Part shown: positions 1-64,000 of the stretch, piece after piece | Numbering within the stretch: the first letter of the stretch is position 1 | How the letters are laid out: each line of letters starts with the position of its first letter | Assembly (NCBI GenBank): GCA_021030905.1 | Contig: JAGFMI010000025.1 | Span: 248,001 to 312,000 of the forward strand | Length of the DNA: 64,000 nucleotides | Direction: 5' to 3' | Origin: Pyrenula massariospora | Lineage: Eukaryota > Ascomycota > Eurotiomycetes > Pyrenulales > Pyrenulaceae | Notes under the pieces: generated by a model | What the model saw: the letters and a program-made list of their open reading frames with translations, nothing else | Told to the model about the DNA's origin: nothing | The model's database searches: none | Made by a program: the position numbers and the translations under genes

Positions 1-25
1 TTGTGTCCTATGAGCAGGGTCTAAT

Positions 26-700
26 CTAAAGCGTCCCATACCAAGATACCCAGATTATGGCAATGTCAGCCGGCTCTCCGGGTGGTACTACGCATGTCAT
101 GCCAGCCGGGAGACCGTCGCCAGCACCTGTTGTTAAATATAAGCTCCAATAGATGTCCCGGAACATGGAGAAGCCTCTTGATTTAAAACCTGTCCGACCG
201 TTGAGCCGGGTGAGCAAGGCTTGTGGCTGGTTTAGTTGGATATAAGACCCACTCGACATACCGGCAACTGATCATGATCATTCAGTGTGATGGCTTCCCT
301 CAGATTTCCGCCGAACAGCGAAGTTAGGTATTTTCCTTGGGTGAGATACGGGTAACCATGTGAGTACCGTTGGTACGATGCAGCCGTGTCAATCACACAT
401 AACGGCGTTTTCATTGTCGGAAGCCCGCATTAGAAATGTCTGCTCCAATTTAGAAGACGCATGATGTGGTGTGACATGAACAATTTTTGAGGATAGGTTG
501 GAAACAGATAGCATTGTGAACATGTCATTGACAAAGGGGATGTAAGCGGATGCAGCGCACATCCGATGCTTGTCAGACTTCGTTAAAAATTTTGATGGCG
601 CAAAAACGTTTGTGGTGCTAGTCAGGACTACAAGCATTCTCCCAAAGAGATCCACAAGTGATTCGACCGCTAGCGAAAGTTTGCTAGGTTCATGGGTCAC
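26..700 (-). CDS. Doubtful unrecognised multi-exon minus-strand gene or remnant
   Basis: Three overlapping minus-strand open stretches (389-700, 232-414, 26-259) look partly protein-like but match no family I recognise. A canonical GTATGT donor follows the codons for DHDQLP, and an acceptor in GGTCGGACAG about 70 nt later would join to a segment containing FRDIYWSLYL and PPGEPADIAI, ending in a TAG near 26. The join between the first two stretches is not resolved, and no credible start is seen upstream. It could be a decayed gene, an untranslated region or chance. Treat the boundaries as approximate. Confidence 0.25.
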
Positions 701-2000
701 GGCAGCACAAACAAATCTTGGTTCCCAGATCTGTGGTCAGAGCCAGATCCATTGGGACGGTGTCGATGGTCTGTCAGGGGAACAAGGGGCGGCCCAAGTT
801 TTATCGTGGTTGCCCGTCGCGTGGAGTTGTAGCCGGTGGCTCTGGCACCAAATAGGCTCGATGGCGTTGCGACAGAAAGCCATGGTACAGGATCCAGGCA
901 GGGACAGGGAACGGCGAGTAATGCACAGAAGGTGCATGTCATCCTTTGGTACCCATTAGTGGGAGCATTGACAAAGGGTGGAGGTCGTGCGCCATACGCC
1001 AACGCCACTCTGTGAGCGTCGGGGACTTGTTCTTTACCAGATAGGTAGGTCTGTAGAGGCCTTGGAGACTAAATTTCGTATGCGCATGATCCAGGGTAAG
1101 CGAGCGTCATGACTCTAGACAGTCTCACTCTCGGCTCTCGAGGTGGAAATTGTACAAGAATGCAGCCATCTTTAGCAACACCCACCTCCGTGCATCGTCT
1201 GTCTTCCCGTGGCTGGACTGCCTAGGCAGGATCTGCCGAGCGCACTCACCATCGCGGCACTGCGCTGCTGCTTGAAGCGTCCCATCTCGCTACAGCGATT
1301 CCCGAAGAGGACGGGGTCGACCTGGTGCAGTTCCGGAAAAAGTAGGTTTTGACGTTAAAACCGCGCGGCTTGTTGGATCCGCAAGCGAGGTCTCAGCTAA
1401 CTCAGTCTGCCCATGACTCGTTATCCTGGTCAACCACGTGGCCAGCAGACGGCAGAGCACTGTCCAGGTACCTCTGCTTCGCTCTCCTAACCTGGCCTAG
1501 GGACGACCTTGTTGTTGCTTGGCTTCTGCTTCCTGTTCCAATTTTGGATTTGTATGTGCGAATATGGCCAAGTCCACTTTCAGTCCAGCTCGGAAGAGCA
1601 AGGAATACGATGCCCCCGTTGGATCAAGTTGCTCCGTTGGTAGTGTGAATGGTGAATAGCGTATCAGTCACACGCCTCACAAATAGCTGGGTACGTAGAA
1701 CAGTGCGTTGAGTAGAGGCGTCTTACGGAGAATGCGGGTGCCAGTCCGACGAGGTTTGATAGGAGTGGCATGGACATGAATGCAAGATCAATAACTATTT
1801 TCATCAATCTACATTTATACAATGGTCGTTCTTGTGGCCAAACCGGGTATCTTAGACATGAATTGATCCCGGCACACCCAACCCAGACGCTGACCGTGTT
1901 GAACCACTGCCAAAACTAGAAGCGCTAGAATTGCTCTACGCTCTCCCCAAAGCAAATGCTCAAGATGACAACTGGGCCTTCAGAACAATAATGCTGATGA
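701..2000. other. Intergenic stretch with no supported gene
   Basis: About 1.3 kb with only short, overlapping, compositionally ordinary reading frames on both strands. No intron-joined model or recognisable domain emerged. The right end is the 3' flank of the SAS3-type gene. Confidence 0.5.
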
Positions 2001-5000
2001 TTAGCCTTCATCAAAGTCGTCGCGGGCCCTCTTTCTAGAGCCAGTTCCTGCAGTTAGGGTATCATGGTCCCCTTTGCCATTAGCGACAGCGGCATTCCCT
2101 AAGCCATTGGTTTTGGTGTCATCTGCAGAGTCATTAGTATCTCCAGCATCTGCTTCCTCAACTGATTTCGCATCGGTGTCCTCTTCTTCGTCATCGTCTT
2201 GCCCCTCGTCTTCCTCCTCGTCAGCTTCTGCGTCGCTATCATCGTCAACGCCATCTTCTTCATCGCTTTCATCGTCTTCACTTTGACTATCTCTGCTATC
2301 TTCCGCACCACTACTTTCTTCGTCTTCATCTTCTTTCTGGCCTCTTGACCTTTCTGCATCTTCGTGCATTTTCAAGCCAGAGCTGCGACCCCTTCTGAGA
2401 CTGCCTGTCGCACTACCAGGCGGCCCAAGAGACCCGTTCGGCGTTCTAAGACCGCTTGCAAGTCCATCACGATGGCGAGGAGAACTTCTTACTGGCATCA
2501 GTGGCTCTTGGGTCATGCCAGCGAGCGGCGTCGACAGCGCACTGGGAATACTACGCATCCCAGGTCTAAAGCCACCGAGACCGGTACGGCGACGACTTGA
2601 CTTCGTACGATTGAAAGCATTGATGACGGAGGTTGGTATTGGCGGAACGATTTGGTATCGCAGGGGAGGTATCTCATACTTAACGTGATCCAAGGCATAG
2701 CCGGATAGATCATTATTTTCGAACGGCTGACCTTCTCTTTGGTCTGATATATCCTGATGACTTGAGGCAGCGTGATCAACTCCATTTGATGCTGGGGTAG
2801 CGATATCGTTGATTTCTGGCGGAGACTGCAATAACGCGTAGTTTACAGCGGTGTCCAAGGCTGAAGTCGGGGGTGGACCAGGTACCGGATTAGTGTCCGT
2901 GAGAAGTCGAGGGTGTAATTCGTCGTGAATTGATGAAGGTTGCATCTGAGATGGTCGCACTGGTGAGGACGATGGCAGCGGAGGAGTCGAAGCTGATGAG
3001 TCGTTTGAGTGCCCAACACCGTTCACAAGCGGCATTTGGTCGTCTTGTGAAGAACTGTGGCCATTAGTAGCTTCTGTAGGTTCAGCGTCGGCGGTGTCTT
3101 CCTCGCTCTCCCTTGACTTTGCGAGCAACTCGCCATTTGGCTCCGTTTCGTCTGCAACGTAAGACGTCTTGGGCGGGGAGGCAATATCTTCGATATCTGC
3201 TTCTTGGCCTTCTCTAGGTGCCACGGTCTGCATTGGAGCGCTTTCTAAATGAGCGGCGTCACTCCTGCCCATGAGGTACGGTGTCCACTGTAGCAGATCC
3301 TCATTTAATTTTACGTTTCCACGGCGTTTGTCGTCGCTGACTAGCTTCTCATATAATTTTTTGTCATACCTGATGGCATAAGTGCCAGTCACAGGATCTC
3401 TGACCAAGGCGTATAATCTCTCAAGGGTATGCATGACGTCGTCGGCAGTCATCCCTGTTAGCTTCATGAGGTTCCGGACGGAGCACACAACAATTCCATT
3501 TCTAAGCAAGCACTTCGAGATACTTAGATCCCAGTATGCTCGATAGGCAGTGAGCCCCATGTCTGACAAAGGCTTTTCAGGCGACCCTTCCTTTCCCTCG
3601 ATGCGGGTCAGAAGATATGAAAAATCAATCAAAAAGGTCGCATAACCCTTGCGTTGATGGATGGGCATCACAAGGATGCATGAGACGTTGTTGAGGCTAG
3701 TTGGTCTTTTCTCTTTGCTGAAGTATCCCACGAAATGGTAACCGTCATCATCAGATTCTGTGAGGATGTAGAACAAGAATGGTTCGACATCGTAGTAAAG
3801 TGTCTTCGATCCCAGAAACATCTTAGCCATGAGACATAGGCATTGACAGTACTCGGTCTTCTTGCGGCCATCAACTTCCCACACGGACACACTCCCATCA
3901 ACATAAATCTGGTCTCCTGGCGGATGTTTCGCTGGGCACTTGAGCTTGTGTCGATAAGCCACGTATTGGGAAGGCAGATACTTAAGACAGTATTCGCAGA
4001 TAAATAAACGCTTCTCGTGAGAGAATTCTTCTGGATACGGTGCAGCGTAGAAGCTGTCAATAACATGCTTCCCAAATTGTACCCTTTCAATTTTGCTGGT
4101 CGGATTCGAGTTTTTCTTATTTGTCCGGGATGACGGTAGTGCTGGCGTATCCGTTCGCTCTCCGTCTAATGCCTGAGAGGCTTGGCGTCGTTCTTCTTCG
4201 GCAATCAGGCGTGCGTTTTCAAAAAGATCGCGCGTCTGTCGCAAAGAGGTGGTGTCGATGGTACTCGAGTCTTCTGGTTGAAGCGTGCCGCTGTAGGGCT
4301 TGATGTGAGATGGTAGAGCAAGATCGCGGTGATTCTGAGGTATGGACGGAAATATGAGACTTCTTGTCGGCAGACACGGAAACCGATGGGATTGTGCTTG
4401 CAGACTGGGAGCAGGAGCAGGAAGCTTTCGTACCGCCTTCCGGATTGGTTTGGGCTGAGGTGGCTTTTTGAGGATGGCGTCTAATTTTGAGCTGCTGACT
4501 CGGAATTTCAGCACTAAGCTCGTACGTTGAGACTTATCACGTCCGCCTTTCTCGATCGTTGCAGTTGGGGGAGACTGAATTGCATGACGTAGGCTGGCAC
4601 GCCTAGAAGGACGCGAAGACATTCTTGGTGGTTGAGAGGCCACAATTGTATCCTCACCCAGCTCGTCGGCAGATGCAGATGCCTGGGTATGACCATGGCC
4701 AGCCGGGAAAGACCGCTCAGCTGAAGCAGCTTTTGGGGTGGCTTTTCTGCGACGCTTCTCAGCCACGGGTGACGGTTCGCCTGTAGGTGACTTTCTCTTC
4801 CTAAGATTAGGCCCGTTCCCGTCTTCCTCTACTAATAATAGCTGAGCAAACACTGAGTGCTGGCCAGGTTTTTGAACGCCCCTGGACACAGGCAAAAGAT
4901 CTTTGAGAATCCTGGAGGAAGAGGTCCGTGGGCGAGTTGGCTTCGTTGATGTAGCACCTAGGCTTTGATTTCCAGAAGTGTTTTTGAAACAGGTTGGGCA

Positions 5001-5696
5001 TCTCCATGTGTCTTGATTGACGTTGGATTCATTAGCCATTGCACAAAAGTGATGAGCCCGGTTGCCGCAAGATTCACATGTGAGATAGATCTGCGAATCC
5101 GTCTCTGGGCCTGGGCCCTCATCTTCACCGTACCGGCAATAGACACACGTGCTTGGGTCAACGTCGATCTCTGATTGCGATTCACTTTCGTGACCCGAAG
5201 ACGCAGACGTAACTGCTTCCTCTACATCTTCTGCTTCTGAGGCGGAGGCAGATGGAGAGCTCTCTGAATCGTTGTCGCCTCCGACCTCTTCAGCATAGCT
5301 TTCACTACCACTCTCTGACTCTTCCGATTCGTCTTCTCCCTCATCGTCCTCTTCAGACGGGACAGATTTTGAATGCCTTTCAGTGTGACTATTGTACTCT
5401 TTATCGCTGTTATTCTCGACAGCGTCTTGGTCTGACTCGGACTCTTCTGCTTCTGATGATGCTGGAGTGGTGTCGGAAGCCGAGCCTTGTTCATCGTTCT
5501 CCTCAGCATCGTCAGCCTCTGGACTTTGCTTGCCTTCGCTCTCTTCCGAGCTTGACTTTTTCCCCGAGCTTGAGCTCTTGCTTCCATGCTCTTCAATCGC
5601 GCCTGCCATTATGTCCTCATCACCGTCAGCATCAGCGTCGCCCCTCAGATCTTCTGTCATAAGGTTGAGCTCTGATTCTCGTAGTGGTGGTGGCAT
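2001..5696 (-). CDS. SAS3: MYST-family histone acetyltransferase, SAS3-type (NuA3 catalytic subunit)
   Basis: A single uninterrupted 1231-codon frame. Residues 1-180 are an acidic Ser/Glu/Asp-rich region. A PHD-type zinc finger lies at about 184-236 with the paired cysteines CVYC, CESC and CPTC. A basic disordered linker follows. The MYST catalytic domain is at about 540-805: its C2HC zinc finger is C567, C570, H583 and C587, the catalytic cysteine is C673 in NVSCILVMP, the acetyl-CoA loop is QRKGYA at 681-686, and the catalytic Glu is probably E707. The C-terminal 400 residues are disordered and end in a very acidic stretch before a basic RKRAR. In yeast, Sas3 acetylates H3K14 and H3K23 within NuA3. 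The fused PHD finger and long acidic tail favour SAS3/MOZ type over ESA1, which would carry a chromodomain. It diverges from NDUFA1 across about 650 bp. Confidence 0.93.
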   Translation of the reverse strand: MPPPLRESELNLMTEDLRGDADADGDEDIMAGAIEEHGSKSSSSGKKSSSEESEGKQSPEADDAEENDEQGSASDTTPASSEAEESESDQDAVENNSDKEYNSHTERHSKSVPSEEDDEGEDESEESESGSESYAEEVGGDNDSESSPSASASEAEDVEEAVTSASSGHESESQSEIDVDPSTCVYCRYGEDEGPGPETDSQIYLTCESCGNRAHHFCAMANESNVNQDTWRCPTCFKNTSGNQSLGATSTKPTRPRTSSSRILKDLLPVSRGVQKPGQHSVFAQLLLVEEDGNGPNLRKRKSPTGEPSPVAEKRRRKATPKAASAERSFPAGHGHTQASASADELGEDTIVASQPPRMSSRPSRRASLRHAIQSPPTATIEKGGRDKSQRTSLVLKFRVSSSKLDAILKKPPQPKPIRKAVRKLPAPAPSLQAQSHRFPCLPTRSLIFPSIPQNHRDLALPSHIKPYSGTLQPEDSSTIDTTSLRQTRDLFENARLIAEEERRQASQALDGERTDTPALPSSRTNKKNSNPTSKIERVQFGKHVIDSFYAAPYPEEFSHEKRLFICEYCLKYLPSQYVAYRHKLKCPAKHPPGDQIYVDGSVSVWEVDGRKKTEYCQCLCLMAKMFLGSKTLYYDVEPFLFYILTESDDDGYHFVGYFSKEKRPTSLNNVSCILVMPIHQRKGYATFLIDFSYLLTRIEGKEGSPEKPLSDMGLTAYRAYWDLSISKCLLRNGIVVCSVRNLMKLTGMTADDVMHTLERLYALVRDPVTGTYAIRYDKKLYEKLVSDDKRRGNVKLNEDLLQWTPYLMGRSDAAHLESAPMQTVAPREGQEADIEDIASPPKTSYVADETEPNGELLAKSRESEEDTADAEPTEATNGHSSSQDDQMPLVNGVGHSNDSSASTPPLPSSSPVRPSQMQPSSIHDELHPRLLTDTNPVPGPPPTSALDTAVNYALLQSPPEINDIATPASNGVDHAASSHQDISDQREGQPFENNDLSGYALDHVKYEIPPLRYQIVPPIPTSVINAFNRTKSSRRRTGLGGFRPGMRSIPSALSTPLAGMTQEPLMPVRSSPRHRDGLASGLRTPNGSLGPPGSATGSLRRGRSSGLKMHEDAERSRGQKEDEDEESSGAEDSRDSQSEDDESDEEDGVDDDSDAEADEEEDEGQDDDEEEDTDAKSVEEADAGDTNDSADDTKTNGLGNAAVANGKGDHDTLTAGTGSRKRARDDFDEG

Positions 5697-6350
5697 GTCG
5701 ATTGATATTCGGTCGCATGTAGATCGGTTTTCGAGGATCAGAGGCTTGTCTTGAATTCCGTACTCGGCTCCTGCTTTGATAGGAAGATGTTGGCAGCTTC
5801 ATCAGAAAGAGACGACACAAGGAATCACGGTCGCTAGAGATAGGACTAATGGACAAGTTGGTCGCAAAGCCTAGAGGAAACGCTTGAAACGTCGGGTACT
5901 ACTCAGGTTGCAAGGCGTCAAAGATCCAGCGCTTATCCGGCATTGTGAACATCTCTGAAATTTGATTGTTACTAGTCGCATCGTCAGTGGGGTGTCAGTT
6001 CGACGAGCACGGTCGGCGACGACGCGCTTTGGGTGCAAATTTTGGGCGCGCACATCATCCGAACACCGAATGCTAGACATACCTTATGAGCGACGCGTAA
6101 TATTCGCATCGTTGCGGCTTTTTGGCTGCTTCCTTATTCAAGGCCTACAAATCTTCTCCGCTGCCGTGCGAGATACCTTGAGGACGGTGCTGAGTTATCA
6201 CGCTCAAGGGGAGAAAGGAAGCGAGCCGATTGGCTGCTGAGGTGGCCGCATCTCCACCCTGAGGGGCAGCTTGCCTTGTGTCGCGTATCTCGACTCTACG
6301 ATTCCAGTCCAGGCCATACAACAAATCTATCTGCCCTATAGACGCACAAA
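5697..6350. promoter_or_regulatory. Divergent promoter between SAS3 and NDUFA1 genes
   Basis: The only sequence separating the start codons of two divergent genes, so both promoters must lie here. No clear TATA box or named element was identified. Short frames in this stretch do not resemble protein. Confidence 0.5.
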
Positions 6351-6809
6351 ATGGGTGTGCCATTCGAGGCGCTACTGCCATATGGCATCATGATCACAGT
6401 CAGAGCCACTCTCTCGTCGTTTCCCGCTACTTGCTGAGAGTCTGCAGATGTTCACCATCACCGGGATGGGCCTATCGGCAACCAAATTCTACACTAACAA
6501 CCGCAAGAGGGCAAGAAGAGGCCTGGACGCGTGGGACAGAGTTAGTCACCAAGATATTTATCGAAGGACCTGCGCTAACAAATTTATGTAGCAAAGTGAA
6601 AAAGCCTCCCTTGCTGGGGATCTTGGAAACTGACGTAAATCTAGTGATGGCCAGAGACATGCGGCTTACAGGCGTTTGGCGAGGACAAACAGACAATCAT
6701 GAGGCACCGCTTGGCTTCGAACTGAATAACCCTTGGAAGGTGAGGGCTTGGAATAACATCAGATCGTCTTGACTGACATCAAAACCAGCTTGAAGACAGA
6801 ATCTACTAG
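6351..6809 (+). CDS. NADH:ubiquinone oxidoreductase (complex I) subunit NDUFA1/MWFE-type, five exons
   Basis: Rebuilt exons are 6351-6398, 6448-6540, 6592-6595, 6645-6739 and 6789-6809, giving 261 nt and 86 aa. The protein starts MGVPFEALLPYGIMIT, has a hydrophobic N-terminal segment, then RKRARRGLDAWDRQMMARD, RLTGVWRGQTDN, FELNNPWK and a terminal LEDRIY. This matches the small fungal complex I membrane-arm subunit homologous to mammalian MWFE. Introns 2-4 have strong signals: GTTAGT with GCTAACA and TATGTAG; GTGAAA with CTGAC and ATCTAG; GTGAGG with CTGAC and ACCAG. Intron 1 has a weaker GTCAGA donor. Exon 3 is only four bases (CAAA) and supplies the Gln plus the first base of Met in the conserved DRQMM. 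A 164-codon frame starting in this region merely reads through introns. The gene converges on the NAT gene 24 bp downstream. Confidence 0.87.
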
Positions 6810-6833
6810 ATGGCGGCATGATGATATATCCCT

Positions 6834-7992
6834 CTATATCAGGCGTTCAAGGATGGGCACTTGCCACTTACCACTTTTCAAAATTCTAACCCTTCCCTTA
6901 GCGGATAAATAAAATAGAGAAGAGATTGATATTATCATACCTAGTTCCTTGAGCTCCGAGACCATGTTTCGGATTCCCCAGATTTCTTCCTCCGTCAGGT
7001 CGATCCCGAACCACTCCTTTAGGACCTTTAGTCGGTCGTCTTCATCGCGACATTTCTTCAGAAGCTCAGTTGTACCAGACAACTGTCTTTTAAGTTCGTC
7101 CCCCACCAAACTTAAACTTCCAAGAGGATCGTCAGTGCTTTCGTCCAGAATAATCTTGGTCAGAACTAGTCGATACGTGAACCAACTGGTCCTGCTTTGG
7201 CTAGTCCTAAAATTCATGACCTCATAGTCCTGCGGAAAGAATTCGAGCTCCGGAAAACAATATGCTGCAGTCCATGGGCTTTCTTTGTCTTTTCGAATCT
7301 CAAATACCCAGAGCCTCTGCGATGCAATACTACCGGAAATGTTTCGATATGACAAACGACCTTCTGAAGGCGAAACGTCCGTGATCCATGCCCCGTCTCT
7401 TAGCTCGATGGGATGGCAGGCTGTGGAACCTCCAAAGCCAACGTCGACCTGCTTCGGTCAGCTTGCCTCTCGTTGTACAGCGCTCTTCCTAACCATGTAT
7501 CTTTGGTTATTAATTGCGACCAAGAGAATCATGTGACTCCTACCAGCTTGTAAATATTTGACAATTTCAAGCTTCTTTCGAGCTTACCCACCAGCCCGTG
7601 AAGCCATCCTTGACCTTACCCCTAGATTCTACAAATCTGCTGATCCTACCTCCAGTCGTAAGGACATCGTAACCACAACTTCGCAAAACTGTCGCGAAGA
7701 AGGCGTTATTTTCAAGACAGTAGCCCCCTAATTTCCTTCGTACAATCTTGTGAAACAGGGCTTGTTGTTCAAGAGATATAGTGTGATGTCGCGAATAGTG
7801 AAGCGCTATGTTGCCAAATGGTACGGCTGCCATCTGTTTCCGCTGGAGCCAGTCCAGAGTCTTGAGAGGCTCCTGCTCCTTTGCTTTTCGAACGTCTTCA
7901 ACTGTTTTCCATGGATTCCCTTGGGCTATGAACTGCAGATACTCTGCAATCTGGGCTTGGCTGTAAGTTGAATATGCAAGCTCTACCGCCAT
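6834..7992 (-). CDS. Arylamine N-acetyltransferase (NAT)
   Basis: Exons are 7992-7592, 7539-7494 and 7448-6834, giving 1062 nt and 353 aa. The NAT catalytic triad is complete: C92 in KLGGYCLENN, H136 in WSHMILLV and D151 in VDVGFGG. The His falls in the 46-nt middle exon and the Asp opens exon 3, so only the spliced product has a full triad. The first donor is GTGGGT; the nearby GTAAGC puts the next exon out of frame. The enzyme transfers acetyl or a related acyl group from CoA to arylamines; fungal members detoxify aromatic amines and benzoxazolinone-type compounds. The 3' end is ambiguous: a 55-nt stretch with GTATGA donor and TTAG acceptor could be a third intron, ending the protein at 6878 after ELEF and removing the unusual hydrophobic tail. 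Confidence 0.9.
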
Positions 7993-8590
7993 GATAAGTC
8001 CTTTGCTCCCTTTAAAGTGGTAGAATCCGTAGAGTACGATCGATCCTACTGGTGTTTAAGGTGGCATCAGATGTGTCTGCAGGTACTCGAACTCTATCCG
8101 CAATGATATCACTTCAATCAACAATGATGTATTCTTAACAATACCATTTGCCGATTGGATCCAATTAGGATCAAGTTAGGCCGTCCCGAAGAGGGGAGGC
8201 CGAAAATTCTTCCTCCGAGCCCATCAACAAAATCTATCCAGGACGGCAGGGCCTAGGTCAGTCGTAGCCCAACGTCACCGTACGAATTTCTTATTAGCTG
8301 AAAGTTTTGCTCCTCACATGCTTACAACGCCTATCGTGGATCGCGTTAGGATGGCCAAGCCCCTTCGGCGCAGCGGCCATTGGCTTTCCCTATTCTCCCG
8401 ATCTGCTTCAGTGCGTGAATTGATGTCCTTCTTGCTCCTCTTCACTCTAGAATTCTTACTATTTACGATTGACCAATCATCTGCGTCAAGACCTCGGATT
8501 TTATCTTTTGCCGTTCGCTAATCTTGAAAGGTACGAACTCCCGCAAACCATCTCATCAGCTTTCAGCGTCTCGCAAGAAGCGTATCTACC
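7993..8590. promoter_or_regulatory. Divergent intergenic region between NAT and RraA-like genes
   Basis: About 600 bp between two divergent start codons. A CCAAT pentamer occurs near 8476 in GACCAATCA. No gene is seen; a short plus-strand frame at 8318-8521 has no family resemblance. Confidence 0.4.
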
Positions 8591-9835
8591 ATGGGCATTT
8601 CCGTGACACTGCAGCGAAAACTTGACTCGTTGTCTGAATTTTCCGCCTGCGATGTAGGTAACTGATAGCCCAATCAATCCGATCTAACACGTCCGTCTTT
8701 GTAACTGAGCGATACTCAAGATCTCTGATGCTCTGCTGAAGTTGCAGCCTGTTGAAGAGGGCAGGGGAGCAAAGGCAGGTTATCTTTCTGATATAGGTAA
8801 ATATAGGACTGTGTGCAGGTCTCGGCAATGTTACTTAGACGCGTCAGTGCCGTTTACAATGAAACCGTCGTCGGATGGAGCCCCCACCTCACAGTCAAGA
8901 ATCGTTGCTCCAGTTTCTACTCTCCAGCTTGTCTCGAAGAATGACACCTTTCTTCCACCACACGAAGATTATGCTATTCCAAACGGGAAACATTGGGTCG
9001 ACATGACTGATGAGGGCACCGTGCTTGTGATTGAACAGCCAGAGAAGCAAACCTGTGCCGCGATCGGTGGCATTATGGCTGTCCGCATGAAGATTAGGTG
9101 CGTGAAAGCCGTGGTTGTCGGCGGAAGAGTCAGGGACATCAAAGAACTCAAAGACAGTGGCCTGCCCGTAAGTTTAAGCATATCTTTTTTCTCCTAACTT
9201 TCTAATATTTACTTTATTAATACCGTATTTGTACGTGTCGGGACTGTAATAGACCGAAGCATGGCAGACAGAACTGTGTTACCACCGCCATTTTCCGCTT
9301 CAGGTCATGACTACGATTCGAAGCGGAGCTGATGCCTCATTTTTGACATTTCACATCTGCTGCATGGCGCGTTTGAAATGCTGCTCAAAATTCTTCGTTT
9401 TGATTTTGTATAGTCATTGTGCTCTTTGGAAAAATTTTGCGCATAGTGTTTTGTTGTTACTGATCTTCCGCTTGGTCTTTTCTTTCAAGCCTCTAATTGT
9501 TTCTGAAGATCTGGGCTCGCGCACAATCGACTGTAGGTACGGCTGCCGAGGCAAAAGTTCGCGCACGTAACGTCCCTGTGACAGTGCATGGCGTCGAGAT
9601 TTTTCCAGTAAGCCATTCTCGTCCATCCACTCAATATCGCATGTTTATTGAGACTTTCAAGGGCGACATAATCTTCTGCGACGAACGCGATGGAGTAGTG
9701 GTAGTACCTCAAGGGCTACTTGATGCCGTTCTGGATCTGATGCCCCAGCTTATAAACGCGGACGATAAGGTTATGGCAGATGTGAAGGCAGGTAGAAGCG
9801 TTTTTGAAGCCTTTAAGGCACACCGGAGGCACTAA
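8591..9835 (+). CDS. RraA-like / 4-hydroxy-4-methyl-2-oxoglutarate aldolase family protein
   Basis: Proposed exons are 8591-8653, 8721-8796, 8839-9167, 9509-9607 and 9662-9835, giving 741 nt and 246 aa. Family landmarks appear in order: SACDISDALLKL at the N terminus, GYLSDI, RIVAP, the core AAIGGIMAVRMK, VVVGGRVRDIKEL, LPIWARAQSTVG across a splice junction, and GDIIFCDERDGVVVVP. Members are class II metal-dependent pyruvate aldolases or oxaloacetate decarboxylases; the substrate cannot be assigned. The introns at 8797-8838 (42 nt) and 9608-9661 (54 nt) are both multiples of three with no stop, so the DNA also reads straight through them. Removing the second restores the family-standard P-GD junction; the first is less certain. 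The third intron (341 nt) is several times longer than most introns here. Confidence 0.86.
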
Positions 9836-10015
9836 GCATTCTCCATCACAAAGCACATGATCGTTGCCTTCACAGAAGCCTCACAACGAATTTCACCAGC
9901 GCCAAGACGTGGATGGTTTTCAAAATACCGTTTTTCCGCGAGATTCTCCTCTGTCCTCGTTCTACTGACGAGCGGCTACGGGCAAATTTATTCAAGAGCT
10001 GTTCACTTTTCTTTA

Positions 10016-11292
10016 ATGGATGTAAAGAGCAAACCCACTCCGAAGAGGCCTCTAGAGTTCAAAATAATGCCAACTTCGCCAAAACGCTCAAAATCCTCGG
10101 ACTCAATTTTGAGCTCGGTCAGTGAGAGGTCCATCAACAGCACAATTCCAGAGCTCGCAAGGTAAGTCTAATAGTAATTTGCTTTTGCTTTCTGGTAATG
10201 ACTTGAATTAGTGACCCGGCCGAACCCTTCTCTTTTAACGGCAACGGCGACCTTGGAGGCAAGCGCATTGACATATTATCTTCGCCACGATCACTGGTGC
10301 CTGCAGAAAAGTCTGCAACCGGTGCCCAAAGTTTAGTATGCATGCCCAAACTTGTCACAGTTACCAAAACTTCACCTGCTGCGAACACTGCCACTTTAGA
10401 GGCGCCGCCGTTGACGACAAAACCTTCACCATCTTTTCTATTTCAGAACCTTTGCACCGAGATCCAGAACCAGATTCTGGAGTATGTTCTCGTCAGAGGA
10501 GAGTACCAGCCATGTTATCAGAAAGGTCGGCTCTACAGGGGACCGTGGTCGGACGGTACAGAGAGATGTGTTATTAGCTCAGAAAACGTCTCCATTCCGC
10601 TGTTCTATGTGAACAAGGCAATTAGTCAGCGATCGATCGACATCTTCTATAGAGAGAACGTTTTCTGCTTTCGCATCGCCGATTTCGCCAAGGAATTTTT
10701 GACCGACCACATCACCCAAGTCCGCCAGGTGTGCCTTGAATTCAACTCTGGTCCCGCTTGCGGCGGTACCGGCGAAACACCACAGGAGCTTCAGTGGAAC
10801 AATGTCATGATGCGCTTTCGCCGATCCCATCAACTTCAAGTAATGCGGATGAAGTTTTCCTGGCAGCACTTGAGCTGCCTAAAATATTTGGACGATGCGC
10901 GAAGAGACGAGATCATACATTACCGACTTTGCCTTGTGGACACCTTAAAGGGCTATATAGTCCCTAAATGTGAAATTAATGGGCATCTTTCGTGGATGAG
11001 TCAACATGAATATGATGAGTTGGCACTACTGATCCAGCAGCCCAAAGTATCCCGGCCGAAACCCGCCAAGATGAGTCTCGGGGACGTCATTGCACGATGC
11101 ACGGCGCTACGGATTGATAGGGAGGAGAGGGAAGAGCGTGAAGCTAAGGAACAACAGGTCCAACAAAGGATGAATCTGCATCAAGCATTCAAGGAGAAAG
11201 GCAAAGCGAGAGTAGGTCATTGGATGACAAGGAATGGTGGTTGGAATGGTGGTATTTGGAACGGCTCCAGAGGAAGATGTTCGCGTGATTAG
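10016..11292 (+). CDS. Hypothetical F-box-like fungal protein
   Basis: Exons are 10016-10161 and 10212-11292, giving 1227 nt and 408 aa, joined by a 50-nt intron with a GTAAGT donor and TTAG acceptor. The N-terminal 140 residues are Ser/Pro/Lys-rich and disordered. FLFQNLCTEIQNQILEYVL then resembles the F-box-like start of the large fungal family that reads 'LP.EIRN.IYE.VL', followed by PLFYVNKAISQRSIDIFY, which matches that family's 'LL.vnrqi..Ea..ifY' region. The C terminus has a charged helix (DREEREEREAKEQQ) and a short Gly/Trp/Asn-rich tail. Such proteins are often assumed to be substrate receptors or are simply unknown; no function is assigned. The RraA-like gene ends 180 bp upstream. 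Confidence 0.75.
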
Positions 11293-12296
11293 GATCAGAG
11301 CAGTCTAAGAGCTGGCAGCGAAAGCCTAGGAACGACATGGGCAGATTCAGAAGCATGATGAGGGCGTTCTCGGAAATCCACGGTATATGTGCTCGCGTGA
11401 ATACCTCACATATTGGTGATACATAATAGTGTCCAAGCTCGGCAATCCGATGGAAGGCAAGGTAACCACACAATGTGCTGGACCATTGTCGACTCTGCAT
11501 CTACCTGTGTACCCCGCCTCTGTTCCCCGGATTTCTTTGCTTGCAGCTGTACATGGCGCCAGATCAACCTAATCTTGCGCAGGTAGAGGGCGAGCTAAAA
11601 GAAGGATCTGTACAGTGGTTCGACAATCCTGAGAAACATCGCCTGCAGCTGCCAAGTCCGCATCACATTTTTCATCACGCATATATTCCACCCTCGTAGC
11701 AGATGTAGTCAGCCAGAGACTAAACGAAGACCTCTGCGGCCAAAGGTGTCGTGAGCAGAGAGTAAGGTTGCTCTTCGAGGGAGCAACTGTACGCAGCTCG
11801 CAACATTACCTAAGAGCTTTGCGTCTCAGTAGATCAAATAGAGAGAAGAACGCGTAGGGTATCACAATTTCGGACGCTCAGCCCTCGAGTCTTGACTTGC
11901 GTATGCCAGGAGAATGTGCAACAAGCGTGGGCCCTTGGCTCGAGACGACAAGCGTTGCACAAGGGAGTGAATGGATGATAAGCATGCAAGTCATCTTGGA
12001 CGCCTGACGTCCGGTGTCCGGCTCCCTGGCTTCTTCTGGACATCCGGAGGTGATATAAAAACCTGTAGCCTGTGTCAATTGGCGAGACGACTTGCATATC
12101 GTCCTCTTCCTGGTTGCTTTTCCCTTGGAAGTTGCCTTTCTCCGCGCTCGGCGATTTATTCCCAACAGATAAGTCGAGCGCTTACCACTTGACGGCTGGC
12201 CTACAAAGTCGGGACATTCGTAAACCTCCTTAGTACTCCCAAAAATCCTGTTGAAACATATTTTTACGCCCCTAAATCGACGAGCCACAACCAGCG
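11293..12296. other. Intergenic stretch, no supported gene
   Basis: About 1 kb upstream of the carbonic anhydrase gene. Frames on both strands are short and unlike proteins. The minus-strand 174-codon frame at 11878-12402 overlaps the carbonic anhydrase 5' region and is a shadow. Confidence 0.5.
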
Positions 12297-13084
12297 ATGC
12301 CCTCAACAACCTTTCAAGGTGTGTCCCTGTCGAAGATTGCTGCATTGGGGTGCGGCCCCGCCTTGTTTGACCGGGATATGCGGCCTTGCAGCGCTCACCC
12401 AAACCCCCTCAATTACCACAACCACAAGCTAATCATTTCCTTCTACCACGGACAGACAGTTGGGCTTCAGCCATCGCCCACAATCGCGAATGGGCTGAGC
12501 GAACCGCCAAGGAACAGCCAGATCTCTTCCCCAACCTTGCGAAAGGCCAGCATCCGGAGATTCTCTGGATCGGCTGTTCCGACTCACGATGCCCTGAGAC
12601 CCTTATGTGCGGGCTCCAACCCGGCGACGTGTTTGTCCATCGGAACATTGCGAATCTCGTTCATCCTACCGATTTGAGCATCAATAGCGTCCTAGAGTAT
12701 GCTGTGCTCCATCTCAAAGTCAAGCACATCGTTCTATGCGGTCACACCATGTGTGGAGGGGTGGGAGCAGCCCTGGGAAACAAAAAGCTCGGTTTGATTG
12801 ACACTTGGCTTATGCCTCTGAGAGCTCTCAGGCGCGCGAACATCCATACTCTAGAGAAGCTAGAGGAGAAGGAGGCGGCTCTCAAGCTAGTCGAGCTCAA
12901 TGTGCGAAATGGAGTCAAGAGCCTGGAAGAGAACCATGTCGTGCTCGATGCTATCAATGAGCGCGGCCTGCAAGTACACGGCGTGATCTACAATGTGGCT
13001 TCCGGCCTACTAAGTGAGGTGGATATCAAAGAAGACGAGGAAGAGCATAGGCTTCGCCATGCGGCCTTCAAGACGGAAATGTAA
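12297..13084 (+). CDS. Beta-class carbonic anhydrase
   Basis: Exons are 12297-12318 and 12456-13084, giving 651 nt and 216 aa. The first exon encodes only MPSTTFQ plus one base; the 137-nt intron has GCTAATC before a GGACAG acceptor. Zinc-site residues of beta carbonic anhydrases are present: C48, D50 and R52 in GCSDSR, then H104 and C107 in CGHTMCGG. Length and the central VFVHRNIANL are normal for the family. The enzyme interconverts CO2 and bicarbonate, feeding carboxylases and CO2 sensing. No mitochondrial presequence is evident, so a cytosolic location is inferred. A continuous in-frame ATG at 12386 lies inside the intron and would give an unlikely Pro/Gln-rich leader. Confidence 0.93.
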
Positions 13085-13828
13085 GGCTGCATCAAAGGAA
13101 ACGACAATTGACTTGCACGGATATGCGATACAAACGCGACCTTACTTTCCAGAGCAGATGTCCAAATTCTGAGAAATCTCTTCTGAACGCACCATCTGTT
13201 TGTCCCCTGATTTCGTTTGTTGCGGAGGAATGGCCATTGGGAAATCATTCAAATGGCATCCATTCATGCAGTTCAACAGAATGATGCACAGTACCTCACG
13301 AAATTTCAACTTATGAGAGACTTTGACTGACTTGAGTTCAAGTATTCAGGTTATCGCGTTTGATCTTTGGATGGCCGTGTTCGCTCTCGTGATTTCCCAC
13401 TCGCTGCTCCGTAGAAGTTCCATATTATCTTTGTTTGGCTACACCTCCAGCCGCGAAGCTATGTTTGGAGACTTGCTTCTTTGCTTTTGATGTCCAGTAT
13501 AGCACCTTCTTAGTTCATAGTAAACGACCTGAAAAGGACAGCTCCCTGTCACTACGCCAAGTTCTCGATTATGAATGATTTCATTGTTTGCATCAAAAGA
13601 TGACCCCTATTTCGTTCCGGCTATTTAAAAAGTGACGCTGTATTTCTTTTCCCATATGCCATATCCACTTCAATCACCTATAGTTCAATACAGTCCTTGA
13701 AATAATTTTCCTCCCCCAGTCCCTGCGTTTACCTTCCGCACAGCTCAGTCGTCCACATCCTCCACACACGACATCCATATTACGACCATCCACCATACAA
13801 CTCTGCGCAACCTCGGCGAGAGACGACG
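13085..13828. other. Intergenic stretch, no supported gene
   Basis: About 745 bp between the carbonic anhydrase and the small Cys-rich gene. It is AT-rich in places, with a pyrimidine-rich run just before 13829. No gene or named element was recognised. Confidence 0.45.
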
Positions 13829-14149
13829 ATGTGCCACTTCCAATCCTCATTCTGCCACGGCTGCGGCACGACATCCCGCGAGCACCTCGTCCCCTGCCGC
13901 GACTTCCGGCCCACAGACGGGCACTGCCTCGACAAGCGAACGATCTCCGGCTATCCGTATCCTGTGCCGTTGAACTACGGCGTGAAAGGTCGGTATTCGC
14001 TGCATATGACGATGTACGATGTCTGTCTGTGCCGCAATTGTAGCGTTAGGATACGAGAGGGGTACTTTGAACGGAATCCGTGGGTGGTGCCGACTTTTCG
14101 GAATAGGGAGAGGAATATGCTGGGGAGGCGGTATGTATTTCGTGGGTGA
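13829..14149 (+). CDS. Small Cys-rich hypothetical protein, 106 aa
   Basis: An uninterrupted frame starting MCHFQSSFCHGCG and ending RRYVFRG. Cysteines are spaced C2, C9, C12, C23, C33, then C66, C68 and C71 in VCLCRNCSVRIREGYF, suggesting a zinc-ribbon-like or knuckle fold rather than a secreted disulfide protein, since there is no signal peptide. Short proteins starting MC and carrying an early C-x-x-C are common and unnamed in Pezizomycotina. Base use is strongly C-rich in the first half and G-rich in the last third. No function is assigned. Confidence 0.5.
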   Translation: MCHFQSSFCHGCGTTSREHLVPCRDFRPTDGHCLDKRTISGYPYPVPLNYGVKGRYSLHMTMYDVCLCRNCSVRIREGYFERNPWVVPTFRNRERNMLGRRYVFRG

Positions 14150-15417
14150 GTGGAGTTAGAGACTTGTTAGGAGGAATGGTATTAAGTGCGTGAGTCGTAG
14201 CTGCAAGGCTTTTGTGACAAGATTAGAGCTAACATATACCCATTACCGCAGTTTCGTGTGCTATATAATAGCATTTCACATCTTCAAAGCACGTCCGAAG
14301 GGCCCGCATTAAACTTTTCTTCGCATCGGCCGGGCGTTACAGAAAGTGTTGATAGAGAGATTTAGCATTGAACATCTCCGCATGGCGTCGGCTGTTTTTG
14401 ATCCTCGCATATTTTTTTTCTGACGCTGAACGGCCTAGCTCTACGTCTGAACGAAACGGTCGCGGCGCAGTCTATCTGATCATCTCTAGTTCTTATTCCG
14501 TGCTTCGTCTAACGGCCTATGCGAACGAAGTTTCAAAACCAAACAGGGACCAAAAGTGTATAGGCAGCCGACGCTACACAACTCCAGCCAGTGGTGCTCA
14601 AGCCCCTGTGTTTGCTCGTCGGCCCGAGAGATACACGACAGGAGCTGTCCAATGATCCACCCTTCAACGTCCTAACCGGTCTGTGAGCTAGGCTATGATC
14701 TGCTCGGCTATGAATCTGACCCTGCTACAGCCTCGCTGACCGCCTTGTCTGTCAAGCTATTTCGTTTCGTTTGTTGACTTATGCAGAAGGGTTTTCCAGC
14801 TGGTCGGAGTTTCGCCCGCGAGGAATAGGTAGGCAGCCGGCGAGTCAGCGTGACCTTCCTTTTTCTCTGAACAGCGGTTTGATATACTACGGGCAGACGC
14901 CGAGTCGGTTGATACATGTACAGTACACTCCGCTGGATGGGTGGTAGGTAAGAGTGCAGAGACGACAGTCTGTCGGGCTGTCAGCTTGGTCTTTTGGTCG
15001 GAACCATTTTGATTCCTTGCACAAGTGATGTTCTTTGACAAACGGTACTCTTGCGGGTATCGACGCGTTTGCCTTTGCGTCGATAGCTCATAGACGCGGG
15101 TAAACGGTAGCGGCGGTCAAAAGCTTTGTGTAAGAGGAGCGTGGGCACGGTGAGTGCGGCTGGCCTGAAGCACAACGCAGAATAGAATGAATGCCCAGTG
15201 ACACATATGTACGGAGCGTGCCTGATGGAAGATTTTATTTTACGTTGATGGTGACAAGGGAAGTGACCTTCTAGATACACTAGATATCTAGGAAAATGTA
15301 TCCATGTTTGTCGTCCACCGCGAGAACCACCGCTGTGGCTGCCAAGTGATGGCTGGACAAACGAAAGAGCCAGTTAATGCTATCTTCCTACCGTAGCATG
15401 ACACCAGCATTTAGGTC
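14150..15417. other. Intergenic stretch, no supported gene
   Basis: About 1.27 kb with only short frames in several overlapping phases. I saw no splice-joined gene, repeat or RNA gene. The right end is the 3' flank of the HET-domain gene. Confidence 0.5.
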
Positions 15418-17082
15418 CTACGTAGATTTTAATCTTGTCAAGAGCAAGAAATGTCGCAACAACTTCAAGAAAGCAACATAAGAAGTTCTAAGCGCATAGT
15501 CGAGCTCTTTCTCCTGCCCGCGATCGGAGGCTGTCGGTCGACGAATTTGGACGTGAGATTTCGAAGCAAAATCTTCTATGCACTCGCAGAACGAACTCCA
15601 CATTTCCTCTGTACGAAGCTGCTGGGAAATAGACCATCTGTCCGCCAAGATGCCGATGACGCGAAATCGGTCGGAAAGAAGTGGGCTAGTGATGTTGTCG
15701 TCGTGTCGAGCGACGAGATGTATGGTTCTGCTCGGATCGCGGCTGCCTAGCTGGAAAAGATATACGGTCTCGGGCAAGCCGAGACTCTGTTCATCTGGGA
15801 GGATATATACATATGTAATATCTAAGTCAAGGGGAATTTGGAACGGATTCGCGTTGTGGCGTCGCTTGATAACTCCCATATGAGGCAGTGTAGGAGGGGT
15901 CGGACGAGAGCTGAGCGCTTGACATCCAGCACGCATGATTTCTTGAGATGCTCCAACGATTGGAGTTCCCGCTGAGATGGTAATTCCGTCATCGTTCACG
16001 ATACTCTTCACATAATCGCTCTGTTCAAGGGGCAAGATTGAGCCTGTACATCCCACGATTTGAACGACGAACGAGAGCACAAAGTTGATAACGTTCTTGA
16101 AATGACAACAACTTAGAAGCAATCGTAAGAGTTGTAATGAATCCTGGCTGTAGTCCACAATGGGGAGTGTGTTAAGTATTTCATCTTGTCCACGAATCAA
16201 GCCGAGGAGAGCGTAGACCTTGTCAAGAGGATCTTGGCATAATCTATTGCTGTGTGCTTCAAAAACAGCCTCGAACATTTGATCGATGCCGCTGGAGTAT
16301 CTCCACTTTCTAGCCTTCGCAAACGTGTAGAGACGGCTGGGGAAGAGATCAAGGCGAACGACTAGTCGGTCCCATTCGATGAGAGCGCCTTTAAAAACGA
16401 GGAAGACCATTTTGGCGAGCACAAATTCCTGGACTATCCATATTCTACTCCAGTATACGTTCTTAGATAATTCGGAAAGCGCTTCTATTCTCCTAATGTC
16501 TTGGGAAAGTGTGGCTGAGTAGTTTTCTGCTTCGATTCTCTGCGGCTCGAGATCTCTCAAAAGCAAGGCCACCTTAGGTACTGGAGGACCAAGCCATGCG
16601 TATACACATTTAGCTTCAGCAAAGATGTATTTCATTTTCTGGACTTGGTGGTTACGCTCTGACATTGAAGTCTGGTCAATAGCGATCGCATCAATCCATA
16701 GCCACGAAGTATCTTTGGCCTCTCGACGTGAAGCTAGAAAGTTGAAAAGGTTCTTACGAACCTGAAATGAGACACCATTGATCAATATAGTCCAGAGAGG
16801 CAAAGGTGATCCCCAAACGTACGAGACTGCAACATATAGATCTTTCCATTCAGAGTGCTTGGCGACTATGAGCTCGCATGAGATGTTGGCATCGGTCTTC
16901 TCACCAGGTAAGATACGAAGGAGCCTGAATTCATCTGTCTCGAGATTGGTCTTAGGATACCCATTACCTGGGGACACAGAAGATCTACCACTGAAAGCTG
17001 AGCGGTAGAAAGCATTGCTTTGGACCTCCGGGTTTTCTTGCGGCAGAATTGAGGGTATTCGCCGCTGTTTGGAACCGACCAT
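15418..17082 (-). CDS. HET-domain (heterokaryon incompatibility) protein
   Basis: A single frame; the first true ATG gives MVGSKQRRIP and about 554 aa. The HET domain occupies roughly residues 45-200 with its hallmark blocks: FRLLRILPG, YVAVSYVWGSP, then WLWIDAIAIDQ followed by ERNHQVQKMKYIF and VYAWLGPP. The middle carries DPLDKVYALLGLIRG, also standard for the family. HET proteins trigger cell death after non-self fusion between strains; the domain is distantly TIR-like. There are no WD40 or NACHT partner domains, and the remaining 350 residues are of unknown structure. The gene is uninterrupted with no sign of RIP damage, so it appears functional. Confidence 0.9.
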   Translation of the reverse strand: MVGSKQRRIPSILPQENPEVQSNAFYRSAFSGRSSVSPGNGYPKTNLETDEFRLLRILPGEKTDANISCELIVAKHSEWKDLYVAVSYVWGSPLPLWTILINGVSFQVRKNLFNFLASRREAKDTSWLWIDAIAIDQTSMSERNHQVQKMKYIFAEAKCVYAWLGPPVPKVALLLRDLEPQRIEAENYSATLSQDIRRIEALSELSKNVYWSRIWIVQEFVLAKMVFLVFKGALIEWDRLVVRLDLFPSRLYTFAKARKWRYSSGIDQMFEAVFEAHSNRLCQDPLDKVYALLGLIRGQDEILNTLPIVDYSQDSLQLLRLLLSCCHFKNVINFVLSFVVQIVGCTGSILPLEQSDYVKSIVNDDGITISAGTPIVGASQEIMRAGCQALSSRPTPPTLPHMGVIKRRHNANPFQIPLDLDITYVYILPDEQSLGLPETVYLFQLGSRDPSRTIHLVARHDDNITSPLLSDRFRVIGILADRWSISQQLRTEEMWSSFCECIEDFASKSHVQIRRPTASDRGQEKELDYALRTSYVAFLKLLRHFLLLTRLKST

Positions 17083-18016
17083 GTACAACTAAGATTAAAT
17101 GTGAGATGGAAGAAGAGTCATGAGGTTTCATGAGCAGAATAACATCAGGACGCAGATTGAAGGCGCGGATAGTTAATTGCGGTGGGCTAGACATGAGGCT
17201 CGACGAACAAGAGGTACAGAGAAGACGAAGCGAGGGGAGAGACGTGGCGCTTGATAGCGCAGACTTAGTGTTCTGCGTCAATCATGATTGGTGTCTTCGA
17301 ACCGTCGGAAAAATCCAAAAAAGGGCGTGCTATATTAGATTGTTTCTACCAAACTTAATGTTCAGATTGCCGTATATGATTCTTTCTGTAGGGCTGCTGG
17401 ACGAGCTATGAGTTGAGTGGTGAGTGCTTTGCCGGAGATAAAGTAGCACTATATAAATTTATACTATCTTGGGTAAATCGGAGGCACTTATAGGATTCTA
17501 ACGTCCTCAGGGGCTATAGGCGCCTTTTACACCGCCCCTGAACACTCTTTTGTGTAACGGTGAATCATCACCTCCCGGCGGTTCCAGGTGCCACGGCTCG
17601 GACGGGTGCGCAACTGCAACCCTTTTTTCGCCCCCTCTAAGCCAGAGTCTCCTGTTCCCAACCTCGGCGGAGCGCACAACACGCGCGCCTTGTTGCTTTC
17701 GATAATTGTCGACAAAGCTTTCCTTGGGGAAGGTTGCGAAGGTCAGTTGGGACTGTACACGAGTGCGGCTTCCGACTCAGGGCATCGCGTACGAGATGGG
17801 CATCGGTGTCAGTCCAATGATGTGGGTTCAAATTGTGTTCCTAAAGCCTTTCTTTGCTACTCCACGGTTTAAATAGGCATTGAATTCTGAAATTGGGTCC
17901 TATTGCCGACTGGATCTTTCAAGACTTAATCTCTCAAAGGTTCTTACACTCTCTTTGCATAGCATAAATGTCTATCCAGTGATCTTTTCATCTCCTAATG
18001 TGTTTTACTCCTAATT
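17083..18016. other. Intergenic region upstream of HET gene and of the zincin-like gene
   Basis: Divergent spacing of about 930 bp. A TATATAAAT motif lies near 17449-17457. The stretch near 17520-17700 has open frames on both strands but no recognisable protein. Confidence 0.4.
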
Positions 18017-19443
18017 ATGGAAATCTTCTCGCTCTTGATGTTTTCATTGCTCGTAATGAATGTGCTCGCGGATGAACAACGTTTATATTGGGTTGACGAA
18101 TCATGTGCTACGGACAGGTTTCGTGACCATTTTTTGTCAGCCTTCCAAGAATTCCGCTCATGGGCATTTCAAGCGAAACGCAGGCTGAAGGGTGAAGATC
18201 CCAAGCTACCGAGAGACCCGTACACAAAGGACTACTTCCATCGAATTTTTGTAGGTGAAGATCATCCGCTGTATAGCCAATATGTAGAACAGGTAGCTAG
18301 TATGCAGAAGCCCCGACAGACCTCAACAGATAGACCGACTAATCAATATCAGATATTCTAGGTGAGAAGGGTATCGCGGGGTGGACGCTGGCTACACGAC
18401 GAGAAGAAGCGCACTATCGAATCCATTGCGATAATGACTCTATTAGCGAGGATTCTGAAGCAACAACACGATATAGACTCCGGAAGGACCCGGAAGGACA
18501 ACGTCCCCGCTTGTACTTGCCTCAATCATGGCGCGTCAGTCGTCGCGACAGCAGGTACATACCGGGTGCGCAGTATAGAGAATACGTCGATTGGCGAAAT
18601 GGAATGTTATCAGATTCAAAGGGCTTGTGCAATGATCTCAGCTTTGTACCTAGGGTAGCCACTATAAACACATCACAAGACCCTAACTATCCGGATCAGA
18701 GAGATGGAAGAGCCACTATTACGGTGTGTACTTCAGCTTTACCTCATCTTTACGAAAATAAGACCCCTGCAACGAATTGTTGTGGCTGACTTCAGGAGCG
18801 GATCTCCCGCTCTTTGCAGCTGTGCGACATCCAATTTCGATATGGTTTCTCATCCTTTTCGAACTTTTTCAGCCGTAATGCAGTACAGGCATTATACACA
18901 GGTAGAAGAGTTATCGTCCACGTCGACGATTTTCAAGTAATGACTGCTTTGGCGCTCATACACTTCGTACGTCTTCTCGAACCGCCTTCTCTTTCTTTCA
19001 CTTGCGGAACATTCTTTCAATCTAACGACATATCTCTCTCTCTGAGTTCTAGGCGCTTCTATTAACCCCCTATAATAGTGAGTTATCGCAAATCTTTACC
19101 ATCGTGCTTCTCATCTTTTCACCTCCACACTACTTTCATGACACTCTGCCAGCACCCTTCCCCACTTTATGAGAGACAGGTCTTAACACGATCCGAACGA
19201 ACAGGATTCCCGCAGTCTGTCTCAGGTTACCCTGGAGGCAGAGAAGCCAGTGACTGGTGGTCCGCCACCCAACTGCAGACGCCCGAAGCTAAGATGCTGA
19301 ACCCATACAATTACGCCATCTTTGCGCAGATGGGGGCTCTGATGGATCAAGGCTACGTGTTGGCTCAGGATCCAGGGAAAGCGAGAATTGGGCAGTTGGA
19401 GTTCGACTCTGGGCTGTGGAGTTGGTTGAACCCTCCCCCCTAA
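18017..19443 (+). CDS. Secreted zincin-like (putative metalloprotease-fold) protein, doubtful active site
   Basis: Exon 1 (18017-18299) starts with a signal peptide (MEIFSLLMFSLLVMNVLA), then WVDESC and a helical segment. An intron with GTATGC donor and GACTAATC branch site joins to 18353, opening ILGEKGIAGWTLATRREE, YRIHCDNDS and a long segment to DGRATIT or ITVC. Later segments read VDDFQVMTALALIHF and, near the C terminus, AKMLNPYNYAIFAQMG. This order resembles the large fungal secreted family related to Aspzincin/lysine-specific metallo-endopeptidases, whose active site is normally LLHELTH. Here the corresponding place reads LIHF before a GTACGT donor, with no HExxH. The exons after about 18720 are not securely resolved, so it is either a catalytically dead member or a decaying gene. 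Confidence 0.55.
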
Positions 19444-20727
19444 GCAACTGCATAAGGCCTGTAAGGAGGGCCGGTGCTTCCTGAGGATGACTGAAGACAC
19501 GGTCTCGTCGCTCTGAGGATGGGTATATTGAGGACCTTGAAGCGGAAGCGGGGCAATGCATTTTCTTCCTTTATGTCGACGGAAGGGCAGGGGAGAGATG
19601 ACGGATCCCGGAGAGCTGAGGTTAGGCGACGGTAGAGGTTAGGTTCTGGAGCGGCATGACAAAATAATCCATCGTAGATACGAGCATAAGAGTCTCACCC
19701 GATAATTACAGCAGGTTTGTAATGGATGTAATAAGCAACTGATGAAGGGGGAACATGAGGCTGGGTGCTAGAAGTCGTGTCGCATCTAATATACCGAGCG
19801 AGTGCCGATACTAATAACCAGAAGCGCCACGACTTCTGACACCAAGCCTCGATCAGCACTGAGACAGTCTGCCTAGCAATGATATCATGAACGCTTGATC
19901 CTTCTGAAAAAAGATAATGCAGGAAGGCCACTTTTATAGGTATGCGTACCCTTGGCACGACGGCTGGCAACGTTTCTTCGTCGTCTGTCCTCTTCGCTCA
20001 ACGCAGACCAGGCGAGCAGTCGTTACCGGATCGTTTTTTATCGGACGAGCGTACGTCTAGCTGTGGATCTCCAAATACTGGATAGATTGATCCGACCATT
20101 CTATCCGTTCTTCTGACCAGCTGTCATGCTCTAATTCTTGCTTAATTTGGAGATCTTGTGTGCGATATTGGCCAGGACATTCTCTGTCTGAATATAAATT
20201 TCGACTACATCGGCGTCTATCTTGTTGGTCATGATGTCCTGCCCTTCCCTTACTTCTCCTTCGACTATAGAGCTTAGAGTTGAGGTGCGAGGACGCTTTG
20301 TAGGACGTCAGCCTTAGTGATTATGAGATGAGTGTCCAGCATCTCGTCCTCGATTACGTTTCCTGGGGATCTCCGGAGGCTGTAGTGGCTCGATCGGTTC
20401 AGCGATATGACGCGGCAAGAGAAGCGACGAGAGTACACACTCTTCTGTTAGCTGTTTTGATTGTTTGAAAGGAGGAAGGTGGCGATTTAATCTTTCTGGC
20501 GTCTTTTATTTAAGTATTTGAGAGATCCCTCCTACGCGTGTTCCTCCGAAATATGCATGCTTTCCATGTCTCCGACTTCATCTCTCTTCCCCAGAATTGT
20601 CCGCCTTCAACGCTGCTCTCACAGCTTCATGCCGACTTATCATCTTCTCTCAATCCCCGAACCCTTGATCTCGCTCTAGAGCAATTCCGGTCTAGTACCA
20701 GATATATCATTTAGTCTGACATGTTCT
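19444..20727. other. Intergenic stretch, no supported gene
   Basis: About 1.28 kb between the zincin-like gene and the 3' end of GPI18. A 53-codon plus-strand frame at 20553-20714 (MHAFHVSDFISLP...) is the only one with a coherent ATG start, but it has no recognisable relative. No repeat or RNA gene is seen. Confidence 0.45.
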
Positions 20728-22185
20728 CTAAGCTGGTGGTAGAAAGGATGAGAACAGCGTTCCTTGGATCAAACCATACAGCACAGCCCACTTGATGGTG
20801 ATGTATGGTAAAGCATCATAGGAAACTGTGGTCTTCTTCGCACTTCGATCCAGCAAGCTAGCCATCCAATAGTACCAAAGGGGATATCCTGAAGCTATCC
20901 GAGTGATTATCTGCACATGGAAAGTCGTAAGGGCCAAAATCGTTAAAATCATTTGCGGAAATGCTAGCCGCCGAAGTGCTGAGCCGTACCAGTCGGACTG
21001 CGGTTCCAAACTAAGGTTCGAAAATGCCAGATGCGGCCAGTTCGAATGAAGCGCCCAAAAGGCTGATACAAAGAGGATGGAAAGCATCGGTAGCGCAAGC
21101 AAGAACAGAGGAGCGTTGGAAAGTGTCCAGTAGCGGAGAAAACCTACTCCCCTATGACCGTTAGACATTGATCACGCGCAGTCAAAGGAGCTCACCAGTA
21201 GTGACTCTGCACATAGCTGTAGATGCTTGGGATGAGCTTGTGACACCAAGGTGGATGAGATGAACCCTGCTGGAAGCAGAAAACGGCGTAGGCCTCGATT
21301 TGAGGTAAGACGAGGCCTGCCCCAACAAGAGAGCCTCCTAGGAGAAGGGAGCCGATTCTCAAAATAAATTGCGTATCGATGCCTTCCGTAATTGCATACG
21401 GAAGTGCGAAAGCAACATCGAGCAAAAATAAGATTCCGCTAAATACACCATTACTTCGAACAGTTGTCGCCAGACCAAAAGCGACGCCTGCGAGAATCAC
21501 GCCGATACTCCACCGAGCAATAGATGCGGTTTTAACTTCATAGATAGGTAAGGTATAGAGGTAAAAGCCTAAAATATTAAGGAAGGAAAATAGAGACTCC
21601 GGGCAAGGTGCAGACATGAAGGCTCCTGCCGGGCAGATAGTGTGTAGACATGCTGCGATAAAGGGAAGCTCTGGGGTCTTTCGCAGGTTGATTTTCCTAC
21701 CCAGACCGTAGACGAGGAAGACGGAAAGAAGATGGAATATGTGGGAGAGGATGACTGAGACTTTGACACTATTCTCGATGGAGGGGTGAATGTTGAAGGC
21801 TCATAGTAGACCGATCAGCTGATCTGTGTTGATATGGTTGCCGACGAAATGTACCTTTAGAAATGATGGATACTGTTTTGACGAAACCTCGTCCAAAAGC
21901 CCACTCCTGTTCATAGAGGTAGCCCCGCCTAATAAGGCTCAGGAAATAGATGGCATCCCAACGCGCAAATTTTGCCAGCGCCGTCTTCTGTGCGAATATA
22001 CTATTCTGTCCAAGAGAAGGTTGGACTAGTGCGGCTGCGTCAGCCTCGAGCAAAGTGGTAGAAGTGTCATAGCCTGGTCCTGGGCTTGCGATCACGCAGA
22101 CCGTCAGGACGAGTTTCCACACGAGGAAGAGTCCTGTTAGGGATAGCAGCGGCTGCCTGTTGGCGAAGGACCATGAGATGAACAT
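20728..22185 (-). CDS. GPI18: GPI mannosyltransferase 2 (GPI18/PIG-V)
   Basis: Exons are 22185-21855, 21799-21196 and 21151-20728, giving 1359 nt and 452 aa. Landmarks of PIG-V are present: KFARWDAIYFLSLIRRGYLY and EQEWAFGRGF in exon 1, AFNIHPSIENSVKVSVILSH opening exon 2, then CPAGAFMSAPCPESLFS, ATTVRSNG, and the join SHYW-GVGFLRYWTLSNAP into exon 3. It is an ER polytopic membrane protein with many hydrophobic segments. It adds the second mannose (alpha-1,6) to the GPI glycolipid from dolichol-phosphate-mannose; the Asp of RWDAIYF is the likely catalytic residue of this GT-C family. The exon 2 acceptor CTATGAG, not the later GAATAG, keeps the frame. GPI-type proteins encoded elsewhere in the window would depend on this pathway. 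Confidence 0.92.
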
Positions 22186-23684
22186 GCTGCAAAGTGGTGG
22201 AAAGCGACAGGATTGGCAAATTAAGATTGGATTTCCTACGAGGCTGGGAAGATGCCAAGAAAAATCCGAGCCTGACGTCGAGGCGCCAACGTTCCCTATC
22301 CTTGACCCTCAAGCGCAGAGTAACCATACCTCGACATCTCGTGTGAGGGTGACACGGGGGATTGAGAATCGAGAACGCTCTGAATGGTCACTATCAAAAT
22401 ACGACCGGGGTACCTATCATGACTAAAGGTAGGTAGGTAGGTAGATGTCGAATTCATTCGAGTGACAGACCTGTTCGTACCTCTGATTATGACTTCTCTG
22501 CTTCCCTCGTAACCTAGTGCGTTACTGGAGGGGCAATCATAAAAGTACGTGGGGGGCGACGCGCTAGGTACTTCATTTTGTCGTTGAAGTCATCTAGGTA
22601 CATAGCTTGTCGCTATTTTCAGCCTCATCGTTGCTGACTGGAATCAGACGCGATGGATCACTTGGGTCCACCTTGTAATCTACCTGGCTCCTGGGCCCGA
22701 AGCCGATAGGCGAGCACGTAGCAGGGCAATTACGAGTCGAGAAGGGGATCAAGCCGCGATGGCGGCCAAGTCGAGCCTTTTGCATGGGACAAGGTCCACG
22801 GGGCAGCCTGTAACATGTGGCCGGTAAATCGTAAAAATCCCTCGATGGTCCGCCTGACCTCGCGTTGGTCGACTGGAGGGGAATGGCGAGGGCGGGGAAT
22901 GAAATGCCCCGACGAGCCGACGTTTGGCCCTCCGGCAAGGAGATGCTGTTCATCCGCCCGCCGTCCACACAATCCTCACTTTCCCTCCTCCCCCCCAGTG
23001 CACAATTCCTCGCATTCCTCGCATTCCGGCTCTCACCGGGTGGTACAAGATGTGCCCCAAAACCTCAACACGCGGGCCTCGGTCTTTGCATACAAGCGGG
23101 GCACATGCTTGCAATCGCAATATGAAAGAAAGACTGCGGACGATGGTCTTTCTACGCCGTGAGCTCGACCGGTTCCTGCCTTGCCCTTCTCACTCCCAAA
23201 CGGTAGGTGAATCACGCACTCACAGCCCCCAAAGCCTACCTTCCCCGACCGCGTCCCATATCACGGAGAGTAAGAGCTAGATGATAACGTATGAAAAGCT
23301 GAGATCAGCCTTCCCACGTTGTCGAGAACGGCCTAGCAAAGACGATTAGCAGATCATTAATACACGCTTTTCTGGCCACTTGCTTCTCCTTCACATGCGC
23401 CGTTTTTGTATAGACTTCTTGCTTTGGTTGTTTTCTTCTGGTCACTCACTTTATTGATTAATGTCCTCTCACGACGCACAAGAATAGCCCGGTTGTGGAA
23501 CATTGCGGTGTCTAATGCAGAAAAGTCGTTGCGCGAGGCGGGCTGCACGAATCTGCCTCTCGCATTAATCCCCGATATTACTGCCTGGCCTTTTTCCATT
23601 TAGGATCGCAGAACTGCGCGTCTCTTCTCTACTGAAGATCCTTCAACTCATGCAAAATACTTTCATCAATTGTTGCCTGGAATC
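22186..23684. promoter_or_regulatory. Divergent 1.5-kb intergenic region with TAGGTA-type repeats
   Basis: Lies between the GPI18 start and the start of the disordered conserved protein, so it holds both promoters. At 22427-22444 there are about four and a half copies of AGGT, and further TAGGTAC or GTACCTA motifs occur within the next 170 bp (near 22545-22600). The rest contains only short frames. A C-rich run lies near 22985-23000. Confidence 0.45.
22427..22444 (+). repeat. AGGT tetranucleotide microsatellite
   Basis: Four full tandem copies of AGGT plus AG, embedded in a tract with several separate TAGGTAC motifs. Short TAGGTA-like tracts are common in intergenic DNA of Pezizomycotina; no function is implied. 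Confidence 0.7.
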
Positions 23685-25250
23685 ATGACCGAGCCGGCGC
23701 AATTACCTCCAGGACGACCATCCATGGCTGGCGTAGTGCAAAGCGACGTCGATGCGCAGTCTTCAGGAAGCAGCACGCCTCCGATAGGCCCTATCGGGCA
23801 CAGAAAGACGGCCTCTCTGAACGCAGATGACATCGACCAGCTGAAAGGCAAAACATCCTTCCGACTGGCTCACCCACCCCCAACCACCAAACACAAGCAG
23901 CGCTTGAGAATTCGGCCGCGAGTCTTGCTCCAGCTACACCAGTTTTCAGACCATTCTCGTGCTAATCTAGATGTCCTTCCGTCAACGATCTTCGCGCCTC
24001 GGCTGTCGTCAAAATTTCCAAAATTATTTCGCGGCAAAGCGGGCCTGGGACCCCACGACTTGGTCGTGATGAGCAGCGGTGTCCACCGCCCAAGTTCTCG
24101 AGCACGTGAAGAGAATGACTCGCCGATCGTCGACGAGAGCTGGGATACGAATGAAGCACTTGCCACTATCTGCCCGGCTCGACGGCCAAGTTCGGATGCA
24201 AGAACGAGTACTGAGATACGTTTCACGAATGGAAAATCATGGCATGCATCTCAGCTTCCCAATGGCAGCTATGAGTTCACTAGTGAAAACGAAGATGGTT
24301 CGACAACAATGGCCCGTTGGGTTTTGAGGCGAAAACCTCACCAGCGAACTTCGACTAGCCAAGATGCCTTGCAACAATCTGACAACCGCCGAGATAGGCG
24401 ATTCAACTTTAGCCTAATCAATCCGTCGCGAAGGAAACACCCAGTCATTGCTTCCATGACGCGAGACGCCATTAATGTGAACAACCGTTATCAGGCCATG
24501 GTTGACGGTGTTGCGTCTCCGACCGAACCCGGAGCATCCTCTGACAACAGTCCGCCTCCAGAACCGGATACTGCGACAAACTATTTTGACAGCACACATT
24601 CGTCTGGAACCCAGGCTCAGAAAGGACCTCCAGTAGAGACAGATGAGTCTTTACGGATGCTGATAGTGGTAACGGGCATTTGGGTTGTTTTCAAGGAAGG
24701 CTGGTCCAGCAACTTTTCTTATGACGATGTAGTTGTCAACAGTGGGAGTACTGACGGCGCTGTCCACCGAAAAACTTCAAGAAGACACGCCTCGCAACCC
24801 TCTACAGCAACTAAAAGCCTAGGATCGTCCGATGGCAATAACTCGACCAGGGAGAATGTGAGTATAGCACACGGTGGACGCTCTACAAGCCAGGTACTAA
24901 AGACGTCGTTTTCCCTCGGAAAGTCGTCGAAGCGATCGCCAACCAGGCCAACCAACGTTTCAGGAACCAAAGACACAGCGCCCAACACCATGAACGGTGG
25001 ACAAGAGCACAGTGCTAACCAAGGTTCGATCAATACCCGGGAAAACTCGAAAGACGCAAGAGCAATATCAAACGGACATTACCAAAGTCCAGGAACTTCG
25101 TTGGAGCACGCTCAAGGAGGTAGTGGAGTGCGGAATGGACATGACGGGAATTTAAGTGTAATGAAGAAGCGGAGTCAGACATCTGGCAATAAGTTGACAA
25201 GGAGGCTGCATTCACTACTGGGCGCAATGGGGCATCGCAGCAAGCATTGA
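23685..25250 (+). CDS. Conserved disordered fungal protein of unknown function
   Basis: An uninterrupted frame; the first ATG after the stop gives MTEPAQLPPGRPS and 521 aa. Most of the protein is Ser/Thr/Asn/Pro-rich and predicted disordered. A central ordered block (about residues 170-380) contains IRFTNGKSWHASQLPNG, YEFTSENEDGS, ARWVLRR, FNFSLINPSRRKHPVIAS and LRMLIVVTGIWVVFKEGWS, which looks like a compact beta-rich domain ending in a hydrophobic segment. Proteins with the NPSRRKHPVIA-type block occur widely in filamentous ascomycetes without an assigned role. The basic C terminus ends KLTRRLHSLLGAMGHR. No catalytic motif is seen. Confidence 0.8.
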   Translation: MTEPAQLPPGRPSMAGVVQSDVDAQSSGSSTPPIGPIGHRKTASLNADDIDQLKGKTSFRLAHPPPTTKHKQRLRIRPRVLLQLHQFSDHSRANLDVLPSTIFAPRLSSKFPKLFRGKAGLGPHDLVVMSSGVHRPSSRAREENDSPIVDESWDTNEALATICPARRPSSDARTSTEIRFTNGKSWHASQLPNGSYEFTSENEDGSTTMARWVLRRKPHQRTSTSQDALQQSDNRRDRRFNFSLINPSRRKHPVIASMTRDAINVNNRYQAMVDGVASPTEPGASSDNSPPPEPDTATNYFDSTHSSGTQAQKGPPVETDESLRMLIVVTGIWVVFKEGWSSNFSYDDVVVNSGSTDGAVHRKTSRRHASQPSTATKSLGSSDGNNSTRENVSIAHGGRSTSQVLKTSFSLGKSSKRSPTRPTNVSGTKDTAPNTMNGGQEHSANQGSINTRENSKDARAISNGHYQSPGTSLEHAQGGSGVRNGHDGNLSVMKKRSQTSGNKLTRRLHSLLGAMGHRSKH

Positions 25251-26052
25251 ATTTCCTAGAATACTCGTGTTGGGTTGTGCATAATGTATGTATTGCATAT
25301 TAGAGAAACAGAATCAATTACACCCTCTTGTGCAACCTCGGTCTTACAGCAAATCTGATATTTGCAAAGTAAATTCACCGATTAGAGGAAGCATCATCAC
25401 TGCGTGCCCCGACAAGGCTGAAAGGAACGCGTCAAAAGGCTGCCTGCCTGCGGAGCCGATTTCAGGCACTGACCGCCACCTCAGCTCTCTGACTTGCAGC
25501 CCGACCCAATACCATAAAGCCGCTCCCAGGAATTCCTCACTGCCGGAATTCTTCAGGACGAATCTGAGAGCATCAGACGTGGAAACGACGCGGAAACCCT
25601 GGCTGATCATCGTGTGGTCCAGGTTCACCAGCTGCTGGCCTAACCAATCGGAGTGGCTCCATCTTGGGGGAGCTTCTGCGGAGAGCGGGAGCGATCTCCA
25701 GACTCGTCTACGAGCAAGACTCGGGGAGAGGGTCGACGGGAGACCAGAGAGGCTCAGATACCCATCGACAAGCTTTGTGGCCTCGCTGTCTTGATTTCGA
25801 CTTCACGACTGGCTCCCTGCATACCTGTGCGCTGTCTTGTGTCTTCGCCCCATGCCATTCTTGAATTGCAGACAACAAAGAACAACCCAAGTCTAGAGGG
25901 CACGCGATACACCGGCCGCCTGCGGGAGCATCATATTTACATCTCTTACTAATTCTAATAGCGAAAGCTTCTGTCGCACACCTTCTCCTCCCCCATCTCG
26001 ACCTGCGGACTCCCTCGGACGGGCCTGTCAGCGCCTTTGTAAGATTCAGGCC
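25251..26052. promoter_or_regulatory. Upstream region of BLM10
   Basis: About 800 bp between the unknown-protein gene and BLM10, both on the plus strand. It contains short frames in three phases that do not resemble protein and probably includes the BLM10 promoter and 5' leader. Confidence 0.4.
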
Positions 26053-29000
26053 ATGGATCCCAACCGAGAACGATTCGCAGACATGTTATCATCGATTCCA
26101 AACGAAAAGAATGCCAGTGAAATCTCAAGAGCGACATCACCAGGCGGCGAGCCAAGGGATGTCAACGATATGGCCACAAACCCTTCCCATAGCGCTTCTC
26201 GACATCGACCACGAACATATCCTTATCTAAGATATTTACCGTACGAAGTGGAACATGAGGGAAGAAGGTTAAGGGACTTGGACGAAATCTTGAAATATCT
26301 CTACATCGCTGTGGAGGCTGGCGATTTCTCGCCAGGAGCCATACACTGGACAAGAGAATTACGGAGTTGGCTTGGGCTGAAATTTGATCCGACTCGGGAA
26401 CAGAGAACCAAACTTGTAAAACTATATTATGAACTAGCTCTGGCACCTGGAATTGATCCATCAGTATCCGAGCGCTTTGCTAGCATGTTTATGCTGCTGA
26501 CCAAGTAAGTCCCGATCGTGATTTTCTCTCTGTCTCGTCAGCCTTACTTACTGGACCACAGACGCAAACACTACCTCCGACCGCTGACGGATCTTACCCT
26601 TGATTGGAGGACGCTGTTCAGAGAAATTAAGATTTTCGTATTGCCACAAGAAACGAGTGGACTGCTACAAACGACATGGCTGAAGCGCAATTACAAGACG
26701 CTCACGAAGATGTGTTCCTTTGCGCAACTCTACTTCGACCCTAAGGAGCTTCCTGCCATGCTAGATGAATTCCTCCCCTACTTCAGCGCCTCATTCACTG
26801 AAAATGGGTTTGTGGTGGTTGGCTTGATGAATCTATTCCTTCCTACAGCACCGGCCGCAGAAGGCCATCAGAATCTTGTGCCGCAAGGTTATCTCCCAAC
26901 ATACTTCCATCTCTGGTCCTTGATGAATCGCTCCAAAATATTCGATATCAATTTCCTGGACTATCTGTCACGGTTGGCCCGGGACTCATTAAATGCCAAA
27001 CACGTACCTTTTTCGGAATTCGGTATTTATACGCACGAGCAAACAACATTTATATACACCGCTATTCTCAGGCTTCTTGAGATCCCTGTTGGCCAATCTA
27101 CCTCACCTTATAGCGCAATGGTCGACGTGTCCTCTGGCCTTGGCATATTGCTAGACAGAGACTCGCGGAAACATCCAGTATCGCACCATATTGCACGTTG
27201 GATTGTAATGTCATTATCACCGGCCTGCTTGGAGACTAAGGAGTCAGTTTTGTCATTCCTAGAGGGTCTCATCCAGGCGGTTGAAACCTTCTTTCATCCC
27301 TCAAATTCAGGTAGCTGGACGAGAACACTGGCGCAGTTGGTCTATTATCTTAGTGACTTTTTCATCATGCGATGGCATAGAGAACGCAATGGTGAAATGG
27401 ATGTTCCACCAGAGAGACGGCTGAACGATGCTCTCAAAAAGCGTTTCGTTCTCTGCCTCAGAGATGTGACATTCATGGGTATCTATGCAAAGAGCGGAAC
27501 GGCAATGAGCTTTTCTCTCTCTACCCTTCAGAGTCTTGCGTACCTTGAGCCTAATTTGGTACTTCCCGGAGCGCTTCAGCGGATCTATCCCTCGATGCAG
27601 GGACTGGTTGAAGTCCACAGGACAACGTCATCATTAAGATCCTTGCAAATTTTAGCCAGGACCATGATCCGAACGAAAGGCTACCGATGCCATATAACAG
27701 CACTTCTAGGCTTGGCACTGCCTGGTATTGATGCCAATGACCTGGAAAAGACTTTGATCACCCTCTCATTCATTACTGCTGTTTGTTACAACATACCATT
27801 TGCCGATCTCTCCAAAGGTCAATCGGATTTTCAAGGGAATATGCTGGCTATGCAATGGATTACCGGGGAGATGGAATTGATGGAGAGAGAAGGCGCACGA
27901 ATCCAGCTGAACTACAACGACATGGATGATAAAGAGGAAGAGATGATATTGCGATCCTCAACAGCTGGCTTTGGAGAGTTCCTAACGTCGTTCCTCGGAA
28001 GAATATTCACATTGCTTGAGAATCTGCCGGATGCAGCCCGACTCCGAAGTGGATCACCAGAAGAAAATATTGTCAATACCTTACCTGCTGCATTCACCCC
28101 TCTCTTAGCTTCCTTATCGCCGGAACTTTTTGACCTTGCTCTGCACAAAATTATTGATTTTATAGCAAATCACGTCATACATCAAGCGCGGGATGCGATG
28201 GCCTTTATCTGCAACAGTCTGTGCAAGGTCAACCCAGAGAAGGCTCTAGATAAGCTCATACCGGTTCTAGTGCGAGCTATCAGGACTGAGATTGACGAAA
28301 ACGGGGCAGGGTCAACAAGGAATGCTGCTTCAGATGTTCTTCCGCGAGACAGGGGCTTGGTATGGAATGTTAGCATGCTGAGTATGTGCGTTGTCCATGT
28401 TGGCGACGCCGTACTGAAACACAGGGCTTCGCTTCTTGACATTGCAATTTATATGCAGGTCAAGTGCAAAGGCATGCCGACCGTTCACATCTCCAACTTC
28501 ATCCATCACCTCTTATTGAACCTGACCGTTACCTACACTATGGACTACTCCTTATACGAACCAGAATTGATAGAGAAGGGCCTTTCAGTCGAGCACTGGG
28601 GTATGAGACAAGATCCTGCAGCGCTGATTCCGGCCTGGCATCTCCCGAGCCGTGAGGAAATAAGTTTTGCCTGCGAGCTATTTGCTTCACAAGCAGAAAG
28701 TGCCCTAAGTCAACTTCGGTCTTTAATTGATGGAAGCTCGACTATAAAACGAGAGGGAAGTGGCAAGGAATGGTCTGATGAAGTTTCACGCAATCTAGTT
28801 CTTCTCAGACTGATCATATCCGGAGTCTCGGTTCTTTTTGATGCCAAAGGCGTATCTGAAGGTTTAGTGACCGTAGAAGATGGCAAGTCGGCCGATTCGG
28901 AAATGACGGGAATGAATGGTCATGCACCGGAGGAAGAGCTCGACAGCTCAGACAACGATTCTGCTCTTGATGGGACTGACGAGAGCTCCATAAAGCCTTC

Positions 29001-32000
29001 ATTCCAATATCCCACCGGTTACGTCTTAACCAGAGAAGATCCTCTCTACGTCCAGCTGCACGAAATTCGCCAGCAAGTTGGGAGAACGCTTCATGACGTG
29101 CATACTTTTCTCTCAACGGAGCAGGAAGATGACATGTTGTGCTTTGTGCCTCTTTTTACCGCCTACCGGTCCTGGTTCGTGGATGTGGGAATAGAACGAT
29201 CAGCTCACGTCCTCGATCGAGTCACTAAACTATATGCGGCAGATCTCCTACCCTACAAGATCAGTGGTATCCGAAAAGACTATCCACGTCCTATCCTCCT
29301 CCGGCGGGCCAATGTGTACCATCTACAGCGCTTGAGACACAATGCTGCGCCTCGGGCACGCTCAGAACTTGACGAACAACTATTGCTAGACTTGGCTCAG
29401 TCAAGCGTGTCGCTCTACACAGAGGTTCGCCGGAACGCGCAGAGTGCTGGAGAAGCGGCACTGAAAGTTGTATTTGGTGCCCGCCTACTAGTGATCCCTC
29501 CTCTCATCGAAGCATTCCAAAAGGCTGTCAAGCAATCCGACTTTCCTCGCATCAAAGGTGCGCTTTTCTCCCTCATCTTTGGGAGCCTCGCGAAGACAGT
29601 TGGTAGGCATTGGAAGTATACCCCTACCGTGATCAGAACCTTCATCGAAGCCAATGGGGCAGATAAGCCATCAATACAGAAACTCTGTACGAGCGGAGTC
29701 TTCCAGGTTGTCGACTATGGCCGAGCAGGACCCAGAATGGCAATTCTAGATGAAGCAGTCGTTAAAGCGATCGCTCCAGGCGAAGATGTCAGCGCTCTCA
29801 TTGCCAAGAAGAAAGCTTTCGGCGTTAAGAAACGAACATCAATTGAGCGGAAGAAGCAAGACTTGGCTGAAGAACTCATCGGCATGGCGCGGGAATCTCA
29901 TTGGAAGAAAGCCATGCGCACAGTATCTCTGGTCATGGCCTTGGGGATGAGATTTGAACACATCGCGTCTGATAATATGATTGATCTCATCTGCACAGGT
30001 GCCATTGACCAGCATCCTGGCCTCCGAGTTATGTACTCGCAAACTCTAATGGCTATGTTCCAGATGATCGACTTACGCGCTGCGTGCAGCCATAAATATG
30101 CTGATTACATTCAGGGAATTCTTCATGTCCCGGCAAAATTGAACGTTGCCGTAAATGCCAAAGATCCTCAATGGACGCAGAAATTCCTCTCAGATTTCGG
30201 ACAGGCAGAGGCGGAATACTACATCGACCATGATTACCCTGGCTGGCTCGTTTGGGGCAAGACCTTCCCGGCGTATAAGGCGAATAACAAGGCAGACATT
30301 GAATTTGATAGGTTGGAGTGGGAGAAGCGTAAGACTCTGGGCAAGTACTTTACTCGTGACTGGTACTCAGCACAGTTCAAATACTTGAAACAGGAGCCAA
30401 GAGATTCTGGCGCAGATAAGTTCAGGATTACCATGGCGCTTTTGATGTCCTGTACCTTTGAACTTATGATCAGAGATGGGCTTACAGTGGCCACATTTGA
30501 AGAGGTCAAGGAGGAAACACTGGCCATTTTCGAAGACGGAAGCGACAAGCATCAGCACCGTGCCACAGCCGAGATCTTGGGCGCTATGGTAACTGCCGTA
30601 GGAGATCTCGACGTGGAAAAGCGAACGATGGTGTGGGAGTTTGCTTTTCCTCTAATTCAGAAAATATTTACAGACGGTCTTACACCAGAGAATTCCGGCT
30701 ACTGGACCACGTTCTTGCATATGGTCTTGCAGAACCGGGATCCTCGCCGAGCTTGGCCACTCGTTGATTGGCTCTGTAGCTTCAGGCTGGATATGAGTTC
30801 AAGCGCTGCTTTTAAGGAGAGCTCCAAGATCCATCTTCTGCATCAATGCATGGTGGATGCGGGCTGGCATTTTCAACTCGATAAGCCAATCTCAGAAGAC
30901 TTCATTACGCACATAGATCACCCTTACAAGAGCGTGCGCGAAGCCATCGGTCACTCCCTAGCCACCATCGTCCGCACCCGATACCACGAATCGTTCCAAG
31001 ATGTAGCTCACCTCATCGACGCCCAAAAGGCCGCCTCCTCAATCGGCGCACAACCCTACCGCCCTACCTCGGAATTCTCCAATCTCATCCACTCCGTCTT
31101 CCAACGAATTCAACAATGGCGCTCCGAACGCCCCGCTGGCCAGCAAACCCCCTCATCCTACACTTCTGGCAGTAAAACCGTTCTTCTCTGGCTTGACTCT
31201 ATCCTCTCTTCCCACGAGTGTACCCAACTACTCTCCTTCTTCCCCTCCGTCTTCACCGAAGAATTCCTACACATGATGGAAGTCCGCGAGGATCCTGAGC
31301 TCCAATCCCTCGCTTACCACGTCTTCCGACACCTCCCTAACATCCCGCACCGCATCGGCGAAGACAAGGAACTCATCGAAACCCTCATGCGCATCGGCAA
31401 AACCTCGACGTCGTGGCACCAGCGCCTCCGCGTGATGATCAATATGCAGATCATCTTCTTCCGACGACTGTTCCTCCTCTCGCGAGAATCCCGCCTGGCG
31501 CTCTTCGACTGCGTGACCAACATGCTCCAAGACGTGCAGCACGAGGTGCGCGCCGGCGCCTCGGCGACGCTGTCGGGCATGATCCGCTGCTCGCCCGTCG
31601 ACTGGCGCACCGAGACCGTCCTCGAGCTCAAGTCCCGCTTCACGCAGATGCTCGTCGACCACCCTCTGCCCAAGAAACCGCGCCTCCCCGCCGCGTCGGT
31701 GCGGTCCAGCGGCGCGAACACGCCGACGCCCGAACAGCAGAAACTGGTCCTCACGCGCCATGCGGCGGTGCTGGGGTTGGGAGCGTTGATCCAGGCGTTT
31801 CCGTACACGAGCCCACCGCCCGAGTGGATGCCCGACGTGTTGACGACGCTAAGCAATAAGGCAGCGGGGGATCCTGGGGTGGTGGGGAGCAGTGTGAAGG
31901 GGATCATTAGTGAGTTTAAGAAGACGAGGCAGGATACGTGGCACATTGATGTCAAGGTATGTATCGACGGCATATTCAAATTCGATCTGAGTCACATTGC

Positions 32001-32077
32001 TAACTTTGATGTAGGCATTCCGGCCTGAACAGCTCGAGGACCTGAGTGGAGTGTTGTGGAAGAGTTATTTTGCTTGA
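26053..32077 (+). CDS. BLM10: Proteasome activator BLM10/PA200
   Basis: Exons are 26053-26504, 26562-31956 and 32015-32077, giving 5910 nt and 1969 aa. It is a giant HEAT-repeat protein that caps the 20S proteasome and has been linked to acetyl-histone turnover, core-particle assembly and proteasome storage. Family blocks include YPYLRYLPYEVE near the N terminus, RKHYLRPLTDLTLDWR directly after intron 1, LTREDPLYVQLHEIRQQVG, and the C-terminal QLEDLSGVLWKSYFA encoded by the 63-nt last exon. Without the 58-nt last intron the frame ends in an unrelated tail at 32028. The C-terminal tripeptide, which inserts into a pocket of the 20S alpha ring, is Y-F-A here rather than Y-Y-A as in yeast. It is convergent with the MOSC gene. 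Confidence 0.95.
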
Positions 32078-32521
32078 GCGAGAAGTCCCTGCGGCCCAAG
32101 GCATGTGCAAGTACAATTTGTGATGTAGAGGGGATGGGAAGTGACTCTTGACGTTAGATCTTTCAAAGATTGTTGAGACTAGAAAGAAAGAATCTTTGGG
32201 GGATGTGGATCTTGACCTTTTCTTCATGAGATGTCTAATCACTCGTTTTGTGTGTTTTTCCATTGCATGCATCATGCAGCGGCGGCGTTTTGCATTGATA
32301 GATTGTCGTGTGGGTTAAGGCATTGGGTTGCAAATTCACTTTCCACTAGGCGTCTTCTCCAGCGAGTTCTTTTCATTCTCATCTGGCAGATAGTGAATAG
32401 ATTGCATCTTGATCTTGTGCGAGTCTCGCTTGGTGATGGATCCCACACCGATCAACGGGACACTTTACCAGGGCTTTACATTCCTCCCCGACCCTCTCCC
32501 TCGGTCATATGGACCTAGACA
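32078..32521. terminator. Convergent 3' region between BLM10 and MOSC genes
   Basis: About 445 bp separating two convergent stop codons, so both polyadenylation regions lie here. No gene was found. Exact poly(A) sites cannot be placed from sequence alone. Confidence 0.4.
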
Positions 32522-33079
32522 TCACACGCACTCCAACTCCACAAACCCCCCCGCGGCCTCCTCGACGACGATCCTCATCCCCGCCCGCACGACCCCGCCC
32601 GCGGCCACGGTACCCATAACCCCAGCCTTACGCCGGATGATCTTTCGCGTCGTCTCGTCCCGCACGATGAACTTCTCCTGCAACCCGGGCCGGTACCGCT
32701 CGATCTGCGGGCAGGGATTGCGCAGGCCCTCGAGCTGGACGACGGCGTGCGCTTCGCTGCTGTTGTCGTTGGCGCCGGCGGGGAGGAAGTGCAGTTTTGT
32801 CCCGCGGCCGAGGGCGTGGAGGTCTATATTAGTTGTTGTTATGTTTTCTCCGAGGGCGCCGGGGTCGAGGTTGAGGGACTGGAGGGTCTCGAGGGGGAGG
32901 AGGTGCACTTGGCGGAGGTTGGGGGGTGGGGGGGTGATGTGCAGGCGGGAGCGGTGTTGGACGGTGGGGCCGGCGTGGCAGTCGCCTTGGATGCCGTGGG
33001 CGGTGATGAGGGTTAGGGTGTTGGTGGGGGTTTTGGTGAAGGTGTGGGTGGGGGAGAGGTGGGTGGAGTGGACGGACAT
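32522..33079 (-). CDS. MOSC-domain protein
   Basis: A single 185-codon frame. MOSC landmarks appear in order: LITAHGIQGDCHAG, the histidine-arginine pair QHRSR, DPGALGENITT, and RNPCPQIERYRPGLQ, with a C-terminal VAAGGVVRAGM. The length matches stand-alone MOSC proteins (YiiM-like) rather than full molybdenum cofactor sulfurases. The domain binds sulfur or molybdenum cofactor; the cysteine in GDCHAG or NPC may carry persulfide, by analogy. The substrate is unknown. The coding DNA is very GC-rich: C-rich on the plus strand to the left, G-rich to the right. It diverges from VPH1 across about 720 bp. Confidence 0.88.
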   Translation of the reverse strand: MSVHSTHLSPTHTFTKTPTNTLTLITAHGIQGDCHAGPTVQHRSRLHITPPPPNLRQVHLLPLETLQSLNLDPGALGENITTTNIDLHALGRGTKLHFLPAGANDNSSEAHAVVQLEGLRNPCPQIERYRPGLQEKFIVRDETTRKIIRRKAGVMGTVAAGGVVRAGMRIVVEEAAGGFVELECV

Positions 33080-33796
33080 GGTTTGTAGGGTCGTGGGGTG
33101 GAGGGGAGGAATGGAGTATGAAGATTAACGCTGGAGGAGTGGGATGGCGAGGTAAGGAGGTGCTGTAGGCGAGGGTTGGATTGCGAAAACTTTCTTGAAC
33201 GATAAGACAAGACGTGACTTCCTCTGGCTAGATTGAAGTAGGAAAAGGAGGAGAGACGGAATAATATATTTTGATATCAATGAACTGTGCGAGCAGGCTA
33301 AATAGCAGCTGTTTTAAATGTTTCCCGCACCTTTAGCTTTTAAGTAGTAATAATATTACCTGCTCGTGGATAGAACCCCCAGCGCAGGAAGCCGGATAGG
33401 GCGACAACCGAGCCTTTCAGCAAGCTTACCTCGATGAGATCGATGTGACAGCCTGCAAAGCTTTATATGAAAAGACTACGAAATACTCAAGGGGTTCATG
33501 AGTCACAGAATACGAGACCGATGCGAGAGATCGAGGGCTAACTTAGCATTTCTGATCGCAGAGCAAAAGTTCTCGGGATATGTGAGCTAACCCTGAAACG
33601 GAATAGCCTGGCTGTGCAGGCCAGAGCTTCGGGGCCAGCATCATCGAGTTGAGTTGGTCTACCTGTCGTGCCTGTCCAGCTGGCCACCCTCAATCCTATC
33701 AACGATCACTTTCCTTTCCACATTTCCTTACCTTGAAGTTTTTCCTTTCCACCTTCTCGGCCTGGGCGGCCCTTTTGATATCAGCCGCTTCCCACC
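33080..33796. promoter_or_regulatory. Divergent promoter between MOSC and VPH1 genes
   Basis: About 720 bp between divergent start codons. The VPH1-proximal 100 bp is pyrimidine-rich (runs such as TTTCCTTTCC), typical of fungal core promoters and leaders. No specific binding site is claimed. Confidence 0.45.
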
Positions 33797-36474
33797 ATGG
33801 CCGAAAAGGACACTCTCTTCCGGTCATCTTCGATGTCCTTGACACAACTCTACATCTCCAACGAAATCGGCCGCGAGGTCGTGTCCGCACTCGGCGAGCT
33901 CGGCATTGTGCAGTTCCGCGATCTGAATTCAGAGGTTACTGCCTTCCAGCGTACCTTTACTAAGGAGATCCGCCGCCTAGACAATGTTGAGAGACAGCTC
34001 AACTATTTCCGGGCACAGATGGACAAGGCGGGGATACCGATGAGATCGAGTTACGAGTTCCAGAATGTACTTGCTGCACCAAGTGCCGGGGAGATTGATG
34101 AACTGGCCGAAAGGAGTGAGAGCCTGGAAGGAAGGGTTGCCGGGTTGAACGATAATTATGAGAATCTGAAAAAGAGGGAGGTCGAGCTGACGGAGTGGAG
34201 GTGGGTGTTGAGGGAAGCTGGAGGATTCTTTGACAGAGTAAGTATCGTTCAGTGTTGTGATAGATGTGGCTGATGGAATTTGCAGGCTCACGGCCACACT
34301 GAAGATATTCGCCAATCTGTCGATGATGATGACGCCCCTTTACTTCGAGACGTCGAACAGGAGAGTGGCCGAGCAAACGGTGAAACTCAAGGCCAGCAAT
34401 CTTTTGCTGTTATGAACATCGGATTTGTTGCTGGCGTCATTCCCAGAGAGCGTTTAGCTGCCTTTGAACGCATCCTCTGGCGAACGTTGCGCGGAAACCT
34501 ATACATGAACCAGTCCGAGATCCCAGAAGCAATTGTCAATCCAGAAAATAACGAGGAGACGCACAAGAACGTCTTCGTCATCTTCGCTCACGGCAAGGAG
34601 ATCATTGCCAAGATTCGAAAGATTTCGGAATCGTTGGGTGCCGATCTGTATAACGTTGATGAAAACAGTGACCTTCGGCGGGATCAGATACACGAGGTTA
34701 ATACTCGATTAGGTGATCTCAGCAGCGTGCTACGAAACACCAAGAACACACTTGACGCCGAGCTCACTCAGATCGCAAGATCATTGGCTGCCTGGTTAAT
34801 CGTTATCAAGAAGGAGAAGGCAGTATATTCAGCACTCAATATGTGTTCATACGACCAAGCTAGGAAGACCTTGATTGCTGAGGCATGGTGTCCTACCAAC
34901 TCCTTGCCGCTGATCAAATCAACCCTGCAAGATGTCAATGACCGCGCAGGGCTCTCTGTCCCAACTATTGTCAACCAGATCAAGACCAACAAGACACCTC
35001 CAACATATGTCAAGACCAACAAATTTACCGAAGGCTTTCAGACAATTATCAACGCTTATGGTACTGCCAAATATCAAGAAGTCAATCCTGGATTACCGAC
35101 TATTGTTACCTTTCCATTTCTTTTTGCGGTTATGTTTGGCGACTTTGGCCACGGAACTCTCATGGCGCTCGCTGCCCTGGCCATGATATATTGGGAGAAG
35201 CCACTCCAGCGAAGCAAGCAAGATGAGCTCTTCTCAATGGCCTTCTTCGGCCGATACATCATGTTGATGATGGGCGTATTCTCCATGTACACTGGACTCA
35301 TTTACAACGACGTTTTCTCGAAGGCATTTTCGCTTTTTGACTCTCAATGGGAATGGCCATCAAATTTCAAAGAAGGGGAAATGATCACGGCCCATCTGAA
35401 AAGTAGCTACAGGTATCCGTTTGGCATTGACTGGCGATGGCACAGTTCAGAAAATGATCTCCTCTTCTCTAACAGCTACAAGATGAAACTGTCAATTATC
35501 ATGGGTTGGGTTCACATGACATATTCTCTCTGCCTGTCATACATAAACGCCCGATACTTCAAGAGTCCCATTGATATCTGGGGCAATTTCGTTCCCGGAA
35601 TGATATTTTTCCAGTCAATCTTCGGCTATCTGGTTTTCTGCATCCTGTACAAATGGAGCATCGATTGGTTCGCCATTGGCCAGAACCCGCCGGGGCTGCT
35701 CAACATGCTGATATATATGTTCCTCCAACCAGGTAACGTTGACCCAGCTGAGCAGCTCTACTCGGGCCAGGCGACGGTGCAAGTTATATTACTACTTCTT
35801 GCCGTGGTTTGCGTACCGATTTTACTCTTGTTAAAGCCACTGTACCTTCGATGGGAGCACAACCGAGCCAGAGCAAAGGGATACAGGGGCATTGGCGAGA
35901 CTCACCAAATCACCCACGCTCTTGATGATGACGACGCGCCAAATGGAGGAGTGAACGGGGGCCGAGATAGCATGGCTAGCGATGGCGATGAAGGTGCTAT
36001 GTTGACGGAAAACATTGGTGACGAGGAGCATGAGGAGTTCGAATTTTCTGAAGTGATGATCCACCAGACTATCCGTGAGTGACCGCTGTCCCTAAATCTT
36101 GACTGGCCAAGTTACTGACTTACACAGATACTATCGAGTTCTGCCTTAACTGCGTCTCTCACACAGCCTCGTACCTCCGTCTTTGGGCCCTCTCGCTCGC
36201 CCATCAACAGCTCTCTGTCGTACTCTGGAACATGACCCTGGGCAATGCATTTGCTGAGACCGGCGTGGTGGCAGTGATCATGATCGTTGTGACGTTCTTC
36301 ATGTGGTTTTTCCTGACCATTGCAATTCTGTGCGTGATGGAGGGGACAAGCGCTATGCTGCATAGTTTGAGGTTACATTGGGTCGAGGCTATGAGCAAGC
36401 ATTTTGTTGGAGAGGGGGTGACGTTTGAGCCGTTTTCGTTCAAGTTGCTTTTGGAGGAGGATCCTGTGGACTAG
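33797..36474 (+). CDS. VPH1: V-type proton ATPase subunit a (vacuolar isoform)
   Basis: Exons are 33797-34237, 34286-36074 and 36128-36474, giving 2577 nt and 858 aa. The N-terminal cytosolic half starts [13 protein letters not shown] and contains [25 protein letters not shown] and the coiled-coil arms. The C-terminal half has the membrane helices, with [27 protein letters not shown] and, across the last intron, [18 protein letters not shown]761 in that last motif corresponds to yeast Vph1 R735, essential for proton transfer with the c-ring. The protein is the stator of the V0 sector acidifying vacuoles. With one long isoform in view, Golgi versus vacuole assignment (STV1 vs VPH1) is by convention; many filamentous fungi have a single gene. 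Confidence 0.95.
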
Positions 36475-36966
36475 AGAGTCAGGTTCTCAGGCTAAAGTCT
36501 TGAAGGTAGTTTGTAGAATCTTAGTGTAAGAAAGATGTTGCTACATGGTTTGATTACTTTCAAAACTCGCTGTTGGCTATCTGACTAGCACATCCCGCCT
36601 CTTTCACGCATAGCCTTCCTATTTTTGTTAACTCATCGCTCGATCATGATCTACCCTACGCACCTGGCCCAGACTCTAACACAAAGTCACTGCTCTAATA
36701 TCAGATTGGGAGGCTATACCTCGACAGAAACCCTTCTCAAAAAGGTCTGGGTTATACAACAGCAGCCCGAAGAATCTCCGGACTAGAGTGGGCTTGGGTG
36801 CGGAGAAAAAAGTTGACCATCCCCGCTGCGGCCAAAGCTTTAGAGAGCTTTCGCGAAGCTTCATGTAATATCCTTTATCCAGCGTACGCACTTTGTAGCT
36901 TACAGTGCGATCTCAAGGCGGCGCTCGTTAATTTTTATCATGACGGACTAAGACATCCTTCGTGAC
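36475..36966. promoter_or_regulatory. VPH1 3' flank and HSP78 promoter
   Basis: About 490 bp. The left part follows the VPH1 stop codon. The right part is the promoter of HSP78 and contains a three-unit heat-shock element, annotated separately. No gene is present. Confidence 0.55.
36849..36863 (+). promoter_or_regulatory. Heat-shock element (three inverted nTTCn/nGAAn units)
   Basis: The 15 bases tTTCg-cGAAg-cTTCa are three perfectly alternating HSF pentamers, ending 103 bp before the HSP78 ATG. This is the consensus binding site of trimeric heat-shock factor, and its position upstream of a chaperone gene makes it very likely functional. Confidence 0.75.
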
Positions 36967-39339
36967 ATGGCAATGCGCGCTGCCTTGACGGCTTCGCGGC
37001 CGCGCTCTGTACAGTTTCGTACCTCGAGCTCCCCTTTAAGATCAGTATGCATGCGATCTACCTCTCCGTTACCGTCAAAACTATGCGTAAACGCTCTAAG
37101 GCATTCCCTACTCAATGGTGATGTCCGGAGCTACGCGAACGGGCGGCCACATCCTCCGGGAGGTACTCATCGCATGAACCTCGGTGGCGAACCTGAAAAG
37201 CCAGCACTGGAACAATATGGAGTTGACCTGACGGCACGGGCAAGAGATGGAAAGTTGGATCCGGTCATTGGAAGAGACGCAGAGATTCATCGAACTATTC
37301 AGATTCTTTCGCGGCGAACGAAAAATAACCCGGTCATGATCGGAGCGGCGGGGACCGGCAAGACGGCGATTTTGGAAGGGCTTGCGCAAAGGATAGTCCA
37401 AGGAGATGTCCCAGAAAGCATCAAGAACAAGAGAGTTGTTGCGCTTGATCTTGGCCAGTTGATCGCTGGTGCGAAATTTCGTGGTGACTTTGAGGAGAGG
37501 CTGAAGTCTGTGCTGAAAGAGGTGGGAGATGCTCAAGGTGGTGTAATACTTTTCATCGACGAATTACATACTTTGCTCGGATTAGGAAAAGCGGAAGGTT
37601 CAGTCGATGCCAGCAATCTGTTGAAACCGGCTTTGTCGAGAGGCGATCTCCAGTGCTGCGGTGCCACGACGCTTAACGAATACAGACAGATCGAGAAAGA
37701 TGTCGCTTTGGCAAGAAGATTTCAGCCGGTGCAGATAGGCGAACCATCAGTCCAGGACACGATCTCCATCTTACGTGGTATAAAGGAGCGCTATGAAGTC
37801 CATCATGGAGTACGAATCACCGACGGCGCTCTAGTTGCCGCCGCCACCTATAGTAATCGCTACATCACCGACCGCTTCCTACCGGACAAGGCCATCGATC
37901 TAGTGGACGAAGCTGCTTCGGCATTGCGACTACAACAAGAATCGAAGCCAGACTCGATCCAAGATCTTGATCGCCAAATCATGACAATTCAAATTGAGCT
38001 AGAATCATTACGCAAAGAGACAGATATTGCTAGCAAGGAGAGAAGAGAAAAGCTAGAGCAAACGTTGAAATCAAAACAGGATGAGGCCGGCAGGTTGACT
38101 GAAGTCTGGGATCGCGAGCGCGCAGAAATCGAGGCCATCAAAAAGACAAAGGAGGAGCTTGAAAAGGCAAAACTGGACCTCGAACAAGCGCGACGAGAAG
38201 GTAATTTCGGCCGCGCCGGAGAGCTTCAATATGCCACCATCCCTAAGCTTGAGGAAAAGCTTCCTAAAGAAGGTGCTGAGACCTCACCCTCGTCTAACGG
38301 CGAAACCCTGATCCACGATTCTGTTACCAGCGATGACATTGCTAACGTTGTCTCTCGAACGACCGGCATCCCTGTCACTAAGCTCATGGCTGGCGAAGTT
38401 GAGAAGCTTGTACGCATGGAAGATACTCTCCGACAATCCGTTCGTGGTCAAGACGAAGCGCTCTCTGCCGTCGCCAACGCTGTACGGATGCAGCGCGCTG
38501 GCCTCAATGGCGAAAATCGTCCTCTAGGCTCTTTCATGTTCCTCGGCCCGACGGGTGTCGGTAAGACAGAGCTCTGCAAGCAGATCGCCAATTTCCTATT
38601 CTCTACCGAGTCTGCTGTCCTTCGCTTCGACATGTCCGAGTTTCAAGAGAAGTTCACTATCAGCCGACTTATTGGTGCAACAGCAGGATACGTCGGCTAT
38701 GAAGATGCCGGACAGCTCACTGAGGCTGTAAGACGGAAACCTTACGCCGTGCTTTTATTTGATGAGTTTGAAAAGGCCCACCGCGACATATCAGCCCTGC
38801 TGCTCCAGGTCCTAGACGAAGGTTTCTTGACAGATGCCCAAGGGCACAAAGTCGATTTCCGAAACACGCTGATCGTGCTCACATCTAACCTCGGCGCGGA
38901 CATTCTCGTCAACGGCGGCGTCGACCCTGCAACGCCCAACACTGACACCGATACCCCTCTAACCCAGGCGACCAAGTCCGCCGTCCTCCAAACCGTCCAA
39001 GCCAGCTACCCGCCCGAATTCCTCAACCGCATCGACGAGTTCATCGTCTTCAACAAGCTCTCCCGCTCCGCCCTGCGCGACATCGTCGACATCCGTCTGA
39101 AAGAACTGCAGTCGCGGCTCGATGACCGGCGCATAACGTTGCAGGTCGATCAAGACGTGAAAGAGTGGCTCTGCGAGAAGGGGTACGATCCGCGGTATGG
39201 CGCTCGGCCGCTGAACCGGCTGATTGCGAAGGAGTTGGGGAATCGGCTTGCGGATGGGATTATTCGGGGGCGGTTGAGGGTGGGCGGGACGGCGAGGGTG
39301 AAGAGGGAGGGGGAGGGGGTTGATGTGGAGGTTGTTTGA
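36967..39339 (+). CDS. HSP78: Mitochondrial Hsp100/ClpB-type disaggregase (HSP78)
   Basis: A single 790-codon frame. The first 60 residues are rich in Arg and Ser with almost no acidic residues, a mitochondrial presequence. Two AAA+ modules follow: the first Walker A is GAAGTGKT at 126-133 with Walker B ILFIDELH; the second is GPTGVGKT at 527-534 with Walker [13 protein letters not shown] coiled-coil M-domain with long Glu/Lys/Gln runs lies between (about 330-430). No ClpB N-domain is present, as is usual for Hsp78. The protein refolds aggregated proteins in the matrix together with mitochondrial Hsp70. A consensus heat-shock element lies 103 bp upstream. Base composition turns C-rich then G-rich over the last 450 nt. 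Confidence 0.95.
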
Positions 39340-40702
39340 AGGGGACTTGTCTTGTTTGGGTAGGGGGATGGATTTGTATGCATGGCGATGGGTTGGGTTG
39401 GGTTTGTGAGTGCATAGCGATTGGCGTTTTGGAGATGGATGATGGGAATTATGTGATAGGCTGGGAAAAGCGGCACTCATCTCTACGAAACGGCGTACTC
39501 AACTCTGAGATGGGCGGGGATCTCTACTCCGAAATCGATCTATGGACACATGACAAGGGGAACAGGGAAATGGCTGAATGTAATATATGAAATGACCATG
39601 TGTGTCAATACCAAATCTCACCATACGATAAAATCAATCCCAAGCTTTACTACAACACTTCCATCATAGATGTTCTATGGTGGAGGTTAAGTCCTTTGCG
39701 CCTAGACGACTCTGGACGCGAAGTCCGGATAGGAAGTGGGAAAGGTTAAGAGTCTTAAAGTAATGTAGAACAGAACAAATTCTATTACGAAGCGTATTTT
39801 ATCAAAATTTAAAATCTTGTCATTTCGAATTATTTGCTATTGCATTTGATCGCCTTTATGGCTGATTAATCCCAATCCCTACCTTTCGTTATGCCGACAT
39901 ATCCTTGATTTTCCGACCTCCAGCGAGAGCCAGGCCCAACCCACTTTCTAGAGTACGTGTCTCCTTTATCATTTCATATTCAGCATCGCGTCAAACAATA
40001 ATCCCAGACGCCTGCCCTCGAATAGCTGATAAGCGCCGCTGTTTGGTTCCTTCTAACGCCGTACTTATGCTTGCTTGTTTTGCCGACTGGCTGGTATCTT
40101 GGATCAGATTTTTGAAAATAAATGAAAGAATGTAGGAAAGGAATAATGCAGATGATTATTTTGACTAAGGCTGAAGGATTTTGGTGATTGTGTTGAGAGG
40201 TAAGGAAGTTGGTACGTCGGGAAAGTGACCCAGGTGAGAATTCGTGCGCGCATTTCAGTCTGGACATGTTTTGCAGGTGTTTTCTGCGTTGTGTAGAGGT
40301 TCGGTTCATTCGAAAGAGCTTTTAGCTACTAAGAAGCATTGCCAGGATGGGTTCACGTGGTCGTCCTCGTCGGTGCGTGTGTGATAGCATAGCGTAGGGG
40401 CGCAAAACCTAGAATGCTATTTGTTATCGAGGAATTTGCGGCTATCGCTATTGGCTGTTGTCGATCACACCTCGCGCATTTCGTGCTTTAGGCTTTTTCA
40501 GTAGGTGCCGGAAGAGCTCACGGAGCTGGAAATGACGGTGATGCTTCCCGGCGAGACCTGTGACTTTCTTTGTTGGATCTGCTGATGCTACGCAGCCTGA
40601 TATCGGAGTCAATAGGGAACAGCCGGTAGCGTCCACGCGATAGTGCAAGCCGGTGAAAGGCGTTGTACTTTAAGCTCTTGATTTATGCATCCGGGTGAGT
40701 AC
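39340..40702. other. Intergenic stretch, no supported gene
   Basis: About 1.36 kb between HSP78 and the 3' end of the aspartic-protease-like gene (convergent). The first 80 bp are strongly G-rich, continuing the skew of the HSP78 3' end; the middle is AT-rich. Only short frames are present. Confidence 0.5.
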
Positions 40703-42858
40703 TCATATCCATCCGGGCAGCTGCGTCGAGCTTGGCTCTCTGATCGTCCCTACCATTGGCTTGGGAGGTGGCTTAGGAGGTGGAGGCTCTGTCTGAGATT
40801 GAACCTTGAGCCTTTCTATTGATCTTCTTTTCGATTTTCGCTTCTCAAATGGACTCTTAGGGCGAGGTGTTTGCGGTGTCCGAGGAGTCTCCTCCAGACT
40901 AATTTTCTCTATCGAGCTTCTTTTTGGTCTCTGTTTCTCTAAGACGCCTGACTTCGATTTGCGCACTGGCTTCGTAATGCCTTGCCTGAAGTTTGCGAAC
41001 GATTTGACTTTTCGGACTACTTTCTCTTCCTCTGGAGCTTCCGTAACTGGTACCTTCACGTCCGGATTGATGACGGGACTGATCTCAAGCGTGTCCGACG
41101 GATTGGACCCTTTCTTCTTACGGACAGCCTCGCTTGTGTCATCCAGCTCAGGCCAGTAGCCTTCACTACCTGGAAGCTCATGCACGAAATTGGAAATCAT
41201 CATCACTTCTTCGGGTCGATGAGGCAACTCCTTTGCGGCAATTTCACTTTCGAGCTCAGGGCATTCCCTTTCCAGTTTTAGCTTCATTTCCTGACCGCCT
41301 CGGTATCCTGGCTGGAGTTCTGCAGCAACCTTTTCGTGCTTTTCGCCAAGCTCCCGGGCGCCTCGAGCGTGACCTGTAAGACGGTCACCTTCAAGTTCAG
41401 GAGGCTGCTCCCCTGAGGCAGCTGCAGCCAATCGTCTTCGTTTTCGACGACGGAAAAGAAGACAAATTGTGATGACGCTGATGAGGATGAGGACAACAGC
41501 GATACCGGCTGCAATGCCAGCGATGACGGGGACGCCCAGCTTATGTGACGATGATTTATCGTCCCAAGCAGAGGTAATTGTCTTGATGTCTTCAGAAACG
41601 TTGTCTCTGAATATTGTCTGAGAGAGCGAAAATGTTGCCCGTTCCCAGTCAACGACGAGGTAAGATTCCTGTAAAAAAGCCCTACCAAGCGTGTATTGAG
41701 TTGAATTTGCCGCTCGTTGGAGGGGAAAATATCGTGTCGTGTTCTGAGCTGGCGGAGATGGCATGGTCAAATCGAAGCTAGCATATGGCAGCGATATTGG
41801 CACTGTTTCCCCTCCATTGAGCCCATTGCCCAAAGTGAAAGTCACCTTTGGATTCAGTGTCGTTAGATTCTGGTGTAACGCATCGTCTACCGCATACATT
41901 GAACTTGTCGCATTCCATACGAGACCAAATGCCTTTTCGAATTCTTGGCAAGCATCGAGAGGTAGATAGAAATCCGGTACTCCGGTATCGACCAAGGCCA
42001 GTATTGAAGTGGGAAGCAGATCGCTACCGGTGCTTGAGCTGGATGACCACTTAATGCTCTGGACTGCTACCACTAATTGGCGACTGGCGTCTTCCGCGAA
42101 TGTAAATTGGATTGGATTCGGGGTGAACAAAGACTGGTCATATCCGCCAAGCACAAGACTGCCAAACACTCCTTTGAGCTGGTATTTAGCTCCCGCCGTA
42201 TAGCCAAAAGAGAGACTCGGTATGGATTTGTTGGCTTTTAAATTGCTCATAAAGCTAGGCGCCGAGTCATCAAAGGTTGTAAAATTTGTGCTCTGGGGGT
42301 TTAAGCCAAGACTACCAAGCCAGTAAGTTGAGGTGGCGACTCCTGCCACCAACTGGCCTTGTATCGTCGGTCCTGCTGTCCCTTGCAATCCGAGTCCAAC
42401 AGTATCGAAGCCAAAGATTGCCGTGCTGTCCAAACCAAGATTGGCTTCCGCGCCTAGGTTGTACAAGCCTTTGTTTCTCCATGTCTTTGAAGTAGAGTTG
42501 TCGAAAAGCCAGCCCCGGTCATTGGCGCAATCACTGCCATAGAAGGTCGGGCAGCCTTGAGGTATCACTGCCCACACTTGCTCTGACGAAGTCGCTGGTA
42601 ATACACGAATGTTTTGAGACGGTTCGCCGACGCGCAAGGCGAATGTTGACCAAGGCCCATCACCGTCCCTGTCCTGTATCAGATTTCGGGTGTCATTACT
42701 GATGGCGTAGAGATAGCTCACCAATATTGGGTTGATGGTACAACAAACGGTTGTGGGGAAGCCCCTCTTTTAGTCAGTCGCGTTTCCCTCCGTATGCTAG
42801 ATGCAAAAGAATGACTGGCAAAGAGAATCACGTATATGGCGCGCAAGGCCAATATCAT
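40703..42858 (-). CDS. Membrane-anchored aspartic-protease-like protein lacking the first catalytic Asp
   Basis: Exons are 42858-42722 and 42668-40703, giving 2103 nt and 700 aa. Exon 1 adds a signal peptide (MILALRAIYVILFASHSFA) and FVVPSTQYW; the junction then reads YWDGDGPWSTF, typical of this family. An open frame entering through the intron hides this start. The pepsin-like fold is clear, but the first active-site loop reads VLPATSSEQVW (residues 68-78) where DTGS is expected. The second is intact, LVDTG with D273. It is therefore probably a pseudo-protease. After the lectin-like ectodomain with many N-glycosylation sequons comes one transmembrane helix (about 425-450), a basic RRRKRRR stop-transfer, and a roughly 245-residue cytosolic tail rich in Ser, Pro and basic phosphosite-like motifs (RKSKS, KRRSIE). 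Confidence 0.87.
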
Positions 42859-44478
42859 TGTACCACGGCCAGCTTATTCGCAAGCGAAGGAGCCGTGATA
42901 CCACTTTCCTGCTAGCGAAAATCCGACATGAGGAAATAGCGTGGTAAATTTCTGAACCAGAGAAAGAATGCCTGTTAACAAGGAAGAATGGGACCGATAA
43001 ACCAACGGAGAGTGACGGTGCCCACGGTCCTGGCGGGGGCCAATATGACCGGAGAATGTAGGGACAAGAGGTTGGGGCAGAGCCACCGAGAGGACCGGAG
43101 GGCAAAGTCAGAAACCCTGGGGCTGTCTTGTGGTGGACACAGCGGAGAAAAGATTGAAGAGGTTCTGGCTCGCTCAGATTTGTGAACGTGCCATGTGAGA
43201 GGCACCTTGAGATCCTTCGCTTCTAGGGATCCTCGATATCAGAGATCGGTACCTGCGGTGTGTACCAGGGACTGGGAGCCTCGGACAAGGAGCAGAAGGT
43301 TTTGTGGAGACGAGCACAACAGTTCATGAAACGAGATTTTTGCATGATTGGTATACTGATTACTGGAGAGGCAAGTTCTTGCCATATTGCTGGGTTTGAC
43401 TGGGGATCGCGATGACGAACCACGCGTTCGAGGCCAGGATTGGCGGCACAGAAGAGTGGGTTCGGTAGGTCCAGGGCGTACCTTTACCAATCGCAGGGGT
43501 TTTGCGGTGTCGGTGAATTACTGATAGACACCTTAGTGGCTCTTTAGGGGAGTTTGGCCCCGAAAAAACATAGGACTTGTCAGCATGGCTGGTCGCAAGT
43601 TGAATGTTTCATCAACTTCGGGTCTATATTTGGGGGCCCGAAGTCGCGCTGCCGGCCGAATGGGGCAAAGTCGCACAATGGAAAGCTTGGACCCCGGATG
43701 TTGGTTTCGCCGATCTGATGCAGGATCCAACGCGTCTTGCTCAACACGGCTTCGTCTCTTCCCTCGACCGCTAACACTATTCAATGACTCGTCTGCTGAG
43801 GCTGAGCGGTGCAGGCGTTCATCTCCTTTGCCGCCGGTCTTTACCCGACTGGCCCAAGTTCAAGTTTAGCCTCGGTGCCTGGCAGGATCGAGTTCAGCCT
43901 TCAATGCATCCCCCACAACGACCACCGCGATAGAGCGACTTCCACATCAATGTTAATGTACTGTCAAGGACCAGCATCAGAGCACAGCCCTACATGCTTG
44001 ATTGAACTGCTCGGCCCTCCAAGAGCCGAAGGAGTGTTAAGGGAAACGGACTTGACGTTGTTTGACATCCTTCACGTCAGCTGGGAACGGCTCGATGTCT
44101 GACCTACGCGTTCCTGAACGGAAAACAGGATCGCTATGCAACCGGCAAGCACAGCGGCCATTTCCACGTGTGCTTTAGGGCTTCGGCTGAGAAGTCGGAA
44201 TAGTGTGAGCTGCCCTTCCGGCGTAGGCCTAGGATCGAGACGGTCTCCTGGTGTGGTCGTCGCTCTATTTTCGGACCCCATCTCTCGCCCCACTGCTACC
44301 ATGGAGATGACCTTCAATATATCTCGTGTTGGTGCTGTCCAGCGTTCTTTCTTTTCCTGCTGTCGTCGCGAAGAGTTTATCTAAGTCGTTCGTTGGTCTC
44401 GTTTTCGGAGGATCCTCGTTGTGATAGTTGCTGAAGCTCCCCGTTCAGCACCGAAGCGTTGACAAAATTTCTTTCGGC
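42859..44478. promoter_or_regulatory. Long divergent intergenic region between two surface-protein genes
   Basis: About 1.6 kb between divergent starts of the aspartic-protease-like gene and the repeat-bearing GPI-type gene. Short frames in several phases overlap heavily and none resembles a protein. No repeat family or RNA gene was recognised. The length suggests extensive upstream regulation, an inference only. Confidence 0.4.
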
Positions 44479-47283
44479 ATGTCGTTCGCAACCCTCGTTC
44501 TATCCTTGATCCTGCTGTTTACCCAATGCTTGGCCAGTAAGAACAAGCTCTCATCTTGGCAATATTCCGTTGACTGTCCATGTAGTTCCTCACCCTGGCG
44601 CTCCCGTACAAGTCTTTTCAAACACCACGAGCACAAGTACGACAGATTCGCTTTCACTAAGTTCAGGAGATGCACAGAGCTCGGATGAGGTGCCGTCTGG
44701 ATTGGCGCCGGCGGAGAATACCGGCATCGTTGTTGGGTCACCGACTGGATCCACGGGAGCTTCATCTTCGGGGGTTACGATCCCAGCACCTCCTGGAGGT
44801 CCTGTCATACCAGCGGTGACATCGCCTCCGTTTCCGCTGGGAACGGGGGTAAGCGGCGCGGGTATCTCTACCGTGAATATTGGAACAGGTTCTGCTTCTT
44901 TGTTGGTAACTCAAAACTCTTCCTGTGGAAGCTGCACTGTCAACGTCGAAAACGCCGATTTATTTTTCTGGGCTTCGGTTACATACAACTATCCGCCATA
45001 CATATACAAGTCAGTGGGAGTTTTCAATTCTACGATCTCGTTTTCGAAAGTACCAAATCCAAGTCCATTCTCGATCCCTACGAGTGGCTTCGGCGCGAAT
45101 CATGTCGAGACAGTGTTCTACACACCTCCAACTCAAAAACATACCTATACCGACTTGACAGACGTTGTCGGGCCCCCAACAACTCAAACACTAGAGGCGG
45201 TAGTAACGGCGAGCCCACCGGAAGAAGTCGTTGGCCCGGGATTCACTGCGTAAGTTAACTAAGATATGTTCAGGCTTAAGCTAACGTTAGTAGCACATAT
45301 CCAACACCGTATATCTATATGGCAGACTTTGAGTATTGCGGAAACGGTAATAATGGAGCATCAAACTCACAAGGTCAGCCATATGCAGCACCTGCTGTTG
45401 GCCAGGATCAGGATTGGTATGACAAGGATACTGTCACTGGCCAGCTCGATCAGAAGATTCTCCCAGACAGCGTCCTTGCCTCTGTGGGCTTGACAAACTG
45501 TGCCCGTGGCACGTTTCAAGGAACTCCAACGCTTCGGATAGGTGTGAAGCTTGCAAGCGACACCACAAGAGGCCTAGGATTTTCGGTGCTTAATACCGAG
45601 ACTCAGCTCATTCTCCCAACGGCGGGACCTCTCCACGTTACAAATACTCCAAATCCCCAAGCGCTTACGGAGAGCGGGCCAAGTATCCCTGGACTATCCG
45701 TTCCTACGCAACCAGCAAACACGGAAGCTGCGCCATCACCATCACCATCTCCCCCTCCATCGCCGCCTGCAGTTCAGCCCACCCCAGTTGCTCTTACTCC
45801 AGAAACGCCGTCCTCAGTTCCAATTGCAGTATCGATCATCCAGGGTATAACCGGTGCGAATCCTCCACCAAGCTCACAGCCTGCACCTGCACCTGCACCT
45901 TCTGAGACAATTCCTATACCTCAACCCCAGCCTCAACCTCAAAATCCAACACCGGCATCAGGACAGTCACAGACCATCGTGATTCAACCAGCTCCAGCTC
46001 CGCAAACGCAACCCCCTACCCAACCTGTTGCTCCACCACAAACCGTTCCTACTGTGGTTCTCGGTTCGCAAACTGTAACAGCCCAAGGGTCATCGCCAAT
46101 TGTTGTTGGTCCTGCCGGCTCAACACTCATTCCAGGGGGCCCAGCCGTCACTTTTAGCAATTCAGTCATCTCCTTACCACCCGCAGGCTCTTCCTTCGTT
46201 GTCGCCCCCGCTCCACAAAACACCGCTCCGGTCTCTGTCCAACCTGGAGTGGCCCTTACCCCTATCGCCGGCTCATCCGTCTTCTCCATCGCCGGTACAA
46301 CGATTGCCCCCGGTGGACCTGGCGTCACAGTCGGCGGGACTCCAATATCCCTCGCCCCATCCGCCACAGCGGTCATCATCGGTGGATCGACATCACTGCT
46401 CCCTTCCGCCCTTCCTCCGTCTTCCGCCATAACTATTATACCACCTGTGACCCTTCCAGCAGTCGGCGGTCCGGGTGGCGCAACCCTCTCCGAAAATGCT
46501 GGCTCTACCTTCGTCATCGGCTCTCAGACTCTCATACCCGGTGGACCCGCCATAACCGTTGGTGGGACTCCAATTTCCCTTGCTCCCGCCGCAACCGCAG
46601 TCATTGTCGGTGGTTCCTCCACTATCCCGCTGCCACACCCAGAACCGACTATTCTCTCCTCCCCTGTAACCATCACGCCTACCATCCCTAGCGCCGCCCC
46701 TGTCACACTAACCCCAGCAAATTCGGGCACCGTCTCCGCGTATCTGATCGGCACCCAACCTCTCGTCCCTGGTGGCCCACCAGTCACCCTCTCCAATGGC
46801 GAAATTGTGTCTCTCGCTCCTGGCGCCAACTCCGTTGTCGTCGGAACCGTCAACGCTATCACCACAGCATCCGCGCCCATTATTACAGTTTCCCGCTCCG
46901 GCGGCCTCGGTCCGTTGACCTTTACCGAAGACATTTCAAACTCAGATTTCGTGATTGGGTCACAGACACTCCTCCCGGGCGGTCCTGCCATATCCATTCC
47001 TGGTGGCCCGCTGCTGAGTCTAAAGCCAGGGGCCACGGAGGTGATCGTCGGAAATAGCACTATAGTTCTGCCGACGACGTTCAGGAGCAGTACGGCTACT
47101 ACGACGAGCCGGAGTGGTGGTGGGAGTACGAGCTCAACGGGGACACCGACAGATACAAACAAGCCAAATAATTCGCCGAGCCCGACGGGGAATGCGGCAA
47201 GGAGAGCATTTGCACTAAGCGAAGGCCTTCTTTCGTCGGCGTTGGGTATTCTGGGGGTCATGTGTATGATCTTCTCAGGGTAG
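44479..47283 (+). CDS. Large repeat-bearing GPI-anchored-type surface protein, 904 aa
   Basis: Exons are 44479-44536, 44586-45249 and 45291-47283, giving 2715 nt. Exon 1 is a signal peptide, MSFATLVLSLILLFTQCLA. A Ser/Thr-rich region follows, then a globular part with CGSCTV, VENADLFFWASVTYNYPP and, after the 41-nt second intron, TYPTPYIYMADFEYC. A Pro/Gln-rich hinge (about 380-490) has PAPAP and PQPQPQ runs. Residues about 500-840 hold five copies of a roughly 60-78-residue module with the core LxPGGPxxT...ISLAP...VIVG. The C terminus is Ser/Thr-rich followed by a hydrophobic segment ending MCMIFSG, a GPI-attachment signal. A cell-wall structural or adhesive role is inferred; no catalytic motif is seen. 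Confidence 0.83.
46075..47085 (+). repeat. Five in-gene tandem modules with LxPGGP...SLAP core
   Basis: Cores begin near nt 46126, 46306, 46531, 46765 and 46972. Copies 2 and 3 are closest, sharing GGTPISLAP plus near-identical flanks; copies 1, 4 and 5 have diverged (SNSVISLPP, SNGEIVSLAP, GGPLLSLKP). The spacing of about 180-235 nt indicates duplication of a protein module, not a DNA satellite. Confidence 0.8.
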
Positions 47284-47560
47284 TCGTTCTTTCGAGACCT
47301 TTTCTTTTAACGCATGTTTGGGTGTATGATGGATTATGAGGGAGGATATAACGCATAAAGCATGGAAAACCGGGCTCGGCTTCAAAAGGGCGGTGCATGA
47401 ACGGGAGGCTAATGTTCTTCTTGTAGATACCCATTTTCTGAAACGTTTTGTTTGAGTCGACAGGACTGCTGACCGAGAGCAATTAAAGCACATATGATTC
47501 TTCTGACGTGGAGATTCCGTTTGCACATTAGTGATCATTGCAGAAGCGACGATTGAATTT

Positions 47561-48160
47561 TCACGTCTGCCCCGTATCGACCTCCATCATCCTCTTCTTC
47601 GGATTCCTCTGCACCTCCTCTTGTCTTCTCCTCTCTTCCTCACCAATATTCTCCAAATCCACCGCCTGCCCACCCTGCAGACTCTTCACATGCCCCTCCC
47701 TCGCCACCTTCAAAATCTCCCCCTGCAACTCCCTCACAAACTCCCACTCCACCCCCGCCCCGCTCAGCATCTCGCACGCCTTGCTATCCTCGACAAACGT
47801 CCCCGGCTCCTTGGCGCCGAAGACCACCTTCTTGATCCCGGCCCCCTGAGACCTGGTCTCGATGATCCGCTCCACGCAGCTCTTCTTGCCGCTCAGCCGC
47901 TTCCCGCACGGCTCGAGGCTCGTGTACAGGACCAGGTCTTGCGCGGCGGACAGAATGTCAGGGGGAAGTTTGGCGAGGCAGTTTTCCTCGGCGTGCGTGT
48001 TGCCGGGCAGCTCGCCGGTGTAACCCGTGCTGTGGATGGTGGCGGAGGTGGGGGAGTAGAGGAGAGCGCCGACGCGGAAATTTGTTGGGGAGAGGGGAGC
48101 TTGGCGGGCGAGGGCGAGGGTTTGGTCGAGGAGGGAGATGGGGTCGTGGGGTGGGCTCAT
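47561..48160 (-). CDS. Riboflavin-type (RIB2/RibD-like) cytidine-deaminase-fold protein
   Basis: The first ATG in frame gives MSPPHDPISLLDQ and 199 aa; the frame stays open upstream but without another ATG. The zinc deaminase signature is present: HAEENCLAK (His ligand and catalytic Glu) and TSLEPCGKRLSGKKSC, where the two Cys ligands are nine residues apart. That wide spacing is typical of riboflavin-pathway and related deaminases, not of CDA or tRNA deaminases. TNFRVGALLY and STGYTGELPGNTHAE also match. It likely deaminates a pyrimidine intermediate in riboflavin synthesis, as yeast Rib2 does, but it has no pseudouridine-synthase domain. The C terminus is charged and ends near NPKKRMMEV. 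The coding DNA shows the C-to-G skew switch. Confidence 0.85.
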   Translation of the reverse strand: MSPPHDPISLLDQTLALARQAPLSPTNFRVGALLYSPTSATIHSTGYTGELPGNTHAEENCLAKLPPDILSAAQDLVLYTSLEPCGKRLSGKKSCVERIIETRSQGAGIKKVVFGAKEPGTFVEDSKACEMLSGAGVEWEFVRELQGEILKVAREGHVKSLQGGQAVDLENIGEEERRRQEEVQRNPKKRMMEVDTGQT

Positions 48161-49695
48161 GGTTGGGCTGTTGCTTGGTGTTATGAGTCTGGAGTGAGGG
48201 AAGAGCGAGAAGAAGGTATGAGCCTTGAGTTGATATATGTAGCTTTGCTTCAAGGAAGGTGCAAGACCTCGGAGAACGCTTGGAGAATGCTAGTATCCCT
48301 GGAGTGATTGAGGACAACTCTACATGATTTTAGATCAATTCAACCCTCATAGCAGCTGAGAATCAGTAGCTAGCTTGATATAATCCCTCGATCTGTTCCA
48401 ATGATTTTTCCATGGCCGTCGTAGAGTTTGCATGGAGGGTGGGAGGCAAGAAGCAATGGACCTTGGAATTGAGGTGTGTGGCCGCAGGTGCGTTGAATTT
48501 GAGCAGTCAAGCTTTTTCAGGCGCTATTGCGACACAGCGTCTTTGGCTCGGGTGTTGGAAGCAGCATGGTAAATACCTTGTCCTTACATTTTAGTAGAAA
48601 GCCTACCACAACTCAACGCGTTCTTCTTATCATTTATTCGTCTTAAAACATCTTGAAAGTGTCTGAAAAACCAGAAACTTTTGGAACGCCTGCTCATATG
48701 AGGGTCGCACTTGGACTGAGGAAGCGAAGGTCATTTATTGGCCATCGAGCGATCCAGACCCTCTAAAAGGATCAGTCACCCAGTATTGCACCACGTATTT
48801 TCAAATTTCCATCGACCGTATCGTCTTCTTTGAGAACTATTATGCTTGCAGTCGGTGAGAAAGGAGCGATTGCTAAGCTTAAAAGAGGTTTGCGAGTCAA
48901 TCCGTCCCTTTCGGGAAGCGCTCCATATTTTCCAGCTGTCAGAGTGGACGAGTCTTTGCCCATCAATTTCCACATTCGATCAGCCTCTTTCCTTTTTTAT
49001 GCATTCCCCGGCATGGAACAGAGCCAGACCCCCAAAGCTTGGCCGCAGGGCGACATGGTTGAAGACGGCAAATGATACAGGGCCTGCAGTTCTTTTGGAT
49101 GACCACCCCTTCGCTGCTTCCACTTGGCCACTTCGAATACTAATGTCCCCAGTAATTGAAAGTCCCGGCTCCCACCCTTCTTTGACCTAAGATCTAGATC
49201 TACACTTGCATCTAACCATGCTCGGAAAATCTCTTACCTACTTCCGTTATTTGTAAAATTCATCCGCCAGAGCATCTCAGAAAAAGCATTTGTGGCGTTT
49301 ATGATCGTAGCTGGGAGACCAAAATGGCCGACTTATTGATCATCCAGATGACTGGAAGACATGGTTAACCTTGAACTTGCTCCACAATGTCCTTATTTTT
49401 TTGTCCTTGCTTCAGCAACATCCAGTCTATCATTGTTTCCCTTTCTCTCTCTTATATCCGCTGCCGAGGCACTCTTTCAGCGGAATGACCTTCATTTGTA
49501 GTCTCACGATTTTGACATCGATGTATTCGTTTCCTATAGAATATCACTTGTAATTCATGCCTCACGCTTTACGCTCGCGTTCCTCATTTCAATTATATCT
49601 GCTCCTCTTGGATTAAGAGTAGACCGACGCTCGCTAACTCATCCGCTTGTGGCTATCATAATTTCTACTTATTTTTTAATACTTGATCTATCGTC
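48161..49695. other. Intergenic stretch, no supported gene
   Basis: About 1.5 kb between divergent starts. Short plus-strand frames near 48830-49190 and minus-strand frames near 48772-48975 overlap each other and match nothing. The last 300 bp are pyrimidine-rich and AT-rich, probably the promoter of the mucin-like gene. Confidence 0.45.
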
Positions 49696-52600
49696 ATGCG
49701 TTTCAGCGGCTTCACCCTCAACTTATTACTTACTACAGCTACGATCAATGCTGTTGCCCTGCCTCCCTATCCAACGCAGGCCAATCGGCCGTCGCTTTTG
49801 CAGTGCCCGCACCACGGTTGCATCTCTGCTCGGCATGAGTTCTACCATCACCGAAAAGAGTTCTGTGCAGCTTTTAACAGGGAGCCAAACTGCGCGCCTG
49901 GCCATGATTGTCAAATATGCCAAGAGATCAATCACGCTCTTCGTATAAGATGCCAGCATAGAGGGCCTTATCCATCGTCAAGCCTTCCTCCAATGCCAAC
50001 GGAGACGTTGTGCGCGCCAAGGTATGCACTTCTTCACGCCTTATCCCAAGGCACTTCATAACACTCAGACGTGCTGTAGAATTTGCTGACCTTTCACTGA
50101 TAGAAATGGAACCTTTCCTGGCTCTTGGGCCCCTTACGGTCCTGGCAGTGGTCCCCCTCCAGCAGGACCGCAGCCACACGCAGACAATCCTGCCGAACCA
50201 CCTCCACCGCCTTCTAATGGCAACGGATCTCCTAACTTATCGCCGTCGCCTCCTCCTCTGTCAAATCCCGGCATTCCTAGTTCTCCTTCGAAGCCGCCAC
50301 CAGGAGGACCGCAACTCCAGTCTCATGAACCTCCTCAACCTTCTGGCCCAAGTCCTTACGGTTACATCCAAACACATGGTCAACTCCCTTCGACCACTGA
50401 AGCTTCCTACAATCAGCCTCTCCCAACGTTCCCATCACAAGCCGTCAACCAACCCTCTTCAAGCTCGACCCCATGTGGTAGCTTATCAAGTTCTGGCAGC
50501 CCCTCGAACGTTAGGTCTTCCTCGACGCAGCCTCATGGCTTACAAACGTACCGTACGACGCAGAGCCCTTCGAACACTAGCCCTCCATATCCACCTTCCT
50601 TTCCCCCGCTTCCGCCTGTACCTCCAATTCACCCACCGCCACCCCACAAGACACACGCTGCCACGACAAGTCAGCTATATGCCAATACTTCGTATCCTAT
50701 GAGCGGCCTTTCATCTTTGACGTCGACGCATGCTCCCGTGACTGGATCTGGAGGGTTCCCGTCTTACTCTGTATCCTCGTCCTCAGCGACAAGTAGCGTC
50801 TTGACCAATAGATCTTCTTCGGCAGCCACGAGTCCGAGTGCCTATAGCGGCGGATCATTGACAACCTTGCCCATACCCACACCTACGAGTGCAAGTATTA
50901 GCAACTCCTCGACATCTCTAGCGCCAACCGGATACAATACAACGTCAGTTGCGTCGCTCTCCTCCGTCTCGCTGCCAAGTGAAACCCAAAATTCAAGCCT
51001 ATCTTCAACAATATCTATTACCCCGACAAATAGCACCACAAATACGTCCCAATCGTCCTCGACATTGACGGCGATCACGCAAGGCTCTCAAACGACCGAT
51101 ATAATCTCAACGATTAGCCGAGAGTCGTCAAATTCTTCTATCACGCCGATCGCGGCTGCGGACTGCCCAATTACTACGGAAACTTTCACTAGCAGCACAT
51201 GCTTCCCTACGCTTACTACTCTAGAAGGAAGACCGATATATTCATTAACATGTGTGACGACAACGACAGCCCCCACAAGCAGTGGCTCTTGCGTTATGAG
51301 CACTCTTTCACCTTCATCCACGTCAGTAGAAACGACGGCGAGTTCAAGCTCCGATCCTACAATAATGAGCTCTACCTCTAATTTAGCATTGATGACAAGC
51401 TCAAGTTCCGACATGATGACGCCACCGAGTGACAGCTCCGTTCTTTCTACCCCAACCTCATCCTCGGTTTTGACGAGTGAATCTTTGTCGACAGAACTTC
51501 CTACTCTCACAGTTTCAATTTCCGTTAGCGAAACGTCTACTAGCAGTAACGATATATCGACTTCTGCTTCATCGTTATCGAGCCAGACCAGGACAACCAG
51601 TAGCAGCGAAAGTTCAAGCCTGACAACATTGTTAGCGAGCTCTACCTCTGCGACTAGTAGCGAGGGTTCAAGTTCTGCGACGTCTCTAACGAGCTCGGTA
51701 ATAACGAGCCCTTCAGTATCACCTACAGATTGTCCGGCTTCGACATCGAGCGAGATAGGCAGCACTTGCTTCCCGACATTGGTCACACTCGTGGGACGTC
51801 CAATCTATTCATTGACATGTGTCACCACCACGAGTACCGTGATATCATCTACAGAATGTCCGACGAGCACATCATCGGTTGCAACTGACAGTAGCAGCTC
51901 TTTGTCCAACTCTATGACGCCCTCTCCAACCGACAGCAATTTGTCGTCTTCTTCTACAACAATGCCACCAAGTTCTAGCTCCACGTCGGACACGAGCATG
52001 CCTGCTAGCACTTCACCTTCAACCACAGATGCCTCAGTTTCAACAACATTGACACTAGACACCAGCGTATCATCGTCCAGATCAGTGACCTCGCCCATAA
52101 CAGATTCGTCTTCCTCTTCCGGTGTTTCTACATCTACCACTTCCTTTTCCCCCACCCCCACCACCTCCTCCTCCTCTACAAGCACCACCTCTCAATCCCC
52201 AACTGACTCTCCAACATCCACTTCATCCACATCCACTTCATCCACCTCAACATCAACCTCAACCTCAGCACCCATCTCTACTGCAAACGCTGTTCCTAAC
52301 CCGGGCTTCGAGACGGCCGACCCATCAACGGGCTCCCATACCACCCCCTGGTCCACCAACGCCCTGGCCATTGTCCAATCCAACACAAACAACGCCTACC
52401 AATCCCATTCTGGCTCCTGGTTTGTCGTTCTCTATGGCCGGTCTGCTAGCACCGCTACACTCTCGCAAACCTTCTCCTCCCTCTCTCCCAGCGGAGTCTA
52501 CACTCTAGACTACTTCTACCGCTATTTCGTGTCGAATACATACCCGAACACGTGCACCTTGACAATAAGCTTCAATGGGGCGACCGTGTACACCGGGACG

Positions 52601-52768
52601 AATCCAAGGACCGGGCAGACTACCTACAGTGAAATGACGGTTCCTGGCTTGGTGGCGCAAGGCGCGAGCGACACATTGACGTTTACAAATGCATGCCCAC
52701 GCACTATTCAGGCTGCTGCTCAGGCAAATCTGGGCTTGGATGATATTTCATTGATACAGACCGCTTAG
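49696..52768 (+). CDS. Mucin-like secreted protein with duplicated Cys module and C-terminal lectin-like domain, 996 aa
   Basis: Exons are 49696-50021 and 50104-52768, giving 2991 nt. Exon 1 encodes a signal peptide (MRFSGFTLNLLLTTATINA) and a Cys/His-rich domain with CPHHGC, FCAAF, CAPGHDCQIC and IRCQH. After the join (CAPR-NGTFPGSW) come a Pro-rich segment of about 190 residues, then some 500 residues dominated by Ser and Thr, certain to be heavily O-mannosylated. Embedded in it are two copies of a Cys module (about 462-497 and 651-688) sharing STCFPTL and GRPIYSLTCVTTT. The C-terminal 160 residues (from NAVPNPGFE) form a beta-sandwich-like domain with SGSWFVVLYG and LGLDDISLIQ, as in CBM4/9- and DUF642-like galactose-binding folds. 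It ends without an obvious GPI tail. A wall-associated adhesin or glycan-binding role is inferred. Confidence 0.82.
51161..51270 (+). repeat. Cys module copy 1 in mucin-like protein
   Basis: Encodes DCPITTETF...STCFPTLTTLEGRPIYSLTCVTTT. A second copy lies at about 51728-51840 with only a few substitutions in the core despite the fast-drifting Ser/Thr sequence between them, implying selection on this unit. Confidence 0.8.
51728..51840 (+). repeat. Cys module copy 2 in mucin-like protein
   Basis: Encodes DCPASTSSEIGSTCFPTL followed by VTLVGRPIYSLTCVTTT. Cysteine spacing is the same as copy 1 in the core, and both are followed by a further Cys about 10 residues on. Confidence 0.8.
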
Positions 52769-53812
52769 TAGCCGTGGTCCTGCAAAATGGTGGTTGATTG
52801 TTACTGGGATACGCCGAATTTGGTTTGGCAGTGGGGGGTCGCCTGCAGTTTCTGCACGCATGAAAAGTTGAAGATATAGGTATAGACATTTCCAAAACCG
52901 AAAAATGCGGAAATTCTGAAGCATTTGGTTAGGGCTTGTTCTGACGTCCTAGTTGACCAGGTTTTATGGAAAAAACATAGTACCAAATACAGGAATATTT
53001 AATCTCTAGACAAACCCGTACACCGTCTCAGTCGCCTTCTCTGCAGCATTGTCTCTTCGGTAACAAGATCCTAGACAATATAGTCTTTATCTCCCTCGAG
53101 CAGCCATGTTGTGAATACCCTTATATACATGTAGTATCACCTTAATCATATCTTTTTTGGACTAAAAAATCTCTCCTCGCCTGAGACAAATGTTCTTGAA
53201 CTCCTTAAAGAACCTTCCTCGTCTTGTCCCCCACTTTTCTCTCGAATGGGCCAAGGAACTTAGCCTCTGGCCTTTCTATCGGGATTTTATAGAGCGATGG
53301 GTATCAAATGAAGTGCGGCGGGCAGCTTCGGACCCCATTGCTCCGGTGGTCCAAGAAGCTGAAGCACATTAGACGTCGAATGCGGGCAGAACCGGAAGAC
53401 TGGTGCAGCTTCTCCAAAAGTCGGCGCCCGTCCGGCGCTGCGGGACGAACGTCAATGGGCGTGGGGCAGACTTGAGGGGCGGGGGATGTCACTCTCTGAC
53501 ACTGTTTGGAGTAATCCGTCAACAGTGCGATCATGATGGCCTCGGGACAGCATCGGCAGAGCACTCTGTACTGTAAAAGGAGTTTGGACCCTTATGTTTT
53601 TCGTTCTGGATCTGATTATTTCATTCCTGGTTTTTATCGATCTTCCACACCATCCACGTAACAGCTCGTTCCTTTCGTGTGACTTGTCTCCTTCCTCCAG
53701 TATTTCAATTCACAACGCTTCGCTCATCTGCCGAGGCCGCCCTCTCGTTGACGAGTTCAAACTCCCTAGCTCTCAGAGAGTAGAGCTTCTTGGAAGCCAC
53801 TGATTCTACGAA
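52769..53812. promoter_or_regulatory. Upstream region of FBP1
   Basis: About 1 kb. The proximal 250 bp are pyrimidine-rich. Two CreA-type hexamers are annotated separately. Short frames on either strand do not resemble proteins. Confidence 0.45.
53461..53484 (+). promoter_or_regulatory. Paired CreA/Mig1-type sites upstream of FBP1
   Basis: GTGGGG (53461-53466) and GCGGGG (53479-53484) both fit SYGGRG and lie 18 bp apart start to start, about 330 bp before the fructose-1,6-bisphosphatase ATG. Closely paired sites are the form usually needed for CreA repression, and FBPase is a classical glucose-repressed gene. The hexamer is short, so function is inferred. Confidence 0.4.
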
Positions 53813-55198
53813 ATGGCCACAAACGGGGCGGCCAATGGAGAGGGTGGAGCAGTCGTACGTCCACCCAGCCCTTCATCCAGTGCCAAACGGAGAGGCTCAG
53901 CAGCCGCCCAATTCCTGGTCTCAATACGCCTGCACTTGCTCTCTACACAATCAGAAATACCCTGCAGAATCAATTCCGCTAACATTCGTCGGGAAACAGG
54001 GCCAGGAGCAGATCAACACCGACATTGTTACCCTCACGCGACATCTTACCGAAGAGCAAGCCAAGGTCAAAGAGGCAACGGGTGACTTCACGTACGTCTA
54101 CTCTCTTTAAACCTTGTCAGAAGCTTCCATCCCACGGCTCACGTGGTCACAGGCTCCTCTGCCACGCCCTCCAATTCTCCTTCAAATCAATCGCCTACTA
54201 CATCCGCCGAGCCACCCTCATCAATCTTACCGGCCTGGCTGGCTCCTCCAATACGACTGGTGACGAACAGAAGAAGCTGGATGTCATCGGCAATGACCTC
54301 TTCGTAGCGGCAATGCGCGGCTCCGGAAAGTGCCGCATGCTTGTCTCGGAAGAAGAAGAGCAGATAATATACTTTGACGAGAGCCCCAACGCCAGATACG
54401 CCGTGTGCTGTGATCCCATCGATGGATCCTCCAATCTGGACGCGGGAGTCAGCGTTGGCACCATCTTCGGTATCTTCAGATTACCCGACAGCGCAGTCGG
54501 GCCAGACAAGAAACCAACTGAAAATGATCTCCTAAAACCAGGAACTGAACTGGTAGCGGCCGGGTTCACCATGTACGGTGCTTCGGCCCAGCTCGTGATA
54601 ACCATGAAAGGAGGCACCGTCAACGGCTTCACTTTGGACAACGCTCTGTAAGCTACCAAACCTTCTTGGACTCTCTAGATAAGCTAACCTCCCGTCCAGC
54701 GGCGAATTCATCCTCACCCACCCCAACATGCAGATCCCAAAGAAACGCGCCATCTACAGTGTCAACGAAGGCAACTCCCTCTACTGGGAAGATAACACGA
54801 AGAAATACTTCGAATCCCTCAAGTTTCCCGGCGAAGGCGGCAAACCCTATTCATCTCGTTACATTGGGTCTATGGTCGCGGACGCGTACCGCACGCTGCT
54901 CTATGGCGGCATTTTTGCGTACCCAGCGGATAAGAAGAGCCCGAAGGGCAAGCTGCGGATTTTGTATGAATGCGCTGTAAGTGCTCGCAACTCTCCAATG
55001 GCGACAATCTGCGTTAGAGTGGAGCTAACCTCATATCCGTAGCCAATGGCGCTGGTGATGAAGAATGCCGGTGGGTTGGCCGTGAATAGTAAGATGAAGC
55101 CGCTGTTGGAGGTCGTGCCTGAGCATATCCATGACCGGTCGGGGATCTATATGGGCAGCTATGATGAGGTGCAGAAGGTGATCGCGGCACATTCGTGA
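53813..55198 (+). CDS. FBP1: Fructose-1,6-bisphosphatase
   Basis: Exons are 53813-53854, 54000-54091, 54153-54647, 54700-54976 and 55043-55198, giving 1062 nt and 353 aa. The N terminus [14 protein letters not shown] joins to [16 protein letters not shown], then [17 protein letters not shown], the metal site [47 protein letters not shown] and [18 protein letters not shown]. This is the cytosolic gluconeogenic enzyme converting fructose-1,6-bisphosphate to fructose-6-phosphate, Mg-dependent and AMP-inhibited. Every junction restores the family sequence. The first intron (145 nt) contains a misleading open frame that seems to extend the coding region upstream. Carbon catabolite repression is expected. 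Confidence 0.95.
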
Positions 55199-55997
55199 AG
55201 TGTCAATTGATATGACGGATTTGCTGGGGATTATGTCGAGCGTTTGTTAAGGCTTATTGCCTCCTGTAGTATCATCTGAGTGTTTTCTCTTCCATGACAT
55301 AGTAGTAGAACGTGAATGCAGACTTTCCTCTTGTCGAAAAATTGGATAATGGATCCTAGTACACATTCAAATGACCACTGTGAATATAAAGAATTACTCG
55401 CGAACAATCACGACCGTTCTGATCGAGACGCCGTAACGTTGACCCGCGTAAAATGCCATCCGTGACTTACATCAATGCTGCAGTCATCACAAGAGCACCC
55501 CTACGTACTCCGACAGTGACGGACTGTAAGAAGCAGCTTCCACCCCACCGCTTGTAGTGAGCAGACCGGCTCCCTTGCACAAAGGAAAAAACTATGGAAG
55601 AGCTTGAACCTCGGCCCGTTGAATTGCTAGCCAAGCTCTCCACGGACGCCAAGTGACGCGTTAAGTGGTTGCATGGCGCATCAGGGATCGGCGACTTCAG
55701 CCTTGTCTCCGATGACTTGCCTGATGGCAATCTCAGTAAAAGACCAGCCCCACGTGCAGCTTGGAGAGCAAAGCAAGGCGTCAGCCTCCCGCAGATGCCG
55801 CTCCGGCAGACTCAAGGTAAGCAAGCTGAAAGAAAGTCGAGCTCCCCATTGGTCAGCAGCTGCATCAAGCTCTCTGACGTACCGAGGACTCCAGCCCCTC
55901 CATCCTCCATGCAAAGCTCTAGGTATCTTAAGACCCCAGCCACCTCTTTTTGAGGTCGCTGGCCATTCTCATTCTCCTTCACCCCAACCTCCTCAGA
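55199..55997. other. Intergenic stretch, no supported gene
   Basis: About 800 bp between FBP1 and the Cys-rich GPI-type gene. Open frames near 55467-55914 on both strands are mutual shadows without family resemblance. The right end is the promoter of the next gene. Confidence 0.45.
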
Positions 55998-56609
55998 ATG
56001 TACGTGATGGCCGGTCGCAATGGTATCCAGCTAGGCTGTCTTCTATTTTTCGTTCTATCCTTGTCGTCTCCGGTTTGGTCGCAATGTAACACCTCCAACA
56101 ATCCCACGTGCGGCAAAGATAAACGCTTCGACGCCCTCTGCTGCCCTTACCCGAACATCTGCTACTGGGCCGACCGCCAGCAGAACGCCGCGTGCTGTCC
56201 CGCTGGACAGACATGTCTTACCGGCGGCCAGGGCGGGGAGCCTGTGTCGACGATCACGCCAGTGATAAGAACCACACTTTCCACCATCGCGCAGCCGCAA
56301 TCGACTACTACTTTTGTGCAACCACCCACTAGTACAACGGCGGTCATCCCAGTTATTCCGCCAACGACGACGATTAGCACGATTCAGCAGCCGATTACCA
56401 CCACCTCCACCCAGCGAGCCACGACGACGACCTATCAGGCGCCTACCGCAACGCCCACAACGATAACGAGTACAGCTCCTGGTGGAGGGGCCTATGTTAC
56501 GGGAGACGGGGTTCTTGTTACTGCAGATGCGCGGTCGCTGAGTTCAAGAGCTTACTTGTTCGCTATTCCTCTTGCGATTTTGATGGCCTTGGTGGAAATG
56601 ATCACCTAA
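55998..56609 (+). CDS. Small Cys-rich GPI-anchored-type protein, 203 aa
   Basis: The first ATG in frame gives MYVMAGRNGIQLG and a hydrophobic signal segment (CLLFFVLSLSSPVWS); a second ATG four codons on is equally possible. The mature N terminus has eight cysteines with the pattern C, C, CC, C, CC, C within QCNTS...TCLTGG, a compact disulfide domain. A Thr/Pro-rich stalk with TTTST runs follows, then a hydrophobic C-terminal segment (AYLFAIPLAILMALV), a likely GPI-attachment signal with a short terminal remnant. Many filamentous fungi encode such paired-CC GPI proteins without known function. The gene converges on the next one, with 87 bp between stop codons. Confidence 0.78.
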   Translation: MYVMAGRNGIQLGCLLFFVLSLSSPVWSQCNTSNNPTCGKDKRFDALCCPYPNICYWADRQQNAACCPAGQTCLTGGQGGEPVSTITPVIRTTLSTIAQPQSTTTFVQPPTSTTAVIPVIPPTTTISTIQQPITTTSTQRATTTTYQAPTATPTTITSTAPGGGAYVTGDGVLVTADARSLSSRAYLFAIPLAILMALVEMIT

Positions 56610-56696
56610 AGAGGAATTGACAGAGATTTCGAAATATGAGGACAAGACTACAAGCTACGGAATTCTAATACATGACAAGAGAATCTTTCCGCTAGA

Positions 56697-57661
56697 TCAC
56701 TTCGACTTGGCGGCCTCTTCTTCCTCCGACTTTGGTACGCCAACCATTGTCGGCACACTCACGGCATTCAGCTTTCGGAAAGCCTAGGATCGATCAAGTT
56801 AGCAAATCGAAGACATGTGCAAGAGCATGGAAAGAGGAGTGTCATTGCAGTCTTGCAGGTACACACCTGCCACCACCAAGCATCCCAACAAAAACTCCAC
56901 GCCCACCATAGCCAGCTCTCACCGTAATGCACCCAGCTCCAAAGATTAAACAGACTCACATTTTTAAACCCGCCCTCAGGCAGCTCATCATTCCACCGAT
57001 CCTGCACCTTTGTGATCTTACCACCTTCGGTGAAGACCTTGACCTTGCTTTCAATCAACTGCTCCTTCCCAATCCCCGCGATCTTATACCGCATTTTCAG
57101 ATCGATGTCGATTGGGTCCCTCGCAGAGGTGACTTTGTGGTCGAGCTGGTCGATCTCGGAGAAAGCCTTTGCGAGGCCGTACCATTGAGCTTCGAATTGT
57201 TTGCGGCCCTTGGCGATGGTGAGAGGGTCTTCGAAGGTCGCATCATCGGACCAAAGTGAAAGCTTTTTGAGGGTTGGCTTGCCGAGGAAAAGCTGATATG
57301 AGTTTCGTCAGAACAAGATTAAGAGAATTAGGTGCCCAAGTCTTACATCTAATACACTCCCAGTCAATAGCTTCTGCTTCTCGTCAAGGGTAACGCCGGG
57401 CGAGGTATTGATGTTTGTGGATTGGAGGTCGTATTCTGCAGAAGTACCATCATTGTCAGATCTGACTACCTTCAAACCCGCCAAGGTATCCGAGGCATTG
57501 ACCCGAGGTCCAGGGGAGGACTGACGACCTGATTCCGCCATGATTCTACGGCTTTGAATGAAAGAAGGGGCTAGGCGTGTACTTGAGGCTGCTGTGGGCT
57601 TAGGATGCCAAGTTCGCGTGAAAGTTTCGTAGACGGTGGGGTTGATGGTAGGGGTACGCAT
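56697..57661 (-). CDS. NTF2/SnoaL-like fold conserved fungal protein
   Basis: Exons are 57661-57347, 57292-56960 and 56783-56697, giving 735 nt and 244 aa from the first ATG, or 204 aa from MAESGRQ at 57541. The ordered part runs LFLGKPTLKKLSLWSDD, ATFEDPLTIAKGRKQF, EAQWYGLAKAFSEID, RYKIAGIGKEQLIESKVKVF and ITKVQDRWNDELPEGGF, an alpha-beta pattern resembling SnoaL/NTF2-like domains found in DUF2358-type proteins. The last exon encodes AFRKLNAVSVPTMVG and a charged tail. The optional N-terminal 40 residues are Arg/Thr/Ser-rich with no acidic run, so a mitochondrial presequence is possible. Ligand and role are unknown. Intron 2 is the longer one at 176 nt. Confidence 0.72.
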
Positions 57662-58532
57662 TTACCGGTAGTCGAAGAAGCTGGAACTAGCGAGAAAAAG
57701 AATGCCGGTTATATTAGGTGCAATGATACTATCATGTTGATTCTATGTACATTTCTGTCGTTGATGATATCAGTATTTGCAGCAAGGTACATGACGTCTA
57801 GCGGGTCCGATGCAGATCGGATCTACTCCGATCCCCAGATCTTCCGGGCCAGTGGCCGTTTGCCTGCATGGATCACCTGCAGCCCACCACGCCGAACCCA
57901 CAAGACATCCGCAATCCGTATGTCAGTCTCAGCAGCTATCTAGCATCGTCATGGGGAGTATATATATCTGCATAGACCTCGCTCAAGCGATGCTATAACT
58001 TCGCTAGCGATTGTGAAGAGATAGGGTCCGAAATATCCTATCAGGCCTGAAAAATATTCTAAGAATCTTAGCCAAAAGCGGCCTGAGGGTTCGACACAGA
58101 TCCTTTCCGAAGGTTGGCACGCTTCCTCTGCAGGCATCTGATAATCCTCCCTTCGCTATTTATTGTACTCCGAAAATACATCAGCTATTGAAGCATCTTA
58201 AAAACATGCCGGGACAGACTACATTACTCTCCGCGTTCATACCTGCTGACAAATTCGGCCGAAGTGATCGGCATTTCTTTCTGCCGTTTCGCTCCGAAAG
58301 CTTTTGATTTTTGTATTGAATTTCTAAGAAAATGGTTCTTCTCTCTGAAGCTATCTCTATCCTTTGGACATATTCCTCGTTTCTTCAGCATTGGATCTTG
58401 AAGCATTCGCGTCCCTGATCGTGGAACATTGGCTAGCTTTAACATTTTTCTTTTTCGCCTCTGCTATTTCCACTTAGCATAAAAAAACCAAATACTGTCT
58501 TGCCATCTGTTATTTAAAACCCTCCATCCAAA
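57662..58532. promoter_or_regulatory. Divergent intergenic region, no supported gene
   Basis: About 870 bp between divergent starts. A plus-strand frame overlapping its left edge (57605-57943) contains a hydrophobic stretch but no ATG-anchored coherent protein. The remainder is AT-rich. Confidence 0.4.
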
Positions 58533-59337
58533 ATGACACACCTAACAATCTCCATCATCTCTGACATAGTCTGTCCTTGGGTAAATCTCCGTCCCCCCTC
58601 TTGACCCCCTACACCATCTTCACCAAACTAACCCTTCCCCCTTTCCCATCCAGTGCTACATAGGCCACGTCCGCCTCACCCGCGCCATCGCCGCCCACCA
58701 ATCCGCCCACCCAACCGACACCTTCACCCTAACCTACACGCCTTTCTACCTCAACCCCCCACCCCCCTACAACCCCTCCAACCCTTCCACCCCACTCTGG
58801 CCCCCCAGCAAACCCCGCCAAACCTACTACGCCGCCAAATTCGGCCCCGCCCGCGCCCAGCAGATCTTCGCGCACCTCGACTCCATCGCTAAATCCGAGG
58901 GGCTGACCTTCAAGTTCGGCGGCACCACGGGCCCGTCCCGCAACGGGCACCGGCTCGTGCACTACGCGAAGACGCACGGCGGGGAGGCGGCGCAGAACCG
59001 GACCATGCTGGGGCTGTGGCGGAGGTATTTTGAGGAGGAGGCGGATATCACGCGGCTGGAGGTGCTGGTCGAGACGGGGGTGGAGGCGGGGCTGGGGAGT
59101 GCGGCGGAGGTTAGGGGGTATTTGGAGGGTGGGGGGGATGTGGGGGTTGTGGATGGGGAGGCGGAGGAGGCGAGTGGTGGGAAGGGGGTTAGTGGGGTGC
59201 CGCATTATACGGTGAATGGAAGGTGGGAGGTTAGTGGGGGGCAGGATGTGGAGGTTTTTCGGGGGGTTTTTGAGAAGGCGAGGGGGTTTGGGGGGGCAGG
59301 GGAGGAGAAGGTGGGGGGGAAGGGGGAGGTGTGCTAA
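58533..59337 (+). CDS. DsbA-family (FrnE-like) thioredoxin-fold oxidoreductase
   Basis: Exons are 58533-58580 and 58654-59337, giving 732 nt and 243 aa. The intron splits the active site: exon 1 ends SDIVCPW and exon 2 begins CYIGHVRL, making C14-P-W-C17. The FrnE/DSBA-like family (as in polyketide-associated isomerase-like proteins) also shows FYLNPP, NGHRLVHYAKTHG and VSGVPHYTVNGRW with the cis-Pro. No signal peptide is present, so it is cytosolic. It likely acts in thiol-disulfide chemistry or glutathione-dependent isomerisation; the substrate is unknown. The gene is extreme in composition: nearly all third positions are C in the first third and G in the last third, and the C-terminal protein is correspondingly Gly/Glu/Val-rich. 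Confidence 0.9.
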
Positions 59338-59763
59338 GTTAAGAGGGATGGGCTAGCAGTCCGAGAGATGAATGGTGTCCCTGTGGTTGGTGTGTGCTAA
59401 GTAAAGAGTAGGGAAATGAGCACTGTGGTTTCTCTTCGAGGTTCCTTATTACACCACACCGTTTTACCGACTTCTTTGATTGCGCAACACATCACATGGT
59501 CACGGTAGACCCGAAGACACGGATCCTGATATATGGTGATTTCATTTGGAGAAACTGACGGAAGTGATGGCAAGTGTCACTTCTAAATCATACCGTAAGT
59601 TTCAATCATTGGGAGCTAGGCAACCACTTTCCTTGGCCTAGATTTGCCTATTCTTGGTCGGTCAATTTGTGATCCTTGGCTGCTTTCACCCGTCAACCAC
59701 AGCTTGATTGAAGTTTTTCAACGAACTTGCTCACACGCCTTTGAAGGCTACCCAGGTCGGGTT
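59338..59763. promoter_or_regulatory. Upstream region of RBR gene
   Basis: About 425 bp between two plus-strand genes. No gene, repeat or named site is seen. A reading frame open from 59644 into the next gene lacks an ATG before 59764. Confidence 0.4.
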
Positions 59764-61130
59764 ATGGCAGGAGAGTCCAGCATCGATATTGAGACCGACG
59801 ACGGTGGAAAATGTGAACTTGGCGAACTGGGAATGCATGACGGGGACGTCCTAGCCGCTACAAGGAGTCTCGATCGGTATATCGATCCGATTAGTAACGG
59901 GACTGCTGATCAGCATCAGAAGAGATCGGTAGAGGAACACTCCGCTGGTGAGGGTATCGAGAAGACTACTGAAAATCAGAATACTGAGGACAAGGACTCG
60001 GAAGAAGACAACATCTTGCATGGAGGTACTCAATATACCTGTCGTCTATGTAAATAGAGCTTGCTGACACGCTTTAGAACCCTCCTCATATGCCAAAGCT
60101 ATGCCCTACAAGGATGTAGATGACCTTGTCCAAACCGATCCTTCGAAGCCTGAAATGAACTCAGTTCCCGCATCGGTTGAATGTCTTGGCTGTCTCGACA
60201 AGTTTCCTCAGGCTGGGCGTGAGGCTATAAAATTGGGATGCGGCCACGTCTGGTGCACGTTGTGTGTAAACGCGATGTTTCGCAACGCCGCTCAGACGGA
60301 AATCTACTACCCCGCTAGGTGTTGCAGGGAAGTTAACGTCGACACCATTGCTCAAATTGTCCTTCAGGGGCAGGGAATCATAGTCATGCCCGTGGGCGAC
60401 ATCCTCGATCAAAATACGCGCAGATTGTACGCATCGAAGGGCGTCGAATACAGGACCCCTGCCGAAGACAGGGTGTACTGTGCCGACGACCGATGTTTCG
60501 CTTTCATTCCTAAGTCACGACCTGGAGTTCTCGTTGCGAGGTGGCATGACAAGACATTCTTCGTATGTACAAAATGCGGGCGCCAGAATTGCTCTTCTTG
60601 CAAACGGTTAAGGGGGGAGCATACCAGTGACAACGGCAGCTGTCCTGAAGCTTTTGATAAAGAGGCCGAAGAGGAGGAACGGACGCTCAATCTTGCCAAA
60701 CAGCAGAAGTGGGCTCGATGTCCAAAATGCCAAGCCGTCGTGGAGAAGAATGGAGGCTGTAATGACATGAAGTTAGTAAGAGTGTGAAAGTTGCTAGACA
60801 CATGCTGATGAACAGCACCATAGATGCCGGTGCGATGAACGATTCTGCTACCTTTGCAGTCGACCACGGCGCTTATGCAGATGCGGTCACGACTCGGACA
60901 GCGAGAACGAAAATGAAGGTAATTATGACGATAGTGATAGCGACGAGGAGGATTGGCCTAGATTGCGAGGGGAAATGGATGAGCATGGGCGTCTGGCATG
61001 TGACCATCATACCCAGCGTCGAGTTGGCGAGGCAAATTGCCACGGGTGCTTGGAAGATGTGGCCGCGGTCAATGAGTGCGACACGTGTCGGATGCAGCTT
61101 TGTGATGATTGTCTTTCTCCTAGGCTCTGA
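59764..61130 (+). CDS. RBR-type (RING1-IBR-RING2) E3 ubiquitin ligase
   Basis: Exons are 59764-60025, 60078-60775 and 60816-61130, giving 1275 nt and 424 aa. The N-terminal 90 residues are acidic and disordered. RING1 starts at C123 and C126 (ECLGCLDKF) with CGHVWCTLC. The IBR follows with YCADDRCFAFIP, FFVCTKCGRQNCSSC and GSC. RING2 starts C302 and C305 (ARCPKCQAVVEKNGGCNDM) and is completed only across the 40-nt last intron by HHRCRCDERFCYLC. The catalytic Cys of RBR ligases is C315 in GGCND, present. After RING2, a DSDSENENE acidic stretch leads to a second Cys-rich cluster (CHGC, CDTC, LCDDC). RBR ligases form a thioester with ubiquitin before transfer. Stopping at the unspliced TGA (60785-60787) would destroy RING2. 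Confidence 0.88.
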
Positions 61131-62092
61131 GCCGAACGTTCCGTTGCGCAGTTCGACAAATAGCAAGAGGTGACACGTCGGTGGGAAATCAGGTACAGCC
61201 TCGGCATCAAGCTGGATTGGGGTTCACGAGACTTCGGATGCCTTTCTCATGCCTCTGTCTTTGCCTTGCATGCGAAAATACTGACTTCTTAGTATAAAAA
61301 TATCTTTGGAAAAGCCAACCCAAACTTCGAGTCTGACAATTACACTGGTTTGGAAGGGTTACCCATCCAAGATTTCTTGTAGTATTCATCGATAGTAGAT
61401 ATCTTAACACACTGAGCTCATGGCTCAAGTTCAAGCGGGATCCCAGCTGTCACTGGAAGGTATTTTCACAACAAGTTTCAGCTCCTATGGCATCCAGCCG
61501 GTTCGCCGAGAACCGACGCTAAACCCATAAGAGTAAATATATAGCCTTAAATGATTGTAAATGCACCTTTTTAGAAGGGTGCACAGATTATAGAAAGGGT
61601 GCGCAAAGAATACTGTAATGATACTGCTTCTTGAGTGGAGGCCGCTCGGCGATTACGATTTTCGGCCTCTTGCCGCTTCCAGGTTAAGGTCACGGCGGAG
61701 ACAGTGTTTATTATTTCGATGGAAGCACCCAATGTCTATTGAACTTCCAACTAGGCAAATGAGAAAATTTTCCTCGAATCGCTTTAAGAAGACTTAACCT
61801 CATTGGTGTCCAACGGTAGCGTCACTTTAGCCTCATGGGAGCGTCGCACCACACCTGCCGAGCATAAGTCTGCCTTGGGATTGTATTGTACAGGGTTCCT
61901 GCGTCTGCCTGATTGTCGACACAGCCTCAAAAACAGACATGAAGTCTATATCAACCATTGAGTCCTAACCTCTCGCCTTTGCTCATACATTTCCTACTTT
62001 GATCCTTATGTTCTCACTCAAATATCAGGTACAGACTGCACATAGGTCACTACTGGTAGATCACGGACCTCTAAAGCGCAACAGTCCACAGA
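61131..62092. other. Intergenic stretch, no supported gene
   Basis: About 960 bp. Two near-copies of AAGGGTGCRCA lie 20 bp apart near 61575-61605. No gene is seen; the last 200 bp are likely promoter and leader of the NACHT-ankyrin gene. Confidence 0.45.
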
Positions 62093-64000
62093 ATGGCTGC
62101 CGAGGACCAGGAATTTGTGATGCTCGATGCGAGTGACATCCAAGGCTTCAACGAAGAAGGCGTATTGCCTTTATCGACTGAGGAGATATCCGAAGTACGA
62201 AAATGGCTGGCACCTACAGATTATGCTGCCGCGTCCAGCGAGTTTGGAAAGCACAGAGCCAGCCACCTCGCCGGCACCGGTGCCTGGATATTCTCCAATG
62301 AGCAATACCAACAGTGGCACACATCGAAACAAGGTGCTCTATGGCTGAAAGCTGTTGCAGGCGCCGGAAAGTCGGTGATTGCCGCATCCCTCATCTCAAA
62401 GCTCTCCACCGAGGAGAATGCCCCTGTTCTATATTTCTTCTTTCGTCACATAGTCTCAGCCAACCAAAAGCCCGAGTCTCTCGTTCGGGACTACATAACA
62501 CAAGCACTAGAGTCTTGCCCAGATTTGCAGCACAACTTGTACAAACTTGTCAAAGATCGACGGTCGCTGGACAGCGTATCGCTCAAAGAACTCTGGGAAA
62601 TGCTTGTTTCGGCCCTGGCGCGGTTACCTTGCGTCTACTGTGTCATAGACGCCCTTGATGAAATGGATGAGGGAAATGAGTCATTCATGGCAGATCTTCT
62701 TGCAATGGCGCAGAAGAAGTCTGCGGCGATCAAGGTACTGATGACAAGTCGTCCCTTACCTAGGATTGAAAAGGCACTTCGACATCCAAAAGTGTTGCAG
62801 ATTATTTTGCAACCGCAGTTCATTGATCCGGACATATCTGTCTACGTACGGCACTGCCTCAACAGATGTGAAGCTCCAGAAAAGCTTCGTTCACAAATTC
62901 ACCAGACAATGTGCAGGAAAGCGGCCGGCCATTTTCTGTATGCCCGATTAATGATGGATGAGCTTCTAGATTCGTCCAAAGGCTTGCTTTCTTGCGAGGA
63001 GAAACTGCTATCAGCTCTAGAACGATTACCTGCTCCAATGGCAGACATGTATTCGCAAATGCTTGTTGACCATTCTCAGCGGTCAGGCGTTTCCCAAACC
63101 CTTCAGCTCACAATTCTACAGTGGGTGACTCAAGCCGAGCGCCCACTTCGTTTGTTGGAGTTGTCATCTATGATTGATTTTCAAGAAGCTGCCCATAGCA
63201 TCAGCAAAGAGACTAAGCACGTCGTTCGCGAGGGTTGTGGTCCTCTGCTCGAAATACTCGAAGATGAGACAGTATGTCCTATCCACCATTCATTTACTGA
63301 ATACCTTTACGACTCTGCTCGTCAGGATGTTGAGCCAGGTGCTATCGGATTTCCGGTTCTTAATTACGAAGATGCTCAACGCACCATTACGACCACTTGT
63401 ATCAAGTACCTCGCTTCTGGCTGGCACAGTCGCTGCAAGGGCACTGGTGAAAAGACTTCGCCTAGCAGCAAAGTCGATGGAACAGGATCATTCAAACTTG
63501 AGTATCCCTTTCTTGACTACGCAGCGAAGTACTGGCATAAACACTTGCATAAGTCTGGTGCGCAAGATGAATCCATTACTGCAGAGGTGGATACCTTTCT
63601 TGTCAAGTAGCCTGATGCTATGCGGATCTGGCTGGAAATGACAGCCGAACGGACTTATCATCCTACAGACCATGGCCGCTTCAATACGTGGACGCCACTG
63701 CATGCTGCCGCCGACAGGGGTCTCTGTTTCTACGTTAAGCACCTGATTGAGACAGGACACGACATCGAATGTCTGAATTCGGAACAGCAAACGCCTATCG
63801 CTCGAGCCGCTCGCAATGGGCATGAAGGTGTTGTCAAAGTACTCCTACAACATGGGGCACACAATGATGAGGCTGACAATGTTGGCCTGAAGCCTATGCA
63901 CCATGCCGCTTCGCGGAACCACCATGGGGTTGTAAAGCTTCTGCTTCTGTCAGGCGTAGACCCGTACACACCGAAAACTAAAGAATATCCCGGGAGATTC
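62093..64000 (+). CDS. NACHT-ankyrin (NLR-like) protein, interrupted by in-frame TAG and cut by window end
   Basis: The first part (62093-63610) encodes 505 aa: an N-terminal segment ending ASHLAGTGAWIF, Walker A AVAGAGKS (K93), Walker B YCVIDALDE (186-190), the sensor-like VLMTSRPLPRIE, and a winged-helix-like region with HHSFTEYLYD. The frame stops at TAG (63608-63610) after VDTFLVK, then continues in the same frame for 390 nt to the window end with PDAMRIWLEMTAERTYHP and three ankyrin repeats (TPLHAAADRGL, TPIARAARNGHEGVVKVLL, KPMHHAASRNHHGVVKLLL). The protein should therefore be much longer. Fungal NACHT-ankyrin proteins are STAND ATPases related to incompatibility and innate-immunity-like responses. 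The stop could be a nonsense mutation, a sequencing error, or be recoded. Confidence 0.85.

Follow-up and report, generated by a model that had tools for sequence, protein, structure and literature searches.

The NDUFA1 locus and its neighbours

The window, by which we mean the whole 64-kb stretch of DNA that was analysed, contains a predicted gene for the complex I subunit NDUFA1 (MWFE) on the forward strand at 6351-6809. The gene model comprises five exons with an open frame of 261 nt, encoding a protein of 86 aa (MGVPFEALLPYGIMITMFTITGMGLSATKFYTNNRKRARRGLDAWDRQMMARDMRLTGVWRGQTDNHEAPLGFELNNPWKLEDRIY), and its third exon is a putative microexon of only four bases, CAAA. Divergent from this gene, a MYST-family histone acetyltransferase (MOZ_SAS, zf-MYST) is encoded by one uninterrupted reading frame of 1231 aa (2001-5696, minus strand), which starts upstream of NDUFA1 at a distance of ~650 bases from the start of that gene. 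An arylamine N-acetyltransferase-like ORF (Pfam Acetyltransf_2) is convergent to NDUFA1 and occupies 6834-7355 on the minus strand, with a further piece at 7567-7992. Since the NDUFA1 stop codon (6809) lies 24 bases from the end of this ORF (6834), the 3' untranslated ends of the two genes probably overlap. In a distant part of the window, an ORF at 62093-63610 (plus strand) matches the NPHP3_N and NACHT domains; proteins of this type are known as NLR-like in fungi.

The predicted five-exon product matched the Pfam family MWFE (PF15879) over the full profile (1-55 of 55) with 86.4 bits, the cut-off being 27. It also matched two solved complex I subunits, 7zm7_D (NDUFA1, which we take to be from Chaetomium; E=1.2e-27, 58% identity) and 6gcs_D (NIMM, presumably from Yarrowia; E=2.4e-17, 46% identity). 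Such levels of identity would suit a filamentous ascomycete. An intron-blind search of the whole assembly (37.8 Mb, 33 contigs) for the MWFE family, in which two candidates were scored, gave a single match, located in exon 2 of this gene. The earlier note had named the gene as complex I NDUFA1, and the full-profile match together with the similarity to 7zm7_D bears this out; the identity of the encoded protein as NDUFA1/MWFE is sound. Outside this assembly, no orthologous gene was found among viral contigs, which gave one 12-residue match (L022) that we took as chance, and a scan of prokaryote genome contigs for an orthologue gave 35 pattern matches, none of which was confirmed.

The exon-intron structure is given in Table 1. 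Every base that the earlier note quoted between 6540 and 6645 is present at the position it assigned. Exon 2 ends with GAC AGA at 6540, the segment assigned to intron 2 runs from GTTAGT to GCTAACAAATTTATGTAG, that of intron 3 runs from GTGAAA to CTGACGTAAATCTAG, and exon 4 opens with TGATGGCC at 6645. CAAA comprises the Gln48 codon followed by the opening base of the Met49 codon. The claims about its effect on the protein were confirmed by splice translation, in which inclusion of CAAA gave DRQMMARD and kept the 261 nt in frame, and joining 6540 directly to 6645 placed an in-frame TGA directly after DR. Retention of intron 2 or intron 3 gave a stop codon as well. Intron 1 has an unusual donor and is without a CTRAC branch motif, yet it is demanded by homology.

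Table 1. Predicted structure of the NDUFA1 gene (positions in the window), with the rival intron discussed in the text
Feature	Position	Strand	Basis
Exon 1 (MGVPFEALLPYGIMIT)	6351..6398	+	Translation; homology to 7zm7_D and 6gcs_D
Intron 1, 49 nt; donor GTCAGA, acceptor CTGCAG	6399..6447	+	Needed for continuity of the homologous protein
Exon 2, ending ...LDAWDR	6448..6540	+	Genomic Pfam MWFE match; splice translation
Intron 2, 51 nt; donor GTTAGT, branch GCTAAC, acceptor TATGTAG	6541..6591	+	Splice-site percentiles
Exon 3, putative microexon CAAA, 4 nt	6592..6595	+	Frame; orthologue Gln; best of 102 models
Intron 3, 49 nt; donor GTGAAA (weak), branch CTGAC, acceptor ATCTAG	6596..6644	+	Splice-site percentiles
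Exon 4, starting TG-ATG-GCC (MARDMRLTG...)	6645..6739	+	Translation; homology
Intron 4, 49 nt; donor GTGAGG	6740..6788	+	Splice translation
Exon 5 (LEDRIY) and stop TAG	6789..6809	+	Splice translation
Rival single intron, donor GTCACC, giving Val48; not the preferred reading	6545..6644	+	Donor percentile; model score

Splice sites and alternative structures between exons 2 and 4

We consider it very likely, with a probability of roughly 0.88 on the sequence evidence, that CAAA serves as a 4-nt coding microexon of nuclear NDUFA1 and is used constitutively. An ultra-short microexon was taken to be an exon of at most 15 nt whose two flanking introns each have a donor, a branch site and an acceptor, and which is needed for the conserved frame; it would also have to appear in the mature mRNA, and its exon structure would be expected to recur in relatives. 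The candidate is 4 nt long and both of its flanking introns carry all three signals, the second donor being weak. Skipping it leads to TGA, but a rival donor restores the frame too, with Val in place of Gln. In this rival structure, a single 100-nt intron with the donor GTCACC replaces introns 2 and 3, exon 2 is longer by GTTA, and there is no microexon. The open frame is again 261 nt, the protein length is unchanged and the sole change is Gln48 to Val. Because this structure keeps the frame, the choice narrows to Gln48 through a 4-nt exon versus Val48 through one 100-nt intron; the predicted mRNA would contain ...GACAGACAAATGATGG... in the former case and GACAGAGTTATGATGG in the latter.

Splice-site strength was assessed with a simple gene and splice model trained on 262 kb of the assembly, of which 198 kb came from outside the window and the rest was the window itself. 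Donor and acceptor weights were re-estimated over six rounds from two starting points, of which the flat start kept 88 of 99 predicted introns and the weak start kept 80 of 92. It should be noted that the reference introns behind all percentiles given here are themselves predictions and that the training sequence includes the window. The NDUFA1 introns should nevertheless be absent from training, as its coding score of ~6 falls well below the 30 required to call a gene, and the locus is missing from the gene list. A first coding model for the splice statistics had been dropped with just 12 of 176 introns usable, as had a donor-agnostic pass with noisy donors (96 of 127 introns usable). A motif survey near 140 three-prime sites, which found GTGAAA once (1.2 expected) and GTCACC once (1.0 expected), was likewise set aside as too noisy to judge single hexamers.

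The donor consensus learned from the predicted introns was GTAAGT. The donor of intron 2 ranked at the 73rd (flat) and 64th (weak) percentile, with only 1.4-1.5% of all GTs equal or better, and its acceptor ranked at the 99th percentile. The donor of intron 3 ranked at the 11th (flat) and 9th (weak) percentile, with 32-33% of all GTs equal or better, and its acceptor ranked at the 45th and 31st percentile, respectively. The description of the pair in the earlier note as two well-formed introns thus holds for intron 2, which is strong at both sites, but not for intron 3, with its weak donor and middling acceptor. Since intron 1 of the same gene has imperfect signals, the weakness of GTGAAA does not count heavily against the microexon. 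The rival donor GTCACC ranked at the 5th (flat) and 4th (weak) percentile, with 48-56% of all GTs scoring at least as well. Intron 1 likewise has a donor with C at position +3, so that this feature alone is not fatal to the rival. Intron length is compatible with either structure: 49 of the 88 predicted introns were no longer than 60 nt, so lengths of 49-51 nt are common in the genome sample, and 13 of the 88 had at least 99 nt, so a length of 100 nt is not rare. Under the microexon reading, the GT at 6545 would need no other cause, being positions +5 and +6 of the donor GTTAGT.

To rank the possible structures, we enumerated the ways of joining exon 2 to exon 4 through one or two introns, allowing intron lengths of 40-160 nt and either GT or GC as donor; 102 of these structures were in frame and free of stop codons. 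The total score combined coding, donor, acceptor, branch, length and intron-rate terms with similarity to two orthologues. Because the training set was small and unverified and tiny exons carried no penalty, these scores represent a ranking rather than exact odds; with both parameter sets they placed the 4-nt-exon model first of the 102 and the single 100-nt intron second, 6.1 and 6.6 nats lower. The 4-nt-exon model was also first by splice score alone, 3.7-4.2 nats above the single 100-nt intron. Its lead over the next structure by this measure was 0.2 and 0.0 nats, which is a near tie, and the near-tied structure destroys the conserved core of NDUFA1. No structure with a GC donor was found among the best 8 by total score or the best 6 by splice score.

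Comparison with orthologous proteins also bears on the choice. At the position of residue 48, 7zm7_D (WDKQQMERD) and 6gcs_D (WDSQMMERD), the closest two of the solved orthologues, both have Gln; so does 7b0n_a, which is near-identical to 6gcs_D, so the support comes in effect from two sequences. Gln is not universal, as the more distant relatives 9iho_a and 5gpn_Ac have Tyr (WDKYFAVRD) and Asn (YQWNLMERD), respectively. Of the two leading structures, only the microexon model yields the Gln of the two closest orthologues. The Pfam MWFE score was 86.4 bits with Gln, 84.4 bits with Val and 75.7 bits with the residue missing, meaning that the change to Val costs just 2 bits. A product lacking the residue would be expected if the gene had a single 104-nt intron at 6541-6644 and no microexon, and the assembly carried wrong bases in exon 4. 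Nothing direct favours such an assembly error, which would leave the conserved core one residue short at a score of 75.7 instead of 86.4 bits, and the residue is present in both of the closest solved orthologues. We regard it as hardly credible.

To estimate the chance expectation, 100,000 dinucleotide-preserving shuffles of 6551-6626 were generated. The first ten bases of 6541-6644 (GTTAGTCACC) and the last 18, a 3' end that contains CTGAC, were held fixed, and the strong donor was thus not charged to chance. By criteria that were set after the case had been seen, a frame-compatible, stop-free exon of 1-13 nt between AG and GT arose in 11.8% of the shuffles. When a YAG acceptor and CTRAC branch motif were also required, a stop-free exon of 1, 4, 7, 10 or 13 nt arose in 125 of the 100,000, and any 4-nt exon with the same acceptor and branch motifs arose in 41. 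A Gln-coding 4-nt exon with these motifs was seen in 3, and in one of these the donor scored no lower than GTGAAA. The set of signals around the microexon is in excess of chance expectation. With the single 100-nt intron, GTTAGT, GCTAAC, TATGTAG and the Gln-coding 4-nt exon would all have to be accidental, as in those 3 shuffles. Taking this together with its weak donor, its lower total score and the loss of the orthologue Gln, we think the single 100-nt intron improbable. The microexon reading put forward in the earlier note is supported, both by its first place among the 102 in-frame structures and by the Gln of the orthologues.

Introns 2 and 3 almost adjoin, like the parts of fungal stwintrons, in which a splice signal of one intron is split by the other and the two are removed in turn, with no exon left between them. 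Against a stwintron at this locus, introns 2 and 3 each carry complete signals. Furthermore, when nested pairs were enumerated with the outer donor placed within 6536-6559, the outer acceptor within 6636-6661 and an inner intron of at least 40 nt, no pair in these ranges kept both AWDR and RDMRL, and the only product to retain them was that of the plain 6545-6644 intron. The stwintron was thus rejected, and its probability is close to negligible.

Proposed splicing of the putative microexon

We infer that CAAA is included in the mRNA constitutively, through intron definition and sequential removal of its flanking introns. The introns of 51 and 49 nt would each be recognised across themselves, which is possible because all three signals (donor, branch site, acceptor) are present in each. 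As an exon of four bases is too small to carry the complexes of its two splice sites simultaneously, the two introns would be removed one after the other, in either order, and once the first was gone CAAA would sit inside an exon of normal size. The exon would then supply Gln48, begin the Met49 codon and restore the frame. Its omission would put a stop at codon 48, and for this reason inclusion is expected to be constitutive. The microexon would demand no new mechanism.

Both forms of the transcript could also be made, with the microexon form as the main one and the Val48 or skipped form as a minor or regulated one, an arrangement that is compatible with the microexon reading. Two in-frame products are possible and the donor of intron 3 is weak, but leaky use of a tandem donor would be ordinary noise, and we consider this arrangement unlikely. 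It is also quite doubtful that the obligatory 4-nt exon, with slow two-step splicing, acts as a control point for complex I, at which the choice of splicing sets the amount of the subunit or produces two forms of NDUFA1. If that were true, inclusion would give Gln48, the donor four bases downstream would give a near-identical Val48 protein, and skipping would give a stop.

Known microexons and recovery by gene prediction

The kind of exon predicted here is already known, and its length of 4 nt is extreme for a fungus within the literature surveyed; smaller fungal microexons may exist in further literature. Neither a 4-nt fungal exon nor a gene structure of fungal NDUFA1 was found in the open-licence literature among the matches listed. 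Trichoderma virens is a filamentous ascomycete. Its transcription factor gene Xlr2 has an RNA-seq-supported, glucose-regulated microexon of 20 nt that is absent from the annotated model (PMC11121469). In contrast to this exon, the NDUFA1 exon has 4 nt and is most likely constitutive. The P450 genes of Phanerochaete chrysosporium are interrupted by many introns of 45-55 bp and contain tiny exons, the shortest one listed having 6 bp (PMC1184071). These genes resemble the present case in being fungal and in having a tiny exon among short introns. They differ in that their exons come from a basidiomycete and consist of whole codons (2-10 aa), whereas the NDUFA1 exon of 4 nt is not a multiple of three.

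In plants, PMC8831610 reports 1-nt microexons in APC11 and VPS55 that were confirmed by RNA-seq and RT-PCR and were missing from reference annotations, and it argues that the flanking introns compete and are removed separately. Like the plant microexons of at most 15 nt in this account, the predicted NDUFA1 exon is an ultra-short, frame-restoring exon between two introns in a conserved housekeeping gene and is prone to loss in annotation. The plant exons are RNA-confirmed and conserved; the NDUFA1 case is fungal, has introns of ~50 nt and is a prediction from sequence. Stwintrons are closely packed fungal introns removed in sequence (PMC5639578), and the stwintron gene rtnA of Neurospora crassa has a small exon of 33 nt (PMC6616335). 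In NDUFA1, unlike in these examples, no splice signal is interrupted and four coding bases stay between the introns.

If confirmed, the microexon would mean that a fungus with short introns splices a four-base exon in a gene of the respiratory chain, and it would offer a clean test of intron definition where two introns nearly touch. It would also be a warning that exons of such size are easily dropped from fungal gene models. The earlier note had held that automated annotation would very likely miss or mangle this gene. When the gene model was run freely over 6201-6950 with the gene-start cost left at its default and with no guidance from protein similarity, it recovered introns 6541-6591, 6596-6644 and 6740-6788, and with them the 4-nt exon, for either parameter set. 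The same run started the gene at 6448 rather than 6351 and so missed exon 1, and at two cheaper gene-start settings the NDUFA1 gene was split. These errors of the free runs make the expectation of the earlier note plausible, and the Xlr2 exon of 20 nt is a published case of a fungal microexon lost in annotation. Elsewhere, the smallest internal exon predicted between kept introns had 19 nt (58 exons flat, 52 weak), suggesting that exons below this size are either rare in the genome or missed by the model.
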